In this document: positions 1 through 63,491 of the stretch, in pieces
How the letters are laid out: each line of letters begins with the position of its first letter
How positions within the stretch are numbered: position 1 is the first letter of the stretch
Origin: an uncultured Clostridia bacterium
GTDB taxonomy: Bacteria > Bacillota > Clostridia > Christensenellales > CAG-314
Assembly (NCBI GenBank): GCA_947623225.1
Contig: CANQGO010000008.1
Coordinates: forward strand, 1-63,491
Length of the DNA stretch: 63,491 nucleotides
Direction of reading: 5' to 3'
Translations under genes and position numbers: made by a program
Notes under the pieces: generated by a model
Seen by the model: the letters and a program-made list of their open reading frames with translations, nothing else
Told to the model about the DNA's origin: nothing
Database searches by the model: none

Positions 1-128
1 TATTGCGTCCATTTGGGGTCATCAAATCCTATAGCGCATACACATGGCCGTTTTTCGCCGCATATCGAGAGGATACTTTCCCGTATCGATTCTACACACG
101 GTTTTCCGAGCAGCAATTGCGCACTCAC
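1..128 (-). CDS. folD: FolD, N-terminal fragment (runs off left edge)
   Basis: Methylenetetrahydrofolate dehydrogenase/cyclohydrolase interconverts one-carbon forms of tetrahydrofolate in the cytosol. Only the first 42 codons are present. The start is GTG at 128, sharing GTGA with the nusB stop. The visible peptide begins VSAQLLLGKP, as FolD proteins do, and reaches the first core strand and loop around FDDPKWTQY, which matches the family VGDDPAS-x-x-Y element with changes. The catalytic Lys lies beyond the edge. The order nusB-folD is common in Firmicutes. The identification rests on this short N-terminus and the context. Confidence 0.8.
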   Translation of the reverse strand, partial: MSAQLLLGKPCVESIRESILSICGEKRPCVCAIGFDDPKWTQ

Positions 129-514
129 TGCAAACTCCTCGCATACGCGGCGAGTATACCGTTTACATAGCCAACGCTTTTCTCCGTGGAATACTTTTTG
201 ACAATAGATACCGCTTCATTTATGGCAACCGGATATGGAGTCATGCCGCTTTTTATTTCCCATATTGCCAATTCCATCGCAGCCAGATCGGGACGATATA
301 TGCGCGACAACTTAAAAGAATGGGAGAATTCCGCCACAGTCGCGTCCAATTCGGCGCGATGCTCCGATACTCCGTTAGTAAGTGCAGAGACAAACTCCAA
401 GTCTTCTTGTGTAAGCTTGTCCGCGTCGAATTGAGAATAATCATCATCGATTCGACCGCCTATAAGATAGGCATATATTTTGCAAAAAGCAACCTCTCTT
501 GCGTAACTTCGCAT
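125..514 (-). CDS. nusB: Transcription antitermination factor NusB
   Basis: Small all-helical RNA-binding protein that joins NusE (S10) on boxA RNA during rRNA antitermination. I place the start at ATG 514 (MRSYAREVAF, 129 aa) because GGAG lies 6 nt upstream and because NusB proteins begin at this R-x-x-A-R-E motif. An ATG at 535 in the same frame would add seven residues and has no clear Shine-Dalgarno sequence. The C-terminal half carries the family pattern LAAMELAIWEI and PVAINEAVSIVKKY. Its end overlaps the start of folD by four bases. A hairpin separates it from the asp23-type gene upstream. Confidence 0.93.
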   Translation of the reverse strand: MRSYAREVAFCKIYAYLIGGRIDDDYSQFDADKLTQEDLEFVSALTNGVSEHRAELDATVAEFSHSFKLSRIYRPDLAAMELAIWEIKSGMTPYPVAINEAVSIVKKYSTEKSVGYVNGILAAYARSLQ

Positions 515-539
515 ATATTTCTCCGCATCCTTCATACGC

Positions 540-566
540 AGAAAACCCTTTGATTACCAAAGGGTT
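540..566 (-). terminator. Hairpin between asp23-type gene and nusB
   Basis: Perfect 9-bp inverted repeat (AACCCTTTG / CAAAGGGTT, 544-552 and 558-566) with a 5-nt loop. On the minus strand it is followed by TTTTC. It sits between the asp23-type stop and the nusB start, so it could terminate part of the transcripts and lower nusB-folD expression. The U-tract is short, so readthrough is likely. Confidence 0.6.
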
Positions 567-571
567 ACGCG

Positions 572-901
572 TCAATTTTCTTCGAACTCCACTTCCGTGA
601 CATGAACGTTAACGTCTTTCACTTTGAATTCCGTCATACTTTCTATGGTATTTTTGACGGTACTCTGTATCGTGCTCGCCACGTCGCTCACTTCGACATT
701 GAAAGCAAGTTTGACGAAAACGTCAACAAATACTTCATCCTCGACGTATTCGATTTTTATGGAATCGCGCGCCTGCTTGGAATTGGCGGGATACTTCACA
801 ACTCCGTCCACTTCACTCAAGGCACAATCCACTATGTCACGTATGATCTCACTGCTGTATACCAATCTGCCGGATTCGTCAAATCTATTTACTACTTTCA
901 T
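572..901 (-). CDS. Asp23/Gls24 family protein (YqhY-like)
   Basis: A 109-aa Asp23/Gls24 domain protein. The pattern GRLVYSSEIIRDIVDCALSE, then a Val-rich central strand (VFVDVFVKLAFNVEVSDV) and a C-terminal strand (KVKDVNVHVTEVEFEEN), is typical of this family. In Bacillus the YqhY member lies beside the acc genes and nusB and is linked to control of fatty-acid synthesis; others respond to envelope stress. No signal peptide or membrane segment is present. It has its own sigma-A promoter just after spoIIIAH and leads the unit asp23-nusB-folD. The exact cellular role here is unknown. Confidence 0.85.
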   Translation of the reverse strand: MKVVNRFDESGRLVYSSEIIRDIVDCALSEVDGVVKYPANSKQARDSIKIEYVEDEVFVDVFVKLAFNVEVSDVASTIQSTVKNTIESMTEFKVKDVNVHVTEVEFEEN

Positions 902-962
902 AGACTACTCCTGTTTTCTCTTGAGCATCGGTCTACACCATACAATGCGACCTGCTTTTAGT

Positions 963-991
963 ATTATAGCACGCTTTTGTAAAAATTACAA
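963..991 (-). promoter_or_regulatory. Sigma-A promoter for asp23-nusB-folD
   Basis: TTGTAA (986-991), 17-bp spacer, TATAAT (963-968). It starts three bases past the spoIIIAH stop. The predicted leader is about 55 nt. Confidence 0.8.
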
Positions 992-993
992 GA

Positions 994-1470
994 CTATACA
1001 GACAGTATTCTTACGTATTCAGGCTCAATTGCCGCTTCCGTCGCTATGATATTGTATATACGTACCGTATCGTCGCGAGTCAATTCATCCTTGTCGACTA
1101 TGACGCTGACGTTGTCCATACCGGCATTGACCGTCACGAGTGCCTCTTCAAATCCCTGTGCCTTCAGAAGCGTCTCAAGCAGCATCTCCGTCTCCATAGC
1201 ATTGACGATCTGCTGTTTTTGCGCAAGAGCATTTTGTCTGGCCTCCGCATACTCGTCTCCTTCCATTTCAAGTATGGCATTCAACTCGGAGATCTCATAA
1301 TCGCGAGCGGACTGCCTGTCGAGACGTGACGAGGTGAAGAAACTCGTTTGCACCGTGTCCTCCGGTGTATTGTTTTTTTTGTTGGTAAGCAACGTTACGT
1401 TGAGGACCGCCGCCACGACCAACACTGCGACCATAGATACTATCAGCGCAATTTTCTTTCCTTTTGACAT
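994..1470 (-). CDS. spoIIIAH: Stage III sporulation protein AH
   Basis: SpoIIIAH (158 aa) spans the mother-cell-derived outer forespore membrane and binds forespore SpoIIQ to form the engulfment channel. It has a short basic N-terminus, one membrane segment at about residues 8-28, and an ectodomain whose C-terminal half (QNALAQKQQIVNAMETEMLL to VRIYNIIATEAAIEPEYV) is the YscJ/FliF-like ring-building motif. The linker is acidic and low in complexity. It is last in spoIIIAA-AH, 12 bases after spoIIIAG. Expression is expected from sigma-E in the mother cell. Confidence 0.95.
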   Translation of the reverse strand: MSKGKKIALIVSMVAVLVVAAVLNVTLLTNKKNNTPEDTVQTSFFTSSRLDRQSARDYEISELNAILEMEGDEYAEARQNALAQKQQIVNAMETEMLLETLLKAQGFEEALVTVNAGMDNVSVIVDKDELTRDDTVRIYNIIATEAAIEPEYVRILSV

Positions 1471-1482
1471 GTTTATTCCTCC

Positions 1483-1974
1483 CTAACTTTTATATGTTAA
1501 CACTTGCACGTCTTTTTCACGGACGTTTAGTAATGTTACCACCACATTAACTATGCGAAATCGGACAATAGGATCATCTGCACCCTCGGCGACCACAACT
1601 ACACCAAGTATCTTAGGCGGCAAGACAGTAGTCACAAGCGGTTCTCCTTTAAACGAGACAAGACTTTCAGTCTGCTTTACGACCCCATTGGACGAAGTTA
1701 TTTCCGTTTCATAGGCATACACCTTTTCTTCATTGCTGGCATATGATATTGCGACGGAAGCCTTGCCGCAACCGGCGACTTTCTCAACTACACTACAGAT
1801 TTTATGCTCCATCTGACCTATATATGTATCATCGACAGTGTTTTTTTCTTTATCTGTTTTCGAACTGCTCATGAAGATGATCGCCACAACAGCCAAACCC
1901 AAAATTAACGCCACGTATAGCTCGATATTTTTTATTGTTTTTATTTTAGTGACAAATTGTCTCAGTTTTCCCAT
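1483..1974 (-). CDS. spoIIIAG: Stage III sporulation protein AG
   Basis: SpoIIIAG (163 aa) builds the large ring of the SpoIIIA-SpoIIQ complex in the space between the two forespore membranes. The start is ATG 1974 (MGKLRQFVTK), with GAGG about 7 nt upstream; a longer in-frame ATG at 2022 would overlap spoIIIAF and lacks family similarity. One membrane segment lies at about residues 20-37. The C-terminal ring-building domain contains KILGVVVVAEGADDP and VRFRIVNVVVTLLNV, which are diagnostic. It lies between spoIIIAF and spoIIIAH. Confidence 0.95.
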   Translation of the reverse strand: MGKLRQFVTKIKTIKNIELYVALILGLAVVAIIFMSSSKTDKEKNTVDDTYIGQMEHKICSVVEKVAGCGKASVAISYASNEEKVYAYETEITSSNGVVKQTESLVSFKGEPLVTTVLPPKILGVVVVAEGADDPIVRFRIVNVVVTLLNVREKDVQVLTYKS

Positions 1975-2002
1975 TACCAAACCTCGTCTTTTTTGTTTGA
2001 AT

Positions 2003-2425
2003 TCATACCCAGACGATTTCAACTGTACATTCGCCGAAAAATCTCTCTGCGACGGTACAGATCTTCGCTCTTTTCTCTGCCGAAGGTACGCTTCTGACAG
2101 TCACATGCAATTCATCTTCTGTGAGATCCGCATTCGCCACTTCCACACCGTTAGCGATCAATGTCCTGGTAAAGTCACTAATAGCATTCGACTGTCCTCT
2201 CTCATCCACACTTTGAATGTATTGCTGCTGTATATCGGTATCCGTATTATTGTCGATAGACAATTGCCCGCCGAGCAATCCCACAAGAGGTTGGACAATA
2301 ACAAACGTCACCACGACTCCGAATACGGTGCGTATATACTTACGTGTTTGTCCTTCAGGCAGGATCACGTCACACAACACTGACAAGATGGCTATTCCCG
2401 CTACTGTAACTACCCATTGTCCCAT
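2003..2425 (-). CDS. spoIIIAF: Stage III sporulation protein AF
   Basis: SpoIIIAF (140 aa) is part of the SpoIIIA secretion-like complex. Two N-terminal membrane helices (about residues 5-23 and 31-53) precede a soluble ring-building-type domain with TRTLIANGVEVANADL and VRSVPSAEKR. The family motif PEGQTRKYIRTVFGVVVTF is clear at the second helix. It begins one base after the spoIIIAE stop, and 28 bases separate its stop from spoIIIAG. This fits the usual operon order. Confidence 0.94.
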   Translation of the reverse strand: MGQWVVTVAGIAILSVLCDVILPEGQTRKYIRTVFGVVVTFVIVQPLVGLLGGQLSIDNNTDTDIQQQYIQSVDERGQSNAISDFTRTLIANGVEVANADLTEDELHVTVRSVPSAEKRAKICTVAERFFGECTVEIVWV

Positions 2426-2426
2426 A

Positions 2427-3560
2427 TCATACTCCGTTTGCCGTGCAGATCGCTATCAACATCAGAATACTGAACATAAAGCATACTGCAATTATCAATA
2501 CACATAGAAATGTAAGTGTTTTACTTATTCCGCCTAATATCTTAACATATCGTTCGTCCACCATCGGCTCGCTGATCGCCGCTACCGTCTGCAACCCGAG
2601 ATTAAGACAAAGAGTGCTGATCAACGGCTTTGCCGCTATAAAAAACAATATTAACAGCGTAACGGCACCAAATGCATTTTTAATCAATGTAGTACTCGCG
2701 GCGACTATATCGAATCCGTCGGCAAGATATCCGCCAAGTATAGGGATATAACTTTTTGCGGCGAATTTGGCAGCACGGTATGACACACCGTCTATAGTGG
2801 CGGCGGATATTCCCTGAACCGTCGTGACAGCGGAAAACAGCATAAACAAAACTCCCAACAACCATCCGGCAGCGTTAGTAAAAAATGCCGATGCTTTACC
2901 TACTCGCACATTCGACGATATATGATTGACCGCCGAGAAAACCAAAGAAAATACCGTCAACGGTAAAATAACCGCGCGCACGAGTTCTATTATCGTTGTG
3001 GAAAATATAACCATCGACGGACGGCATACCGCGGAAGAAGAATTAGCTCCGTTGGCAATCAACAACGTCAATAGAATGGGAGACGACACCTCGGCAAGTG
3101 TTGCCACGCGTGTCAACATTGCATATATCTGTCTGTATACACCCACTATCATGGACAACACCGAGACGAGTACTACCGTAACGCCCACAAATGAGACAAC
3201 GCTATCTGTACAGTCGGATATGAGTCCTCCATTCATTTTTCGGATCAAACCGAGTAGCACCAACACTACAAAGATCGATATCAATTCGGGCAAAAGATCT
3301 TTGATGCCCTCTCCGAACAATGACAGAAGTACTTCTCCGAAGCTTTCCATACTGTCGAATTCACCGTTGATGATATTTTTCACCTTTTCAACTACGCTGC
3401 CGAGATAGTCTCCTGCAACCTCATCAACTGCGGAGAAATCGATATTGTCCAATCCTATATCGATATTATCTTCAAGCTCATCTGCAACATCCGCATACGC
3501 CGAAACAGGATACGCTATGATCGCGATCAAAACAATTACCAGAATCAGTCGCCATTTCAT
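2427..3560 (-). CDS. spoIIIAE: Stage III sporulation protein AE
   Basis: SpoIIIAE (377 aa) is the largest integral membrane subunit of the SpoIIIA complex and resembles membrane parts of export machines. The start is ATG 3560 (MKWRLILVIV), which shares four bases with the spoIIIAD stop; the same frame is open further upstream but lies inside spoIIIAD. A signal-like first helix (about 1-22) precedes an acidic stretch, then six or more hydrophobic helices. Family motifs include VLVLLGLIRKMNGG and AAKSYIPILGGYLADGFD. Mother-cell expression is expected. Confidence 0.95.
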   Translation of the reverse strand: MKWRLILVIVLIAIIAYPVSAYADVADELEDNIDIGLDNIDFSAVDEVAGDYLGSVVEKVKNIINGEFDSMESFGEVLLSLFGEGIKDLLPELISIFVVLVLLGLIRKMNGGLISDCTDSVVSFVGVTVVLVSVLSMIVGVYRQIYAMLTRVATLAEVSSPILLTLLIANGANSSSAVCRPSMVIFSTTIIELVRAVILPLTVFSLVFSAVNHISSNVRVGKASAFFTNAAGWLLGVLFMLFSAVTTVQGISAATIDGVSYRAAKFAAKSYIPILGGYLADGFDIVAASTTLIKNAFGAVTLLILFFIAAKPLISTLCLNLGLQTVAAISEPMVDERYVKILGGISKTLTFLCVLIIAVCFMFSILMLIAICTANGV

Positions 3561-3943
3561 AACACCATGCCAATGATTGTCTCCAGCAGACGTCTGACTA
3601 TGGGCATTGCACAAAACAATATGGCGATTTTTGAGGCAAGCAACACCTTGTCGCCGATACTTTTGCAATTGACATCTACGCATATATTGTTGCTGAACTC
3701 CGCCAGATAACCGATCCCTACAACTTTTATAACGCACCCTATTGCCTCACCGTCGACATTCGTTTTTTCTGCAAGATCGTAAAATGTATATACCACGTCA
3801 TACAGCGCATCGCAAATCATCAGCAACAGTACAACAGACACTCCGACTGTAAGCGGCACGGCGAATTCCGGCTTCAATTGCCTCACCACGAATATTCCCA
3901 CCAAGGATATGAGCGCAAGCAACGCGATCTTATAGAAGTCCAT
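3557..3943 (-). CDS. spoIIIAD: Stage III sporulation protein AD
   Basis: SpoIIIAD (128 aa) is a four-helix membrane protein of the spore channel. Hydrophobic segments fall at about 4-22, 29-48, 66-90 and 100-127. The family motif IGYLAEFSNNICVDVNCKSIGDKV is largely present in the central part, shown here by GYLAEFSNNIC. The start at 3943 follows the spoIIIAC stop by two bases, and its stop overlaps spoIIIAE by four. Length and order match the Bacillus and Clostridium operons. Confidence 0.94.
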   Translation of the reverse strand: MDFYKIALLALISLVGIFVVRQLKPEFAVPLTVGVSVVLLLMICDALYDVVYTFYDLAEKTNVDGEAIGCVIKVVGIGYLAEFSNNICVDVNCKSIGDKVLLASKIAILFCAMPIVRRLLETIIGMVL

Positions 3944-3945
3944 CG

Positions 3946-4140
3946 CTATAAATCGAACAAGGATTGCAACGTATCGTACAATTGTACGATTACATCCAGC
4001 ATCATTACAAGTGCAACTACAAGCCCGACTACCGACACGACGGTGGCGATCTCATCCTTGCCGGAACGCTTCAGTATCATATTGGCGATTGCAGTTATTA
4101 TACCAACCGCCGCGATTTTCAGAATAATTGCAATATCCAT
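3946..4140 (-). CDS. spoIIIAC: Stage III sporulation protein AC
   Basis: SpoIIIAC is a 64-aa membrane protein with two helices (about 4-22 and 33-55) joined by the short polar loop KRSGKDEI, which is its family hallmark (usually G-K-x-E). It acts with SpoIIIAD in the membrane portion of the channel. The length is normal. It lies 11 bases after spoIIIAB and 2 bases before spoIIIAD. Confidence 0.93.
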   Translation of the reverse strand: MDIAIILKIAAVGIITAIANMILKRSGKDEIATVVSVVGLVVALVMMLDVIVQLYDTLQSLFDL

Positions 4141-4151
4141 ACTTCACCGCA

Positions 4152-4598
4152 CTATATAAGCACAATCCCCACCATAACCCCGAGCAATGCGCCCAACTTT
4201 GGATAGACTGCCGATTTCTTCATCTGATCGGAAACAACTTTACATTCCTCAGAAAATATGTATGCATGATATTCCAAATGATTTTTCAGTTCATCACTAC
4301 TTACGGCATTGAGACCATTGAAAAATTGATCTACTTCTGTCCTTTCCCGTTTTGTCATATAACAGGCGGTTTTTCTGTCCGACAGGTATCCAGCAAAAAC
4401 AGAACTGCAATTTGCGGTAAATTCCTCATTAAGTTTCATGACCTCCATCTGTCGTCCATTCATATTTATTTGAAACTGCGCTATATATCTGGTCAGGTCA
4501 GTCCAAAAGAAATTCCTGTTTAGAGCACGTCTTTTGAAAAACATTCCGAACAAAAAACCACAGATAGCGCAAATTATAAGAATTACTATGCGTAACAT
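4152..4598 (-). CDS. spoIIIAB: Stage III sporulation protein AB
   Basis: SpoIIIAB (148 aa) is a T2SS-F-like membrane subunit that pairs with the SpoIIIAA ATPase. A membrane helix at about 3-20 is followed by a long helical cytoplasmic region and a C-terminal hydrophobic helix (LGALLGVMVGIVLI). I choose ATG 4598 (MLRIVILIIC), which matches family N-termini; an in-frame TTG at 4619 would add seven residues. Neither start has a strong Shine-Dalgarno sequence, so translational coupling to spoIIIAA is likely. Confidence 0.9.
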   Translation of the reverse strand: MLRIVILIICAICGFLFGMFFKRRALNRNFFWTDLTRYIAQFQINMNGRQMEVMKLNEEFTANCSSVFAGYLSDRKTACYMTKRERTEVDQFFNGLNAVSSDELKNHLEYHAYIFSEECKVVSDQMKKSAVYPKLGALLGVMVGIVLI

Positions 4599-4628
4599 AT
4601 TATTCTGTAATTTTATCAATTCATATAT

Positions 4629-5459
4629 TCAAGCGTGTTGCAGGGAGACTACTTTCGGTTTATCACCTACGGTGCCAAGCACTATTGCCGTTGTAAATAT
4701 ATTGCCCACGGCAAATTTGTTCAAGAAATCACTCACGCCACTCCCGTGTACGCTGCATGCAAGTTTCACGCCGCTGTTCGTTGCATTTCGAATGCAAGGC
4801 TCATCCTCAACAAGAATTTCGTCGCAGACAAGCCAATTCGGAGACATGGAACGAACTCCTACTTCAAAGGCGTATTTTTTATCACACCATTTCAGCACAT
4901 CACAGTTATTATTCGGCAACGATACACTGTCGTACAATATTTCGCCGCGCTCATCCTCCACCAATACATTGTATTTATTGGAAAGTTTTATTGCCAGATC
5001 TCGCAAAAAGGTTGTTTTGCCGCTTCCCGGCGGACCGATCACCACGACATTTCCCGCCTCGCAACTCGACAGCATCTCAGGTTCTACAACTTCGAGCGGA
5101 TGCGGGATCCTAAAGCATAAGGAAGTGTACTGACGGAATATCGGCTCAGCACCACCGCATACTTCACCGCATACGCCAACGCGCACGCCGTCTTCCAGCG
5201 TAAAAAAACCTTTTGCAAGCATCTTCTCGTAAGCATACACCGAGTGATTGCATGCCTTCCTTACAATTTCGTCGCAAGATTCATCAGAAGTGATTGCTCC
5301 GACTTCAAAAGTTTGCAATCCTTTTTGTCCCAGCTTATACCACTTTCCTCCGATATTCACTTGTATAGGTTTACCATCGCGTATTCTGATTTCACGCACA
5401 TCTTTATGGCAGCGAAGTCTATCGGAAATCACGAAGGGCAAACACTCCCACATTTTCAT
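4629..5459 (-). CDS. spoIIIAA: Stage III sporulation protein AA (ATPase)
   Basis: SpoIIIAA (about 276 aa) is the cytoplasmic secretion-type ATPase thought to energise the channel. It has an N-terminal domain with REIRIRDGKPIQV, a Walker A GPPGSGKT at about residues 142-149, a Walker B region VLVEDERGEI, and the downstream motif MSPNWLVCDEI. ATG 5459 and ATG 5453 are both possible starts and an in-frame TTG lies at 5498; no ribosome-binding site decides between them. It is first in the spoIIIA operon. I could not identify a sigma-E promoter with confidence in the AT-rich leader. Confidence 0.93.
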   Translation of the reverse strand: MKMWECLPFVISDRLRCHKDVREIRIRDGKPIQVNIGGKWYKLGQKGLQTFEVGAITSDESCDEIVRKACNHSVYAYEKMLAKGFFTLEDGVRVGVCGEVCGGAEPIFRQYTSLCFRIPHPLEVVEPEMLSSCEAGNVVVIGPPGSGKTTFLRDLAIKLSNKYNVLVEDERGEILYDSVSLPNNNCDVLKWCDKKYAFEVGVRSMSPNWLVCDEILVEDEPCIRNATNSGVKLACSVHGSGVSDFLNKFAVGNIFTTAIVLGTVGDKPKVVSLQHA

Positions 5460-5646
5460 ACCATACCATATTGGACAAGCACAAAAATTATGCAACAATT
5501 ATACGATCAAAGATCGATTGATTCTAATTGATAAAACACTATAAGCCCCCAGTCTCTGTGTTGAGCTTAATTATATGTGATAAAGAACACAAACAAAGGA
5601 TGTCACGATCAGTTAATAATAAATGAAAAATTAAATCAAAACATAA

Positions 5647-5690
5647 TAAAAGACAAAATGAACAGCCAGCGTATATTTCGTTGGCTGTTC
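5647..5690 (-). terminator. Intrinsic terminator after efp
   Basis: A 12-bp stem (5660-5671 with 5679-5690, one G-U pair, 7-nt loop) is followed on the minus strand by a U-rich tail (TTTTGTCTTTT). It closes the long rimP-to-efp unit and isolates spoIIIAA from it. Confidence 0.85.
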
Positions 5691-5713
5691 GTCAGAATAT
5701 ACTTCGAATTAAA

Positions 5714-6274
5714 TTATTTCGCACGCTCCATATATTCGCCCGTACGCGTGTCGATACGGATCATATCACCCTCATTGACGAACATAGGAACCATAAGCGT
5801 ATATCCTGTCTCGACAGTAGCCGGTTTAGTAGCGTTGGTGGCAGTGTTTCCGGCAACGGCAGGTTCGCAATTGATGACCTGAAGTACTACGAAGTTGGGC
5901 GGCTCAACGGAAAATGCTTCACCTTTATAGAACTTGATAGTAGCAGTCATATTTTCTTTCAGGAACTGCAACGCGTCCTCTACTTGACCTTTGTTAAGCG
6001 GAACTTGCTCGTATGTTTCATTGTCCATAAAGTAATACAAGTCACCGTCGCTGTACAAATACTCCATTTCTTTGTTTTCAATGTGTGCCAATTCAAATTT
6101 TTCCGAAGGATTAAATGTCTCTTCGCGGACGGCACCGGTCACAACGTTCTTTATCTTCGTTCTGACGAATGCCGCGCCCTTGCCCGGTTTGACGTGTTGG
6201 AAGTCAACTATCACGTATATGCCGCCATTGTAAACAAACGTAACGCCTTTTCTGAAATCGCCTGCTAAAATCAT
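5714..6274 (-). CDS. efp: Elongation factor P
   Basis: EF-P (186 aa) enters the ribosomal E site and relieves stalling at polyproline. Domain I ends in the loop PGKGAAF, where Lys32 is the residue that other bacteria modify. Domains II and III follow, with the C-terminal signature around [16 protein letters not shown]. The central linker [13 protein letters not shown] is the family V-x-G-x-T-A-x-x-x-x-K-P motif. The gene is normal in length and last in its operon, 24 bases after a prolidase-type peptidase, a pairing seen in many Firmicutes. No EF-P modification enzyme is in this window. Confidence 0.97.
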
Positions 6275-6298
6275 AAAAATACAGTCTCCTTAGTTTTT

Positions 6299-7366
6299 CT
6301 ATAATATTATAATGGTTTTTTCCGAAGTTGTCAAGTCGGTAATTCCATCTTCTTCTATAAGCAGCAAATCTTCTATGCGGACACCACCTATTCCGGGTAT
6401 ATATATTCCGGGTTCGCACGTAATAAATTGACGCGCGGACAAAATATCCGTAGAACGAGGCGAGGCACTAGGCATCTCATGGATATCTATTCCGAGACTG
6501 TGCCCCGTACTATGCACGAAGTACTTCTCATAGCCGTTGGACTTTATCACCTCGCGGCAGAAGGAATCCAATTCTTTCCCTCCCATACCGCAATATGCAT
6601 TGTTTATACCCATTTTTTGAGCAAGAAGTACAATGTTATAGATTTTGTGCAATTCTTCGCTGGGCTGGCCGACGAAAACTGTTCGAGTCATATCCGAACA
6701 ATAGCCGTGATATCTTGCGCCAAAATCCATTGTAACGGGATCTCCGAGTTCTATTATCTTTTCCGTCGGATGAGCGTGCGGCTTGGAAGAATTTATTCCG
6801 GAAGCGATGATCGTATCAAAAGCCAACCCCTCCGCTCCGTTCTTCGCCATCTGATATTCCAATTCGATTTGCACATCGCGTTCGCGCAATCCCGGTTTGA
6901 TCACATTCAGTATCTCCGTGAATGCCGCATCCGTGATGGATTGCGCTTTCTTTATATACTCTATTTCCGTATCGGTTTTGTAACTGCGCACGCGACATAT
7001 CTCATTCCCTGCAGGAACAAATTTGATACCACTGAGTTGATGTTTAAGCTCGGCAAATTCCTTGACAGTCAATTCCGTATCTTCATACCCGACTGCAGTG
7101 AGACCGTTTTGATGAAATACATCCAATAAAGTATCCGTTACGGCACTGCCGTTTGGAATTTGCATGACCTCGACGCCATCCTGCACAAGTGACTGTGCCA
7201 TCTCGTAATAACGCGGATCGGTTATAAAAATATTCCTGTTATCGCGCATAAGCACCAGGTAGCCAAATGTGGACGCGAACCCGGTGAAATACATTCGGTT
7301 CTTTTCGCTGATTACCAACACGGCTTCGGATTTTGTCAATTCAAACAATCTGTCCGTATTTTTCAT
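6299..7366 (-). CDS. pepP: Xaa-Pro aminopeptidase (M24 family)
   Basis: A 355-aa pita-bread metallopeptidase expected to remove residues before proline from peptides. An N-terminal creatinase-like domain (1-125) is followed by the M24 catalytic fold. All five metal ligands are visible: Asp214 and Asp225 (MDFGARYHGYCSDMTRT), His289 (STGHSLGIDIHE), Glu318 (CEPGIY) and Glu332 (VRIEDL). It lies just upstream of efp. Proline dipeptidase activity (PepQ) cannot be separated from aminopeptidase activity by sequence alone. Confidence 0.92.
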   Translation of the reverse strand: MKNTDRLFELTKSEAVLVISEKNRMYFTGFASTFGYLVLMRDNRNIFITDPRYYEMAQSLVQDGVEVMQIPNGSAVTDTLLDVFHQNGLTAVGYEDTELTVKEFAELKHQLSGIKFVPAGNEICRVRSYKTDTEIEYIKKAQSITDAAFTEILNVIKPGLRERDVQIELEYQMAKNGAEGLAFDTIIASGINSSKPHAHPTEKIIELGDPVTMDFGARYHGYCSDMTRTVFVGQPSEELHKIYNIVLLAQKMGINNAYCGMGGKELDSFCREVIKSNGYEKYFVHSTGHSLGIDIHEMPSASPRSTDILSARQFITCEPGIYIPGIGGVRIEDLLLIEEDGITDLTTSEKTIIIL

Positions 7367-7380
7367 AAACTTCCTCCCGA

Positions 7381-8226
7381 TCAGATACTTTCATAATATT
7401 TTTTCATATATATAGCGTCATCCGCCTGTGTGCCGTCAGATTCACATATAACTACAGGCTGGAGATCGTGCTTTTTCAGGACTCTCGCGAGCGGCTCAAA
7501 CTCCGGTCCGAAGTCTTTATCTGCAAATGTAAGATGTTTCACTTCACCGCCTGCAGAATATTCTATTTTGGAAAAATGTATATGCAAGCGATTCGCTCGT
7601 TCAGATCCAAGATTGTCGATTATATATTCGATGATCTTATCGTAATCTTCTTCGATTTTCAGGCTACCGTATGTTCTTGCATTTATATGACCGAAATCCA
7701 CTGTCGGTATATAAAAGTCTGCAATCTTGCACAATTCGGTCACTTCTTCCACGTCACCGATCTGGTTGATTTTGCCCATTGTTTCCGGGCAAAATATACA
7801 GTCATCCATTTTGTTTTCAATGATAAGTTGCGCAAGCGTATGCATACGCTTCATCGTCAATTCGAATGCGTCCTTGCGCGTCATTTTACCTACGGTCGAT
7901 GGATGAAACACTATCCTGTTTCCATAGAAAGCACGCGCTTTTTCACAACTGCGCAACACATAACCGAAAGATTTTTCTGCCATTTCGTCCGACGGATTGG
8001 CAAAATTTATATAATAAGGCGCATGTACGGAAATTGCCACGTCGAAATTTTTCCCAAGTTCACCTATGGCGTTGGCCTTTTCGTTGCTTATATTTATCCC
8101 CCGTCCAAAAGAGTATTCGTACGCGTTAAGTCCTTGTTCCGCAAGCCATTTAGGAGCGTCAACGCTGGATACATGTCCTTCGTCATAAAATCTTTTACAA
8201 TTTCCGCTGGGACCAAATCTTATCAT
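7381..8226 (-). CDS. Endonuclease IV-like TIM-barrel protein
   Basis: A 281-aa protein of the AP endonuclease 2 superfamily, which includes deoxyribonuclease IV and sugar isomerases. Candidate zinc ligands are in ISVHAPYYIN, RIVFHPSTV, CPETMG, VDFGHINA, HIHFSKIEY and VICESDGT, the same spacing of His/Glu/Asp ligands as Nfo. Length matches Nfo (about 280). Its start overlaps the ribF stop by four bases. DNA repair at abasic sites is the best guess; a different sugar-phosphate substrate is possible because the N-terminal MIRFGPSGNCKRFY differs from classic Nfo. Confidence 0.8.
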   Translation of the reverse strand: MIRFGPSGNCKRFYDEGHVSSVDAPKWLAEQGLNAYEYSFGRGINISNEKANAIGELGKNFDVAISVHAPYYINFANPSDEMAEKSFGYVLRSCEKARAFYGNRIVFHPSTVGKMTRKDAFELTMKRMHTLAQLIIENKMDDCIFCPETMGKINQIGDVEEVTELCKIADFYIPTVDFGHINARTYGSLKIEEDYDKIIEYIIDNLGSERANRLHIHFSKIEYSAGGEVKHLTFADKDFGPEFEPLARVLKKHDLQPVVICESDGTQADDAIYMKKYYESI

Positions 8227-9104
8227 TTTACACCTTCTTTATCCGCTTGCAACTGCCTCGCAAGCTCCTGCTCATCGGAAAATTTTCGAATCGGTCGTAA
8301 AAATTTTGTCAAATTTACCTTGATACACCGCCCGTACAAATTTCCGTCAAACCCCGACAAGTGTGCCTCCACACACGGCTCGCTCAACTCAAACGTCGGA
8401 CGCTGACCGATATTTACAATTGCGGAATATTCCGTATCATCCACTTTTGTCCTGCCGGCATACACACCGCAAGGCAAAAACTTATCTGCTGACACAGCAA
8501 TATTGGCGGTCGGGAATCCGATAGTAGTTCCTACTCCTCTCCCGTGCACAACTTCACCCATTACAAAATATGGTTCGGAAAGTAATTCGTTGACAGTCAA
8601 TATGTCATTGTCGCCAAGCAATTTTCTAATATATGTAGTGCTTACCTTTATACCATTACGACACACGGGTGCCACTACGTCCACGCCACATACATTTGCC
8701 ATCTGCTCACGTAGCGTAGCGGGATCACACTTATCGCGACCGTAACTGTAATCAAATCCGCACACCACGCCCTTCAATTCGTATTGCTTCAAGCGTTCTG
8801 CAAATTGTGCACCGGTATTGTTACGAAATTCTTCGTCGAATTCGGCACTCAATACATAGTCGATTCCCTGCAAAGCATATAGCGATAGCCTTTCTTCGAA
8901 AGTATATATTGCCTTATCCGGTTTGCCGATCGACTCAAAAGTATTGTCGGTAAATGTAAATAAAGCGACCTTTGCATTGCACCGATCCGCCCGAATTTTG
9001 GCGACATTGACCAATTCTACATGTCCCAGATGCATGCATCCGAAATAACCGAGACAGAGTACTATCGGAGTATTCAATTGTTCGCCGAACTTAGACAGTT
9101 GCAT
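8223..9104 (-). CDS. ribF: Riboflavin kinase / FAD synthetase RibF
   Basis: Bifunctional enzyme making FMN and FAD (293 aa). I choose ATG 9104 because AGGTG, overlapping the truB stop, lies 6 nt upstream; a GTG at 9113 has no spacing for it. The nucleotidyltransferase half contains HLGH (residues 25-28) and STTYIRKLL. The kinase half has GTTIGFPTANI and the flavin-site strand YSAIVNIGQRPTF. The usual GxFDGVHLGH motif reads GYFGCMHLGH here, losing the Asp. The remaining fold motifs look intact. It follows truB, as in many bacteria. Confidence 0.92.
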   Translation of the reverse strand: MQLSKFGEQLNTPIVLCLGYFGCMHLGHVELVNVAKIRADRCNAKVALFTFTDNTFESIGKPDKAIYTFEERLSLYALQGIDYVLSAEFDEEFRNNTGAQFAERLKQYELKGVVCGFDYSYGRDKCDPATLREQMANVCGVDVVAPVCRNGIKVSTTYIRKLLGDNDILTVNELLSEPYFVMGEVVHGRGVGTTIGFPTANIAVSADKFLPCGVYAGRTKVDDTEYSAIVNIGQRPTFELSEPCVEAHLSGFDGNLYGRCIKVNLTKFLRPIRKFSDEQELARQLQADKEGVK

Positions 9105-9113
9105 AACATTCAC

Positions 9114-9971
9114 CTAATCAACGTCTTTAAGATAATATTCCAATTTAAGTATGCCTTCCTCGCATTTACCAAGACCGAAAAATTCGCCGTTGCAATACAC
9201 CTTTCGATAGCCGTCAAATTCCTCCACGTATATACGCCTTCCGTGATCCAAATCGGAGTACATTTCGGGATCCAACTCAAAGCATTCCACATCCCTCAAC
9301 GGATACATTATATCCAACAAACACTTTTCCTTTTGTTCACGTATCTGATCCACAGTGAACGATCGTGATATATCGAAGCAACCGGAAGCAAGTCGTATCA
9401 AACCGCTCATATACCCCACCGTATCACATGCATAAGCAATGTCCCTGGCAAGAGAACGTATATACGTACCTCCGCTACACTTGATATCCAGCACAAACGT
9501 ATCTGTACTGATTTGGGATATTACTTTTATGGCGAAAACCGTGATTTTTCTGGATTTTAGGACAACACATTCGCCCATCCGTGCAAGTTTATATGAGCGA
9601 ACACCTCCAACAGAGATAGCGGAATACGCCGGGGGAACTTGTTCTATCTCTCCCACAAAAGCGTCGAGCACCTTTTCCAATTCCTTTGCTGTGGGGATTT
9701 TCTGCTGTATATCGGTTACGGTACCATAAGCATCCAATGTATCAGTGGTCTTACCGAATGTAAAAAATGCACGATAGTATTTTGTTTTGTCCGTAAGGTA
9801 GTTGAAAAGTTTCGTACCTTTTCCTACTGCGACAGGCAATACTCCTGCTGCCCCCGGATCCAGTGTTCCGAGATGACCGATCTTCTTCTCGCCGAGAATT
9901 TTTTTCAAACAGACAACCACATCGCTTGCTGTCGCGCTTACAGGTTTAAGAACATTTATAAATCCGTTCAT
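9114..9971 (-). CDS. truB: tRNA pseudouridine-55 synthase TruB
   Basis: TruB (285 aa) makes pseudouridine at U55 in the T-loop of most elongator tRNAs. The N-terminus NVLKPVSATASDVV and the catalytic motif GHLGTLDPGAAGVL (Asp38) are clear, as is the later YKLAR element and the RSLARDIAYA strand. A short C-terminal PUA-like tail is present (DLDHGRRIYVEEFDG). Its start overlaps nrnA by four bases and its stop abuts ribF. Note that the partial tRNA-Gly at the right edge appears to lack U55. Confidence 0.96.
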   Translation of the reverse strand: MNGFINVLKPVSATASDVVVCLKKILGEKKIGHLGTLDPGAAGVLPVAVGKGTKLFNYLTDKTKYYRAFFTFGKTTDTLDAYGTVTDIQQKIPTAKELEKVLDAFVGEIEQVPPAYSAISVGGVRSYKLARMGECVVLKSRKITVFAIKVISQISTDTFVLDIKCSGGTYIRSLARDIAYACDTVGYMSGLIRLASGCFDISRSFTVDQIREQKEKCLLDIMYPLRDVECFELDPEMYSDLDHGRRIYVEEFDGYRKVYCNGEFFGLGKCEEGILKLEYYLKDVD

Positions 9972-10936
9972 AAATCAAACCCTACCACACGCACTATTTT
10001 TTCTATAACATCCTCCAGAAAACCGCTCAGCATGCATCCCGAAGCGTACATATGCCCGCCACCGCCGAACTGACGGCACACTTCCTTTACATTGAAACCT
10101 TTGCCGCGCATACTTACTTTGTATGCGTTCGGCGACGCTTCAGTGAGCATTACGCCCACCTTGGCGACGTCTATATCGATAGCACTCTGAACTATTCCTG
10201 AGGTGGCTATCATATCGGCATTCAACTCTTTCAAGTCCGCAAGTGTAAGATACATAAGAACCATTTGGCCGTCGTAATATGTTCTCATATGGCTGATAGC
10301 TCTACCCAACAGCTTCATTTCCGTCAAAGAGCGATCCTTGAAGAACACTCTGTTGACCTTCTCAATATCTGCACCGGACTGGCACAATTTGGCTGCCGTC
10401 AGGAAACAATCACTATTGGTATTGTTATGAGAAAAATTTCCCGTGTCCGTACACAATCCCATGTACAAATACGTGGAAATTTCACTGTCTAACTGTGACA
10501 ATAATTGCGTTACGATGCCGTGTATCAATTGGCATGTGCTTGGGCTATCGACCACAAGGTTATATCTCGAAAAATAGTCCCCTCCGTGATGGTCGATCGT
10601 CATGCTTTCGGCAAAATTACGGTAGAGATTGCCAAAAGTACCCAGTCGATTCAGATCGCCGCAATCTACCGCGACAAACAGGTCGTATTTATTATTGTCG
10701 TAAGTATCGGATATAAGTCGAGTCTCGTCGAAATTCGTCGTTACTTTGTCTCCGACAGGCATATCACAAAACATTGCAACTGTTTTGCCGAGTTTCGTCA
10801 ACGCAAGATAGAGTGCTACTGTGGCACCTATCGTATCGCCGTCGGGATTGGTATGTGCAAAAAGAGCAACGCGTTGCTTTTGCGCAATTATATTTGCCGC
10901 TTGGCTAATCGTTACTGTTCTTTTTACTGAGTTCAT
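9968..10936 (-). CDS. nrnA: DHH-family oligoribonuclease / pAp phosphatase (NrnA-like)
   Basis: A 322-aa DHH/DHHA1 phosphoesterase. In Firmicutes NrnA degrades very short RNAs and dephosphorylates pAp. Manganese-site motifs are visible in order: AHTNPDGDTIGA (about 28-39), AVDCGDL, the DHH triad (TIDHHGGDYF) and GLCTDTGNF. The DHHA1 substrate domain ends in GGGGHMYASGC. It sits between rbfA and truB as in most Clostridia. The ATG start overlaps the rbfA stop by 32 bases, longer than its neighbours, and no better start is visible. Confidence 0.9.
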   Translation of the reverse strand: MNSVKRTVTISQAANIIAQKQRVALFAHTNPDGDTIGATVALYLALTKLGKTVAMFCDMPVGDKVTTNFDETRLISDTYDNNKYDLFVAVDCGDLNRLGTFGNLYRNFAESMTIDHHGGDYFSRYNLVVDSPSTCQLIHGIVTQLLSQLDSEISTYLYMGLCTDTGNFSHNNTNSDCFLTAAKLCQSGADIEKVNRVFFKDRSLTEMKLLGRAISHMRTYYDGQMVLMYLTLADLKELNADMIATSGIVQSAIDIDVAKVGVMLTEASPNAYKVSMRGKGFNVKEVCRQFGGGGHMYASGCMLSGFLEDVIEKIVRVVGFDL

Positions 10937-11264
10937 AGAGTAATTCGTCTATTTTTTGCCCATACTCCATCGACGTATCCGGCAAAAATTTGAATTCGGG
11001 AACTTTGCGTATATGCATAACTCTGGATATTTCTCTCCTGACCAACGATCCATTTTCTTTTATCGCGGAGAATGTTGCCGATGCTTTTGATTCATCCTTT
11101 GAGTATATACTTATATATACCTTGGCGGTAGACAGCTCCCTGTCGCAATCAACGTCCACCACTGTAAACATTTCGGTTATACGTGGATCTTTGACTTTCT
11201 TGGTAAGAATTTCCGCTATAAGCCGCTTAAATTCTGCGTTTAATTTATCCGTGCGCGTATTCAT
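10905..11264 (-). CDS. rbfA: Ribosome-binding factor A
   Basis: RbfA (119 aa) binds the free 30S subunit near helix 1 of 16S rRNA and helps its maturation, especially in the cold. The KH-like fold motif is recognisable: [18 protein letters not shown] in the N-terminus (shown by [18 protein letters not shown]), then [14 protein letters not shown], and C-terminal LRREISR-type helix ([18 protein letters not shown]). Length is normal. The start overlaps the infB stop by four bases. Confidence 0.95.
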
Positions 11265-13789
11265 TGCTGTATCTCTTCCATCTGATATATTTCGAATATA
11301 TCGCCTACTTTAATATCATTGTAGTTTTCTACAGATATACCGCACTCGTATCCTGCGGCAACTTCTTTGACGTCGTCCTTGAAACGCTTCAGCGCGAGTA
11401 TAGTGCCGTCGTATATACTCACGTCGTTACGATATATACGTACCTTACCGCTACGTACCACTTTACCGTTAGTGACATAGCATCCTGCAACGGAACCGAC
11501 TCCGGAGATTTTGAATACCTCTCTGACCTCTGCGCTGCCGAGAATATTTTCACGGAACTTGGGTGCAAGCATGCCCTTCATCGCAGCGGTTATATCATCA
11601 ACTGCATCATATATTACATTGTACAGACGGATATCTACCCCCTCTTTCTCCGCAAGGATCTTGGCATTGTTATCGGCACGCACATTGAATCCGATGATGA
11701 TTGCCTCGGACGCTTTGGCAAGCATCACGTCCGTTTCCGTTATTCCGCCTACTCCGCCGTGTATTGCACTGACCTTTACCTCGTCATTGGATATCTTCTC
11801 GAGGCTTCCCTTGAGCGCCTCAAGACTACCCTGTACGTCCGTCTTGATTATAAGATTAAGCGTTTTGAGTTGACCTTCAGAGATCTTGCCGAACAAATCG
11901 ACCAGATTGATCGACGGTGCTTGACGAGCATTTTCAAGTTTGATTTTATTCTTACGCTCTTCTGCTGCCTTCTTGACAAGTTTCTCGTCAGCCACATACA
12001 TATAGTCGCCCGCCTGCGGTACCTCGGAGAATCCCAGCACCTCGACAGGCATGGAGGGACCAGCACTCGTGACTTTCTTTCCCTTGTCATCAAACATGGC
12101 TCGTATCTTGCCTGTAGCCGAACCGGCGATCAAGCTGTCACCCACGTGCAAGGTTCCGTTGCTTATAAGAATAGTAGCGACAGGACCTCTTCCTTTGTCC
12201 AACTTAGCCTCGATGATCGTACCCGTAGCGCGTTTTTGCGGATTGGCTTTGAGTTCTTTTATCTCCGTCACCAGGAGCAGGCTTTCAAGAAGTTTATCGA
12301 GTCCCATACCCGTTTTAGCAGATACAGGCACCATGATAGTATCTCCGCCCCATTCTTCTGGTACAAGTTCATACTCTGTCAATTGCTGTTTGACTCTATC
12401 CGGATCGACATGCGGTTTGTCCATTTTATTGATCGCCACTACTATGGAAACACCTGCAGCCTTTGCGTGGTTGATCGCTTCTATGGTCTGCGGCATTACA
12501 CCGTCATCGGCAGCGACCACTATGATCGCCACGTCTGTTATTTTGGCTCCGCGCGCACGCATAGCCGTAAACGCCGCGTGGCCGGGCGTATCGATAAATG
12601 TAATCGTTTCCCCCTTTGCGGTAACCGTATATGCACCTATATGCTGCGTTATTCCGCCCGCCTCACCGCTTGTGACGTTGGTATTTCTTATAGCATCCAA
12701 CAATGATGTTTTACCGTGATCGACGTGTCCCATGACTGTCACGATCGGCGGACGTTTTACGTTATTTTCCAAACCGTCATCAGACTCTGCCTCCACGATA
12801 ATTTCCTCGGCAGTTAGTTCTTGTTTCAACTCCAATGTCACGCCATACATTCCGGCGATATAAGCGGCATAATCGAAATCAACGGTGTCATTGATCGTTT
12901 TCATTATGCCTTCTTTGAAGAGTTGTTTGACAATTTCCGACGCAGATACACCGATCCTCTCACTCAGAACTTTAATGGGCACTTCTTTGTCATTGACCAC
13001 CGCTTGCGTGATCTTCGGAGCGACATGAGTATTTGCGGAATCGCTCTTCTTGGTACGAGCGCGTCTTACGACTCTGTCCTCATCGTAATCAGCAGTATAG
13101 TCACGCGTAAGCAATCTTTTCAAATTGCTCGGACGTTTCTCGTCAGAGTGCTCTTTGGTTTTATTTTTATTGCCGTGCGCCTTTGACGGTTCACTACGCG
13201 GAATATCCACAGCAGGTGCCGTTGCGTATTTTTTTGCTTGGGTACCGGTACGTTGTTGAGTACTTGTACCGCGCGAGGATTGCGCGTCACCGGCCGCGCG
13301 AGTTTTAGTACCGCCTTGAGCACTACGGCGCGTCGTCCCTCCGGTGGTTGTCGGCTTGGATGACACATCCAGGAACTTACGTATTTTTACGTTGCCCTTC
13401 TCGTCGGTGTATCGCTTAATTTCCCTTCCGTTTTCTATTGTGATATCCACCTTGGGTTGGGGCGCAGTCTGGTCGGACTCCGCGACAGGCTCCTCGATTA
13501 CAGCCTCTTCCGACGTTTCTTCCGTGACTTCCTCCTGTTGCAATTGCTGCTCGACAGGTTGCTCGTCCGCGACAACATCATGCTGAGCCAATTCTTCTGC
13601 CAATGCTTCCGCCTCCATCTGACGGAATTCGATCTTGCGCTGCTGTATAGTCTCGGATATAGCATTGGCGCGTTGTCTGACCGACGCAATTGTTTGTTGC
13701 AAAGCACGTGCGACATTCAAAACCGTAGCCTTTACGTTTTTGATATTATCGTAACTTTTCGCTTTTTGACTATTGGTTGTATTTGCCAT
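11261..13789 (-). CDS. infB: Translation initiation factor IF-2
   Basis: IF-2 (842 aa) is the GTPase that positions fMet-tRNA on the 30S subunit and promotes subunit joining. The first 260 residues are low in complexity, rich in Gln, Glu, Thr and Arg, and typical of the variable N-domain. An IF2N motif ([18 protein letters not shown]) precedes the G domain: G1 GHVDHGKT at 354-361, DTPGHAAF, then NKMDKP and SAKTGMGL. Domains II-IV follow to the end. GAGG lies before ATG 13789. A long open frame on the opposite strand here is a shadow. Confidence 0.98.
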
Positions 13790-13809
13790 TATTTCTCCTC
13801 CTACGGCAT

Positions 13810-14091
13810 CTACATCAAATTTTCCGCTATGGCATCTGCCAATGATTTATCACAAATGGCAATTGCCTTGCAATTTTTCTTTTTCAATACTTCATAGTCG
13901 TCCGTTTTTATAAGCGGCACACCTATACGCCGACTGATTGAATCCAGTTGGGACAATGAATTTTCCGATAAAGTTGTCGTATAAAGAATTATATACATTC
14001 TCTTTTTACAACGTTTTATCATGTCACAACCAAATACAACCGAACCTTTTCGTATTGCGAACCCGATGTATGTTTCAACTTTACTGTTCAA
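13810..14091 (-). CDS. ylxQ: L7Ae-family RNA-binding protein YlxQ
   Basis: Small protein (93 aa) of the ribosomal L7Ae/L30e/K-turn family, found between ylxR and infB in Firmicutes. I choose TTG 14091 ([20 protein letters not shown]), because GGAG lies 7 nt upstream; a GTG six bases earlier has its ribosome-binding site too close. The motif [11 protein letters not shown], the RNA-contacting loop region and IGVPLI-type strand ([11 protein letters not shown]) match the family. The start lies within the end of ylxR, overlapping by 11 bases. RNA target unknown. Confidence 0.88.
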
Positions 14092-14335
14092 TTGCACTCT
14101 CCAGTATTTCCGCAACCGATTCCAGTGTAAACCCAAACTGTTTGACAAAAGATTTACTTTTAAGTGCTTTTTCTACACAGTCTCTGCAACGACACAGATA
14201 TATGCCTCTGCCGTTTAGTTTACCGGTCTTGTCCACAACGATCCCGTCGGTTGTATTCACGATTCGGATCAAAGAACTTTTCGGTTTCATCTGACGGCAA
14301 ATCACGCACATTCTCTCCGGAATCTTTTTCTGCAT
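14081..14335 (-). CDS. ylxR: YlxR/RnpM family RNA-binding protein
   Basis: An 84-aa DUF448 protein. In Bacillus the family member (RnpM) binds RNase P RNA and modulates its activity. The signature PERMCVICRQMKPKSSLIRI, with its CxxC pair, and GRGIYLCR-C-x-x-C-V-E-K-A are both present (GRGIYLCRCRDCVEKA). The basic C-terminal helix follows. It lies between nusA (2 bases) and ylxQ, the conserved position. No other domain is present. Confidence 0.93.
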   Translation of the reverse strand: MQKKIPERMCVICRQMKPKSSLIRIVNTTDGIVVDKTGKLNGRGIYLCRCRDCVEKALKSKSFVKQFGFTLESVAEILESAIEQ

Positions 14336-14337
14336 GG

Positions 14338-15417
14338 TCAGTTGTCCTCTCCATCATCAAACATACCGCTTGCCAAGGCGTCGGAGTATGACTTCACGTC
14401 TATCTTCCAGCCCGTCAGTCGAGCAGCAAGGCGAGCATTTTGTCCTTCTTTGCCGATTGCCAAAGAAAGCTTTTCGTCAGGGACAACTACTTTCGCCTCT
14501 TTTGTATCTTCATCCGCTTGTACTATAAGTACCTTGGCAGGTGACAATGCTCTGGCGATATAGTCCAGGATATCACTGCTCCAAGGAATAATATCTATTT
14601 TTTCTCCGCCTATTTCCTCAACGATCGCATTAACGCGCACGCCCTTGTTTCCGACGCAGGCACCGACGGCATCCACCTCGGGATCCGTGGAGTATACAGC
14701 CATCTTAGTACGGAAACCCGCCTCGCGTACTATGCTCTTGATCTGAACTATATCTGCGCGTATCTCCGGAACTTCATTTTCGAACAAGCGGCGAATAAAC
14801 ATGTAACTTGCGCGAGACAACATGACTTGCGTACCGCCAAGTCCATCACGCACACGCTTGATGAGCACCTTTATGCGGTCGCCGGCATGAAATTTTTCAC
14901 CGGGGATCTGGTCCTGTACCGTCAGGACACCTTCCATCTGGTTTTTGCCTATTTCAACATAAATAGTCCCGTCATCTTTGACGCGAGAAACTATACCGAT
15001 AATCAATTCGTTTTCTTTATCGGAGAATTGGCTGTACGTCACGTCTTTTTCCGCCTGGTGAAGACTATTCTTTATCACCTGCACGGCATTTTGCGCAGCA
15101 ATACGGCTGAAATCACGAGGATTGATTTCCGTCAATACTTCGTCGCCGAGTTTATAACTCTTTTTGATTTGCTGAGCATCTTCCAAAGAGATTTCCTTCT
15201 CGGGCGTTTCAACAGCTTCGACGACGATCTTGGAAATATATATTTTAATAGTATTTTTCTCGGGGTTGATTTTCACTACAATATTGGACGCTTCGCCGTA
15301 GTGTTTCTTGCAAGCGATCGTCAATGCAGTTTCCAGAGACTCAATGACTCTCTCTTTGCTTATACCCTTCGTTTCTTCAAGCTCATCAAGGGCAAGAAAA
15401 AATTCTTTGCTGATCAT
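14338..15417 (-). CDS. nusA: Transcription termination/antitermination factor NusA
   Basis: NusA (359 aa) binds RNA polymerase and controls pausing, termination and antitermination. The N-terminal domain (1-130) has VIESLETALTIACKKHYG and FSRIAAQNAVQVI. The S1 domain follows (GIVSRVKDDGTIYVEIG), then KH1 and KH2, with AVGACVGNKGVRVNAIVEE and LSLAIGKEGQNARLAARLTG. It ends soon after KH2, without the acidic repeats of E. coli, as in other Firmicutes. It lies second in the rimP operon. Confidence 0.97.
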   Translation of the reverse strand: MISKEFFLALDELEETKGISKERVIESLETALTIACKKHYGEASNIVVKINPEKNTIKIYISKIVVEAVETPEKEISLEDAQQIKKSYKLGDEVLTEINPRDFSRIAAQNAVQVIKNSLHQAEKDVTYSQFSDKENELIIGIVSRVKDDGTIYVEIGKNQMEGVLTVQDQIPGEKFHAGDRIKVLIKRVRDGLGGTQVMLSRASYMFIRRLFENEVPEIRADIVQIKSIVREAGFRTKMAVYSTDPEVDAVGACVGNKGVRVNAIVEEIGGEKIDIIPWSSDILDYIARALSPAKVLIVQADEDTKEAKVVVPDEKLSLAIGKEGQNARLAARLTGWKIDVKSYSDALASGMFDDGEDN

Positions 15418-15428
15418 GATTTTTCCTC

Positions 15429-15884
15429 CTAAAATTCGATTATCGGCGACACTTTCGCCGCATCTTTCTTGTTAAATATTATTTGTTTTTTTTCCGTCGC
15501 CAAAGTAAATGTAGCCTCATCGAAATCGATCAATACCCCTTCGAAATTTTTCTTTCCCTCGTACGGGCAGAATAGTTTGACGGATATTTTTTTGTTCAGA
15601 TTTCGTTTGTAATCTCTCGGCGTAGTCAACGGTCTGTCCAAGCCTGGCGACGATACGTTCAATGTATACGACGTGTCTATGGGATCCAACTCATCCAACG
15701 GCTCATCTATTGCCCGGTGCAATCTGGAGCAGTCATTCAGTGTCACACCGCCCTCTTTATCGATGACGATAGTAAGCACCTGTCCGCCTGCCTGTTTGCC
15801 GAATTGTATTTCTACTACCTCAAGTCCCATGCTTTCGGCAATAGGTGCGACCAATTCATATACGGCATCAGCAACCTTCCCCAT
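15429..15884 (-). CDS. rimP: Ribosome maturation factor RimP
   Basis: RimP (151 aa) assists 30S assembly around S12. The two-domain pattern is clear: N-terminal helix and strand (LVAPIAESMGLEVVEIQF), then IVIDKEGGVTLNDCSRLHRA and YTLNVSSPGLDRPL, followed by an SH3-like C-domain. A strong Shine-Dalgarno sequence (AAGGAGG) lies upstream of ATG 15884, itself 11 nt after a leader hairpin. It is the first gene of the roughly 10-kb unit that ends at efp. Confidence 0.96.
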   Translation of the reverse strand: MGKVADAVYELVAPIAESMGLEVVEIQFGKQAGGQVLTIVIDKEGGVTLNDCSRLHRAIDEPLDELDPIDTSYTLNVSSPGLDRPLTTPRDYKRNLNKKISVKLFCPYEGKKNFEGVLIDFDEATFTLATEKKQIIFNKKDAAKVSPIIEF

Positions 15885-15905
15885 AAGCCCTCCTTACACA
15901 AAGTT

Positions 15906-15929
15906 GAGAGTGGAGAAAACTCCACTCTC
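15906..15929 (-). promoter_or_regulatory. Leader hairpin 2, just before the rimP ribosome-binding site
   Basis: Perfect 10-bp inverted repeat (15906-15915 with 15920-15929, 4-nt loop; one further A-T pair outside). No U-run follows, so it is not a plain terminator. Its base is 9-10 nt from the AAGGAGG of rimP. It could protect or gate the ribosome-binding site. Confidence 0.7.
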
Positions 15930-15952
15930 ACCAAGTAAAATCTTATTTGGCG

Positions 15953-15996
15953 AAAAAGGATTGCTTGACAAATAACAAAAAGTATTTTACAAGCAA
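15953..15996 (-). promoter_or_regulatory. Leader hairpin 1 with U-tract, rimP operon
   Basis: TTGCTTG (15961-15967) pairs with CAAGCAA (15990-15996), and after a 2x2 internal loop five more A/T pairs extend the stem. On the minus strand it is followed by TCCTTTTT. It lies downstream of the rimP promoter, as a transcription attenuator would. Confidence 0.55.
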
Positions 15997-16028
15997 CACG
16001 CAACAAATTTACTCAATTTGTTAGTTAT

Positions 16029-16057
16029 AGTATATCACACAAAATCACATTTGACAA
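16029..16057 (-). promoter_or_regulatory. Sigma-A promoter of the rimP-nusA-infB operon
   Basis: TTGTCA (16052-16057), 17-bp spacer, TATACT (16029-16034). Predicted start near 16022, giving a leader of about 140 nt that holds two hairpins. The 350-base stretch 15885-16234 contains no gene; besides this promoter and the hairpins I see only AT-rich DNA and a 7-bp hairpin at 16123-16140. Confidence 0.85.
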
Positions 16058-16234
16058 CTATATTTATAGAAATATATATTATAGTACAATCAATGTATAA
16101 TCGCTATCAATCGAAATACGTTGAATTTCGGAAGAAATTCATTATGTTTTTTACTGCACTACAGTTATACGAAAATGCGGTTGAATTTGCGATATTTAAG
16201 ATATATCGTGCCACCGAATCGCTTGGCTATCGTG

Positions 16235-17881
16235 TCACTTCGCACGATTTGCCAGAAAGCACATGCAACGTGCAATCAACGTAGAATTATCAAAACAAAA
16301 TGCCGACTTTTGATAAGGTATTTTGCACTTTTTGGCTATATCGTCGGGTTTTGAATAATTGACATGCGTATCAAATGTACTGTTGGAAGCAAGCGTTTCA
16401 AGAAAGTCCGTTTGCTCGACCGTTTCATTTGTAAATTGATAATTCAGTGGCGCAGCATAATAATTCAGCAACCGAATGATTTGTTCGAGATCGTTACCGA
16501 CCAATATGCATCCATGCAGGAATTTATACAAATCCCCTATTATTTCCGTAAGCGTCGGATGGAATATCAACTGAGCATTCTCCGTTTTACATTGGGACAA
16601 AATTCTTTCTTCGCGAATATGTCTCTCCGGGTTGACATATGTAAAAAATCTCTCCGTCATATTGCCGTTGTAGACTTTCGTGGCACACACTGCAAAAATT
16701 TTATCCTCGGCTACACTTATGAATCCGGTACCATTGACATGCAAGACTGCATACTTCTTGCCGTCGATCATAGATTCCTTGCGTACCTGTTCGACAAAAT
16801 TTTCTTGTCTGTATTCACTGAACCGTTCCGGTTGGATAAGCAAATAATCAGTCGACGGCTCCCGATTGAATTCCCGTGCCGGATCGACCGGAGAAATTCT
16901 GCAAGTGCCAAGATCATAGACGTGCATCTCGAGCATTCCCCTTTGCCCCATGACCAATTTACCGCGCACCACCACAGACATTCCGTCCGCCAGCCAAAAC
17001 AGTCCCTTCAACTTTTTATCGTTTGACAGTTGCCGCTTTTCCGCAAGAGTTTTGGCTTCCGCTTCACCCTGCCCGGTCTGATCCATGATCGCCTGTACAT
17101 CCGTCACCTGCAATCGAACAAATACTACGCATTGGATAGAAGACGTTCCGTCCCCCAGGCTAAAGGACGCTATCTGCAACAGAGCATTGGTCTTAGATCT
17201 CCTGCAACGCTTATTGCTTACTTTACCGCATAGTATACAACTATCCAGCGGATTACGCAGATCGGTTATATACATAGGCATACCTGTTATATTTTTTCCG
17301 TAAAGCATATGGACGGAATCTATATGGAAATACCTGGATGGGCGTAACAATTCCTTGTTGATCGCCAACTGAACAAGTTTTTCCTGTTCTTTCACTCCCG
17401 CTCTGTGGTCGTCGATTTCTTCTTCACTTATAAGTAAAGATACAGTATAACATGTATATTCGGCATAATGCTCCGATATTTTCTGTACGAAGTCTGATGA
17501 CTCAATATTTTGTTTGGTAAAGGCATCTACTGTGATTTCTACCGTTATATTTCTGCCCAATATATGTACTTTTATATTGTTTCGCGTTATATTAGAGAAA
17601 ATCGGAAAACATTCGCGCAAATAATCCACCAAATTGCGCGAAAAACTGCTTTCCGTAAAAGTGTCATCTGCAAACTTTACTTGACAGGAATATCCTGCAG
17701 GCATCTGTCTGCGTATAAAATCAGTTATTTGATACTTGACATTTTCATCAAAAACGGGCGAAAAAGGATAGGACAAATTGCATGTCACCTTGCGTTGCAT
17801 TCTGTCCACGCGAATTTCTCTCATTCTCAAATCTATTAAATTCGGATAAAGTTGGTGTAGTTGATCAATTATCATTTGCAA
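16235..17881 (-). CDS. Truncated PolC-like protein without polymerase (inactive exonuclease)
   Basis: A 548-codon ORF exactly where Firmicutes carry polC (between ispG and rimP). It aligns by motif with the PolC N-terminal domain (about 1-200), the OB fold (about 204-325, starting MYITDLRNPLDSCILCG) and the DEDD exonuclease (about 376-540). The first exonuclease motif, FDVETTG in PolC, reads LHVNGTG: Asp and Glu become His381 and Asn383. The HN-A-x-F-D region reads VGNDLEQI, and the last motif keeps Asp531 but not its His. PHP, palm, fingers and thumb domains are missing, where PolC is about 1,430 residues. The long intact frame suggests a maintained, non-catalytic protein. Its start overlaps ispG by 17 bases. 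Confidence 0.8.
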   Translation of the reverse strand: MQMIIDQLHQLYPNLIDLRMREIRVDRMQRKVTCNLSYPFSPVFDENVKYQITDFIRRQMPAGYSCQVKFADDTFTESSFSRNLVDYLRECFPIFSNITRNNIKVHILGRNITVEITVDAFTKQNIESSDFVQKISEHYAEYTCYTVSLLISEEEIDDHRAGVKEQEKLVQLAINKELLRPSRYFHIDSVHMLYGKNITGMPMYITDLRNPLDSCILCGKVSNKRCRRSKTNALLQIASFSLGDGTSSIQCVVFVRLQVTDVQAIMDQTGQGEAEAKTLAEKRQLSNDKKLKGLFWLADGMSVVVRGKLVMGQRGMLEMHVYDLGTCRISPVDPAREFNREPSTDYLLIQPERFSEYRQENFVEQVRKESMIDGKKYAVLHVNGTGFISVAEDKIFAVCATKVYNGNMTERFFTYVNPERHIREERILSQCKTENAQLIFHPTLTEIIGDLYKFLHGCILVGNDLEQIIRLLNYYAAPLNYQFTNETVEQTDFLETLASNSTFDTHVNYSKPDDIAKKCKIPYQKSAFCFDNSTLIARCMCFLANRAK

Positions 17882-18914
17882 TCAGGTCTATTTCCTTTTT
17901 GAATTGTTCTATTGCCTCTGTGGCTGAGACTGTTTTATAACGCTGTCCGTGCTTAAAAAATACACAATTTCCTTTTGCGCCTGCAAGTCCGAGATCTGCA
18001 TCGGCACACTCGCCGGGTCCGTTTACTTCACAACCCATTACGGCAATTTTTAGCTTCTTATTTAAATCCCTTACGTATCTGTAAATTTCGTCGGCTGCTT
18101 TTTCGAGATCGATGGAACAGCGACCGCATTTAGGACAGGATACAAATGTAACGCCTTGCCGTAAACCAAGGGCGATCAGAATATCTTTGGCTGCATATAC
18201 TTCACGCACCGGGTCCGCAGTCAAAGATACGCGCACGGTGTCGCCAATACCATCCAGAAGCAATGCGCCTATTCCGATGGAATTTTTGACCAATCCCTGT
18301 TCAAGCAATCCCGCTTCCGTCACGCCCAAGTGCATAGGATACCCCAATTGCGCGACCATACGACAAAGATTGATCGTATCTCTCACATCGGAACTTTTTA
18401 CCGATAAAACCAAATCAAAGAAATTTCTTTTCTCAAAGTATTCCACATATGAGCGCAGACTGTCAAACAACGCACGCAATTTATCTCCGTTTGATTTCGC
18501 CAACGCTTCCTTATTGACAGAACCGCTATTGACACCAACTCTGATCGGAACGTTGTGCTGCTTGGCACAATCTATTACACTATCCAACTGCGGCAACGTC
18601 ATGTTGCCGGGATTTATTCGTATCTTGTCTGCACCGGCTTCCATTGATGCAATGGCGAGACGATAATCAAAGTGAATGTCCGCTACGAGCGGCATGTCGA
18701 TCTGTTTACGAACAACGGCAAATGATTTAGCGGCATTGGCGTTTGGTACAGCGATCCGCATGATTTGACAACCGGCACGACGACATTCTTCAATCTGTCG
18801 GATAGTTCCATCTATATCCTCTACGGATAGATTGGTCATAGACTGTATCGTCACGGGGTTGCTGCCACCAATAACGATATCACGGATTTTTACTTCCCTT
18901 GTATTATTTCTCAT
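17865..18914 (-). CDS. ispG: 4-hydroxy-3-methylbut-2-enyl diphosphate synthase IspG
   Basis: IspG (GcpE, 349 aa) performs the sixth step of the MEP isoprenoid pathway, reducing the cyclic diphosphate with a [4Fe-4S] cluster. The TIM-barrel part starts with GGSNPVTIQSMTN. The cluster ligands are Cys260, Cys263 (SCPKCGRC), Cys295 (MGCEVNGPGEC), with Glu302 following as the usual catalytic or ligand residue. Length is normal for the two-domain form. It overlaps the rseP stop by four bases and shares an operon with dxr and uppS. Confidence 0.97.
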   Translation of the reverse strand: MRNNTREVKIRDIVIGGSNPVTIQSMTNLSVEDIDGTIRQIEECRRAGCQIMRIAVPNANAAKSFAVVRKQIDMPLVADIHFDYRLAIASMEAGADKIRINPGNMTLPQLDSVIDCAKQHNVPIRVGVNSGSVNKEALAKSNGDKLRALFDSLRSYVEYFEKRNFFDLVLSVKSSDVRDTINLCRMVAQLGYPMHLGVTEAGLLEQGLVKNSIGIGALLLDGIGDTVRVSLTADPVREVYAAKDILIALGLRQGVTFVSCPKCGRCSIDLEKAADEIYRYVRDLNKKLKIAVMGCEVNGPGECADADLGLAGAKGNCVFFKHGQRYKTVSATEAIEQFKKEIDLIANDN

Positions 18915-20203
18915 AATTTCAATATATCCACAAGCAACATTAGTACTATAAGCACTATCAACCCTATGCCATTAATGTAACTCTGCACTTTTCTGTTTAT
19001 CGGTCGCCTCGCGATCCACTCGATCAAAACAAACACCATTTGACATCCATCAAGTGCAGGAACAGGCAACAAATTGAATACCGCTAAGTTCACTGAAATA
19101 AGCACTATTAGCATCAGAACATTTGCAAAACCGGTCGATATGATCTCGCTTGTCATCGCGATCGTGGAAATCGGACCACTTATCTGGTCAATTCCAACGA
19201 TACCGGTCAACAAGCCGCCCAACGTGCGTAGCACCAACATACCCACTTCGAAACAATACGGCACAACTCTGAGCAAAACTTCTCCAAAACCAAACTTATA
19301 TTTTTCATAGTGAACAGACATCCCAAGTCCGGTATAAGACTGCTCTTCCGCGGCCAACGAACCACCAAATGCGTTTTTTTCTATACGGTAATCATAAAAT
19401 TCCGTACCATCAGTAACCGTAAGCGTAATTTCGTCGGCAGACACGCGTAGTAATCTTTCCAATTCTCCTTCGCTGTCCAGATACTCACCATTAAGTTTAT
19501 ATATAGTATCTCCCACCTGTAAGTCACGGGTACCTGACTTGTAACTGCCATCCACCTTAGTCAATACGGAAGTATAAAATTTATTTTGTTTTATACCGTT
19601 CAACGTCGTTTTCGAATAAACGGTAACACCATTCGCATCCTTATGCGGACGTAATACGACTACCTCCATCGTGTCATCGGAAAGATATCTACCCAGACTA
19701 TCCAACATATACACACGCTTACCATCGACCTTGTAAATCAAGTCACCTTTCTGCAATGCCTGATTTGCTTGCGGTGCATATCCGTATACATTATTCACCG
19801 CCACAACCGTCTCGCCGTAAGCGGCAAAAACAATTATGCATATCAGTATTGCCGAGACGAAATTAAAAAACGCCCCCGAGAACAAAACAATCAGTCTCTT
19901 CCACGGTTTCTGCGAATTAAATGCTTTGGGATTCTTATTTTCATCATTTTCCCCTTCAAATGCACAGAATCCACCAAGCGGCAAAATACGCAAAGAAAAT
20001 ATCTCCCCATTTTTTTTCTTCGTGGAAAAGATTTTGGGACCCATACCTATAGCGAATTCGTTTATTTGAAAACCCAGTATCTTACCGGCGGTATAGTGTC
20101 CGGTTTCATGTATAAGCACCATGAACATCAAAACAACAAATGCCAATACGACATATCCGATTGTTTTCATGACCGATGCGAAATCACACAATAGAGTCAG
20201 CAT
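18911..20203 (-). CDS. rseP: Site-2 protease RseP (M50)
   Basis: Intramembrane zinc metalloprotease (430 aa) that cuts membrane-anchored anti-sigma factors and leftover signal peptides. The first helix holds HETGH (residues 32-36), the HExxH site. A PDZ domain lies at about 115-285, and the second catalytic motif NLLPVPALDGCQM, with its Asp, sits at about residue 388 in the third helix. The start ATG 20203 has GGAG 4 nt upstream and overlaps the dxr stop by seven bases; ATG 20170 is a weaker alternative. Confidence 0.95.
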   Translation of the reverse strand: MLTLLCDFASVMKTIGYVVLAFVVLMFMVLIHETGHYTAGKILGFQINEFAIGMGPKIFSTKKKNGEIFSLRILPLGGFCAFEGENDENKNPKAFNSQKPWKRLIVLFSGAFFNFVSAILICIIVFAAYGETVVAVNNVYGYAPQANQALQKGDLIYKVDGKRVYMLDSLGRYLSDDTMEVVVLRPHKDANGVTVYSKTTLNGIKQNKFYTSVLTKVDGSYKSGTRDLQVGDTIYKLNGEYLDSEGELERLLRVSADEITLTVTDGTEFYDYRIEKNAFGGSLAAEEQSYTGLGMSVHYEKYKFGFGEVLLRVVPYCFEVGMLVLRTLGGLLTGIVGIDQISGPISTIAMTSEIISTGFANVLMLIVLISVNLAVFNLLPVPALDGCQMVFVLIEWIARRPINRKVQSYINGIGLIVLIVLMLLVDILKL

Positions 20204-21294
20204 TGTTCTCCGTCTATCAATTCGTTTACATAAGATTTTGTCGCTGCGTCAAATTCGAAAATATTTCGCGAAGTAAGTTCTGCGTTTCGCGCTTTATTGC
20301 AGAAATGATCGACCGCTGCAATTATTATATTATAAAACTGCGCAAAAGAAAACTTACCCTGCAAAAAACGCTCAACACAAACGTCATTTGCAGCATTCAT
20401 TACCGTCCTGCATATCGCAGGATATTCGAAAATTTGATACCCAAGCCGTGCGCACGGGAATTTATCAAAGTCACATTTCTCGAAACTTAAATCAAGTAAT
20501 CGTGCGAAATCAGGGCTGTCGCATGAATAATTACCGCCCTCGCCGAGCAAGGCAAGTTGTATTGGAAGTCGCATGTCGGGCGATGCGAGTTGTGCTATTA
20601 TTTCTCCATTTGAATATCTGACCATAGAATGGACTATGCTCTGGCGATGGATCAATATCTCGACATCTTCTGCAGGTACTCCGAAAAGAAAACTCGCTTC
20701 TATAACTTCCAGTGCTTTATTCATCATTGTAGCACTGTCAATGGTTATTTTTGCCCCCATACGCCAGTTTGGATGATTTAATGCTTGCTGTGCATTGACA
20801 TTTCCGAGTTGCTTTTTCGGCAAATCTCTGAATGGCCCCCCGCTGGCGGTAAGCAAGATCTTATCAATAGTCTTTCTGTCGTGTCCTGCCAGACATCTGC
20901 TTATTGCGCAATGCTCGCTATCTATCGGATAGAGTTTTGCTTTGCCGACTTTACTCATTATCAATTCGCCGGCACAAACCAACGCTTCCTTGTTTGCAAG
21001 TGCCACGTCTATACCGTTGTCCAAACAATAAAGTACGGATCCGATTGCCGATATCCCGCTTGTGGCGACCACGGCAATATCTGCACCTTTGACTGCTTCT
21101 GTCAAGCAATCTATACCATCCTTGTTTATCAATGCACAGTATTCCGGAGAAAACTCCGACGCTTGTGCATAGATTTTTTCGTTGGAGTATGCGACAAGCG
21201 AATGAACACAAAGGGTGTCGGAATTAGCACGAATAATATCCAATGTTTGAGTACCTATGGAACCGGTACTACCGAGTAATGCTATTTTTTTCAT
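20197..21294 (-). CDS. dxr: 1-deoxy-D-xylulose 5-phosphate reductoisomerase
   Basis: Dxr (365 aa) commits carbon to the MEP pathway, converting DXP to MEP with NADPH. The N-terminal Rossmann motif GSTGSIGTQTLDII is clear. Catalytic-site residues are in VALANKEALVCAG, PIDSEHCAI (metal-binding Asp and Glu), TASGGPFRDLP and MNKALEVIEASFLFG. Length is slightly under the usual 380-400. The ATG overlaps the cdsA stop by one base (TAATG). Confidence 0.96.
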   Translation of the reverse strand: MKKIALLGSTGSIGTQTLDIIRANSDTLCVHSLVAYSNEKIYAQASEFSPEYCALINKDGIDCLTEAVKGADIAVVATSGISAIGSVLYCLDNGIDVALANKEALVCAGELIMSKVGKAKLYPIDSEHCAISRCLAGHDRKTIDKILLTASGGPFRDLPKKQLGNVNAQQALNHPNWRMGAKITIDSATMMNKALEVIEASFLFGVPAEDVEILIHRQSIVHSMVRYSNGEIIAQLASPDMRLPIQLALLGEGGNYSCDSPDFARLLDLSFEKCDFDKFPCARLGYQIFEYPAICRTVMNAANDVCVERFLQGKFSFAQFYNIIIAAVDHFCNKARNAELTSRNIFEFDAATKSYVNELIDGEQC

Positions 21295-22331
21295 TATAAA
21301 ATAAACATAAACACAAATGACACCAAGACCGAATTAAACATTATTCCATCGAATCGGTCTACAATGCCGCCATGTTCGCCCAAGATTCTGCTGTAATCCT
21401 TTTTACCACAGTAACGCTTAACCATGCTTGCAAGCAAATCACCGATTTGCGTCGCAATAGATCCGAGTAATCCTATTATTACGTATGTAAATACAGTGTT
21501 GGTTGTAGATAGTTTCAATCCATCGAAAGTCAATCCAAACTGTGGTCCGAAAAGTTTAACCCAGTCAAACAAGACGAACACAATAAAGGATCCGAGCGCA
21601 CCGCCTACAATACCGCCGATAGCTCCTTCGATTGTCTTATTCGGGGAAATCTGCGGGCACAATTTGTGCTTGCCGAATATACTTCCTATAAAATAGGCGA
21701 ACATATCCGTAAAAGTAGACACCGCAAATACAAAAGACAACGCAATAGCGTTCAGCGGTAACAAATAACTTTCACGTGTAGTATGGTGTTCTCCCAAAAG
21801 TTTATTTATGTAGATCCAAATATCGTTTTCAAGGTATTTGTACATCAACGGATCGGTTTCCATTGTATAGACATGAGTCGTAGCACTTCTGTTCAGGTAT
21901 AAAAGCGTTGCCATAAATAGCCCCGGATACACCAACATAAATGCAATATAAATCAGACTGTCTACACGATTTCTCACAAGTGCAGTGATCACAGAAGTAA
22001 TGAACACTATCAACGAGAAAAATAGTATCCCGACAAATCCGAACAGAACGTATGCGGGCATAAGACCAAAACCATAAAGCCACAGCAACCAACTGAAGCA
22101 ATCAGGTATACGTTCCGTACCCAATGCGCGTCGCATCTCTATAACAGATAAAAGAATAAGTACGGCTATTATTATTGAATTTATTGCCCGTCCACTCACG
22201 ATCGTGTCCTTTGCACCGCTGTGAGTATAATTGACGAAATATATATTGAGCAATATCATGCCTATCATGACTACAAATATAGCCATACCAACAAGCACGC
22301 GATTGCGCAATGATTTTTTATTTAGAGCCAT
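21294..22331 (-). CDS. cdsA: Phosphatidate cytidylyltransferase CdsA
   Basis: CdsA (345 aa) makes CDP-diacylglycerol from phosphatidate and CTP at the membrane. About eight hydrophobic helices can be counted. The C-terminal signature begins SMVKRYCGKKDYSRIL and continues HGGIVDRFDG; the family consensus has PGHGG where this reads GEHGG, and ends DRxDS where this reads DRFDG. It is longer than typical forms (about 270) because of an extra N-terminal stretch and a polar loop at about 150-185. It overlaps uppS by 14 bases. Confidence 0.9.
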   Translation of the reverse strand: MALNKKSLRNRVLVGMAIFVVMIGMILLNIYFVNYTHSGAKDTIVSGRAINSIIIAVLILLSVIEMRRALGTERIPDCFSWLLWLYGFGLMPAYVLFGFVGILFFSLIVFITSVITALVRNRVDSLIYIAFMLVYPGLFMATLLYLNRSATTHVYTMETDPLMYKYLENDIWIYINKLLGEHHTTRESYLLPLNAIALSFVFAVSTFTDMFAYFIGSIFGKHKLCPQISPNKTIEGAIGGIVGGALGSFIVFVLFDWVKLFGPQFGLTFDGLKLSTTNTVFTYVIIGLLGSIATQIGDLLASMVKRYCGKKDYSRILGEHGGIVDRFDGIMFNSVLVSFVFMFIL

Positions 22332-23004
22332 TTAATCCTCCGAAATTCCTGATTCGCTTTGAATATTCCGACAATATGGCATCATATTCTTCATTAGTAA
22401 AGTCAGGCCATAGCGTATCTGTGAATACCAGTTCCGAGTATGCACTTTGAAAAAGCAAAAAATTGGAAAGTCTTTGTTGACCTCCGGTACGCACAATCAA
22501 ATCGGGAGCAGGCAAATCATGATATAAATTTTCCTTGATGCCTTCGATGGTAATTTCCTTATTCTGTCGATTCAGTCTCTTTACCGCTTCTACGATTTCC
22601 CTTTGACCGCCATAATTTATACAAAGATTCACGCAGATCGCGTCAAAATCTTTTGTGTTTTGTTCAATATATTCTATTTCATTTACCAAATTGGTCGGCA
22701 ACCCTTCCTTTTCTCCGGAGACAACTACACGAACCCTATCTTGGCAAAATTTTTCAAAACGGCTCAGATATTTACCTGCCAAGGCAAACAAATTATTGAC
22801 TTCCTTGTCGGGACGTTTCCAATTCTCTGTAGAAAAAACATACAACGACAAATAGTTGATTCCTATCTCAAGCGAATGGTCGATAATTCGCTCTGCTACG
22901 TCTAACCCACGTTTGTGCCCATGTGCGCGTGCCAAGCCTCGCGACTTCGCCCATCTGCCATTGCCATCCATAATTATCGCTACATGATTGGGAATATTCA
23001 TCAA
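22318..23004 (-). CDS. uppS: Isoprenyl diphosphate synthase UppS
   Basis: Cis-prenyltransferase (228 aa) building the C55 undecaprenyl diphosphate lipid carrier for peptidoglycan. The active-site motif IMDGNGRWAK holds Asp13. Other conserved stretches are ARAHGHKRG, YLSLYVFSTENWKRP, INYGGQREIV and the C-terminal LIVRTGGQQRLSNFLLFQ. Length is normal. It lies between a 65-aa gene (overlap 4) and cdsA, linking isoprenoid supply (dxr, ispG) with its use. Confidence 0.96.
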   Translation of the reverse strand: MMNIPNHVAIIMDGNGRWAKSRGLARAHGHKRGLDVAERIIDHSLEIGINYLSLYVFSTENWKRPDKEVNNLFALAGKYLSRFEKFCQDRVRVVVSGEKEGLPTNLVNEIEYIEQNTKDFDAICVNLCINYGGQREIVEAVKRLNRQNKEITIEGIKENLYHDLPAPDLIVRTGGQQRLSNFLLFQSAYSELVFTDTLWPDFTNEEYDAILSEYSKRIRNFGGLNGSK

Positions 23005-23198
23005 AATGAAAATTTATAACGGCACACTACCAGTATGAGCATTCCGCCTTCCTCGCGAACTGCCGTCACCAACTCCTTGTCATATTCTTTTTGCTTTCTG
23101 TCTACATAATAAACAAACTTGAAGTTTGTTATACCTGATTTGCGCAAAACAGATTCGGCTTCACAAACTTCAAGTCCAATCAAGTCGTTATAGTTCAT
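23001..23198 (-). CDS. Small conserved-looking protein, PASTA-like pattern
   Basis: A 65-aa protein I cannot name. The N-terminus DLIGLEVCEAESVLRKSGI resembles the first helix of PASTA domains (V-G-x-x-x-x-x-A-x-x-x-L-x-x-x-G), and the rest could form two strands (NFKFVYYVD and MLILVVCRY). There is no signal peptide or membrane segment, so a wall-sensing PASTA role is not implied. It is four bases into uppS and six bases after frr, so it is probably cotranscribed with both. Confidence 0.7.
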   Translation of the reverse strand: MNYNDLIGLEVCEAESVLRKSGITNFKFVYYVDRKQKEYDKELVTAVREEGGMLILVVCRYKFSF

Positions 23199-23204
23199 TC
23201 TGTA

Positions 23205-23780
23205 CTATACGGACATTACATCCATCTCTTTTTCTTTGGCAAGTTTGTCGACCAGTTCTATTTGCTTAGCCAGGTTTTTATCTATTTCCTCTTCGCAGTC
23301 TGCTATTATGTCCTCGGATACGGTTTTGGCATTCTTCTCCCGCTTAAGTCCGTCCATGGCGTCTCTGCGAGCGTTGCGCAATACAACTTTTGTATCTTCG
23401 GCAAGTTTCTTCACCTGCTTGACAAGATCCCTACGACGTTCCTCTGTCAAGATGGGAAAAGTCAAGCGAATCAATGTTCCATCATTTTGCGGAGTGACTC
23501 CTATATTCGCAGCAAGAATTGCCTTCTCAATGTCTTTCAATGTGGATTTATCCCACGGAGTAATGACCAAACACCGAGGCTCCGGTATAGAGATATTGCC
23601 CATCATCTTGATAGCCGTAGGAGTACCGTAGTAATCCACTCGTATATTCTCCACCAGTTTCGGATTGGCACGTCCGGCACGCATCAGGTTATATTCATTT
23701 TTCATATATTCGATTGCTTTCTCACAATCCATATCAAAATTCAAAAAGATCTCTTCGATTTGCGGTGTAGCGTAATTCAT
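23205..23780 (-). CDS. frr: Ribosome recycling factor
   Basis: RRF (191 aa) splits post-termination ribosomes with EF-G. The start is ATG 23780 (MNYATPQIEE), because GGAGG lies 5 nt upstream; an in-frame ATG at 23792 overlaps that ribosome-binding site. Domain I helices carry the signature LMRAGRANPKLVENIRVDYYG, and NDGTLIRLTFPILTEERR marks domain II and its hinge. It has its own promoter after pyrH and starts the run to ispG. Confidence 0.97.
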   Translation of the reverse strand: MNYATPQIEEIFLNFDMDCEKAIEYMKNEYNLMRAGRANPKLVENIRVDYYGTPTAIKMMGNISIPEPRCLVITPWDKSTLKDIEKAILAANIGVTPQNDGTLIRLTFPILTEERRRDLVKQVKKLAEDTKVVLRNARRDAMDGLKREKNAKTVSEDIIADCEEEIDKNLAKQIELVDKLAKEKEMDVMSV

Positions 23781-23809
23781 AACACCCTCCATATAGATAT
23801 ATTGTATAT

Positions 23810-23838
23810 ATTTTACAATAAGTAGAGTTTTTTTTCAA
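23810..23838 (-). promoter_or_regulatory. Sigma-A promoter for frr-uppS-cdsA-dxr-rseP-ispG
   Basis: TTGAAA (23833-23838), 17-bp spacer, TAAAAT (23810-23815), lying just after the pyrH stop. Confidence 0.75.
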
Positions 23839-23841
23839 TAA

Positions 23842-24540
23842 CTATTTTATAATTGTTCCCACTTTTTCTCCGCGCAATGCACGCATTACGCCGTCAGGCT
23901 CGTCTTTGCCCAACACAACGATACGTACGCCGAATTCTCTGCACATTGCAATTGCCGTCAGATCCAACGCTTTCAGATTATCAGCAATTACCTTGTCATA
24001 TGTGATCTCATCATATTTGCGCGCCGAAGGATTCACTTTCGGGTCACTATCATACAAACCGTCTACTGCTTTGAGGCATATAAGAGCGTCTGCGTGGATC
24101 TCACATGCCCTCAATGAGGCCGCCGAATCTGTAGAGAAGTACGGAGATCCCGTACCGCCGACAAAGATAACGACTTTACCCTCACTCAAATATCTGTTTA
24201 CATTGGGTAAAAAGTATGTCTCTGTCACCTTGTCAATGGCAAATGACGAAACGACCCTGTTACCTACGCCCAGAGAACTCAATGCCTCCCCCAAAGCCAA
24301 CCCATTCATGACTGTCGCAAGCATGCCAATATAGTCTGCAGTGGTTCTATCCATCGACGCGCTCGAACGCCCGCGCCAAATATTACCTCCTCCGACCACG
24401 ATACCGAGTTCCACACCGGTAGATACTATCTGCTTGACCTGCTCCGCCAACTTGTTTGCACTCTCACCGCAAATATTCATATTTCCGTCAGAAAGTGCTT
24501 CACCGCTGATTTTAAGTAAAATACGCCTATATTTCGACAT
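23842..24540 (-). CDS. pyrH: Uridylate kinase PyrH
   Basis: UMP kinase (232 aa), the amino-acid-kinase-fold enzyme that makes UDP for RNA, wall and DNA precursors. Motifs: LLKISGEAL, VVGGGNIWRGR, GMLATVMNGLAL, VIFVGGTGSPYFSTDSAA and DGLYDSDPK. Length is normal for the hexameric enzyme. The start codon is only about 10 bases from the terminator tail after tsf, leaving no room for a promoter, so expression probably depends on readthrough from rpsB-tsf. Confidence 0.96.
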   Translation of the reverse strand: MSKYRRILLKISGEALSDGNMNICGESANKLAEQVKQIVSTGVELGIVVGGGNIWRGRSSASMDRTTADYIGMLATVMNGLALGEALSSLGVGNRVVSSFAIDKVTETYFLPNVNRYLSEGKVVIFVGGTGSPYFSTDSAASLRACEIHADALICLKAVDGLYDSDPKVNPSARKYDEITYDKVIADNLKALDLTAIAMCREFGVRIVVLGKDEPDGVMRALRGEKVGTIIK

Positions 24541-24550
24541 AACGCCTCAC

Positions 24551-24591
24551 AATTTTGTAAAAAAGGGAACAATTTTCATGTTGTTCCCTTT
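24551..24591 (-). terminator. Intrinsic terminator between tsf and pyrH
   Basis: An 11-bp perfect stem (24562-24572 with 24581-24591, 8-nt loop) is followed on the minus strand by TTTTACAAAATT. It may be a partial terminator that sets the rpsB-tsf to pyrH ratio. Confidence 0.8.
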
Positions 24592-24606
24592 ATCACTCAA
24601 ATTAAG

Positions 24607-25539
24607 TTACTTAATGCTTTTAAGTTGTTCTGCAATCTCATCAACAAAGTTGTCAACACGCTTTTCAATGCCTTCGCCCATTTCATAACGGACAAATCTT
24701 GTCACAGTGATATCTTCGCCGACTTTCTTGGCGACATCGGCAATGACTTGTTTTACAGAGAGCGCCGAATCACGCACATATTCTTGTTCAACAAGGCATA
24801 CTTCCTTATAAAACTTATGAATACGTCCCTCGACCATCTTGCCGATGATCGCTTCCGGTTTGCCTTCGTTTCTTGCCTGAACAGTGAGTATTTCCTTCTC
24901 CTGCTCGAGTTGAGAAGAATCGACATCGGCGATCCCGACCACTTGAGGTTTGCTTGCCGCGATCTGCATGCAAATATTGAACGCAAGTTCTGCAAGATCC
25001 TCTTGGCGGGCATTGCTCTTGATCTCGCACAAAACGCCGATTTTTCCGCCCATGTGCACATAACTCGAAATGAGCCCATTACCATCGAGGTGGAATCTGG
25101 TAAATCTACGCAATGAGATCTTTTCTCCAATTGCCGCTGTAGCTTCGGCAATCAAAACATTGACGGTTTTTCCGCATTCTTGGCAACATACTTCCTCCAA
25201 TGCCTGCTCTACCGTCGTCGCACTTGAAGTCAAAAGGTGCTGCGCTATTTTACTGGTCAAATCTATAAATTGATCGCTACGCGCAACGAAGTCCGTTTCA
25301 CAGTTGATCTCCACTGCAACGGCAGACTTCTTATCCTCAGATACAACGCACTTCACAAGTCCTTCCGCAGCTACACGGCTTGCCTTTTTAGCAGCGGAAG
25401 CCATACCCTTTTCACGCAGATATTTCACTGCCTCATCGAAGTTACCATCAGTAGCAACGAGTGCCTTTTTGCAATCCATCATTCCTACGCCGGTTTGCTC
25501 GCGCAATTTCATTACGTCTTGGTTAGTAAAATTAGCCAT
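24607..25539 (-). CDS. tsf: Elongation factor Ts
   Basis: EF-Ts (310 aa) exchanges GDP for GTP on EF-Tu. The UBA-like N-terminus [20 protein letters not shown] is diagnostic, followed by [15 protein letters not shown] and the core duplicated domain. It is somewhat longer than Bacillus Tsf (293). Its start overlaps the rpsB stop by eight bases, tighter than usual, so the two should be translated in coupled fashion. Confidence 0.97.
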
Positions 25540-26296
25540 TGTCTGTCTCCTCGTCGGTTTTACCCTCTTCTATTGTCGTAGGCTCCTCATCATCCTCGGG
25601 AGCACTCATCACTATACCCTCTTTTGCTTCGATTACAGCACCGCTGATTATGGAAGCAATGATCTTTATAGCACCAATTGCATCATCATTTGCGGGGATA
25701 ACTACGTCCACTTGATCCGGGTCACAGTTCGTATCCACGATTGCAACGATGGGAATATTCAATGCGTGAGCTTCCGCCACGGCAATTGCTTCCATTTTGG
25801 GGTCAACAATGAATATGCAACCGGGCATACCGCGCATATCCTTGATGCCGCCGAGATTGGCTTCCAACTTATCGCGTTCTTCGAGAAGTTTGGCAACTTC
25901 TTTCTTGGGCAAAACTTCCAACTCACCGAGTTTTTCCATCTGATTGATCTGATGAAGACGCTCGATACGGGATTTTATTGTCTTGTAATTAGTCAATGTT
26001 CCGCCCAGCCAACGGTTGTTAACATAGTACATTCCGCAACGCTCGGCTTCTGTTTTGATGGCGTCCTGCGCCTGCTTTTTGGTGCCTACGAACAATATAG
26101 GTTTGCCTTCCGCAGCGATATCGCGAACAAACTTATATGCGATCTCTGCTTGGGCGACCGTTTGCTGAAGGTCGATAATGTGTATATCATTACGTTCGGT
26201 ATAGATATACTTCTTCATTTTGGGGTTCCATCTTCTGGTCTGGTGTCCGAAATGCACGCCTGCTTCCAGAAGCTGCTTCATTGATACAACTGCCAT
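25532..26296 (-). CDS. rpsB: 30S ribosomal protein S2
   Basis: S2 (254 aa) binds late to the 30S subunit between head and body. Recognisable motifs: [47 protein letters not shown] and [16 protein letters not shown], the family signature. The last 25 residues are an acidic tail ([19 protein letters not shown]). A strong Shine-Dalgarno sequence AAGGAG precedes ATG 26296. It has its own promoter and a leader with a hairpin. Confidence 0.98.
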
Positions 26297-26356
26297 TTTT
26301 TCTTTCTCCTTGTTTTTTTGTTTTTAACCTCTTTACGCCGTCAACTCTGAACGCAA

Positions 26357-26376
26357 CCGAGCGGCAAACTCGGCAC
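26357..26376 (-). promoter_or_regulatory. Possible S2 leader hairpin
   Basis: The roughly 115-nt rpsB leader contains a CCGAG/CTCGG stem in the stretch reading GCCGAGTTTGCCGCTCGG on the minus strand. Autogenous control of rpsB by S2 is known in other bacteria, but this structure matches no leader I can name. Confidence 0.35.
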
Positions 26377-26416
26377 AACGAACAAATCTTACGTAAATGC
26401 GAATTAAACCTTATAG

Positions 26417-26445
26417 ATTATAGCACAAGCAAATGCTTTTTGCAA
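26417..26445 (-). promoter_or_regulatory. Sigma-A promoter of rpsB-tsf(-pyrH)
   Basis: TTGCAA (26440-26445), 17-bp spacer, TATAAT (26417-26422). Predicted start near 26410. Confidence 0.85.
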
Positions 26446-26537
26446 TCAAATGCAATTACTTTGTATAAAGAAATATTACAAATACCGCTTCATTTTCGAC
26501 GCATGAAATAAAAGGCGGAGACTTGTCGTGATTATAG

Positions 26538-26571
26538 AGCATCAAAATGCCCTCTCAAAATATGAGAGGGC
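26538..26571 (-). terminator. Terminator after the DUF1292 gene
   Basis: A 9-bp perfect stem (26549-26557 with 26563-26571, 5-nt loop) is followed by ATTTTGAT on the minus strand. The U-tract is weak. Confidence 0.65.
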
Positions 26572-26585
26572 CAGGTAATGATAAA

Positions 26586-26966
26586 TTACTTGTCTTCGTG
26601 ATGATGGTGACAATCACAATCAGGGTCATCACATTCATCGCTTTGTTCATTCACAAGATCAGCAAGTTTCTGCTCGAGAACATCGTAAAGCTCCTCGTCA
26701 ACCGGCAATAAGTTGTAATAAAATTCACCGTCCTGTTCTACTTCTTCCAATTCGAAAAACTCTATCGCCGGATCATCAACATCATCCGCTTCCTGCAGGC
26801 AAGCATATTCCTTACCATCATAATCTATAGTAGCTACATGATAGTAGGGATATTGATTGCCCTCTTCGTCTTCCAACATGATGACGTCTTCATCGGTGTT
26901 TTCGCAACCGCAGTCGCAGTGTTCATCGTGTTCGCAATCACATTTGTTCTTTTTTTCTTCGCTCAT
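26586..26966 (-). CDS. DUF1292 protein with Cys/His-rich ends
   Basis: A 126-aa acidic protein. The centre (VIMLEDEEGNQYPYYHVATIDYDG onward, shown by DYDGKEYACLQEAD) is the DUF1292 (YrzB) fold found beside ruvX in Firmicutes; its function is unknown. Start is ATG 26966 with GGAGG 5 nt upstream. Unusually, both ends are rich in metal ligands: CDCEHDEHCDCGCE near the N-terminus and CDDPDCDCHHHHEDK at the C-terminus. The usual YrzB is about 90 aa without these ends. Metal binding is inferred. It lies 13 bases after ruvX. Confidence 0.85.
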   Translation of the reverse strand: MSEEKKNKCDCEHDEHCDCGCENTDEDVIMLEDEEGNQYPYYHVATIDYDGKEYACLQEADDVDDPAIEFFELEEVEQDGEFYYNLLPVDEELYDVLEQKLADLVNEQSDECDDPDCDCHHHHEDK

Positions 26967-26979
26967 AAATTCCTCCAAT

Positions 26980-27396
26980 TTATCTTTGTCTATCTAAATA
27001 ATTTTGCAAAATTATCGTCGCCGCAACTTTGTCAATTACCCTTTTTCTATCCTGGCGACGGACATTTCCGTCAATCAATACGCGCTCTGCGGACAACGTG
27101 GTAAATCGTTCGTCCAGATACTCAATTGGAATATCGCACACCGACGAAAGCGCATCAATAAATTCTCTGGTCCTGATCGCTTGCTCGTTTTCTCTGCCCT
27201 TCAAATCATACGGCATCCCCGAAACGAGCTTTGTCACCTCGTGGCTTTTGACCAGTTGACAAATATATTCTGCGTCTGCAGACGTTGAGCCTTTGCGTGT
27301 ATATGTTTCCAACGGATTGGCAATTATGCCCATAGGGTCGGAAACCGCTATACCTATACGGACGTTACCCACGTCCAATGCCATAATTCTTCCCAT
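26980..27396 (-). CDS. ruvX: Holliday junction resolvase-like RuvX (YqgF)
   Basis: RNase H-fold nuclease (138 aa), linked to pre-16S rRNA 5' end processing and possibly to Holliday junctions. Acidic residues are in MALDVGNVRIGIAVSD (Asp8) and EYLDERFTT, with the final Asp in KRVIDKVAA. ATG 27396 lies only 9 nt past the -10 box, so the message may be leaderless; ATG 27384, after GGAAG, is the alternative but would remove the first strand residues. The frame is open further upstream, over the promoter. Paired with the DUF1292 gene. Confidence 0.93.
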   Translation of the reverse strand: MGRIMALDVGNVRIGIAVSDPMGIIANPLETYTRKGSTSADAEYICQLVKSHEVTKLVSGMPYDLKGRENEQAIRTREFIDALSSVCDIPIEYLDERFTTLSAERVLIDGNVRRQDRKRVIDKVAATIILQNYLDRQR

Positions 27397-27405
27397 TTCT
27401 ATTGT

Positions 27406-27435
27406 ATTGTAACACAAATATCGACTTGTTGACAA
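27406..27435 (-). promoter_or_regulatory. Promoter of ruvX-DUF1292 (probably leaderless)
   Basis: TTGTCA (27430-27435), 18-bp spacer, TACAAT (27406-27411). The predicted transcription start is at or within 3 nt of the ruvX ATG. Confidence 0.75.
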
Positions 27436-27458
27436 CCCTATTTCGATAAAAAGATGAA

Positions 27459-27484
27459 ACAAAAAGATCGCACAAGGCGACCTT
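27459..27484 (-). terminator. Intrinsic terminator after the 40-aa membrane protein gene
   Basis: An 8-bp stem (27464-27471 with 27477-27484, one G-U pair, 5-nt loop) with TTTTTG on the minus strand. Confidence 0.7.
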
Positions 27485-27495
27485 CTTGTCTAACG

Positions 27496-27618
27496 TTACT
27501 TTGTCATTTCTTTTACTTTCTTTTTACCCTTGTTGAGCAGTTTTTGAACTTGAGGCATCTCACTTGCGATCATGCCCGCAGCCGCTCCCAGAGCCAATCC
27601 AATCAAAAGTTTTTTCAT
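27496..27618 (-). CDS. 40-aa small membrane protein
   Basis: A short gene with a strong ribosome-binding site (GGAGG, 4 nt before ATG 27618). The peptide starts MKKLLIGLALGAAAGMIA, a Gly/Ala-rich membrane helix like that of YtxH-type small proteins, then SEMPQVQKLLNKG and a Lys-rich tail KKKVKEMTK. It has its own terminator. It lies between iscU and the ruvX promoter. Its function is unknown; the clean start, stop and terminator argue that it is real. Confidence 0.75.
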   Translation of the reverse strand: MKKLLIGLALGAAAGMIASEMPQVQKLLNKGKKKVKEMTK

Positions 27619-27683
27619 AATTCCTCCATAAACGTTACTGTCCTTAGTTTGCAGAGGAACAGAAAAATTATGCAAAAAACACT

Positions 27684-27758
27684 AAAAAATCCATACTATG
27701 TGTGACAAAGTATTATACAGAACAAGCAAAATCGTACTGCGACACTACTACACATAGT
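27684..27758 (-). terminator. Possible long-loop terminator after iscU
   Basis: ACTATGTGT (27695-27703) pairs with ACACATAGT (27750-27758, overlapping the iscU stop) across a 46-nt loop; TTTTTT follows on the minus strand (27684-27689). The long loop makes termination uncertain. A TATAAT lies inside the loop and might belong to a promoter for the 40-aa gene, but I see no good -35. Confidence 0.4.
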
Positions 27759-28152
27759 CTATGTGAGACTTGTCAATGGGTTTATTCTCTTTCTTTGCCC
27801 TATAATCCTCTATGGCTTTTTTTATGGCTTCTTCCGCCAGTACAGAACAGTGGATTTTCTGAGGAGGAAGTCCCTCGAGCTCTTCCACTACGCGCGCATT
27901 AGTAAGTTGAAGTGCCTCATCGACAGTCATACCTATAACCATTTGCGTTGCCGTAGAACTTGTCGCTATGGCTGCAGCGCACCCGAATGTCTGAAATTTC
28001 GCATCGACAATTACATCATTCTCTATTCTGAGTGTGATGCGCATGATATCTCCACATGTGGCATTACCCACCGTCCCTTCGCCATCGGGGTTTTCTATTT
28101 CGCCGACATTCTTGGGGTTTGCAAATGCTTCCAGTACCTTTTGATTATACAT
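27748..28152 (-). CDS. iscU: Fe-S cluster assembly scaffold IscU (NifU N-terminal type)
   Basis: Scaffold (134 aa) on which iron-sulfur clusters are assembled from IscS-supplied sulfur. The three ligand cysteines are present: Cys33 (NATCGD), Cys58 (FGCAAAIATSS) and Cys102 (HCSVLAEEAI). The usual LPPxK chaperone-binding motif reads LPPQK. The start overlaps the iscS stop by eight bases. No IscA, HscA or ferredoxin gene follows, as in other Clostridia with a short iscR-iscS-iscU set. Confidence 0.96.
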   Translation of the reverse strand: MYNQKVLEAFANPKNVGEIENPDGEGTVGNATCGDIMRITLRIENDVIVDAKFQTFGCAAAIATSSTATQMVIGMTVDEALQLTNARVVEELEGLPPQKIHCSVLAEEAIKKAIEDYRAKKENKPIDKSHIDYV

Positions 28153-29326
28153 TATACGTTCCTCCTTTCTTCAGATCAAACAAAGGCGACATTTCACGCA
28201 GTCGCGTAATCGTTTCCTTTAACTTATCTACTATGTAGTCCACTTCTTCCATAGTATTGTGCTTTCCGAAGCTAAATCGAATTGAACCATGCGATACCTC
28301 AATAGGTACACCCATAGCCAACAACACATGAGACGGATCAAGACTGCCACTACTGCAAGCCGAACCACTGGATACGGCAATACCATTGAAATCCAGTAGC
28401 ATCAGAATGCCCTCACCCTCGACAAACTCAAAACTGTAATTGGCAATACTTGGGATACGATGGTTCTTGTTACCGTTTTGCCGTATATACGGAATTTCCT
28501 TTTCCACACGTTGTTCAAAGTGATCTCTCAATGATGCAATATACGCATTATTTTTTTCGAGATTTTCCCGTGACAGTTCTAATGCTTTCGCCAAACCGAC
28601 CATAGCCGGCACATTGACTGTTCCCGCGCGCTGAGAACGCTCTTGTCCGCCGCCACAAATCAACTTGTCCAACTTCACACCGTTTCTCACATAAAGAACA
28701 CCCGCACCCTTGGGCCCGTAAAACTTATGCGCCGATATAGTCAGCAAATCCACGTTCAATTCCGAAACATTGATGTTCATATAAGGAATTGCCTGCACGC
28801 AATCAGTATGAAAAAGTGCTCCATGCCTGTGTGCAACTTCGGCAAGTTCTTTTATCGGTTGTATTGTACCTACCTCATTGTTAGCGTACATCACCGACAC
28901 GATCGTTGTCTGATCGTCGATATACTTTTCCAAATCTTCTACGTGCACCAATCCGGTATTATCCACAGGCAGACGTGTCACACGAAATCCGCTCTGTTCC
29001 AACCATTCGGCAGGCGTAAGGATACCGTGATGCTCTATTGAAGAGATAATAACATGCTTTCCCTTGTTTTTTCTATGCAATGCAGTACCTTTAAGTGCCC
29101 AGTTGTCCGACTCGGTACCGCCACTTGTAAAATACACCTCGTTGGACTTGCAGCCCAATATTCGAGCGACCGTATCCCGAGCTGTATCCAATGCGCAAGC
29201 GGACTCTCTGCCGAATGCATGCTGACTATGAGCATTCCCGAATTCTTTTGTAAAATACGGCAACATTGCCTGCAAAACTGCCTCATCGCATGGAGTTGAA
29301 GCGGCGCAATCCGCATATACTTTCAT
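28145..29326 (-). CDS. iscS: Cysteine desulfurase IscS/NifS
   Basis: PLP enzyme (393 aa) that takes sulfur from cysteine for clusters and tRNA thiolation. The PLP lysine is Lys201 (TISAHKFYGPKG). The PLP-ring histidine is in SSIEHHGIL, and the persulfide cysteine is Cys324 in the loop SSGSACSSGSLDP, the short-loop IscS group. The N-terminus YADCAASTP replaces the common YLDNAATTP. It lies between iscR and iscU with four- and eight-base overlaps. Confidence 0.96.
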   Translation of the reverse strand: MKVYADCAASTPCDEAVLQAMLPYFTKEFGNAHSQHAFGRESACALDTARDTVARILGCKSNEVYFTSGGTESDNWALKGTALHRKNKGKHVIISSIEHHGILTPAEWLEQSGFRVTRLPVDNTGLVHVEDLEKYIDDQTTIVSVMYANNEVGTIQPIKELAEVAHRHGALFHTDCVQAIPYMNINVSELNVDLLTISAHKFYGPKGAGVLYVRNGVKLDKLICGGGQERSQRAGTVNVPAMVGLAKALELSRENLEKNNAYIASLRDHFEQRVEKEIPYIRQNGNKNHRIPSIANYSFEFVEGEGILMLLDFNGIAVSSGSACSSGSLDPSHVLLAMGVPIEVSHGSIRFSFGKHNTMEEVDYIVDKLKETITRLREMSPLFDLKKGGTYNV

Positions 29327-29727
29327 ATTTTATCCTCCGCAAGTTGTTTCAAAGTAATCGTATCCAGATAGGAATTTATATTTTCATAAAGTTTGCTCCA
29401 AAAATTATGTGCCACGCACTTGCCGCGTTGTGCGCACTCCGAATGCAAACAATCCACTATTTCCAAATTGTCCTCTACCGCGCGCAGTATCTGTCCGACA
29501 GTTATGTTATCCGGGCTATCCGACAGTTTGTAACCGCCGTTTGCACCCCGCGTAGACAATACAATGTCGCTTTTCTTCATCAAAGCAATTATATGCTCGA
29601 GGTACTTTTCGCTGACACCTGTATATTGCGATAATGACGATACGTTTACGACATCGCCACTGTCGTAACTTTTCGCAAGTTCTACCGCCACATATAAGCC
29701 GTATCTTGCTTTTGATGACATCTTCAT
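29323..29727 (-). CDS. iscR: Rrf2-family regulator IscR
   Basis: Winged-helix transcription factor (134 aa) that senses Fe-S status and represses its own operon. The N-terminus MKMSSKARYGLYVAVELAK and helix motif YTGVSEKYLEHIIALMKK are typical of Rrf2. Cluster ligands Cys93, Cys98, Cys104 and His107 are in place (CLHSECAQRGKCVAH). It leads iscR-iscS-iscU. A candidate operator overlaps its -10 box. Confidence 0.94.
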   Translation of the reverse strand: MKMSSKARYGLYVAVELAKSYDSGDVVNVSSLSQYTGVSEKYLEHIIALMKKSDIVLSTRGANGGYKLSDSPDNITVGQILRAVEDNLEIVDCLHSECAQRGKCVAHNFWSKLYENINSYLDTITLKQLAEDKI

Positions 29728-29752
29728 GTTAAATTCCTACCATTTTGCTATG

Positions 29753-29784
29753 AATAGTTTACTACTATTATGCCTACAAGTCAA
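29753..29784 (-). promoter_or_regulatory. iscR promoter with overlapping inverted-repeat operator
   Basis: TTGACT (29779-29784), 17-bp spacer, TAAACT (29756-29761). The inverted repeat AATAGT-N5-ACTATT (29753-29758 and 29764-29769) covers the -10, a position suited to autorepression by IscR. Confidence 0.7.
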
Positions 29785-29904
29785 ATGTTTTAGGCATGCC
29801 TTAATAAAATATTGCTCAAAAATATAACGACATTACACTATAATCTCAACATGGCAATAAAGTGTAAGATTAAGGCCACAACAAAAAACAAAGTGTAGAA
29901 TAAA

Positions 29905-29955
29905 CAAAAAAAACGACTTTCCGACCATCCATTTTTTGAGTTCAAATCAAAGTCG
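29905..29955 (-). terminator. Terminator of an ORF-less transcription unit
   Basis: CGACTTT (29914-29920) pairs with AAAGTCG (29949-29955) around a loop that can fold further; on the minus strand it is followed by eight U. Confidence 0.65.
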
Positions 29956-30160
29956 CTCTTTTATCTAATAATGTTTATATGTTTGTAAAAATCAAAAAAG
30001 CAATACGAAATAAATCTCTCTATTTCATTTTTCACACTGCTATATCTTATTCTCTAAGATCATTTAAAAGTAAAAATAACGTATTTTTTCCCAAGTAAAG
30101 ATTGTTAAGTGAACAATATACCTCTACCGGGAGAGAACAATGCGATCCCGTTTTGTGATG
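29906..30160 (-). ncRNA. Candidate small RNA between trxA and iscR
   Basis: A 469-base gap (29728-30196) separates iscR from trxA. Within it a promoter-like pair just past trxA and a U8 terminator bracket about 250 nt with no credible ORF. The 5' part can fold: CGGGA/TCCCG and TTGTT/AACAA stems are visible. I recognise no known RNA family; it could also be a long 3' region of the trxA operon. Confidence 0.35.
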
Positions 30161-30161
30161 A

Positions 30162-30190
30162 AGCTTAACGATCACGACATTGCTTGTCAA
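30162..30190 (-). promoter_or_regulatory. Promoter-like sequence after trxA
   Basis: TTGACA (30185-30190), 17-bp spacer, TAAGCT (30162-30167), directed into the gene-free stretch toward iscR. Confidence 0.5.
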
Positions 30191-30196
30191 CTTTTT

Positions 30197-30508
30197 CTAT
30201 ATATGCTTTGAGATGGTTTCCGTCAATTCCGTTTCGTCGCACAATCCTATCAGACGATCCACAAGTTCGCCGTTTTTGAAAATGCACACATTAGGTATAG
30301 AGAACACCTGAAAACGTTTAGCAAGCTCCATAGCATTGTCCACGTCTACTTTTCCGAATTTAACGGATGGCATTTGATCTGCTACTTCATCCAGAATCGG
30401 AGCCAGCATCTTGCAAGGGCCGCACCACGTTGCCCAAAAATCCACCACAGTCGTTCCGTCGGCTATAAATTCATCAAAATTTTCTGCAATATCGGTTAAT
30501 TTACTCAT
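30197..30508 (-). CDS. trxA: Thioredoxin
   Basis: A 103-aa thioredoxin with the active site WCGPCK (Cys29 and Cys32), the cis-proline loop FSIPN and the usual GxxVDRLIG C-terminal strand. It reduces protein disulfides in the cytosol. The start overlaps the RseC-like gene by eight bases; that protein also carries redox-type cysteines, so the pair may work on related electron transfer, which is inference. Last in the topA-aspS run. Confidence 0.96.
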   Translation of the reverse strand: MSKLTDIAENFDEFIADGTTVVDFWATWCGPCKMLAPILDEVADQMPSVKFGKVDVDNAMELAKRFQVFSIPNVCIFKNGELVDRLIGLCDETELTETISKHI

Positions 30509-31037
30509 TATCGTTTTCTCCTTCTTTATCTGACTGATATTCGTCTATTTGTATGGCATTGTTATCGGTGTTTTCCGCCTCATTTTCGTCTTGTATGTCT
30601 TCCGAACATTCTTTAGGTTGTGTCGCAGTAGCATAATGAATTATTTGAATAATTTGAGGCGTTTCCATCCACTTATGCCGCCGCAACTTGTCGATGATCG
30701 CCACCACCGCAAACCCTATCGCAAGTCCGGCTAAAAACAGTACGCCTGCCAGCCAATCTGCCCAATGCAATCCCAATGCCAAAAGCAGTAGACAAAGTGC
30801 AGGTATAACAGGAATAAAATATCCGACAAGGGCCAATCTTGCACTGTTGGTCTCCGGTATTTCAAGCATGACAGAATCACCGATTTGCGCGTTAATGGAA
30901 TTGCGCGCATAGAAATCCACATGCTTCTGCTTTTCCGTCATTCCACATTTACCGCAAGAAGCACACGCCGAATTACGGCCAACTCGAACCATGGCAAATT
31001 CATTTTTTACAGACAGCACTACACCTTGCTCAGTCAT
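30501..31037 (-). CDS. RseC/MucC-family SoxR-reducing membrane protein
   Basis: A 178-aa member of the RseC/RsxC-associated family. The N-terminal domain has the cysteine cluster CASCGKCGM, then two membrane helices (about 70-88 and 92-113), and an acidic cytoplasmic tail (DENEAENTDNN and on). Start ATG 31037 has AGGA 5 nt upstream inside the end of aspS; ATG 31040 is also possible. RseC proteins in Clostridia often accompany Rnf complexes, but none is here. The long acidic tail is not typical. Confidence 0.8.
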   Translation of the reverse strand: MTEQGVVLSVKNEFAMVRVGRNSACASCGKCGMTEKQKHVDFYARNSINAQIGDSVMLEIPETNSARLALVGYFIPVIPALCLLLLALGLHWADWLAGVLFLAGLAIGFAVVAIIDKLRRHKWMETPQIIQIIHYATATQPKECSEDIQDENEAENTDNNAIQIDEYQSDKEGENDNE

Positions 31038-32826
31038 CATCTTCCTCGCACTTGATGCCCAGTTCCTTAAGCTGTTTGTCATCCACCTCGGAAGGTGCTT
31101 CGCTCATCATATCGCTGGCGTTTTGCATTTTCGGGAAAGCAATAACGTCCTTAATATTGTTCGTATCAGTCAATACCATGACTAAACGATCTAGTCCCAG
31201 TGCCAAACCGCCGTGAGGAGGTGTGCCGTATTTGAAGGCATCCACAAAGAATCCGAAACGTTCTTGAATTTGCTCATCTGTAAAACCGAGCGTTTCAAAC
31301 ATCATTTTCTGAATATCCCTGTTATAGATACGCATAGAGCCGCCGCCCATTTCGTCGCCATTGATCACAACGTCATACGCCTTTGCGCGCACTTGCGCAG
31401 GGTTGGTACGCATATATTGCACGTCTTCGTTCTTTGGACTTGTAAACGGATGATGCATGGCTACATAACGGCCTTCTTCCTCAGAGTATTCGAAAAGTGG
31501 GAAGTCAACAACCCACAAAGCAGCGAAGTCTCCTTTTTTGTAAAAATCAAATATTGCAGCAAGATGGCAACGCAATGCGCCCAAGGCCACGACTGCAGTT
31601 TGCCAATCGGGATCCGCTACTATCAAAGCAATATCTCCCTGTTCCATATCAAGTGCATGTGCAATTGCGTCCAATTCATCCTGGGAAACAGCTTTGGAGA
31701 AACTGCATTTGATTCCGTCCTTGCCCAGTCCATACCATGCCAAGCCCTTTGCCTTGTACGTCTTGACAAATTCCACAAGTCTATCCAACTCTTTCCGCGA
31801 AAGTTTATCTGCACCCTGCTTAAATACTATGGCGCGGACTGTGCCGCCCTGCTGCAAAGCATTTGCAAATACGGCAAAGGTGCTGTCCTGTACTGTTGCG
31901 TCAAGATTCTGTATTTCCATGCCGAATCGCAAATCCGGTTTGTCGGAGCCGAAACGATTCATACATTCCGTCCAGGACAGACGCAGAAAGTGTTCGGGAA
32001 GTTCCACGCCGCGAACTTCGCGGAATATCTTAACCAAAAGTGCTTCGGTAAGAGTCATCACTTCTTCTTCCTGATCGACGAAACTCATCTCAAGATCAAT
32101 TTGCGTAAATTCCGGTTGACGATTGGCGCGGAGATCTTCATCACGAAAACATTTGGCAATCTGGAAATATCTGTCCAATCCGCCTATCATCAATAACTGC
32201 TTGTAAAGTTGTGGAGACTGCGGTAATGCATAGAAACTACCGCGTCTGATACGGCTTGGAACAAGATAGTCGCGTGCTCCCTCGGGGGTCGACTTGCCAA
32301 GCATAGGCGTTTCCACCTCTATAAAGCCATGATCTGTCAGATAATTGCGAGTTATTTGGCAGATTCTGCTCCTTGTTATTAAATTCTGTTGCAGATCTTC
32401 TCTTCTCAGATCAAGATACCTGTGCTTCAGGCGCAACGTTTCGTTCGCGCCATCGTCTCCCACCGAAAAAGGTGTGGTATCTGCTTCTGACAGAATTTTC
32501 AACCGCTCAGCCACAAGTTCGATTTCACCCGTTTTCATATTGGGATTCACATTGTTTCCTACACGATGACGTACCCGTCCGGTGACTGAAATGACATATT
32601 CCAACTTGAGCGTAGATGCTTTATCCAATAATGACTGGTCACATACATCCGTATCGAATACTATCTGCACGATCCCGCTTCTGTCGCGCAACTGCAAAAA
32701 TATCAAACCTCCAAGGTCGCGACGCCTGTGGACCCAGCCCATCAACGTCAATTCTTTACCTATATGTTCCGTCGACACTTCTCCGCACATAAGACTGCGG
32801 CGTTGTCCATTCAATAGCTCTGCCAT
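31030..32826 (-). CDS. aspS: Aspartyl-tRNA synthetase
   Basis: Class IIb synthetase (598 aa) charging tRNA-Asp. OB anticodon domain (1-110), motif 2 region FRDEDLRANRQPEFTQID, an inserted GAD domain (about 290-430), motif 3 GGLALGLDRLVMVL, and KMQNASDMMSEAPSEVD near the C-terminus. Length is standard for bacterial AspRS. It lies between hslU (17 bases) and the RseC-like gene (8-base overlap). A 327-codon antisense frame is a shadow. Confidence 0.97.
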   Translation of the reverse strand: MAELLNGQRRSLMCGEVSTEHIGKELTLMGWVHRRRDLGGLIFLQLRDRSGIVQIVFDTDVCDQSLLDKASTLKLEYVISVTGRVRHRVGNNVNPNMKTGEIELVAERLKILSEADTTPFSVGDDGANETLRLKHRYLDLRREDLQQNLITRSRICQITRNYLTDHGFIEVETPMLGKSTPEGARDYLVPSRIRRGSFYALPQSPQLYKQLLMIGGLDRYFQIAKCFRDEDLRANRQPEFTQIDLEMSFVDQEEEVMTLTEALLVKIFREVRGVELPEHFLRLSWTECMNRFGSDKPDLRFGMEIQNLDATVQDSTFAVFANALQQGGTVRAIVFKQGADKLSRKELDRLVEFVKTYKAKGLAWYGLGKDGIKCSFSKAVSQDELDAIAHALDMEQGDIALIVADPDWQTAVVALGALRCHLAAIFDFYKKGDFAALWVVDFPLFEYSEEEGRYVAMHHPFTSPKNEDVQYMRTNPAQVRAKAYDVVINGDEMGGGSMRIYNRDIQKMMFETLGFTDEQIQERFGFFVDAFKYGTPPHGGLALGLDRLVMVLTDTNNIKDVIAFPKMQNASDMMSEAPSEVDDKQLKELGIKCEEDDD

Positions 32827-32843
32827 TATTTTTTCTCCTGTGT

Positions 32844-34127
32844 TTACAAAACGTATTTTTTTAGATTTCTGGATTCTGTACGGAAATTTTCCAATACATA
32901 TTCTCTGTCGATCACAACATGTTTAGACTCCCCGTCTTCACCTATATCGTAAGAAATATCCTCTACGATATGCTCCATGATACTCTGCAATCTACGTGCG
33001 CCGATATCTTCAAGCGTATTATTTTGGTCAAAGGCAACGTTTGCGATTTCGGCTATTCCATCATCTGTAAAACTCAATTCGATATTATCGACAGCCAACA
33101 ATTTCTTATATTGCTCGGTGATAGCGTTCTCCGGCTCGGTAAGGATTTTTATAAAATCATCCACTCCAAGACTGTCAAGTTCCACCAATACGGGGAATCT
33201 ACCCTGCAACTCAGGAATGAGATCGGATACTTTGCTGACATGGAACGCTCCGCTGGCTATAAACAGAATATAGTCCGTCTTTATATTGCCATACTTGGTG
33301 GAGACAGTACAGCCCTCGACAATAGGCAATATATCTCTCTGTACACCCTCACGCGAGACATCTGGACCGTTTTGAGAAGACTTTCCGGCAATTTTATCCA
33401 TTTCGTCGATAAATATCACGCCATCATTTTCGGCGCGCTTGAGTGCCTCACTTTCCACACTATCCAGATCGATCAGTTTTTCGCTTTCCTCTGCAGACAA
33501 TATTCTCAATGCTTCTTCGACAGAGACAGTACGTTTCTTCATCTTCTTGGGCATTATATCGCCGAATATGCTTCCCAGATTGATCTCACCTGCGCCCGGC
33601 TGTATTTCTACCGGCTTAGGCGTATCGGCAACAGCGATTTCGACCTGCATCTGATCGAGATTGTGTTTGGAGACCTCATCAATGACGGCGACTTTGGTAA
33701 TACCCTCGGGCAACTCTTTGGACTGTTTCATGAGCAGATCAGCCACTCTATCAACGGCACGTTCAAAAGCACGCGACTCCACCTCTTTGTAACGTTCATC
33801 CTTGACCAAGCGAATTGATACTTCTACCAAATCGCGTATCATGCTCTCAACGTCCCTGCCTACATAGCCCACTTCTGTGTATTTGGTCGCTTCGACCTTC
33901 AAAAACGGTGCTTTTACGAGCTTGGCAAGCCTACGGGCGATCTCTGTTTTTCCGACGCCTGTCGGACCTTTCATTATTATGTTTTTGGGCGTGATCTCTT
34001 CTCGATCGGCCAAAGGCAATTGGCTACGGCGATATCTGTTACGCAACGCAATTGCAACTGCCTTTTTGGCATTAAATTGTCCAACTATATACCTATCAAG
34101 TTCACTTACAATTTGTTTTGGCGTCAT
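32844..34127 (-). CDS. hslU: HslU ATPase of the HslUV protease
   Basis: AAA+ unfoldase (427 aa) that feeds HslV. Start ATG 34127 (MTPKQIVSELDRYIVG) with GGAGG 6 nt upstream, inside the hslV end. Walker A GPTGVGKT (54-61), the intermediate domain (about 110-230), Walker B VIFIDEMDKIAG and sensor region VNTDYILFIASGAFHVSKP-like (here DYILFIASGAFHVSKVSDL) follow. The C-terminus RNLKKYVL resembles the YIL tail that inserts into HslV. Slightly shorter than usual. Confidence 0.96.
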   Translation of the reverse strand: MTPKQIVSELDRYIVGQFNAKKAVAIALRNRYRRSQLPLADREEITPKNIIMKGPTGVGKTEIARRLAKLVKAPFLKVEATKYTEVGYVGRDVESMIRDLVEVSIRLVKDERYKEVESRAFERAVDRVADLLMKQSKELPEGITKVAVIDEVSKHNLDQMQVEIAVADTPKPVEIQPGAGEINLGSIFGDIMPKKMKKRTVSVEEALRILSAEESEKLIDLDSVESEALKRAENDGVIFIDEMDKIAGKSSQNGPDVSREGVQRDILPIVEGCTVSTKYGNIKTDYILFIASGAFHVSKVSDLIPELQGRFPVLVELDSLGVDDFIKILTEPENAITEQYKKLLAVDNIELSFTDDGIAEIANVAFDQNNTLEDIGARRLQSIMEHIVEDISYDIGEDGESKHVVIDREYVLENFRTESRNLKKYVL

Positions 34128-34128
34128 T

Positions 34129-34680
34129 TTAAGCCTCCTCAACGGTGATATGACCGTTAGTAAATACACATATCTCGCTTGCGATCTCCAAAGCCTTCGA
34201 GGCGATCTCCTTGGCGGACAACTTCGTATTGCGTATCAAAGCCTTAGCAGCAGCAAGCGCATAATTTCCGCCACTGCCTATAGCGCAAACGCCGTCATCA
34301 GGTTCTATGACATCACCGGAGCCCGAGAGCAAGAAAATATTTTCTTTATCTGCGACGATCATCATTGCTTCAAGTTTTCGCATGACATTGTCCCTGCGCC
34401 ACAGTTGCGCGACTTCAACTGCCGCACGAAGAAGATTCCCACTGAATTTCTGCAGCATTTCTTCGAATTTTTCCGACAAAGTAAATGCGTCCGCAACGGA
34501 ACCGGCAAAGCCGGTAACGATTTTACCGTCATATATACGACGCACTTTTACTGCATTGCCTTTCATTATGACATTCTGTCCTTGTGTGACTTGTCCATCA
34601 CCGGCAACGGCTATTTTACCATCACGTTTAACTGCACATATAGTTGTACCCTTTATCGAATCGGCAAAAACTTCTGACAT
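34129..34680 (-). CDS. hslV: HslV peptidase (ClpQ)
   Basis: Proteasome-like peptidase (183 aa). The mature N-terminal Thr should be Thr12 in [10 protein letters not shown], so an 11-residue propeptide would be removed. Other family motifs are [31 protein letters not shown] and [19 protein letters not shown]. It is cotranscribed with hslU, whose ATG lies one base after the hslV stop. Confidence 0.96.
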
Positions 34681-34690
34681 ATATTTCTCC

Positions 34691-35992
34691 TTAAATATTC
34701 AATACTATTTGCTTCATTGTTTGTATCGCTCTGTCTGCATATACACGTTTTCTTTGCAACTTGTCACGGATCTTCTCTTCTAACGGCGCAAGAATGCCGA
34801 AACTGCTATTCATCGGCGAATATTCACCGAAATCGTAAGATACATGCTTGACAAGAGCACCGGTTATTGTTCTATCATCGAAGTTGATCGGCTGTACTCC
34901 GGAAAACAATCTATACGCCTGCAATGCCGCGACCAAACCGCTGACTGCAGATTCGAGATAACCTTCGACCCCCACCAATTGTCCCGCAAAAAACAACCGA
35001 GGATTGCTCTTAAGCTGAAAATAATTGTTCAGAAACTTCGGAGCGTTGATATACGTATTTCTATGCATGACTCCGTAACGCACAAATTCGGCATTAAGTA
35101 AAGCCGGGATCATAGTAAAGACGCGTTTCTGCTCTCCGAACTTCAAATTGGTTTGAAATCCGACAAGATTGTAACGGGTCCCTTCTTCATTCTCCTTACG
35201 CAATTGTAAAACCGCATACGGCTTCTCATCTTTACGTTCATCTTTCAGACCTATCGGTTTCAACGGCCCAAAACGCATAGTATCTATACCGCGTTTTGCC
35301 ATGACCTCTATCGGCATACACCCTTCAAAAACGTTGTATTCGAAATCTTGTAGTTCGACAGTCTCTGCGGCAACCAAGTTCTCATAAAACGCTTTATACT
35401 CTGTTTTATTCATCGGACAGTTGACATAGTCGGCATCGCCCTTTCCATATCTGCTTGCAACAAATGCACTGTCAAAATCAATACTGTCGGCTGTGACTAT
35501 TGGGGCGACCGCATCAAAGAAATACAGAAATTCATTTCCGAATAATTCTTCGAATGCAGGAATGATTGCATCATCAGTCAATGGACCGGTCGCTACTATG
35601 ACGAAGTCAAAGTTTTCCACGTCCAGACTTGTTTCCAACTTATCGATGCGATGAAAGTTTTCAAAGTCTTCCAATGTACGCGTTATAAGAGAAGAGAACT
35701 CATACCTATCCACAGCCAAAGCATTTCCGGCAGGCACGCGAGTTTGTTCGGCAATCCTTATCACAAGACTATCCAGCAAACGCATTTCCGCTTTCAGCAA
35801 TCCACTGGAGGTGTCAGGCGCGTCGCTCTTAAAAGAATTGGAACATACCACTTCACATAGCGTATCAAGGTGATGCGCAGGCGACTTCTTGATCGGTTTC
35901 ATTTCCACCAACGTAACGTCCACCCCGCGTTTTAACAATTGATAGCATGCCTCGCAACCCGCGAAACCTCCACCTATTACTTTAGCCTTCAC
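34691..35992 (-). CDS. trmFO: TrmFO, folate-dependent tRNA U54 methyltransferase
   Basis: Flavoprotein (433 aa) that makes m5U54 in the tRNA T-loop using methylenetetrahydrofolate. The FAD motif [19 protein letters not shown], then MRPxx-like [22 protein letters not shown] (here [14 protein letters not shown]) and the C-terminal [20 protein letters not shown] are diagnostic. It follows topA, overlapping 11 bases, as in many Firmicutes. FolD at the left edge supplies its folate pool. Confidence 0.97.
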
Positions 35993-38201
35993 TTACTTCA
36001 CCGCCGTCATAATCACAATTTTTGTTAGAGCAACGGATAAATTTTTTGTCGCGTAAAACTTTGTAAACCAAATGCGCTCCACACTTGGGACAAAGCTGAC
36101 CGGTAGGCACATCCCACGACATAAAATCGCAATTTGGATAGCCACTGCAACCGTAAAAAGTCTTTCCTCTCTTGGATACTCGTTTTACAACGTCTCTACC
36201 ACACTTGGGACACTTGGATACAGTTTCATTCAAAGGTTTGGTATTGCGGCAGGCAGGATAATTGCTACATGACAGATATTTGCCGTATCTGCCTTGCCGT
36301 TCCAGCATTTTGGCACCACATAGTTCGCAAACAATATCCGTTTCTTTGGGCGGAGTTTTCTCCTTTATACTTCTCATATTGGAACAAGCCGGATAATTGC
36401 TACAGGCAAGGTATTTGCCGTATTTGCCGGTACGTATAACCATCGGGGCACCGCATTTCTCGCATATTACGTCCGACAACTCATCTTGAACGGCAACTTT
36501 ATGCGAACGCATTGCGACGTCCACTTCCTTGAGCATGGGACGGTAAAAACTGTCCACCACTTTATACCAGGCTTCGCCGTTGTCCTCTATTGCGTCCAGC
36601 CTGTCCTCCATCTCTGCGGTAAATTGAACGTCTACGACTTCACTGAAATACTGTTGCAAATACTCCGTGACTTGTATACCGAGATTACTCGGGACGAGCA
36701 TCTTGCCGTCTTTGGTAACATAATCACGCTTATACAATGTCTGCATGATCGTAGCATACGTACTCGGACGCCCGATACCCTTTTCCTCCATAGCCTTGAT
36801 GATGCTCGCTTCCGTATAACGCGCAGGCGGTTTTGTGAACCGTTGATCAGGAGTTATTTGGATTTTATTAAGAACGTCGCCGGATTCAAGAGGCGGCAAT
36901 ATGGCGTTTTCATCGTCCTCCTGATCCTTCACTTTAGTTTCGCCATAGATGGCCAGATAGCCGTTGAAAACAGGCGTTTTCCCTGTTGCCGTAAGCCCGC
37001 AACGCCCGCAGCGCACATTCACTGATATACTGTTGAATTTGGCGGGTGTCGCTTGACTGGCAAGAAATCTTTCATATATGAGTTTGTAAAGCAGATATTG
37101 ATTACGTTGAACCTTATCCTTGATAGACTCGGGAGTCAAGTCAAGATTTATAGGGCGAATAGCCTCATGTGCATCTTGTGCCTGCTTCTTGGAAGCATAG
37201 AATATCGGTTTCTCCGGAACATATTCTGCGCCGTACTTCTTGGCAATAAATTCTCTGGCGGCACCGATTGCCTCTGTGGAAACGCGAACGGAATCCGTAC
37301 GGATATATGTAACAAGCGCTACATGCCCCATATCGGCAATATCAAAACCTTCATACAATTGCTGCGCTACAGACATGACGACACTGGATGACATGCGCAA
37401 CTTGTTTACAGCATCCTGCTGCATCGTGCTCGTAGTAAAAGGCGGTTGAGGTCGCGATTGCGTGACAGCCTTTTTTACAGAAGAAACAATATATTCGTTA
37501 TTCTGCAAAATTGCCAGTGCCGAATCGCACTCTTCTTTATTCTTTATCTTGATTTTTTTGCCGTCTATTTCAGTCAAAACCGCCTTGAATTGCGGCTTGC
37601 TCTTGGGCTTGTCCAGCTGTACAGCTACATGCCAATATTCTTCCGGCTTAAATTTCTTTATCTCCTTCTCGCGATCTACTATTATCCTGAGAGCGGCGGA
37701 TTGCACTCTACCTGCAGACAATTTGCCCGCTATCTTTTTGCACAACACCGGAGACAATGTGTAACCCACCAATCTGTCCAACACGCGTCTGGCCTGCTGA
37801 GCGTCCACCAGTCCTTTGTTTATATAGTCAGGATGGGCGATAGCATTATTGACTGCCTTTTTGGATATTTCGTTGAACATGATCCTGTTTTTTTCGGAAG
37901 GGTCCAAATCCAATGCACATTGTAAATGGTACGATATAGCTTCTCCTTCACGATCCGGGTCGGTAGCCAAAAAAACCTTTTCTGCCCGAGCCACTTCTTT
38001 TTTCAGACGTTCAATTGTTTCAACCTGTTCAGGTTTTCGTGCCTGAAGCGACGGTTCGTAATTATGTTCAAAATCTATACCCATTTCCTTATCCGGCAAA
38101 TCCCAGATATGACCGCGTGATGCATCCACGCGATAATCGGGACCGAGATATTTTCCAATGGTTTTTGCCTTTGCAGGTGATTCTACAATGACAAGTTTCA
38201 T
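35982..38201 (-). CDS. topA: DNA topoisomerase I
   Basis: Type IA topoisomerase (739 aa) that relaxes negative supercoils. Toprim domain starts VESPAKAKTIGKYLG and contains TDPDREGEAISYHL. The catalytic tyrosine is in VTYIRTDSVRVS (about residue 300). Core motif EKGIGRPSTYA is intact. The C-terminus has four Cys4 zinc ribbons, starting CEKCGAP, CELCGAK, CPKCGRD and CPKCGAH. Start overlaps dprA by four bases. Confidence 0.97.
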   Translation of the reverse strand: MKLVIVESPAKAKTIGKYLGPDYRVDASRGHIWDLPDKEMGIDFEHNYEPSLQARKPEQVETIERLKKEVARAEKVFLATDPDREGEAISYHLQCALDLDPSEKNRIMFNEISKKAVNNAIAHPDYINKGLVDAQQARRVLDRLVGYTLSPVLCKKIAGKLSAGRVQSAALRIIVDREKEIKKFKPEEYWHVAVQLDKPKSKPQFKAVLTEIDGKKIKIKNKEECDSALAILQNNEYIVSSVKKAVTQSRPQPPFTTSTMQQDAVNKLRMSSSVVMSVAQQLYEGFDIADMGHVALVTYIRTDSVRVSTEAIGAAREFIAKKYGAEYVPEKPIFYASKKQAQDAHEAIRPINLDLTPESIKDKVQRNQYLLYKLIYERFLASQATPAKFNSISVNVRCGRCGLTATGKTPVFNGYLAIYGETKVKDQEDDENAILPPLESGDVLNKIQITPDQRFTKPPARYTEASIIKAMEEKGIGRPSTYATIMQTLYKRDYVTKDGKMLVPSNLGIQVTEYLQQYFSEVVDVQFTAEMEDRLDAIEDNGEAWYKVVDSFYRPMLKEVDVAMRSHKVAVQDELSDVICEKCGAPMVIRTGKYGKYLACSNYPACSNMRSIKEKTPPKETDIVCELCGAKMLERQGRYGKYLSCSNYPACRNTKPLNETVSKCPKCGRDVVKRVSKRGKTFYGCSGYPNCDFMSWDVPTGQLCPKCGAHLVYKVLRDKKFIRCSNKNCDYDGGEVSEG

Positions 38202-39286
38202 TCAAGTCCTCCATAAAGTTTGTATACGTTGCCTGCCAACTTAGCAATTATACTCCTTAATTCCAAATTTGCCAACAAAAAATTCAATTCGGCAGGAGAA
38301 ACGCCGGTAGTTACGACAAGTTCATCAAAAGAAAGTGGTCCGAAAGCCAAAGCATTCACTATTACTTGCTCTTCTATACTGATTTGGTAAGTTTCTTTCG
38401 GTTTTTCTTCTCTGTCATAGCCGTAGTATTCCAATATGTCTTTCGGGGATAGAACGCATGAACCTTGCATGGTTCTTATCAACCGATTATTCCCTACAAA
38501 CCCGTAATCATATATCTCTCCCGGCACTACGAACAAGTCCTTACCTTGATCCAATGCCAAATCTACAGTGGAATTGGTGCCACTTTTATACGGAGCCTGG
38601 CATACAAGTACGCCTCTCGACAAACCGGAGACGACTCTGTTGCGATACGGGAACCTGTACGCGCTAGGATCAGAATACAGGCCATACTCAGAGATAAGAA
38701 GCCCGTTCTTAGCCACTATAGAGTCGGCTAATCCTTTATTCTCAGCCGGATATATGTTCAGCACGCCGCCTCCAAGAACAGCTATGGTATTACCGCCATG
38801 TTGCAACGTTGTCTCGTGCGCAATTGAATCTATTCCAAATGCCAAACCGCTGACAATTGTAAAGTACTCGGATAATACCGCCGTAAAATCTTTCGCTATA
38901 CGCCTACCGTAAGAAGACGTTTTGCGCGTACCTATTATGGAAAGACACTCCGTGTACAGAAGTCTGACATTACCCTTACAGAAAAATACGTAAGGAGGAT
39001 CGTCTATATTTCTCAATCGATCGGGAAAACTCGAAGAAAAGTAAGTAACAGCCACGACCTCGTTTCTTGTCATAGACTCGATTATTCTATCAGCCTCATT
39101 ATTTTTTAATCCCCGAAGAATGGGCAAATAACAACTTTCAAGTATTTTTTCGGCTTCTCTGTTTCGCGCCAAATTCGCTATCAGATCATCTACACCCTCA
39201 AACATTTTCAACGTCTGGAAAAATTGATATGACGTAGCGCATTTTTCGCCAAACAATATACAAATTTTCTCTTCAGTGCTATACAT
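38198..39286 (-). CDS. dprA: DNA-processing protein DprA
   Basis: DprA (362 aa) loads RecA on incoming single-stranded DNA in transformation; most bacteria carry it. The Rossmann-like core shows IGTRKTSSYGRRIAKDF, SGLAFGIDSIAHETTL and TIAVLGGGVLNIYPAEN, then RFPYRNRVVSGLS and APYKSGTNSTVDLALDQGK. A winged-helix DML1-type domain is at the C-terminus (about 295-355). It directly follows comM with no gap, before topA, a common Firmicutes order. Confidence 0.95.
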   Translation of the reverse strand: MYSTEEKICILFGEKCATSYQFFQTLKMFEGVDDLIANLARNREAEKILESCYLPILRGLKNNEADRIIESMTRNEVVAVTYFSSSFPDRLRNIDDPPYVFFCKGNVRLLYTECLSIIGTRKTSSYGRRIAKDFTAVLSEYFTIVSGLAFGIDSIAHETTLQHGGNTIAVLGGGVLNIYPAENKGLADSIVAKNGLLISEYGLYSDPSAYRFPYRNRVVSGLSRGVLVCQAPYKSGTNSTVDLALDQGKDLFVVPGEIYDYGFVGNNRLIRTMQGSCVLSPKDILEYYGYDREEKPKETYQISIEEQVIVNALAFGPLSFDELVVTTGVSPAELNFLLANLELRSIIAKLAGNVYKLYGGLE

Positions 39287-40813
39287 TTATACCCTATACT
39301 TCCTATCCAATTGTCGATATTGCAATGATTCTGCCAAATGTCTTTCGCCTATAGTCTCGGATCCGTCCAGATCCGCTATCGTACGGGCCACTTTCAATAC
39401 ACGAGTATATGCACGTGCTGTCAAGTTTAGTTTATGGAATGAATCCTCGAGCAACAGCGTGCTCGCTCTGTCCAATATGCAGAATTTCTTGATATCCGAA
39501 GAAGTCATCTGAGCATTGCATCGTCTGCCGTAAGCAGCGAGACGTGTACGCTGGATTTCGCGCGCCTTATTGACACGTTCTCGGATTACAGCGGATGACT
39601 CGGCAAAGCGATCCTCGTGCAAATCATCGTACGATACGCTTGCCACTTCTATATGGATATCAATTCTGTCAAGCAAAGGTCCCGATAATTTGTTCAGATA
39701 CCTGTGTATTTGCGACGCAGAACATTTGCATTCTGCAGTATGACTGCCGTAATTTCCACAAGGACATGGGTTCATACTGGCAATGAGCATAAAGTCCGCA
39801 GGATAAGTTACCGATACGGCATTTCGCGATACAGTAATTGTTCCGTCTTCCAATGGTTGACGCAATGTTTCCAGTGTCTGACGATTGTATTCCGGCAACT
39901 CATCCAAAAAAAGTACGCCGTTATGCGCCAGACTGATTTCGCCAGGCCTTGCCTTATTGCCGCCTCCCGTCATAGCAACCATAGTTGAAGAATGATGCGG
40001 AGTTCTGAACGGACGTTCATATATAAAACCTTCGAGTTGCCCCGTGACGCTATGTATCTTTGCCACTTCCAGTGCTTCTTCGAAAGTAAGATTGGGCATA
40101 ATTGATGGAACTGCCCTCGCCAACATAGTCTTACCAGCTCCGGGTGGACCTATCATTATTATATTATGTCCACCTGCCACAGCAATTTCTATTGCACGCT
40201 TAGCGGCAAATTGTCCCTTGATATGTTTGAAGTCGTGATCATCGGAGTGTTTGAACTCTACGTCACTTTCCCAGTTGCGGATTTGCACCGGAGATATCTC
40301 GATGTGCCCCGTCAAAAAATCTACCGTCTGACGCAGCGTTTGCACAGGATAAATAGTTGCACCTTCGATAAACGCCACTTCGTCGGCATTCCCTTCCGGA
40401 ATGACAAACGTTTTTTCCCCATTCTGAACAGCAGTAATGAGCATGGGCAACAAGCCGTTAACTTTGCGAACCTCGCCATTCAGTGAAAGTTCTCCGAGTA
40501 TGACCGGTTTTTTTATATCCACATCCGATATTTGCTGGCTTGCAATAAGCATTCCGATAGCAATGGGCAAGTCATACAGACTGCCTTCTTTTCTTATATT
40601 TGCAGGTGCAAGATTGACTACAGTGGCAGCAACGGGATAAAAGAATCCGCTGTTTTTCATTGCAGAACGCACGCGCTCTTTGGATTCCTTGACTGCAGTA
40701 TCTCCAAGTCCTACTATATCATAAGACGGAAGACCTGTATGCATATCTATTTCTGCCTGTACAGGGAAACCGTCCAATCCGTTCAGACCATAGCTCTTAA
40801 TCAAAGCAAGCAT
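39287..40813 (-). CDS. comM: YifB/ComM-type Mg-chelatase-like AAA+ ATPase
   Basis: AAA+ protein (508 aa) related to ComM, a hexameric helicase aiding branch migration during transformation. Start ATG 40813 (MLALIKSYGLNGLDG) has GGAG 6 nt upstream; ATG 40825 and the frame further up lack one. An N-terminal Lon-like S5 domain (about 1-170) precedes Walker A GPPGAGKTMLARA, Walker B VLFLDELPEYNR, and ASMNPCPCGNYG. It is paired with dprA. No other competence genes are in view. Confidence 0.93.
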   Translation of the reverse strand: MLALIKSYGLNGLDGFPVQAEIDMHTGLPSYDIVGLGDTAVKESKERVRSAMKNSGFFYPVAATVVNLAPANIRKEGSLYDLPIAIGMLIASQQISDVDIKKPVILGELSLNGEVRKVNGLLPMLITAVQNGEKTFVIPEGNADEVAFIEGATIYPVQTLRQTVDFLTGHIEISPVQIRNWESDVEFKHSDDHDFKHIKGQFAAKRAIEIAVAGGHNIIMIGPPGAGKTMLARAVPSIMPNLTFEEALEVAKIHSVTGQLEGFIYERPFRTPHHSSTMVAMTGGGNKARPGEISLAHNGVLFLDELPEYNRQTLETLRQPLEDGTITVSRNAVSVTYPADFMLIASMNPCPCGNYGSHTAECKCSASQIHRYLNKLSGPLLDRIDIHIEVASVSYDDLHEDRFAESSAVIRERVNKAREIQRTRLAAYGRRCNAQMTSSDIKKFCILDRASTLLLEDSFHKLNLTARAYTRVLKVARTIADLDGSETIGERHLAESLQYRQLDRKYRV

Positions 40814-41063
40814 GGCATTCTCCATTGTAAAAATTCTAAATATAAGTATACATTTCAAAAGCAAAATAGTAAAGAGAAATATGTAAAATATATAAATATT
40901 TCTTTACACTTTAAAAAATGTCGGCAATAAGACGATTTTCCGTCATCTATTCACAATACAAAAGATCGAATTTTTCCTCACAAGAAACAAGATCCGATTG
41001 TACCGACTTTACCGAATCCGAAGTATGGTTTTGCAAGTTGCACTGAAAATTACAATAAAGTGC
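40814..41063. other. Gap between comM and rplS
   Basis: About 250 bases before the comM start with no ORF. I looked for a minus-strand promoter for comM-dprA and found no -35/-10 pair at acceptable spacing. AT-rich, nothing else seen. Confidence 0.5.
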
Positions 41064-41089
41064 TAAAAAAAACGACCCTTACGGGTCGT
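41064..41089 (-). terminator. Intrinsic terminator after rplS
   Basis: A 7-bp perfect stem (ACGACCC/GGGTCGT, 41072-41078 and 41083-41089, 4-nt loop) followed by U8 on the minus strand. Confidence 0.9.
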
Positions 41090-41099
41090 ATGAATTGAA

Positions 41100-41438
41100 T
41101 TATTTAGAAGATTTAACTTTTGCAGCCTTGCCTGTACGCTCACGCAGGTAATACAATTTAGCACGCCTGACTTCGCCCTTACGCACAACAACAATGCTTT
41201 CGATTTTAGGGCTGTGAACAGGGAAAGTTCTTTCCACACCGATACCGCTTGAGATGCGTCTAACAGTGAAAGTTTCACGAAGACCACCGTGTTTACGAGC
41301 AATAACAATTCCTTCGTATGCCTGGATTCTTTCCTTGTTGCCTTCGATGACCTTAAAGTTTACGCGGACAGTATCGCCGACGTTGAATGAAGGCACTTCT
41401 CTCAATGATTCAGATTCGATTTGTTTGATGATGTCCAT
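41100..41438 (-). CDS. rplS: 50S ribosomal protein L19
   Basis: L19 (112 aa) sits at the 30S-50S interface. It shows [29 protein letters not shown], shown in part as [13 protein letters not shown], then [19 protein letters not shown] and [20 protein letters not shown] lies 9 nt before ATG 41438. In most Firmicutes it follows trmD directly; here trmD is 2.1 kb away, with rbgA, rnhB and yraN between, and rplS has its own promoter and leader. Confidence 0.97.
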
Positions 41439-41470
41439 TTGACTTTTCCTCCAAAAATATTGTTAACTAA

Positions 41471-41503
41471 GCGTTCATACACTTGATCAAGCCAGAGGAA
41501 CGC
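41471..41503 (-). promoter_or_regulatory. Hairpin in the rplS leader (possible L19 leader)
   Basis: GCGTTC (41471-41476) pairs with GAACGC (41498-41503); the loop holds the palindrome CTTGATCAAG. It lies in the roughly 70-nt leader of rplS. Autoregulatory L19 leaders are known in low-GC Gram-positives, but I cannot confirm that this one belongs to that family. Confidence 0.45.
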
Positions 41504-41517
41504 CCGAAGTCTATTAT

Positions 41518-41546
41518 ATATTACCACAATGATACGATTTTGACAA
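41518..41546 (-). promoter_or_regulatory. Sigma-A promoter of rplS
   Basis: TTGTCA (41541-41546), 17-bp spacer, TAATAT (41518-41523). The rest of the 315-base gap (41547-41753) shows no gene. Confidence 0.8.
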
Positions 41547-41675
41547 CTATTTTACAGCAGTTCGACAGAGCAAAATTTACGAATTCATACACCAATAGTT
41601 TTCTATGCAAGCTGCTCTTTTTTTGAAATTTGCACCACATGCTTAACATCCGTAACGATATATATCACAAAAACA

Positions 41676-41694
41676 TGTTTTTTCGCAAAAAACA
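41676..41694 (-). terminator. Possible terminator after yraN
   Basis: TGTTTTTT and AAAAAACA arms around a 3-nt loop, followed by TGTTTTTG. The stem is nearly all A-T, so it is weak. Confidence 0.4.
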
Positions 41695-41753
41695 AATATA
41701 TGTCTGGCATAGTACTATACGAATAGAGACGTTATAGAAGTGGTCCAATAAAA

Positions 41754-42098
41754 TCAAGGACGGAAAGCATCAATCAAATGAATGACGTCTTCCCCTATTA
41801 CTTCTATAACATCAAAGCGAACATTGGCTCCGTAGTGTTTTTTTTGATAAAGCCACGACTTGGCACATTTAATGATCGTCAGCTGTTTGCTTCTGTTCAC
41901 GGACTCACGTGGCCATCCAAATTTAGTGTCCGATCGCATCTTCACTTCTATAAAAACATAAGTACGTCCATCAAGAGCCACCAAGTCTATTTCTCCGAAG
42001 TAACACTGGTAGTTACGATCGACAATTTTATATTTATGCTCAACCAAATATCCAACCGCCAGATCCTCTCCGCGACGGCCAATTGCTCGTGTGTTCAT
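41754..42098 (-). CDS. YraN family (UPF0102) nuclease-like protein
   Basis: A 114-aa protein of the YraN family, a restriction-endonuclease-like fold of uncertain function. Motifs: GRRGEDLAVGYLVEHKYKIVDRNY, shown by GRRGEDLAVGYL, then YFGEIDLVALDGRTYVFIEVK, with the D-x(n)-E-x-K catalytic pattern (Asp in GEIDLVA, EVK). It is commonly next to rnhB and comM/dprA, as here. It ends the ylxM-ffh-rpsP operon. Confidence 0.88.
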   Translation of the reverse strand: MNTRAIGRRGEDLAVGYLVEHKYKIVDRNYQCYFGEIDLVALDGRTYVFIEVKMRSDTKFGWPRESVNRSKQLTIIKCAKSWLYQKKHYGANVRFDVIEVIGEDVIHLIDAFRP

Positions 42099-42100
42099 TG

Positions 42101-42697
42101 TTACACAAAATTTCCTATAAAAGTTTTTCTATGAATGGCGCACGGACCATATTGCTTCAGCAACATTATGTGTTCTTTGGTCCCGTAACCTTTGTGTTTG
42201 GCAAAATTATATTGCGGAAATTCCTTGTCATAATCCAGCATGATTCTGTCTCTGGTTACTTTCGCCACGATACTTGCCGCAGCGATGCTATAGCTCAAAG
42301 CATCGCCATGCACAATGGAATATGTCGGGACATCAACAGCTAGTTTAACTGCATCTATCAACACCGCATCGACTTTCTTAAATGTCCTGACACATTGCAC
42401 CATTCCCTGCTTTGTTGCGTTTAATATATTTATTTTGTCTATTGTCCGATTGTCGATTATAGCTACGGTCACGTCGATGGCCTTTTCCATTATTTTATCA
42501 AAAAGGGTATCTCGCTTTTTGGGGGAAAGTTTTTTGCTGTCGTCCACGCCCTCGATCAGCTCGTCCAGTGGCATCACGACTCCCGCCACAACTACAGGAC
42601 CTGCCAAAGGCCCTCTGCCGGCCTCATCGATTCCGCCTATAAGTCCATACCCATTGGATATCAACTCTTTTTCATACTGCAACATAAAATCTTTCAT
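42101..42697 (-). CDS. rnhB: Ribonuclease HII
   Basis: RNase HII (198 aa) removes ribonucleotides from DNA-RNA hybrids and initiates ribonucleotide excision repair. Catalytic motif GGIDEAGRGPLAGPV (Asp-Glu), then DDSKKLSPKKR, and the later Asp residues in VLIDAV and the motif SYSIAAASIVAKVTRDR. Start ATG 42697 has GGGGA upstream; an in-frame TTG at 42742 overlaps rbgA and lacks a ribosome-binding site. The C-terminus HKGYGTKEH is conserved. Confidence 0.95.
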   Translation of the reverse strand: MKDFMLQYEKELISNGYGLIGGIDEAGRGPLAGPVVVAGVVMPLDELIEGVDDSKKLSPKKRDTLFDKIMEKAIDVTVAIIDNRTIDKINILNATKQGMVQCVRTFKKVDAVLIDAVKLAVDVPTYSIVHGDALSYSIAAASIVAKVTRDRIMLDYDKEFPQYNFAKHKGYGTKEHIMLLKQYGPCAIHRKTFIGNFV

Positions 42698-42738
42698 ACA
42701 AAGTCCCCAAACCGACCCGCAATATAATCTCTTGATTA

Positions 42739-43590
42739 TCAATTTAATACTGGAGGCAAGTCGAATGTGATCCTACCAAATTTCCCCTTTCTGAAATCCT
42801 CCAGCACGGCCTTGGCGCAACGCTCAGTATCCAGCTCTGCGCCACGGAGCATATATCCACGCTTAAGGCAAATTTCGCTGAAAATATCTGTTGGTGACTT
42901 TTCCGCGCATGTTATACCATATCTGTCATCTATTCGATTAGGATACAACTCGTTCAATTGCTCTAGTAACGAAATCGCCACCTCATACAAATCAACTATA
43001 TCATCTTTAATACTGCCTATGAAACACAATCTTACAGCGACATTTTCATCGTCTATTTTGGGCCATAATGTACCGGGGGTGTCCAGCAATTCCAAGCCGC
43101 GAGTCAACCTGACCCATTGTTTACCTTTGGTTACACCAGGCTTGTCCCCGGAAATTACTGTTTTTTTCCCAACAAGACAATTTATTATAGTGGATTTGCC
43201 ACAGTTCGGAACGCCGACGATCATATAACGCGTGGGTCTGAACACTCCTTTGTCGGCATATTTTTTTCGCAACGTCTCTGTTACTTGCTCAAATATCGCC
43301 ACGACCCTATTTGCCTGGGCAGAAGCTGTGGCGGTGATCTCCACGCAAGGCAGACCTCTTATCCGGAAATAATCTCTCCATAGCCGTATCTTTTCCTCAT
43401 CGGCGAGATCACATTTATTCAAAATGAATACACACGGTTTATTACCTATCAACTTGTCAAGTTGCGGATTAAGACAACATAAAGGGGCGCGTGCATCCAA
43501 CACGTACCCTATCGCGTCCACAAGTTTTATATTTTCCTCCATCATTCGGAGAGCTTTGGTCATGTGACCCGGGAACCACTGTATATTCAT
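42739..43590 (-). CDS. rbgA: Ribosome biogenesis GTPase RbgA (YlqF)
   Basis: Circularly permuted GTPase (283 aa) needed late in 50S assembly. Start ATG 43590 (MNIQWFPGHMTKALRMMEE) overlaps the trmD stop by four bases. G motifs come in permuted order: G4 NKCDLAD, then G1 GVPNCGKST, and DTPGTLWPK (G3). The C-terminal helical ANTAR-like tail ends in FGRITFDLP. It follows trmD, as in Bacillus apart from the missing rplS. Confidence 0.95.
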   Translation of the reverse strand: MNIQWFPGHMTKALRMMEENIKLVDAIGYVLDARAPLCCLNPQLDKLIGNKPCVFILNKCDLADEEKIRLWRDYFRIRGLPCVEITATASAQANRVVAIFEQVTETLRKKYADKGVFRPTRYMIVGVPNCGKSTIINCLVGKKTVISGDKPGVTKGKQWVRLTRGLELLDTPGTLWPKIDDENVAVRLCFIGSIKDDIVDLYEVAISLLEQLNELYPNRIDDRYGITCAEKSPTDIFSEICLKRGYMLRGAELDTERCAKAVLEDFRKGKFGRITFDLPPVLN

Positions 43591-44261
43591 TCGTCTTTTA
43601 ATAAATCGGGGCGATTTTTCCTGGTAATTTCCAACGCTTGTGCACGACGCCATGCATCTACTTTGGCATGGTCTCCGCTGATCAATACAGCCGGCACGCA
43701 CCTCCCGCAAAACTCCTGCGGACGAGTAAATTGAGGATATTCCAGCAATGATTCCGAAAATGATTCGTCTGCCGTAGATTCGCTGTTCCCCAACACATCC
43801 GGCACATATCTCAAAATGCTGTCAATCAATACCATTGCCGGTATTTCCCCGCCGGACAACACATAGTCGCCTATAGATATTTCCATATCTATATCCATAT
43901 CGATAACACGCTGATCCACACCTTCATAGTGTCCGCATAAAATCAAAAGATTTTTTTCCTTGGACAATTCTTTTACCAATGATTGATTGAGCACTTTGCC
44001 CCGAGGGGACATATAGATCCGTTTGAATAAATGAGTAGGATCCACACTGTCTATACAATCATGTATTGGTTGCGGAGTCATAACCATGCCGGCACCGCCG
44101 CCAAAAGGCGTATCGTCGCATTTTTTGTGCTTGTCTTTAGAATAATCTCGGATATTGTGACAATGAAGTTCGTACAATCCCTTTTCCCTCGCTTTACCTG
44201 TAAGCGAACAGTTCAACGTGTCGAACATCTCGGGGAAAAGCGTCAATACATCAATCCTCAT
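43587..44261 (-). CDS. trmD: tRNA (guanine-N1)-methyltransferase TrmD
   Basis: SPOUT enzyme (224 aa) making m1G37 in tRNAs, preventing +1 frameshifts. Start ATG 44261 (MRIDVLTLFPEMFD) overlaps rimM by 11 bases. Knot motifs: LILCGHYEGVDQRVID, ISIGDYVLSGGEIPAMVLID and the substrate region YPQFTRPQEF. PFGGGAGMVM is the active-site loop. C-terminal helix WRRAQALEITRKNRPDLL is intact. Confidence 0.97.
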   Translation of the reverse strand: MRIDVLTLFPEMFDTLNCSLTGKAREKGLYELHCHNIRDYSKDKHKKCDDTPFGGGAGMVMTPQPIHDCIDSVDPTHLFKRIYMSPRGKVLNQSLVKELSKEKNLLILCGHYEGVDQRVIDMDIDMEISIGDYVLSGGEIPAMVLIDSILRYVPDVLGNSESTADESFSESLLEYPQFTRPQEFCGRCVPAVLISGDHAKVDAWRRAQALEITRKNRPDLLKDE

Positions 44262-44748
44262 ATACAGCCACCTCGTCAAAACGCTTGCTCGATACGACAA
44301 TGCATTTTAGTTGCAGATTGACAGACACGATTTCTTTCACAAAAGGAAAAGAAACCGTCCCGTCACTCCTGTCACATACAAACACATCAGCCGCACCATA
44401 CTGCAATACGTCTTTAACAGTTCCTACTGCCTCTCCATCATCCTTGATAACAGAACAGCCAATCAGATCTTCTACGAAGTATCTGTCGGAGGGTAGTGAG
44501 ATGTTTTCCTTATCAGCTAATACCGTCCAATCACAAAGAGCCTCTGCGGCATTTCTATCGCAAACATCCGTCAATTTTACATAACAGAATCGCTTATCTG
44601 CACGTATATACTCTACAGAATAAGTCTTTGACCCTATGTACAATTGTTTTTGCCCGACAAGCATAGACGCATCATCAAGATAACAGTCCAGTTTCAGTTC
44701 GCCTTTTATCCCGTGGGCCTTCAGCACTTTGCCAACTTCTATTTTCAT
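44251..44748 (-). CDS. rimM: 16S rRNA processing protein RimM
   Basis: RimM (165 aa) binds S19 in the 30S head during assembly. Start ATG 44748 (MKIEVGKVLKAHGIKGEL); the G-x-I-x-x-x-H-G-I-K-G-E-L motif marks the family. The RimM domain is followed by a PRC barrel (YFVEDLIGCSVIKDDGEAVG and on, shown by YFVEDLIGCSV). The C-terminal part SFPFVKEIVSVN matches. It lies 40 bases after khpA. Confidence 0.94.
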   Translation of the reverse strand: MKIEVGKVLKAHGIKGELKLDCYLDDASMLVGQKQLYIGSKTYSVEYIRADKRFCYVKLTDVCDRNAAEALCDWTVLADKENISLPSDRYFVEDLIGCSVIKDDGEAVGTVKDVLQYGAADVFVCDRSDGTVSFPFVKEIVSVNLQLKCIVVSSKRFDEVAVYED

Positions 44749-44788
44749 GAATTTACGGTGTTTAGAGAAATAGAGGTATACGCGGATA

Positions 44789-45019
44789 TCAGTCTGCGAT
44801 CTCGATATTATATCTCTTACCTTCGCGTGCACCGACGGCTTTTGCCAATGCACGGATACTCATTGCTATCTTACCTTGTTTACCTATCACCTTGCCTATA
44901 TCGTCTTCGGCGACGTGTATGGTAAGAGTGACCACTCCGTCAGATTCTTCTGATGTGATATTTACAGCCTCTTTGTTGTCCACCAACTCTTTTACAATAT
45001 AAGTAACAAGTTCCAGCAT
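44789..45019 (-). CDS. khpA: KH-domain RNA-binding protein KhpA (YlqC)
   Basis: A 76-aa single KH domain with the G-x-x-G loop GKVIGKQGKIAMSIRALA. KhpA pairs with KhpB (Jag) and binds many RNAs; in streptococci it affects cell elongation. The order rpsP-khpA-rimM is conserved. Start ATG 45019 lies 13 bases after the rpsP stop. Confidence 0.95.
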   Translation of the reverse strand: MLELVTYIVKELVDNKEAVNITSEESDGVVTLTIHVAEDDIGKVIGKQGKIAMSIRALAKAVGAREGKRYNIEIAD

Positions 45020-45032
45020 TTTCGAACCTCAA

Positions 45033-45293
45033 TTACGCTTTGTGAGATTTCTTCGGTTCAAGTATATTTTCGCGAACAAGAAGCGTACGCACCGTCTCTG
45101 TAGGTTGCACTCCGCAAGAAACCCATTTACGTGCTTTTTCAACGTCAATATTGATTTTTTCATTGATGGGGTCATACGTTCCAACCAAATCAACATATTG
45201 TCCGTCGCGCGCCTTGTGACTATCTATCACGACTACACGGTAGAACGGATTCTTTTTGTCGCCCATTCTTGTCAATCTCATTTTTACTGCCAT
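45033..45293 (-). CDS. rpsP: 30S ribosomal protein S16
   Basis: S16 (86 aa) stabilises the central 16S rRNA core. Start ATG 45293 (MAVKMRLTRMGDKKNPFYRV) follows GGAGG by 8 nt; an in-frame upstream frame covers the ribosome-binding site itself. The motif YRVVVIDSHKARDGQYVDLVG, shown in part as VVVIDSHKARDG, and YDPIN are standard. It lies between ffh and khpA. Confidence 0.97.
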   Translation of the reverse strand: MAVKMRLTRMGDKKNPFYRVVVIDSHKARDGQYVDLVGTYDPINEKINIDVEKARKWVSCGVQPTETVRTLLVRENILEPKKSHKA

Positions 45294-45356
45294 CTTTTTT
45301 TCCTCCAATTTGTTTTGTTTTAATTATATAAAAGATAGATTTATCTGTCTTTTCCG

Positions 45357-46667
45357 TCAGAAAGGCAATCTTTTCGATTTTGCCATCTTTTTCATCATAT
45401 CGCAGGTTTGCTCAAATTGTTTTATTAGACGATTGACATCCTGCACTTGCAGTCCGCAACCTTTTGCGATACGCTTTCTACGTGAATAATTCAGAATTTT
45501 GGGATTGGATCTTTCCTCTTTGGTCATTGACTGAATTATCGCCTTATTGCGTTTTAATTGTGCTTCGTCGACCTTTTTGTCACCCAATTTAAGTCTGCCT
45601 GCACCAGGGATCATACCAACAATATCATTGATATCACCCATCTTGGCCACCTGTTCAAATTGCTCAAGATAATCATTCAAATCAAAATTCGAGTCTCTTA
45701 GCTTTTTTGCCAGTTTTTGCGCTTGTTCCTCGTCTATGGCCGTCTGGGCTTTTTCTATCAAGGTAAGGACGTCGCCCATGCCCAATATTCGGGATGCCAT
45801 CCTGTCCGGATGAAAAGGTTCCAAGTCTTCCATTTTTTCGCCGATTCCAACAAATTTGATTGGTTTACCGGTTACGGCTTTTATTGACAATGTCGCTCCA
45901 CCACGTGTATCGCCATCAAGCTTGGTCATGATGACGCCGGAGATATCTAGCTGTTCATCGAATGTCTTTGCAACGTTTACAGCATCCTGTCCGGTCATAG
46001 CATCAACAACAAGCAATGTCTCGTATACATTCACAGCACGCTTGATCGCCTTAAGCTCGTCCATCAACGTCTCGTTAATATGGAGACGTCCTGCTGTATC
46101 TATTATAACTGTATCATAGCCGTTCTTATCTGCATAGGCGACCGCTGCTTGCGCAATCTTGGTCGGATTTCCCTGTCCCATTTCAAAGAAACCTGATTTC
46201 GCTTTACTTGCTACGATCTCCAATTGCTTGATGGCAGCAGGTCGATAGATATCATCCGCGCAAAGTAATACATGCTTGCCTTGTTTCTGCAAATACACTG
46301 CCAACTTACCGCACATGGTGGTTTTGCCGGCACCTTGCAAACCGCACATCATGATAATCGTGGGCAATTTGGGACTCACGCCCAACTTACTTTGAGTGGA
46401 GCCCAACAATTCTATCAATTGTTCATGGACAATCTTTATAACCTGCTGACCGGGAGTCAAACTTTTCAAGATCTCTTCTCCGACCGCCAACTCAGTTACT
46501 TTATTTATAAAGTCTTTGGCGACAGTATAGTTGACATCCGCCTCAAGTAATGCTACGCGCACCTCTCGCATTGCCTGTTTTATTTCCAGTTCTGTCAAGG
46601 CACCTCGATTTTTCAGTTTGGCAAAAACGTGATTGATTCGATCGGTGAGATTTGCAAATGCAGCCAA
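45357..46667 (-). CDS. ffh: Signal recognition particle protein Ffh
   Basis: SRP54 (436 aa) binds signal peptides on translating ribosomes and delivers them to FtsY. N domain (1-85), G domain with GLQGAGKTTMCGKLA, DTAGRLHIN and TKLDGDTRGGATLS, then a Met-rich M domain from about 295 with SRRKRIAKGCGLQVQDVNRL, the RNA-binding motif. It is preceded by ylxM, whose product is linked to SRP in streptococci. Confidence 0.98.
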   Translation of the reverse strand: MAAFANLTDRINHVFAKLKNRGALTELEIKQAMREVRVALLEADVNYTVAKDFINKVTELAVGEEILKSLTPGQQVIKIVHEQLIELLGSTQSKLGVSPKLPTIIMMCGLQGAGKTTMCGKLAVYLQKQGKHVLLCADDIYRPAAIKQLEIVASKAKSGFFEMGQGNPTKIAQAAVAYADKNGYDTVIIDTAGRLHINETLMDELKAIKRAVNVYETLLVVDAMTGQDAVNVAKTFDEQLDISGVIMTKLDGDTRGGATLSIKAVTGKPIKFVGIGEKMEDLEPFHPDRMASRILGMGDVLTLIEKAQTAIDEEQAQKLAKKLRDSNFDLNDYLEQFEQVAKMGDINDIVGMIPGAGRLKLGDKKVDEAQLKRNKAIIQSMTKEERSNPKILNYSRRKRIAKGCGLQVQDVNRLIKQFEQTCDMMKKMAKSKRLPF

Positions 46668-46670
46668 TTT

Positions 46671-46976
46671 CTACTCCTTTGAAATAAAGTGTTTTACCAC
46701 TTCGAAAACTTCATCTTTATCATTTTGCGCAACAGCGACGGCAAGAACCGAATGAAGACGACACAAAGCCAGTTCACTTTCCAACTTGGTCAGAGTGTTT
46801 TCACCCTTCACTATTGCATCGCGCACACCCTGTCTGGATATGCCAACCTCTTCGGCTATTTCGGCAAGCGAGCAATCGCAATCGCAATACATTTTCATAG
46901 CATCGCGTTGCTTGTCTGTGAGCAACCCCCCATATACAGCCAATAATTGGGATAACTGTATCTTAGTAAATGCCAT
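46671..46976 (-). CDS. ylxM: YlxM-like helix-turn-helix protein
   Basis: A 101-aa UPF0122/YlxM protein with a sigma-70 region-4-like helix-turn-helix (SLAEIAEEVGISRQGVRDAI, about 35-54). The family stimulates SRP function in streptococci; a DNA-binding role is also suggested by its fold. A CDCDC stretch before the helix is not usual. It starts the operon with a promoter upstream, and ffh follows three bases after its stop. Confidence 0.92.
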   Translation of the reverse strand: MAFTKIQLSQLLAVYGGLLTDKQRDAMKMYCDCDCSLAEIAEEVGISRQGVRDAIVKGENTLTKLESELALCRLHSVLAVAVAQNDKDEVFEVVKHFISKE

Positions 46977-47018
46977 TTTTCCTCTTGCCTTGTAAAGTAT
47001 TTTTGCTTTACATTGTTT

Positions 47019-47047
47019 ATTTTACAATTTCATTTGCATTTTGTCAA
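47019..47047 (-). promoter_or_regulatory. Sigma-A promoter of the ylxM-ffh-rpsP-trmD operon
   Basis: TTGACA (47042-47047), 17-bp spacer, TAAAAT (47019-47024). The leader contains a GTAAAG/CTTTAC hairpin just before the ribosome-binding site. Confidence 0.85.
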
Positions 47048-47079
47048 CGAATTTAATGTGTAAAATTCAATTTGTTTGC

Positions 47080-47113
47080 AAATGAAAAGCCGTATATAAA
47101 TATGCGGCTTTTC
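47080..47113 (-). terminator. Intrinsic terminator after ftsY
   Basis: GAAAAGCCG (47084-47092) pairs with CGGCTTTTC (47105-47113), extended by a few inner pairs to about 14 bp. Confidence 0.75.
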
Positions 47114-47136
47114 CGTGTGAAATATTATTATCAAAA

Positions 47137-48030
47137 TTAAATAATGCCATCGACATAACTTTCCGAATCGAACGGTATCAGGTCATCTATACCTTCACCT
47201 ACTCCGACAAAATAGACCGGAATATCCATGTCGTGCTTGATAGCCAATACCACTCCTCCCTTGGCCGTCCCGTCAAGTTTTGTAAGCACTATACCATCGA
47301 TATCTATCGCCTCGTTAAATATATCTACTTGCTGGATCGCGTTTTGCCCGGTAGTGGCATCCAATACTATTAGATTTTTACGATCGGCTTCAGGAAACTC
47401 TCTGTCGATGACGCGGTCGATTTTTTTTAGCTCTTCCATCAAGTTTTTCTTGTTGTGTAACCTGCCTGCAGTATCCACAAGCACGATATCTGTGCCGCGG
47501 CTCTTCGCAGATGACACGGCATCATACACAACTGCCGCAGGATCACTGCCTTCTTCATGCTTTATTATACGTACTTTGGCGCGATTTGCCCATATCTCAA
47601 GTTGCTCACCTGCAGCAGCGCGAAAAGTGTCTGCCGCAGCTATAACTACCGACTTTCCTTGTTTTGTAAATATGTTCGCCAATTTACCTATCGTAGTCGT
47701 TTTACCTACACCGTTTACACCGGAAACCAATATAACGCAAGGAGTCGAAACGCTGAGTTTTTCATCTCCAAGCATATCCGTCAATACGTCGTGAAGATAT
47801 TTATTAGCTTTCTCGGGATCAGACGCATGATCCTTGCCCATGCGGACTCGCAGTTCATCAATTATATCCGTAGTAGTCTCTTCCCCAATATCAGCAGAAA
47901 GAAGAATAAATTCCAATTCGTCGTAAAAATCATCATCGAATATTCCGCGCTTGAATAATTGATTGAGCTTGAATCCGATTTTTTCTTTGGTTTTTCTTAG
48001 TCCGTCTATAATTTTTTTGAAAAATCCCAT
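47137..48030 (-). CDS. ftsY: Signal recognition particle receptor FtsY
   Basis: SRP receptor GTPase (297 aa) at the inner face of the membrane. N domain (1-90), then GVNGVGKTTTIGKLANIF, ADTFRAAAGEQL, DTAGRLHNKKNLMEEL and TKLDGTAKGGVVLA. The acidic A domain of E. coli is absent, as in Firmicutes; the first residues MGFFKKIIDGLRKTKEKI form an amphipathic membrane helix. It is third in rnc-smc-ftsY. Confidence 0.97.
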   Translation of the reverse strand: MGFFKKIIDGLRKTKEKIGFKLNQLFKRGIFDDDFYDELEFILLSADIGEETTTDIIDELRVRMGKDHASDPEKANKYLHDVLTDMLGDEKLSVSTPCVILVSGVNGVGKTTTIGKLANIFTKQGKSVVIAAADTFRAAAGEQLEIWANRAKVRIIKHEEGSDPAAVVYDAVSSAKSRGTDIVLVDTAGRLHNKKNLMEELKKIDRVIDREFPEADRKNLIVLDATTGQNAIQQVDIFNEAIDIDGIVLTKLDGTAKGGVVLAIKHDMDIPVYFVGVGEGIDDLIPFDSESYVDGII

Positions 48031-48038
48031 TATAACCT

Positions 48039-51000
48039 CTACATTGCTTGTTTAATTGCATCGGTCAATTTGACTGATACAATCTTAGACACACCTTTTT
48101 CCTCCATTGTAACGCCGTACAATACGTCGGAATGTTCCATCGTAGGCTTCTTGTGCGTTATTACAATAAATTGCGTCGACGCGGAGAACTTACGCAGATA
48201 AAGCGAAATTCTCTCGGCATTTGCGTCGTCCAATGCTGCCTCGATCTCGTCCAATACGCAGAATGGCATAGGATTGAACTTGAGTATTGCAAACAATATC
48301 GCCGCTGCCGTCATTGTTCTTTCGCCACCTGACAACAAAGATATATTTTGCAGTTTCTTTCCCGGCGGCTGTGCTTCTATTTCTATACCTTGATCAAGTG
48401 CCGCCACGGCAGGATCATTGTCTATGTACAGTCGAGCATTACCGCCGTTAAACAGTTCACGGAAAATCAATTTGAAATTATCGTTGATTTGAGTCATTCC
48501 TTCAGTGAAACGACCTTGTATGTTGCTCTCCAGTTCGGCAAGAGCATTTTTGAGATCTGTTTCAGCCTTTTGCAAATCATCCATCTGCGCGGTCAGTTCG
48601 TCGAAACGTTCCTGTTCCACTCTTAATTGCTCTATAGCTGTGACGTTGACATGCCCGAGCTTCAAAATCTCCTGCTTTAGTTCGGAGATTCTTTCTTTGC
48701 CGACATCTCTGTCAAAGTTTTCGTCTTTGTATTGCATTGCCGCAGAATACGTTATACCATATTCTTCCTGAACCCTTTGCTGCAACTCAAGCAAATCGTC
48801 GTCAATCTTATTGATTATGTACTCTTGTTTGTCGATTGTACCATTCAGTTCTGCAAGTTCGTTGCCAAGTCGCATTCTTTCATCCGTCAAGGTTTTGAAC
48901 TCTTCTTCCAACTGCGTTTTAAGTAAATCGGTCTGCTTTATTTGCTCAAGTAGCTGCGCCATCTCCTCTTGTAAGTTGCTATCGGTAACGCTTTCGTTCA
49001 TTGTAGCATACATACCGTCGACTGCGAGGCGAACTTGAGCGATATAAGTTTTGCGAGATTGAATACTGTCTTTTAGCGAAACAATAGATTCGTTGTTGTT
49101 CTTAATATCTTTACCCGCCGCTTCTATATTGGAGGTAAGTACAGCCAGTCGGTAACGTTTGTCCGACAAACTTGTGGAGATGGCATCTTTGGCAGACATC
49201 TCCATCTGCGTTATTTCTCTTATGTGTTCTGATTTTTCTCTCAGCTGTTTTTCAGCCCCATTCAATTCCTTCAAACGTAGCTCCAGTTTCTTGACTGCGA
49301 TATCTATTTGTTCCAATCGTGTAGTTATTTTTTCTTTTTCGGTTGAAAGCCTCAGCACGTTATTCTTATCGGAGTTGCTCAACGTGTTGGAAGACTCGAT
49401 TTTTTCTTTTGCAGTGGCGATATCCACCTTGAGAGAATTTAGATTGTCGGTGAGTTTATTGGCTGCACCGCGTAGCTCGTCAAGTTGAGCGTCCAACTCA
49501 GTTTTTTCCGCTTCGGTTTTTTGCAAATCCTTGAGTAACACAGCAAGTTTCCGATTCCGTTCTTCCAACTCAGTCTCATAAGATAAAATGCTGTATCCGG
49601 ATTGTTTTTTGTTGCTACCTCCTTCAAGTGAACCATCGTTGGATATACGTTCGCCTGTAAGTGTGACCATTCGATGCGCGTAACGATATTTACGGCCGAT
49701 CGCTACGGCATTGTCGAACGAATCCACCACAACTACGCCACCCAACAATGACTCGATAACGTTGTCATAATGCTTATCGTAGGAAATCAGTTCCGAAGCT
49801 ATACCGAGCACACCTTTCTCCTTCAGAACCTCCGCATGCTCTATTCCGTGTGGTTTCATCGACGATACTGGCAAAAACGTCGCTCTGCCACAATCATTTA
49901 TTTTAAGATAATTGATCAAGTATTTGACATCGTCTTCCGTTTCTGTCACTATATTCTGCAGTCTGCCCCCCAAAGCGGCCTCTATCGCTACTTGCAAACG
50001 CGGTTCCACTTTAATAATATCGGCAACTGAACCACAAATATGTGACGCAAGTTCACGATCCTTTTTCGCGTCTTGCATCAGATACTGTATGGAGGCTTGA
50101 TATCCGCGATAATTAGTCGCAAAGTCGTTGAGCATATCTATTCCGCCTTTTTCACCGGAATATGCCTGTTGCTTTTTTGTCAATTCTTTGTTCAAATTAA
50201 ACTGCTTATACTCAGCTTCTTTGATCTGTTGTTTGACTTGACGAAGTACTGTCTCCTGCTCGTCTCTTTGCTTGCGCAAGCTGTCGTAACGCTCCAGCAA
50301 TCCTCCCTCTTCGCCTGCACTTTGACGCAGTTTTTGCGTTAGCTCCTCTTCATTACGTGCAATTTGCTCCAAACGCTCTTGCAGAGTATCCCTTTCTGCT
50401 TGCAGCGCAACCAATTTGTTATTTGCATCCGCTACAGCATGTATGGCTTCTTCCAACTTTTTCCTGATCGTTTCGGAACGTTCGCCGACATCATCGACAC
50501 GCTTATTCACATCGACAAATTGCTCTGTGGTCTCACTTATTTCTTGCTCAAGTGCGATACGCTCTTCATTGCGACGAGCTAAAAGGGCAGTTAGTTCACG
50601 ATTCTGCTGTTCCAAACGTTCTATTTCACGCCCATCGTCGGCGATCAACTCTTCGTTTGACTGGATATCTCTCTCGCAGCCATTTATCCTCTCTTGTATA
50701 AGGTCTTTTTCGCCGGCATTCTTTTGTACTTCCACCGCCAATTTGACCTGTCTGTCTCTGAGAGCAGCGATTTCCTCATCTATATTGTTCCTTCTATGAA
50801 ACGCCTCGTCATGTTTTTCGTTTATTTCGGCGAACTGCGCTTCTCTTAGGTTATATTCTTCTTTAAGCCCGGCAAGTAATTTTTTCCCTTCTTCCTTCTC
50901 TTTGCTTGCATTGTCGTAACCATATATGTAAGCATTTATTTCCAACAAGCGCAACTCATCATAAAACTGTAAATATTTTTTTGCAATAGTTGATTGACGC

Positions 51001-51620
51001 TTCAAATCGGGAAGATGCTTCTGTATCTCATCCATAAGAATAGATATACTACCCATATTGCTTTTTGTCTTATCCAACTTGCGTTCGGTCTCGACCTTTT
51101 GCACTCTGAACGAAGATATGCCCAATGCTTCCTCGAAAATAGCACGCCTGTCTTCCGGACGAGCATTCAGAATCGAATCCATTCGTCCCTGTCCGACTAT
51201 GGAGTATCCGTCTTTACCCAGTCCTACGTTGCGTAGCAGCCTTAATATGTCTCTTAGGCGCACAGTATTACGATTCAGTAAATACTCGCTTTCGTTGTTA
51301 CGATAAAGTTTACGGCTTATAATAATTTCGTCCATCGGTATGGCAAACAAACGTGTAGTGTTGTCAAAAAACAACGATACCTCACAATAGCTCATAGATT
51401 TACGACTATCCGTACCGTTGAATATAAGATCCTGCATCTGTTTACCGCGAAGGTTTTTGGTACTTTGCTCGCCCAAGACCCAACGTATAGCATCGGAAAT
51501 ATTGCTTTTTCCACAACCATTGGGTCCAACAATTCCTGTAATGGGCTGATCAAATCGCAGTTCTACCTTGTCGGCAAAACTCTTGAAACCATACATTTCT
51601 ATTTTTTTCAGATAAAGCAC
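48039..51620 (-). CDS. smc: Chromosome partition protein SMC
   Basis: Condensin-like ATPase (1193 aa) that compacts and separates chromosomes. N-terminal head with Walker A GPNGCGKSNISDAI; long coiled coils; a Gly-rich hinge near 510-660 (IASELISYDKHYDNVIESLLG region); then a second coil and the C-terminal head with signature LSGGERTMTAAAILFAIL and Walker B PFCVLDEIEAALDDAN. Length is standard. ScpA/ScpB partners are not in the window. It overlaps the rnc stop by one base. Confidence 0.98.
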   Translation of the reverse strand: MLYLKKIEMYGFKSFADKVELRFDQPITGIVGPNGCGKSNISDAIRWVLGEQSTKNLRGKQMQDLIFNGTDSRKSMSYCEVSLFFDNTTRLFAIPMDEIIISRKLYRNNESEYLLNRNTVRLRDILRLLRNVGLGKDGYSIVGQGRMDSILNARPEDRRAIFEEALGISSFRVQKVETERKLDKTKSNMGSISILMDEIQKHLPDLKRQSTIAKKYLQFYDELRLLEINAYIYGYDNASKEKEEGKKLLAGLKEEYNLREAQFAEINEKHDEAFHRRNNIDEEIAALRDRQVKLAVEVQKNAGEKDLIQERINGCERDIQSNEELIADDGREIERLEQQNRELTALLARRNEERIALEQEISETTEQFVDVNKRVDDVGERSETIRKKLEEAIHAVADANNKLVALQAERDTLQERLEQIARNEEELTQKLRQSAGEEGGLLERYDSLRKQRDEQETVLRQVKQQIKEAEYKQFNLNKELTKKQQAYSGEKGGIDMLNDFATNYRGYQASIQYLMQDAKKDRELASHICGSVADIIKVEPRLQVAIEAALGGRLQNIVTETEDDVKYLINYLKINDCGRATFLPVSSMKPHGIEHAEVLKEKGVLGIASELISYDKHYDNVIESLLGGVVVVDSFDNAVAIGRKYRYAHRMVTLTGERISNDGSLEGGSNKKQSGYSILSYETELEERNRKLAVLLKDLQKTEAEKTELDAQLDELRGAANKLTDNLNSLKVDIATAKEKIESSNTLSNSDKNNVLRLSTEKEKITTRLEQIDIAVKKLELRLKELNGAEKQLREKSEHIREITQMEMSAKDAISTSLSDKRYRLAVLTSNIEAAGKDIKNNNESIVSLKDSIQSRKTYIAQVRLAVDGMYATMNESVTDSNLQEEMAQLLEQIKQTDLLKTQLEEEFKTLTDERMRLGNELAELNGTIDKQEYIINKIDDDLLELQQRVQEEYGITYSAAMQYKDENFDRDVGKERISELKQEILKLGHVNVTAIEQLRVEQERFDELTAQMDDLQKAETDLKNALAELESNIQGRFTEGMTQINDNFKLIFRELFNGGNARLYIDNDPAVAALDQGIEIEAQPPGKKLQNISLLSGGERTMTAAAILFAILKFNPMPFCVLDEIEAALDDANAERISLYLRKFSASTQFIVITHKKPTMEHSDVLYGVTMEEKGVSKIVSVKLTDAIKQAM

Positions 51621-52285
51621 TAATCAATTCTCCATTTTTTTACTAATTTACTTGCAGCGTCCTGCTCCGCGCTTTTTTTACTAGATCCGACGCCTTCGGT
51701 TTGTTTTATATCATCAATATACAGTGCACATCGGAATATAGGTCTATTATCGGGACCTTCCTTGTCCGCAAATTTATACACCACTGTTTTCTTGTTCTTC
51801 TGACAATATTCCTGCAATAAAGTTTTGCTGTCCTTTGTCTGAGCTATTGAGACACGCCCAAATTCATCTTGCAATGAATACAAGAAAAAATCTCTTGCCT
51901 TACTCATTCCGCCGTCTAAATATATTGCACACAATACAGCCTCGTACAAGTTTGCCGCAGTCTTACGCGATAATTCCGCCGTGAGCACCTGCAAGTATTG
52001 CATCAGCCCCAACCTTTCCACAACAGGATAAAGCCCTTCTGCAGAGACGATCTTCGCACGAATAGTAGACAGCTCACCTTCAGACAACGTCCGATAATGG
52101 TCGAATAGATATTCCGATGAAAGATATTCCAATATAGCATCACCGAAAAATTCCATTCGCTCATTATCTGCTGTATTTTCCATATTGGCATAAGAAGAAT
52201 GAGTGAAAGCCTGTACAAGAAGGGATTTATCCGAAAATCTATATTGCACAACTTCCTCGATCTTATCTATGATGTTTTTTTTCAT
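51620..52285 (-). CDS. rnc: Ribonuclease III
   Basis: RNase III (221 aa) cuts double-stranded RNA, including pre-rRNA. The nuclease domain has the signature NERMEFFGDAILEYLSSEY, with a second acidic site in AVLCAIYLDGG. A dsRNA-binding domain covers about 152-220 (TLLQEYCQKNKKTVVYKF to SAEQDAASKLVKKW). It heads rnc-smc-ftsY with its own promoter, as in Bacillus. Confidence 0.96.
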   Translation of the reverse strand: MKKNIIDKIEEVVQYRFSDKSLLVQAFTHSSYANMENTADNERMEFFGDAILEYLSSEYLFDHYRTLSEGELSTIRAKIVSAEGLYPVVERLGLMQYLQVLTAELSRKTAANLYEAVLCAIYLDGGMSKARDFFLYSLQDEFGRVSIAQTKDSKTLLQEYCQKNKKTVVYKFADKEGPDNRPIFRCALYIDDIKQTEGVGSSKKSAEQDAASKLVKKWRID

Positions 52286-52321
52286 GACAAAAGACCTATC
52301 TCACACCGCATAGTGAATAAT

Positions 52322-52350
52322 ATTATAACTCATAATTACTTTTTTTGCAA
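52322..52350 (-). promoter_or_regulatory. Sigma-A promoter of rnc-smc-ftsY
   Basis: TTGCAA (52345-52350), 17-bp spacer, TATAAT (52322-52327). Confidence 0.85.
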
Positions 52351-52372
52351 TGATATACAAGTAAAAACAGAT

Positions 52373-52415
52373 TTTGTTTCACAAAATATACCATAAATAT
52401 CCATTTGTTTCACAA
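52373..52415. repeat. Paired 12-bp repeats upstream of the rnc promoter
   Basis: TTTGTTTCACAA occurs at 52373-52384 and again at 52404-52415, a 31-bp period (about three helical turns). Read on the minus strand each is TTGTGAAACAAA, an imperfect palindrome (TTGT-GAA-ACAA). They lie about 50-95 bases upstream of the predicted rnc transcription start. Confidence 0.7.
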
Positions 52416-52449
52416 TAAAATGAGCCATCGACTATACGCCGATGGCTCA
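52412..52449 (-). terminator. Intrinsic terminator after rpmF
   Basis: A 10-bp stem (TGAGCCATCG 52421-52430 with CGATGGCTCA 52440-52449) followed by TTTTATTG on the minus strand. Confidence 0.85.
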
Positions 52450-52464
52450 AGCAGGATCAAATTA

Positions 52465-52653
52465 TTATTTATTATCTGTGGAAACTTCCATCACTTGCTT
52501 TCCGTCGTAGTAACCACAGTTTTCACAAACTTTATGGGCAACCTTCAACTCGTGGCATTGAGGACATTCCACCAAAGAAGCAGCATTAGCCGTCCAATTA
52601 GCCGCTCTGCTGTGCTTTCTTTGCTTTGATGTTTTTCTCTTGGGTACCGCCAT
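52465..52653 (-). CDS. rpmF: 50S ribosomal protein L32
   Basis: L32 (62 aa), a basic protein with an N-terminal MAVPKRKTSKQRKHSRAA and a zinc ribbon of two CxxC pairs (CPQCHELK and CENCG), so this is the zinc-binding form. It follows the DUF177 gene by 15 bases, the conserved pair, and is closed by a terminator. Confidence 0.97.
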   Translation of the reverse strand: MAVPKRKTSKQRKHSRAANWTANAASLVECPQCHELKVAHKVCENCGYYDGKQVMEVSTDNK

Positions 52654-52668
52654 AGTAATGCACCTCCG

Positions 52669-53166
52669 TTAAAATTTTAGATTTTTGAGTGCATCAAATG
52701 CACTACTGTGCGACTTGTCGCAATTACACTGCTTTTCATTAAGATTTGCGCCGCACTTTGGACACAAACCTTTGCAATCGGGCTTACACAATAAACTTGT
52801 AGGAACCGAAAGCACTATTTCGTCGCATATCGCTTTTGTTGCATCCAATTTACTGCCAAAATAAACATATCCATCCTCACCATCATCGATATCTTTATAA
52901 AATATTTGATCAATGAGAACATCTATATCTCTTTCGATCTCGGTCAAACACTTGTCGCAGAAACCACGCACAAAACAATGCAAAGTCCCGCACACGTGCA
53001 CATTTGGTTTCATGAATGTCACAGTCAATGAGGCATCCACATTAACAAGCTGGGCGTTCGGATAAGGTAGCAAGCCTTGCGTCGGCAAAAAATCGAAATG
53101 AAATTCGATCGGCTTACCGATATTGGCAATATTGTCCGTCAAATCCACAATAATCTTATCAGACAC
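52669..53166 (-). CDS. DUF177/YceD family protein (YlbN)
   Basis: A 165-aa DUF177 protein; relatives are linked to 23S rRNA accumulation or ribosome assembly. Two cysteine groups, CFVRGFCDKC (C-x6-C-x2-C with a Cys a little upstream) and CKPDCKGLCPKCGANL, suggest zinc binding; PDCKGLCPKCG is the family signature. I place the start at GTG 53166 (VSDKIIVDLTD), which fits family N-termini and lies 7 nt after the -10 box, making the message leaderless. A longer in-frame TTG would lie inside the promoter. Confidence 0.85.
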   Translation of the reverse strand: MSDKIIVDLTDNIANIGKPIEFHFDFLPTQGLLPYPNAQLVNVDASLTVTFMKPNVHVCGTLHCFVRGFCDKCLTEIERDIDVLIDQIFYKDIDDGEDGYVYFGSKLDATKAICDEIVLSVPTSLLCKPDCKGLCPKCGANLNEKQCNCDKSHSSAFDALKNLKF

Positions 53167-53173
53167 ATTTGTT

Positions 53174-53202
53174 ATTATACAAAACCCGGGTGGTTTTGTC
53201 AA
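53174..53202 (-). promoter_or_regulatory. Consensus sigma-A promoter of ylbN-rpmF with palindromic spacer
   Basis: TTGACA (53197-53202), 17-bp spacer, TATAAT (53174-53179): a full consensus match. The spacer carries the inverted repeat CAAAACC-N5-GGTTTTG (53180-53186 and 53192-53198), reaching into the -35. It could be an operator, or a hairpin ending ackA transcripts. Confidence 0.85.
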
Positions 53203-53206
53203 CAAT

Positions 53207-54409
53207 TTACGCTAACTTTGCTTCTTTAACGGTTTCCCTCGCAATTACAAGTTCTTCATTGGTGGGAATAACCAATATTTTAACTGCAGAATCATCCGTT
53301 TGTAATTCGGCAATCGTACCTCTTGCATAATTAGCATTCTTATCAGCATCAAGTTTGATGCCGAGATAGTCCAGATCTTTCAATGAGGCCGAGCGAATAC
53401 GTTCATCGTTTTCGCCTATACCGGCAGTAAATACGATTGCATCAACGCCATTGAGCACCGCAGCATATGCGCCGATATATTTTTTTACACCGTATGCAAA
53501 CATATCCAATGCAAGTCTTGCACGGTCATTACCCGAATCTGCAGCGGCAGTCAGATCTCTGAAATCGCTTGACACACCGGACACGCCCAGCATACCACAT
53601 TTTTTATTAAGGTATGTAAGCATTTCGGATATATCCATGTTCTCCTTGCGTGCGATATACTCCGCAGCAGCAAAATCTATATCACCGCTTCGCGTTCCCA
53701 TAGGCACTCCTGCCAACGGAGTGAATCCCATGGAGGTGTCTATACATTTACCTCCCTTTACAGCAGTAATAGACGAGCCGTTGCCCAAGTGACAAGTGAT
53801 TATTTTCAACTCTTCTATGTCTTTACCCAGATATTTGGCTGCTTCTTCGGCGACAAACTTATGACTCGTACCGTGTGCGCCGTATCTGCGAATTTTATAT
53901 TTTTCGTAGTGCGAATAATCAACGGCGTACATATACGCGTAATCCGGCATTGTGAAATGGAATCCTGTATCAAAAACCAACACCATGGGTGTATGGGGCA
54001 TCTGGGCAAGACATGCATTCACACCGACAATTGCCGCAGGATTGTGCAATGGTGCCAGGTCTTTTATTTCTTCCATCAATTCCATTGCCTCAGGAGTGAC
54101 CAATGTGGGCTTTTTGAATGCTTCTCCGGACGCCACCACTCTATGCCCTACTCCATCTATCTCGTCCATTGAGGCGATAACGCCAATGTTTTTATCCGTA
54201 AGAGTATCCAACACCAGCTTGACCGCAACTTTGTGGTCCGGCATATCGATTTGCCGCTCAAGCGTATGTCCTTTTGCCTTGTAGACAAAATTTGAATTTG
54301 CTATACCTATACGCTCACAGACGCCTTTTGCCAAAACGCTTTCTGTTTGCATGTCAATAAGTTGATATTTCAAAGAAGAACTACCGGAATTTATTACAAG
54401 AATTTTCAT
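53207..54409 (-). CDS. ackA: Acetate kinase
   Basis: AckA (400 aa) turns acetyl phosphate and ADP into acetate and ATP, the main ATP-yielding fermentation step. Motifs: LVINSGSSSLKYQL, GHRVVASGE (family VHGGE), FDTGFHFTMP, RRYGAHGTSHKFV, TCHLGNGSSITAV and FTAGIGENDERIR. Length is normal. It lies 17 bases after pta, and its stop almost touches the promoter of the next unit. Confidence 0.97.
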   Translation of the reverse strand: MKILVINSGSSSLKYQLIDMQTESVLAKGVCERIGIANSNFVYKAKGHTLERQIDMPDHKVAVKLVLDTLTDKNIGVIASMDEIDGVGHRVVASGEAFKKPTLVTPEAMELMEEIKDLAPLHNPAAIVGVNACLAQMPHTPMVLVFDTGFHFTMPDYAYMYAVDYSHYEKYKIRRYGAHGTSHKFVAEEAAKYLGKDIEELKIITCHLGNGSSITAVKGGKCIDTSMGFTPLAGVPMGTRSGDIDFAAAEYIARKENMDISEMLTYLNKKCGMLGVSGVSSDFRDLTAAADSGNDRARLALDMFAYGVKKYIGAYAAVLNGVDAIVFTAGIGENDERIRSASLKDLDYLGIKLDADKNANYARGTIAELQTDDSAVKILVIPTNEELVIARETVKEAKLA

Positions 54410-54426
54410 ATCTTACACTTCCTTGT

Positions 54427-55422
54427 CTAAAACTCAGTTTGCAATGCAGTAATTGCCACCGCGGCAACAATATCCTCGGATTTGCATCCGCGCGACAAAT
54501 CGTTCAATGGTTTGGCAAAACCTTGGCAGATCGGTCCGACTGCCATGAAACCGCCGAGACGTTCGGCAATTTTGTATCCTATATTGCCCGCTTGCAGATC
54601 CGGGAAAATAAAGACATTCGCATGTCCCGCCACAGGACTGCCTTTAGCTTTCATTTCACCTACAGACGGGACAATCGCTGCGTCGAACTGCAATTCTCCG
54701 TCCAATTTTAATTCAGGAGCCTTCTCCTTAGCGATTCTCGTCGCTTCCTGCACCAATGTTACATTGTCATGCTTCGCGCTTCCTTTGGAGGAAAAAGACA
54801 GCATTGCCACTCTCGGTTCTATACCCGCTATGGCTCTTGCTGATTGAGCCGTAGATATTGCGCAATCGGCTAACCCTTCCGCAGTATATGTGGGATTGAG
54901 CCCGCAATCGGCAAAAACCACCAATCCATCAGGACAGTATTGATTACCTTGCGGTGGACAAATCATCAGATTGAAACTGGACACAGCGGACACACCCAGA
55001 GCTGTTTTAATTATCTGCAAGCCCGGACGCAGTGTATTAGCTGTAGAGTGGCAAGCTCCGGACACAAGGCCATCGACATCGCCCATTTTCAGCATCATTG
55101 CTCCGAAATAAGTCCCATCTTTCAACAGCTCAGTTGCTTGTTCCGTAGTCATACCTTTAGAGGCACGCAATTCTACCAATTTGGCAATATAACCGGACAG
55201 TCTGTCATCCGTAAGAGGATCAACAATTTCCACCCCTGACAGATCGACGTCGGAATTGTTCCTCCTGATAGCGTCCTCATCGCCAAGAAGAACTATATTT
55301 GCGATCCCTTCTTGAGTGACCATCTGCGCAGCCTTGACGACGCGACTGTCTTCACCCTCGCAAAGCACGATTTTCTTGTGCATAGCGGCTGCTTTACTTT
55401 TGATTTGCTCCAATATGCTCAT
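54427..55422 (-). CDS. pta: Phosphate acetyltransferase
   Basis: Pta (331 aa) makes acetyl phosphate from acetyl-CoA. Start ATG 55422 (MSILEQIKSKAAAMHKKI) with AGGAG 6 nt upstream; a further 79 in-frame codons upstream look non-coding and cross the promoter. Motifs: IVLCEGEDSRVVKAAQ, GLVSGACHSTANTLRPGLQI, VFADCGLNPTYTAEGLADCA and HANVFIFPDLQAGNIGYKI. This is the short, Clostridium-type Pta without the N-terminal regulatory domain. Confidence 0.97.
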   Translation of the reverse strand: MSILEQIKSKAAAMHKKIVLCEGEDSRVVKAAQMVTQEGIANIVLLGDEDAIRRNNSDVDLSGVEIVDPLTDDRLSGYIAKLVELRASKGMTTEQATELLKDGTYFGAMMLKMGDVDGLVSGACHSTANTLRPGLQIIKTALGVSAVSSFNLMICPPQGNQYCPDGLVVFADCGLNPTYTAEGLADCAISTAQSARAIAGIEPRVAMLSFSSKGSAKHDNVTLVQEATRIAKEKAPELKLDGELQFDAAIVPSVGEMKAKGSPVAGHANVFIFPDLQAGNIGYKIAERLGGFMAVGPICQGFAKPLNDLSRGCKSEDIVAAVAITALQTEF

Positions 55423-55495
55423 AATATTCTCCTTTGAACACTTTATTTCTTGCATCTTTTGTTGTATAATAAATATACGATCAATATCCTTAAGA

Positions 55496-55524
55496 ATTAT
55501 ATCATAACAATTTTGAATTGTAAA
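55496..55524 (-). promoter_or_regulatory. Sigma-A promoter of pta-ackA
   Basis: TTTACA (55519-55524), 17-bp spacer, TATAAT (55496-55501). It lies in the divergent region shared with tmcAL on the plus strand. Confidence 0.75.
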
Positions 55525-55546
55525 CAAAACAACCGAGAGATTAACA

Positions 55547-56602
55547 ATGAAAATAGCCGCAATTATATGTGAATTCAATCCGTTGCACACAGGCCACAAG
55601 CACTTGCTTGCATTCGCCCAAAATAACGCCGACAAAGTTGTATGTATTATGAGCGGCAATTTTACTCAACGCGGAATGCCGGCCTGCGCCGACAAATACT
55701 CTCGTGCTCGACATGCCATCTTGGCCGGTGCAGACATGGTTATCGAGTTGCCGACCATTTTCGCCACTGCCTCTGCGGAAAATTTTGCTCTGGGCGGAAT
55801 ATATATGACTAAAATCTTGAATGCAGACTTTGTCGTATTCGGCAGCGAGTGCGGAGATATAGCCCGACTCCGCCAATGTGCCGACACGATCGACCTGCCG
55901 GAGATACAACAAAAAATCAAAAACGAATTAAAAAAGGGCGTGACATACCCCAAAGCGATCGCGTTGGCCACCGGTCTTGCGGAATTAGACAAACCAAATA
56001 ATACACTCGCAATAGAGTATATAAGGGCACTGCATAAATTAAATTGCAACGCCTCTCCGCTCACAATAAAGCGTGAAGACAACTACAATTCCTCGCTACC
56101 ACACGCATATGCTTCCTCTGCACTTTTACGCGCTGATCCGAACTTACGACAACAATACACATTCAATTACGTGACGCAAGACATAATTGATAATGTAGAG
56201 CAAAAGTATTGCGACTTTGTGCCGTTGTATATGTCTCTTATTTCTCCGGAAGAATTGCAGCCGATCGAAGGAGTAACCGAAGGGCTTGAAAACCGCATTG
56301 CCGATGCAGAAAAAATGCTGGGTTATGAGCACTTTATTGAACAAATAAAAACTAAAAGATATACCCGACTCAAACTGCAACGTATCATTCTCAATGCTAT
56401 ATTGCGGATCACAAAGGAAAATGTAGAAGAGAGCAAAAACGCTCCTATACCCATAAAAATTCTTGCTGTCAGAAAATCAGCAACCACTCTTCTACCCGAT
56501 CAAATCGCCATAGAAGATAAGATAACCGAAAGAGCCGACAAATTGTATGCTGCCCTCACGGGGAAAAGTGTTCCAACGAAGTTACAGGTCATAGATTGCT
56601 GA
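55547..56602 (+). CDS. tmcAL: tRNA(Met) cytidine acetate ligase TmcAL (YlbM)
   Basis: TmcAL (351 aa) uses acetate and ATP to form N4-acetylcytidine at the wobble position of elongator tRNA-Met. The nucleotidyltransferase-like N-terminus is clear: IICEFNPLHTGHKHLLAFA, with HxGH, then MSGNFTQRGMPACADKYSRA and GADMVIELPTIFATASAENFA. The C-terminal tRNA-binding half has FVPLYMSLISPEEL-type and RLKLQRIILNAIL. It faces pta-ackA, which makes its substrate acetate. The gene is about 50 residues shorter than the Bacillus one. Confidence 0.95.
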   Translation: MKIAAIICEFNPLHTGHKHLLAFAQNNADKVVCIMSGNFTQRGMPACADKYSRARHAILAGADMVIELPTIFATASAENFALGGIYMTKILNADFVVFGSECGDIARLRQCADTIDLPEIQQKIKNELKKGVTYPKAIALATGLAELDKPNNTLAIEYIRALHKLNCNASPLTIKREDNYNSSLPHAYASSALLRADPNLRQQYTFNYVTQDIIDNVEQKYCDFVPLYMSLISPEELQPIEGVTEGLENRIADAEKMLGYEHFIEQIKTKRYTRLKLQRIILNAILRITKENVEESKNAPIPIKILAVRKSATTLLPDQIAIEDKITERADKLYAALTGKSVPTKLQVIDC

Positions 56603-56782
56603 AATAATAGATCTACTTCAATATACTAAATGCGAGTCAATTTCAATAGTCGGCTCTTTTTTAACAATTTTATGATATTATGTCTGAAATAGTAGTATGT
56701 GAATCGCTACTCTTAAGATTACATTTTATTGATTAGCAATTTCGAACATTCGATCAAGCATCTGTAAAACATATCTGCCCTA

Positions 56783-57691
56783 TTGAAAGAATATACTTGT
56801 TTTGTGAAATATATTCGGGTATTTATAACTCTGCTCTTTATGGGAATCGCTGGAATGTTTATCACATCACCAACGAGGTATATGCAGAGTTTTTTTAACG
56901 GCATAACGGTTTGGGCGTATAATGTATTACCTGCATTATTCCCTTTTGCAGTACTGAGCACGCTTGCACTTAAATTTCGTTCCAAAGTAAGATTTTCACT
57001 CACGCAAAAGTTGTTCGGTATAAATTGCGACGGAGTATGGATCATGAGTCTGCTCTGCGGCTATCCGATAGGTGCCAAAGCCATAGCGAACAGCGATGCC
57101 GATGTTTATGCCGCAACAAAAATGTTTTCTTTTTGTGCAACAGCAAGTCCCATATTTATGTTGGCGACCGTTGGGGCAAAATTGCTGCGATCGCCTGTCG
57201 CTACTTTGATCATATTCATATCGCATATCTTTTCGGCAGTCATAAACGGATTGATTTACCGGACAAACAATGTTACGAAAATATCCGAAAACAAACAATT
57301 ATTCCGAGCCGGTGACTTTGGTAACATTATTACAGATTCGGCACTCTCCGTTATATCCGTAGGCGGCTTGGTCGCCCTGTTCTATATGTTGGCAGACATG
57401 CTCAAAAGCATGCTGCCGATCTCCCTGTCCGATAATCTTGCAATAGCGTTTTTGATAGGCTTGCTGGAGATGACCAATGGCATTTTTTCCGTTTGTAATA
57501 TAGCAGATATCACTACCGCAACCGTTCTCGTCAGCGCGTTGCTGTCCTTTGGCGGAATGTGCGTTTTATTGCAATGCTACTCATATCTCGGACAAAAAAA
57601 TGTCAAAGTCGCCGATGTATTGAAAAGTAAATTTACTCAATGCATTCTGGCAACTTTGATAAGCCTTTGTTTAGTTAAAATACTTATGTAA
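56783..57691 (+). CDS. ylbJ: Sporulation membrane protein YlbJ
   Basis: Integral membrane protein (up to 302 aa) with about eight hydrophobic helices and Gate/nucleoside-recognition motifs (CGYPIGAKAIANSDAD and VLPALFPFAVLSTLAL). In Bacillus ylbJ is needed for spore cortex formation. The start is unclear: TTG 56783, GTG 56804 and ATG 56840 are all in frame, none with a good Shine-Dalgarno sequence; the ATG would delete the first helix, so I keep the longest. It follows tmcAL by 180 bases and converges on the DAHP synthase gene, eight bases away. Confidence 0.85.
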   Translation: MKEYTCFVKYIRVFITLLFMGIAGMFITSPTRYMQSFFNGITVWAYNVLPALFPFAVLSTLALKFRSKVRFSLTQKLFGINCDGVWIMSLLCGYPIGAKAIANSDADVYAATKMFSFCATASPIFMLATVGAKLLRSPVATLIIFISHIFSAVINGLIYRTNNVTKISENKQLFRAGDFGNIITDSALSVISVGGLVALFYMLADMLKSMLPISLSDNLAIAFLIGLLEMTNGIFSVCNIADITTATVLVSALLSFGGMCVLLQCYSYLGQKNVKVADVLKSKFTQCILATLISLCLVKILM

Positions 57692-57699
57692 AGTAAAGT

Positions 57700-58683
57700 T
57701 CAATTTCTGCCTAAAAAGGCGTTTATTTCTCTCAGAAGGTTCTCCGTTGTTGCAAAATCCAAACAGTCGTCCGTTTGAGAAACGCCGAATTCCATAATTT
57801 GCTTCCCCGAGTACATGTAACTCTCCACCATCACTCCGTCCACTTTTTCTCTAAGAGCCAAACGCGCATTTTCTATTTGATTTAATGCTACTTTGCCACT
57901 ATTGGCATGATTCAAATCTGCCATTATGAAATCACTCAGCCCACGTTGCTTCAGTAAATGTCTGGTTTGAGATATGTCTTGAGGTGAAATATTGGTCTCG
58001 TATGCTCCGTTTACCTGTCCACCACGCAGTACGATATGTGCATATTTGCAACCGTCGGTCGCAATCTGAGCGTCACGATACGGGAAAACATGCGGATGCG
58101 CTATAGCATAAAGAGAATCCATTGTTTTACCGATACTTCCGTCTGTCGTATTTTTTACTCCGCAGCAAACGTCCAACCCGGATGCAAAATCTCTGTGCAG
58201 ACTATCCTCCGACGAACGTGCCCCAACAAACCAATAACTTACAAGATCGTCAACACACTCATACAATTGGGGATAAAGCAACTCATCAGCAACAGGAAGT
58301 CCTATGCTCAAGCAATCCAGCATCATTTGACGACAGCGGCGTATACCGCTATCGATGTCCACGGAATCGCTTTCGTGCAAGTTGAATGCAGAACCTTTGT
58401 AACCTCTACCGTCAGAATGTGGTTTAGCAGTGTATATTCTCGCGACAAAAAGCAAATTCCGACATTCATTTGCGACTTTTTTTAACTGCACCAGATACTT
58501 GTGCATTGTTGCCGGGTCGTCCGCAGAGCATGGACCGCACACCACAACGAATCGTTTTTTCGAAACGAGGTTATTCTTTAATTCCACGTCAAATTTAAGC
58601 TTAATACTTCGCAATTCCTCACTTAATTGCACGGAAGTTTTGTAGTCGTTGGGTAAAGGAAGTTTTCTCTGTTCGTAAAACAT
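57700..58683 (-). CDS. 3-deoxy-D-arabino-heptulosonate 7-phosphate synthase (class I, AroF/G/H type)
   Basis: DAHP synthase (327 aa) joins phosphoenolpyruvate and erythrose 4-phosphate, the entry to aromatic amino-acid synthesis. The barrel motifs VVVCGPCSADDPATM, ARIYTAKPHSDGRGYKG, PVADELLYP, GARSSEDSLHRDFASGL, KNTTDGS, HIVLRGG and ADLNHANSGK match the E. coli AroFGH group rather than the AroA-Q type common in Bacillus. No chorismate mutase domain is fused. It stands alone, apart from other aro genes, between ylbJ and coaD, so feedback specificity cannot be told. Confidence 0.93.
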   Translation of the reverse strand: MFYEQRKLPLPNDYKTSVQLSEELRSIKLKFDVELKNNLVSKKRFVVVCGPCSADDPATMHKYLVQLKKVANECRNLLFVARIYTAKPHSDGRGYKGSAFNLHESDSVDIDSGIRRCRQMMLDCLSIGLPVADELLYPQLYECVDDLVSYWFVGARSSEDSLHRDFASGLDVCCGVKNTTDGSIGKTMDSLYAIAHPHVFPYRDAQIATDGCKYAHIVLRGGQVNGAYETNISPQDISQTRHLLKQRGLSDFIMADLNHANSGKVALNQIENARLALREKVDGVMVESYMYSGKQIMEFGVSQTDDCLDFATTENLLREINAFLGRN

Positions 58684-58684
58684 A

Positions 58685-59161
58685 TTATATAACCAAATAC
58701 TTTTTTATATCTTCATAGCAACACTCCGGGACATATTCGGAGAAATCTTTCCCAAGCATTGCCAATTCACGTACAAGCGAACTTGAAACGTGTCTGTACT
58801 CTTTTGCGCCCACGACGAATACCGTCTCCCCATCCCAAAATTCTCGGTTAATGTCACACAGATCAATAACCGATTGCAAATCAATTGCATTGCGTATTGA
58901 CTTTATCATAACGTTTGCACCGACATTTTGACAAAAATCTGTCATCATACCATCGCACACCGCAACTTCAGCATTCTGTACATGCTTGATTGCTTTTTTC
59001 AACATGACAAAACGAGCGTCAAGTGGGATCATATATTTTTTTGCAATATTTACCCCTATCACGACATATAATTTGTCTACTAAACGAGCAGCCTGCTCGA
59101 TAGCATCGACATGCCCTTTTGTGACAGGACAAAATGAACCCGCAAAAACTCCTATTCGCAT
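58685..59161 (-). CDS. coaD: Phosphopantetheine adenylyltransferase CoaD
   Basis: CoaD (158 aa) adenylates 4'-phosphopantetheine in coenzyme A synthesis. The T-x-G-H motif is present in GSFCPVTKGHVDAIEQA, and SSSLVRELA matches the nucleotide-binding ISSS. The family GSFDP reads GSFCP here, losing the Asp; the RGLR region reads KSIR. The later NREFWDGETVFVV fits. Length is normal. It overlaps rsmD by ten bases, the usual pair. Confidence 0.92.
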   Translation of the reverse strand: MRIGVFAGSFCPVTKGHVDAIEQAARLVDKLYVVIGVNIAKKYMIPLDARFVMLKKAIKHVQNAEVAVCDGMMTDFCQNVGANVMIKSIRNAIDLQSVIDLCDINREFWDGETVFVVGAKEYRHVSSSLVRELAMLGKDFSEYVPECCYEDIKKYLVI

Positions 59162-59697
59162 GATACGCTCCTTTTATAAAAACTGAATTTTACCGTGCCT
59201 ATTTTCCTTATGTCGTAACAAGACAGATAATTTACATTTTGGGGTAATATATCATCTGCTGCGTGCTCGCAAACAACAATACCTTCTTTATTCAATACGT
59301 TATATTTGTAAATAAGGTCAAGCACTTCCAGATAGTACCCTGATTGATATGGCGGATCGACAAATATAAAATCCATTTTGACATTCAAACTGCGCAGACA
59401 GTCGCGAAAATCTCCAAACATAATATCCGGCGTTTCGCCGATCTTGGCGAAGTTGAGTTTTATAGCGGCGATCGCGTCCTTACTATTGTCGCATAAAATA
59501 ACCCGCTTGGCTCCACGACTCAGGCACTCGATTGCAATCTGTCCCGATCCCGCAAACAAATCAAGCATCGTTGCTCCTTGCAGGTTTGTCCCGATGATGT
59601 TGAACAATGTTTCCTTCATCCTATCCAACGTGGGACGAGTCAAATTCTTGGGAGCCACGAGACTTCTGCCCTTATATTTACCGGTAATTACTCTCAT
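59152..59697 (-). CDS. rsmD: 16S rRNA m2G966 methyltransferase RsmD
   Basis: SAM-dependent methyltransferase (181 aa). N-terminal RNA-binding start MRVITGKYKGRSLVAP, TRPTLDRMKETLFNII, the SAM motif MLDLFAGSGQIAIECLSRGA, and the catalytic DPPY in FVDPPYQSG. AAGGAG precedes ATG 59697. It is paired with coaD as in most Firmicutes. Confidence 0.96.
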   Translation of the reverse strand: MRVITGKYKGRSLVAPKNLTRPTLDRMKETLFNIIGTNLQGATMLDLFAGSGQIAIECLSRGAKRVILCDNSKDAIAAIKLNFAKIGETPDIMFGDFRDCLRSLNVKMDFIFVDPPYQSGYYLEVLDLIYKYNVLNKEGIVVCEHAADDILPQNVNYLSCYDIRKIGTVKFSFYKRSVSCE

Positions 59698-59717
59698 TTC
59701 TCCTTTATTTTACAACA

Positions 59718-60710
59718 TTATCTCAAATTACACAACAGTTCATAAATAATTATCTTATCATTTGCAATATTTACACCATCACCCAGTAATGTCGCTTTAT
59801 CCCCGACACGAATATCCGCGTCAAAGATATCTACAATTATTGTCCCCATGCATACCGCGATCACGGGATAAAGTTGTTGTTTTATAAGTATCTTAGAACC
59901 AACCAATACCCGCGGAAAGCCATTTGCGTAGCCGATATTGAGTATCGCGATGCGTGAACTATGACCCGCTATGTACATGGGTCCATATCCGACCGTGGAA
60001 TCAGAAACAATATTTTTTACTGCCAGCACTTCTGCATAGACGGATTTAACCGGGACAAGCCTATCGTCACCATAACCATACAGTCCCAATCCGATGCGCA
60101 CCATATCCATTCTATATTCAGCAGACAAGAGCGTTCCTGCAGTATTGGCTATGTGACATATCACGTCGGGATATACGGATTTTAAACATTCAAGACATTT
60201 ATCAAAATAACGCATTTGTCTGTCGCACAGATCCTTGGTGGTACCGTAAAAATGAGAAAATATGCCCTCTACTATCACCTGACTATGTTTCAATTGTTCC
60301 GTCAATAATCCCAAGTCTTCGTATCTGAAACCAAACCGTGACATTCCGCTGTCGATTTTAATATGCACGCGAGCAAAACACTTCTGATTTTGAGTTGCAA
60401 CAGCGATATTGTTCAATGTTTCAAAACTATCCAACACCAAAATGAAGTGTTTTCTTATCGCACGCTCCGTATCGGTCTGATTCGGAGGCAAAAGTATCAA
60501 AACGTCCTTATTCAAAAACGCTATTTGCTCTGCTTCCTCCACACAACCTACAGCAAAACAATCCACCTGTCCGCAAATACTGCTTGCGACATGGATCAGC
60601 CCATGCCCATATGCATCGTTTTTCAGCACAGCACACAATTTGGCAGGCTGTACGTTATTTTTGAAAAAGGCAACATTTTTGTGCAAAGCATCAAAATTTA
60701 TATACTGCAT
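59718..60710 (-). CDS. alr: Alanine racemase (short form)
   Basis: PLP enzyme (330 aa) giving D-alanine for peptidoglycan. The PLP lysine is in AVLKNDAYGHG, and the catalytic-tyrosine region reads VGYGPMYIA. It is shorter than usual (about 370), ending at YELLCNLR before the normal R-x-Y tail. The conserved IGYADG reads IGYANG and VCMDQ reads VCMGT. The barrel is otherwise intact (KIDSGMSRFG, ANTAGTL). AAAGGAG precedes ATG 60710. Racemase function is likely but the substitutions leave some doubt. Confidence 0.85.
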   Translation of the reverse strand: MQYINFDALHKNVAFFKNNVQPAKLCAVLKNDAYGHGLIHVASSICGQVDCFAVGCVEEAEQIAFLNKDVLILLPPNQTDTERAIRKHFILVLDSFETLNNIAVATQNQKCFARVHIKIDSGMSRFGFRYEDLGLLTEQLKHSQVIVEGIFSHFYGTTKDLCDRQMRYFDKCLECLKSVYPDVICHIANTAGTLLSAEYRMDMVRIGLGLYGYGDDRLVPVKSVYAEVLAVKNIVSDSTVGYGPMYIAGHSSRIAILNIGYANGFPRVLVGSKILIKQQLYPVIAVCMGTIIVDIFDADIRVGDKATLLGDGVNIANDKIIIYELLCNLR

Positions 60711-60755
60711 TTTTGCTCCTTTGATTTGTGGAATTCACACCATTGACAAAACAGG

Positions 60756-60784
60756 TTTACAATACACGTTGTATTTGATATAAT
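60756..60784 (+). promoter_or_regulatory. Promoter of the two-TM protein-rdgB unit (probably leaderless)
   Basis: TTTACA (60756-60761), 17-bp spacer, TATAAT (60779-60784). ATG 60791 lies six bases past the -10, about where transcription should start. An AATACA-N3-TGTATT inverted repeat lies in the spacer. Confidence 0.8.
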
Positions 60785-60790
60785 ATAAAT

Positions 60791-61258
60791 ATGAGATTTC
60801 AATTTGTAACAACACTTACTATAAAAATATTTTTGTTGATTATTATAATCATAAGTATAGTAGGGTTCACCTTGGGAATTCTAGCTTTTGCCGGAGTGCG
60901 CATAGAGGTTTCTCACGCTCAAGCGACTTTGTTGGTCAGCGTATTCAGTTTGACCGCTATCACAGCCACTCTGCTGGCAACCATACATTATAAAGTCGAC
61001 GCGACATATCTTCACCTGAATATCGCATTTATAGATATGCTCGGCAATCGTATCAAGATAGATAATATCCTGAATATAGTGATAGATGATGGCAAATTGT
61101 TCATAAGTTACCTGTGGAAAGGACCGGACCCGGTTATTGCTTTGATCTCAATAAACCCGAAGAAATACGATAAATTCCGCGAATTGCTAATGAGTCGAAA
61201 TAAAAATATAATTTTTTACGAAAATAAAGATGAAGGAACTACTGATTGCCAGCAATAA
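60791..61258 (+). CDS. Two-helix membrane protein of unknown function
   Basis: A 155-aa protein I do not recognise. Two hydrophobic helices (about 8-35 and 42-66) are followed by a strand-rich soluble part (YLHLNIAFIDMLGNRIKIDNIL to EN), which resembles the bacterial PH-like fold found behind such helices. The tail is basic, with an acidic end. It overlaps rdgB by 29 bases, so translation is probably coupled, and the leaderless promoter serves both. Confidence 0.75.
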   Translation: MRFQFVTTLTIKIFLLIIIIISIVGFTLGILAFAGVRIEVSHAQATLLVSVFSLTAITATLLATIHYKVDATYLHLNIAFIDMLGNRIKIDNILNIVIDDGKLFISYLWKGPDPVIALISINPKKYDKFRELLMSRNKNIIFYENKDEGTTDCQQ

Positions 61259-61811
61259 TCAACACAAAGCAGAAGAGATCAGATTATTCTTGTCGACACA
61301 TTTTGATGCGATATATACACTTGCTGATAAAGACATAGTTTGCGAACCCAAAGAAACGGGCAACTGTTTCTACGAGAATGCTTTGATCAAAGCCCGTGCC
61401 GTAGCACAGTTTATAAATATGCCTATCTTGGCAGACGATACCGGATTGTGCGTAGATGCCCTTGGGGGACAACCCGGCATTTTCTCCGCACGCTATGCAG
61501 GAAGCGAACATGACAACAACGCAAACAGAAAAAAACTTCTGAGGGTCCTCAGAGGGACAACTAACAGAAAAGCACACTTTGAAACAGTCGTGGTCCTACT
61601 CTATCCCGACGGGAGAATACTGTCAGGCGAAGGACGCGTCGACGGTCATATCATGACCGAAGAACACGGCAAAAACGGTTTTGGATATGACAGTATATTC
61701 TTCTGCGACGAGTTGAACAAAAGTTTTGCTGAGGCAACTGTATCCGACAAAATGAATGTCAGCCACAGAGGTCGCGCGCTGCGCGATTTGTTGTCAAAAA
61801 TAACAGGATAG
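61230..61811 (+). CDS. rdgB: XTP/dITP diphosphatase RdgB (HAM1)
   Basis: Nucleotide house-cleaning enzyme (193 aa) that hydrolyses dITP and XTP to monophosphates. Motifs: LLIASNNQHKAEEIR, PKETGNCFYENALIKA, ILADDTGLCVDALGGQPGIFSARYAG and KNGFGYDSIFF, SHRGRALRDL. The start lies inside the upstream gene. It converges on the YjjG-like gene with a shared terminator. Confidence 0.96.
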   Translation: MKELLIASNNQHKAEEIRLFLSTHFDAIYTLADKDIVCEPKETGNCFYENALIKARAVAQFINMPILADDTGLCVDALGGQPGIFSARYAGSEHDNNANRKKLLRVLRGTTNRKAHFETVVVLLYPDGRILSGEGRVDGHIMTEEHGKNGFGYDSIFFCDELNKSFAEATVSDKMNVSHRGRALRDLLSKITG

Positions 61812-61861
61812 GCAATCGACTCGCATAAAATTAGATTTCCTAAAATTTTCAAATCATATTA

Positions 61862-61900
61862 AAAACAGTTATACCTTGTGGTATATCTGTTTTATTTATT
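61862..61900. terminator. Bidirectional terminator between rdgB and the HAD gene
   Basis: A 14-bp stem with one mismatch (61862-61875 with 61880-61893, 4-nt loop). Plus strand: followed by TTTATTTATT. Minus strand: TTTTTAA. It serves both converging genes. Confidence 0.85.
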
Positions 61901-62582
61901 GTACAATATCAAGTAATTTTCTTAAATCATCTATTTCATACGTGGGGACTAAAATTGAACTGTTTACAGCATGAGTTGGATTGAACCAGCATGTATCTAT
62001 GCCGGCATTGACGCCACCTTGTATATCACTTGTCAAGCTATCACCTATTATCAATATTTCCCCTTTATCCACATCGCCTATATGATCAAAGCAATACTCA
62101 AAATACTGTTTTTGGGGTTTGGGATAGCCGATTTCTTCCGAAACAAAACGATCAATAAAATATTTATCCAGACCGCTTCCTTTCATTCTGCTGTTTTGTA
62201 TAGAGACAACACCATTACTGACGACATATAATCTGTGGGTATGTTGCAGTTTGCCCAATACTTCTTCGGCATATGGTACGATAAAAAAACCGTGCATTAA
62301 ATACTTCTCGTATAAATTGGAAATTTCTTGCACATGTTCCAATGACATATTGAGTTCTTTGAGCGTTTCAACGAATCGATTGATCAACACCTCTGACTTG
62401 GAAATACATCCTCGTTCGAAAAGTTGCCACTGCGCAACATTGTTCCGGCGATATACTTGCAGCATTTGCTGCGAATATTTCCACCCAATGTCGCGAAATG
62501 CCCATTTCAACGCCTGCTCTTCCGATTTGTCAAAATCCAATATCGTGTTGTCTGCATCAAACAATAAAATGTTGTATGTCAA
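61896..62582 (-). CDS. HAD hydrolase, YjjG-like nucleotidase
   Basis: A 228-aa HAD-family phosphatase. Motif I is LLFDADNTILDFD, motif II LYVVSNGV, motif III lysine in GYPKPQKQYF, motif IV IIGDSLTSDIQGG. This matches YjjG/YfnB-type pyrimidine 5'-nucleotidases, which remove non-canonical nucleotides. The start is TTG 62582 with GGAG 6 nt upstream. Facing rdgB, it may share the nucleotide-cleaning role, which is inference. Confidence 0.85.
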   Translation of the reverse strand: MTYNILLFDADNTILDFDKSEEQALKWAFRDIGWKYSQQMLQVYRRNNVAQWQLFERGCISKSEVLINRFVETLKELNMSLEHVQEISNLYEKYLMHGFFIVPYAEEVLGKLQHTHRLYVVSNGVVSIQNSRMKGSGLDKYFIDRFVSEEIGYPKPQKQYFEYCFDHIGDVDKGEILIIGDSLTSDIQGGVNAGIDTCWFNPTHAVNSSILVPTYEIDDLRKLLDIVQ

Positions 62583-62618
62583 AGTTTTCTCCGTCTTATT
62601 AAATAATTTTACCCAGAA

Positions 62619-63134
62619 TCATACAAGCGTGTAGGTATATTCCTTGGCTGTTCCACGACCGTCGCGATAGGTGCGTTCCCCGACTTCGGTGCGAATCATA
62701 CCCAATTTTTCCATACAGTGATAGCTGGCATGATTGCGCCAATCTCACTGTGCAATAATTTTATTTGCGCCTAAACTTTTGGCGAATAGCACAACCTCTT
62801 TTGCCGCCTCTGTACAATAGCCGTTGCCATGATAGGGTTTGTCGATGATCCAGCCCATTTCGTAAATGTCATTGCCTATGTGTGCAAGATTGATTCCACC
62901 TATTATGTGCGCGCCGTTACAACAAATTGCAAATTCAAAATCGTCCGGATTGATCTTTTTCCATTCGTTTTCCGCAAACAACAAAAAATTGAGTGTATCT
63001 GCCTCGGTTTTATCAGGCAAGTAAAGCATATATTTTGTCAAATCGGGATCTGCCGCATATTTATGTGCGGTTTTGAAATCATTCAATCCTATCGGACGCA
63101 ACACAAGTCGCGCTGTGTGCAATTCTACATACAT
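62619..63134 (-). pseudogene. GNAT acetyltransferase interrupted by one in-frame UGA
   Basis: A RimJ/RimL-type GNAT frame of 171 codons. The first 129 codons run from TARLVLRPIG to GANKIIAQ; then UGA at 62745-62747; then the same frame continues with DWRNHASYHCMEKLGM, the normal C-terminal acetyl-CoA region, to a stop at 62619. The interrupted position is often Cys in the family (A-x-C-D-x-x-N-x-A-S). TGA is a normal stop elsewhere in this window. A recent nonsense mutation is the simplest reading; selenocysteine or readthrough is possible but unsupported. Confidence 0.8.
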
Positions 63135-63140
63135 ACGTTT

Positions 63141-63169
63141 ATTTTATCGTAAAAAATAAATTATTGCAA
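63141..63169 (-). promoter_or_regulatory. Promoter of the GNAT gene (probably leaderless)
   Basis: TTGCAA (63164-63169), 17-bp spacer, TAAAAT (63141-63146). ATG 63134 follows six bases after the -10. Confidence 0.75.
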
Positions 63170-63281
63170 TCTTTTACGCCAAATCAACCCAAAAGAGACT
63201 TACACTTCAATTATATTTCAGTGGAATATGACATGGTTTCGTTTATGTTCTGCGTCCTCAACGGGTAAAATTCTACACCCA

Positions 63282-63304
63282 ATGTTACCAAAAATGTTAC
63301 CAAA
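63282..63304. repeat. Tandem 11-bp repeat ATGTTACCAAA
   Basis: Two copies (63282-63292, 63294-63304) separated by one base, in the 299-base gene-free stretch (63170-63468) between the GNAT promoter and the tRNA terminator. Confidence 0.6.
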
Positions 63305-63310
63305 CGTATT

Positions 63311-63335
63311 TTTGCACCATTTTATATGGTGCAAA
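63311..63335. terminator. Palindromic hairpin, possible terminator
   Basis: TTTGCACCAT and ATGGTGCAAA (63311-63320, 63326-63335) around a 5-nt loop; TTTTT follows on the plus strand. No gene on either side obviously needs it. Confidence 0.45.
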
Positions 63336-63424
63336 TTTTTGTTATCTGACAGACGAAAATCAGGAAAATCAGGGGAAAAAGCAAAACTTCAAAATGGTCA
63401 ACAATTCCTAAAAATTGGGCAAAA

Positions 63425-63466
63425 AACAAAGAAAAACAGGTGTTTTTGGTTAAAAACACCTGTTTT
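63425..63466 (-). terminator. Intrinsic terminator after the tRNA
   Basis: A 15-bp perfect stem (63433-63447 with 63452-63466, 4-nt loop) followed by TTTG and TTTTTTG on the minus strand. Confidence 0.85.
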
Positions 63467-63468
63467 CT

Positions 63469-63491
63469 TGGAGCGGGAGACGGGATTCGGA
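63469..63491 (-). tRNA. tRNA-Gly, 3' end only (runs off right edge)
   Basis: On the minus strand the last 23 bases read as a tRNA 3' end: T-loop remnant, T-stem CCCGT, acceptor strand CTCCCGC, discriminator T and encoded CCA. Acceptor strand plus U73 fits bacterial tRNA-Gly. At the edge the T-loop reads TCCGAAT rather than TTCGAAT. The anticodon is outside the window. Confidence 0.65.

Follow-up and report, generated by a model that had tools for sequence, protein, structure and literature searches.

What becomes of a PolC that has lost its polymerase, and what would the remaining protein be kept for? PolC is the replicative polymerase of the low-GC Gram-positive bacteria and an antibiotic target, as described in passages of PMC12592400. 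In the window, i.e., the whole stretch of 63,491 nucleotides from an uncultured Clostridia bacterium that was analyzed here, the polC locus carries a shortened PolC.

A short PolC gene at the polC locus

The gene, its domains, and its surroundings are arranged as follows:

16235..17881, minus strand: short PolC gene, intact, 548 codons from TTG
17875, minus strand: ATG, the likely start of short PolC (546 aa)
17417..17875, minus strand: N-terminal region, residues 1-153 of 546, two small alpha/beta units, possibly KH-type-II-like
16889..17284, minus strand: OB fold, approximately residues 198-329
16988..17104, minus strand: OB-fold segment with a helical insertion of about 30 residues
16793..16807, minus strand: position of the clamp-binding-like motif, QENFV in the window protein
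16238..16765, minus strand: exonuclease fold (residues 371-546), catalytic residues lost
16733..16741, minus strand: exonuclease motif I, His-Val-Asn replacing Asp-x-Glu
17865..18914, minus strand: ispG, upstream neighbor (also the case at most polC loci in the order)
15429..15884, minus strand: rimP, downstream neighbor
14338-15417: nusA, beyond rimP

The initial annotation had described an intact 548-codon ORF between ispG and rimP that keeps the PolC N-terminal region, the OB fold, and the exonuclease fold without PHP or polymerase domains, and both the frame with its neighbors and the domain content were confirmed. Pfam and NCBIfam gave no match of the window protein to a polymerase (palm, fingers, HhH) or PHP family; a PHP match was also missing in two intact relatives and was clear in one full PolC. 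The OB fold scored above the Pfam cut-off. All NCBIfam matches were below cut-off and nearly all concerned exonuclease parts, the best being PRK06807 3'-5' exonuclease (E 7.7e-13), with the PolC-type models PRK00448 (E 1.3e-11) and TIGR01405 (E 3.2e-9) likewise below cut-off. The predicted structure is a confident model. Searched whole with Foldseek, the model reached only low query TM-scores, up to 0.27; in domain-wise comparisons, the OB and exonuclease folds matched solved PolC structures. Among the matches listed for the model of the N-terminal domains, some are KH domains, such as those of S3 (1wh9) and NusA (2cxc), and none is a tau domain V structure.

In the exonuclease, motif I reads VLHVNGTG, with His381 and Asn383 (TTG numbering) at the positions of the catalytic Asp and Glu of FDxETTG, precisely as had been noted before. 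The other DEDDh residues are also changed, from Asp to Ile in motif II and from His to Ala and Asp to Asn in motif III, with the assignments of these two motifs resting on one alignment. The window protein has the DEDDh fold with its catalytic residues replaced. It stops after the exonuclease, so the C-terminal clamp motif of PolC is absent, and a motif-like sequence is found in the linker between the OB fold and the exonuclease instead. Across the genus, cysteines C32, C213, C216, C236, C249, C325, C517, C527, and C537 show little or no variation. Rfam at gathering thresholds found no RNA families in the window.

Descent from PolC and conservation in the genus

Descent was examined with three alignments: A1 contains 20 members of the window's genus, A2 31 short proteins picked for intact motifs from 37 short loci, and A3 18 of 20 full PolCs fetched. 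A2 omits L035, L038, L051, and L062 (dead motifs), L074 (contig end), L071 (without OB fold), and L050, the second locus of G056, which is not a short PolC; two PolCs of family f13 with dead exonuclease motifs were omitted from A3. The genus profile matched full-length PolC of the order with an E of 4.6e-27 over 486 columns and the 31 intact short PolCs with an E of 1.8e-66, and the 31 short PolCs matched the 18 full PolCs with a probability of 100 and an E of 4.4e-78, again over 486 columns. The neighbors at the 37 short loci are ispG and rimP (27), rseP and rimP (2), or ispG only (8). At the PolC loci fetched, ispG is upstream in 16 of 20, with rimP as well in 9. The window gene occupies the place that defines a polC locus here, between ispG or rseP and rimP. 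ORF 16235-17881 is a descendant of PolC at the polC locus; its proposed identity as a PolC remnant is borne out by the profile match to full PolC and by the locus.

The window protein is matched almost end to end in 24 of the genus's 25 genomes, its own among them. The matching frames are open and measure 545-557 aa (605 in one case), and identity is 38-58% for the 23 other genomes; the 25th genome is 79% complete. Because so many genomes match near full length with open frames, chance is excluded. A TAA flagged in two of these matches sits immediately 5' of their ATG.

Purifying selection was assessed by dN/dS in 10 pairs of dead and 5 pairs of intact proteins, of which 4 and 2, respectively, had a finite whole-protein dS. 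In these 4 of the 10 dead pairs, omega was 0.06-0.14 for the whole protein, and in the exonuclease part it was 0.07-0.13 where finite; the values are rough because dS is near saturation, and in 6 of the 10 dead pairs it was saturated. The dead exonuclease domain is clearly conserved and under purifying selection. That dN/dS is far below 1 where measurable, with intact frames throughout nearly the entire genus, upholds the earlier judgment that the gene is not a decaying pseudogene.

Distribution in the order and class

Of 247 Christensenellales genomes drawn (at least 90% complete), 81 have a PolC polymerase (called at E <= 1e-100), and 165 of the remaining 166 have a short PolC. The short-PolC search was done with the A2 profile, which matched 134 genomes at E <= 1e-99 and, in family f1 (that of the window), 20 genomes with E between 1.5e-83 and 1.5e-69; it also found short PolCs in family f17 (7 genomes) and genus g187 (3), and that of G257 (f17) was found in a follow-up. 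A PolC match (E <= 1e-100) together with an A2 match (E <= 1e-99) occurred in none of the 247 genomes. The only one of the 166 without a short PolC is G078, which belongs to a PolC-bearing family. As 165 of 166 genomes without a PolC polymerase carry the short gene, a misassembly that merely makes the ORF look truncated, against which the initial annotation had cautioned, is excluded.

In a set of 101 related genomes, a PolC polymerase match was read in 29 (26 over the model cut-off), and 68 of the other 72 matched the window protein, some of them cut by contig ends; of the remaining four, G069 carries a short gene at the polC locus, and G015, G036, and G078 gave no match. The short form occurs in 16 of the 33 families sampled in this set, an extent that had not been foreseen from the window. 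Among the matches listed for 147 genomes drawn from the class, near-full-length A2 matches were confined to Christensenellales, and those in other orders were mostly exonuclease-only and lay mainly inside frames of about 1,300-1,500 aa. A scan of named genomes gave no relative with the window protein alone and 21 loci when based on an alignment.

Some individual records deserve mention. The polC locus of G069 (f30) has a short gene (L071:4654-6054, 466 aa) with intact exonuclease motifs, the OB fold of which, by reading, seems lost. In G078, L072:4412-5335 and the sequence upstream encode a DEDDh exonuclease with a Cas2-like domain joined to its N-terminal side, and the genes ahead of this fusion are presumably type I-E CRISPR genes. 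L108, L111, and L113 come from two records labelled Corallococcus sp. and one labelled Candidatus Fimimonas merdipullorum. NCBI taxonomy puts Candidatus Fimimonas in Myxococcaceae, and the Corallococcus labels look wrong; we adopted the placement in order Christensenellales, family CAG-314, that is given in the paper naming Candidatus Fimimonas.

A probable single truncation and repeated loss of catalytic residues

A FastTree tree of NusA, IspG, RseP, Dxr, RimP, and DnaE from 84 taxa has one split, with a local support of 1.0, between 19 PolC-bearing taxa plus G078 and the 64 others. Because this single split separates the long-PolC from the short-PolC lineages, one ancestral loss of the polymerase half would be the simplest scenario.

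The DEDDh columns are invariant in the 31 intact short PolCs, and members of 14 of the 15 short-form families inspected (f20 aside) have intact exonuclease motifs, the inspection covering a minority of the 134 genomes. Within f1, catalytic residues are lost in g1+g6+g7+g11 (group support 1.0) and in g3+g8, and they are also lost in the 8 of 8 f17 and 3 of 3 g187 (f32) genomes examined, partly by reading. As the placement of genus g5 (support 0.236) leaves one loss or two in f1, there were at least three losses. The OB insertion of about 30 residues is conserved in g1+g6+g7+g11 and is missing in g3, g8, and the intact forms measured. Separate DEDDh-type exonucleases are found in genomes with dead short PolCs at L183, L184, L186, L187, and L195 (f17) and at L188-L190 (g187).

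The mirror case exists as well. Twelve PolC-bearing genomes of the order gave no A2 exonuclease match, and 8 of them were fetched (L201-L208, from G278, G289, G300, G329, G399, G407, and G415 of f11 and G273 of f31). All 8 encode a full-length PolC with the palm motif PDIDLNFS kept and the exonuclease motifs lost; two control PolCs of f11 keep both palm and exonuclease motifs. Two PolCs of f13 (L090, L092) also have no exonuclease motifs. Clostridial PolCs without exonuclease have been noted before, in passages of PMC3919608.

DnaE as the probable remaining replicative polymerase

The assembly of the window's genome has 1.48 Mb in 52 contigs and is 92% complete. A PF07733 search found one C-family polymerase palm in it, in a DnaE of 1,186 aa with PHP, palm, finger, HhH, and OB domains, the gene of which adjoins what we take to be murB-like and whiA-like genes. 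The initial annotation had left the choice between another polC and replication by DnaE plus a separate exonuclease. A second polC was not found in this 92%-complete genome and is rejected as an explanation, as DnaE is the only PF07733 match and TIGR01405 gave no PolC polymerase. A split PolC with its polymerase half elsewhere was rejected too, since 166 of the 247 genomes have no PolC-model match at E <= 1e-100. Most likely, DnaE is left as the replicative polymerase in the short-PolC clade, and this part of the initial proposal stands.

The separate exonuclease fared less uniformly. The window's genome has one RNase_T-family match, a separate exonuclease of 194 aa, and 19 of the 25 genus genomes encode separate proteins of this family, with frames of about 190-280 aa, but 3 of the 25 have no RNase_T-family match outside short PolC, some of which may be explained by incompleteness. 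The PHP active site of DnaE, for which text in PMC12926913 gives the definition HHDHEH[C/H]DH, is intact in 55 of 55 readable DnaEs (19 from genomes with a dead short PolC, 27 with an intact short PolC, 7 with a full PolC, and two others, G069 and G078), one further DnaE being cut off. This site is the more consistent proofreader of the two. With an intact DnaE PHP domain as a standing proofreader, the DEDDh site may have become dispensable.

A clamp-binding-like motif in the linker

A new linker stands where half the PHP domain was, and a clamp-binding-like motif within it was not foreseen by the initial annotation. According to passages of PMC12309361, the clamp-binding consensus is QL[S/D]LF, or QxxLF, and the first, fourth, and fifth positions matter for clamp binding. 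A strict motif, Q..[LMI]F, is present in the OB-exonuclease linker of 20 of the 31 intact short PolCs, and a loose form, Q.[SDNTA][LIMF][FL], worded after the sequences were seen, in 28 of the 31; the other three are without the Q. Over the 31 whole proteins, shuffling predicts 4.4 strict matches (at most 11 in any of 200 shuffles); outside the linker, there are only two. Among the 18 full PolCs, 13 have the strict motif in the last 40 residues and none has it at the OB-PHP junction. In the window's genus, the motif is Q..[FL][VTD] in 22 of 22 aligned members with an invariant Q, and QENFV of the window differs from QxxLF in its fourth and fifth residues; the short PolCs of g187 read QSSLY or QSYLY. 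What points most strongly to a protein still at the clamp after truncation is the appearance of a linker motif together with the loss of the C-terminal one.

Possible functions of short PolC

Most likely, short PolC is a stand-alone, epsilon-like accessory of DnaE. An ancestor of the Christensenellales clade would have lost the PHP and polymerase domains of PolC in place and retained the N-terminal domains, the OB fold, and the exonuclease as a protein of about 510 aa, while DnaE, with a PHP proofreading site of its own, would have taken over as the replicative polymerase. The QxxLF motif of the linker may tether short PolC to the sliding clamp in a manner similar to E. coli epsilon, and forms with an intact DEDDh site probably proofread for DnaE. 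Binding to the clamp and to DnaE is suggested by sequence features, and the N-terminal pair, which is distantly related to tau domain V according to a title cited in PMC3919608, is, as a speculation, a candidate for the DnaE contact. Loss of the catalytic residues followed in the window's genus and in two or more other lineages, with the protein still under selection; there, the dead form most likely acts at the clamp or DnaE, as a tether or scaffold. For the window's genus, our best guess is a scaffold without catalysis, bound to the clamp or the replisome. Taken together, truncation in place, a clamp-tethered accessory of DnaE, and retention of the dead form as a scaffold constitute the best explanation, which we consider rather probable. 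A fuller account has about an even chance of being right: here, PolC would have been cut down to its proofreading arm and gained a clamp motif, yielding an epsilon-like DnaE subunit, at least three losses of the active site would have turned it into a non-catalytic clamp adaptor, and other lineages of the order would have done the reverse, keeping the PolC polymerase with a dead exonuclease.

Arguments against a clamp role are the drift of the motif away from QxxLF in the window's genus, the three intact forms without the Q, and the operon that holds the gene, which also contains rimP, nusA, and infB; the OB (perhaps KH) folds would also suit RNA binding. Short PolC could accordingly have left replication in the window's genus, with its OB and N-terminal domains binding RNA in transcription or ribosome assembly together with RimP, NusA, IF2, and RbfA, a role that would agree with the operon, the KH domains among the matches listed for the N-terminal model, and the lost DNA-proofreading residues. 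We consider this unlikely, as the context is inherited (ispG is upstream at 16 of 20 PolC loci, 9 of which also have rimP), the N-terminal domain of PolC itself is described as two KH-II subdomains in passages of PMC3919608, and the linker has the clamp-like motif with its Q invariant in 22 of 22 genus members. It is less probable still that the dead short PolC acts as an adaptor for a separate DEDDh exonuclease that took over proofreading. Such exonucleases are indeed present in the window's genome, in 3 of 3 g187 and 5 of 8 f17 genomes, and, with frames of about 190-280 aa, in 19 of 25 genus genomes; however, 3 of these 25 have no RNase_T match outside short PolC, which incompleteness may explain in some cases, and stand-alone DnaQ homologues are common in bacteria anyway, as stated in text of PMC12926913.

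Two further explanations concern the gene itself. That the short form is primitive and full PolC a later fusion is very improbable: nothing beyond the existence of a short form speaks for it, near-full-length matches were restricted to one order among the matches listed in the 147-genome class survey, and the long forms are all on one side of a single split. A decaying pseudogene or an assembly error, as the loss of most PolC domains and of the catalytic residues might suggest, is hardly credible in view of frames that stay open in 24 of 25 genus genomes and across many families of the order, an omega of 0.06-0.14 where finite, and a confident structure model.

Significance and comparison with known systems

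This is an order where PolC shrank to an apparent accessory protein and where short as well as long PolCs have seen their DnaQ-type sites inactivated. As the stages are spread over many families, the change from a two- to a one-polymerase replisome becomes testable, and so does a purely structural job of a proofreading subunit. These gut bacteria are predicted to be without the target of PolC inhibitors.

Parts of this picture have precedents. In passages of PMC3919608, which counts polymerases, Clostridia with a single DnaE1 and PolCs without the Exo insertion were already noted, and a route by loss of PolC was proposed. Passages of a survey from 2026 describe three polymerase sets and state that PHP, not DnaQ, is inactivated in Pol III alpha subunits; a dead exonuclease is kept there in about half of PolA1, with the polymerase still attached, whereas it is gone in short PolC (PMC12926913). 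In the literature searched (listed titles, beginnings of abstracts, and passages, mostly of open papers), we found no description of a polymerase-less PolC.

Full-length PolC (that of subtilis, of E. faecium, 9qpc, and of G. kaustophilus, 3f2b) shares with short PolC the locus and the homologous N-terminal region, OB fold, and exonuclease over 486 profile columns. In contrast to full-length PolC, short PolC has no PHP, palm, fingers, or HhH, and in place of a C-terminal clamp motif it has a motif in the linker between OB fold and exonuclease; members of the window's genus have also lost the catalytic residues. Short PolC does not qualify as a PolC polymerase, nor does the window protein qualify as an active DnaQ proofreader.

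The closer functional parallel is E. coli epsilon (DnaQ). In epsilon, QTSMAF adjoins the catalytic domain, and epsilon makes the polymerase-clamp complex about four-fold tighter, according to passages of PMC3642679. Unlike epsilon, short PolC arose by truncation of PolC, has additional N-terminal and OB domains, carries its motif N-terminal to the exonuclease rather than C-terminal, and has no known DnaE contact. Like epsilon, it is a separate protein with the DEDDh fold where only DnaE was found, and relatives of the window protein have a QxxLF-like motif beside the exonuclease. Most likely, short PolC works like epsilon.
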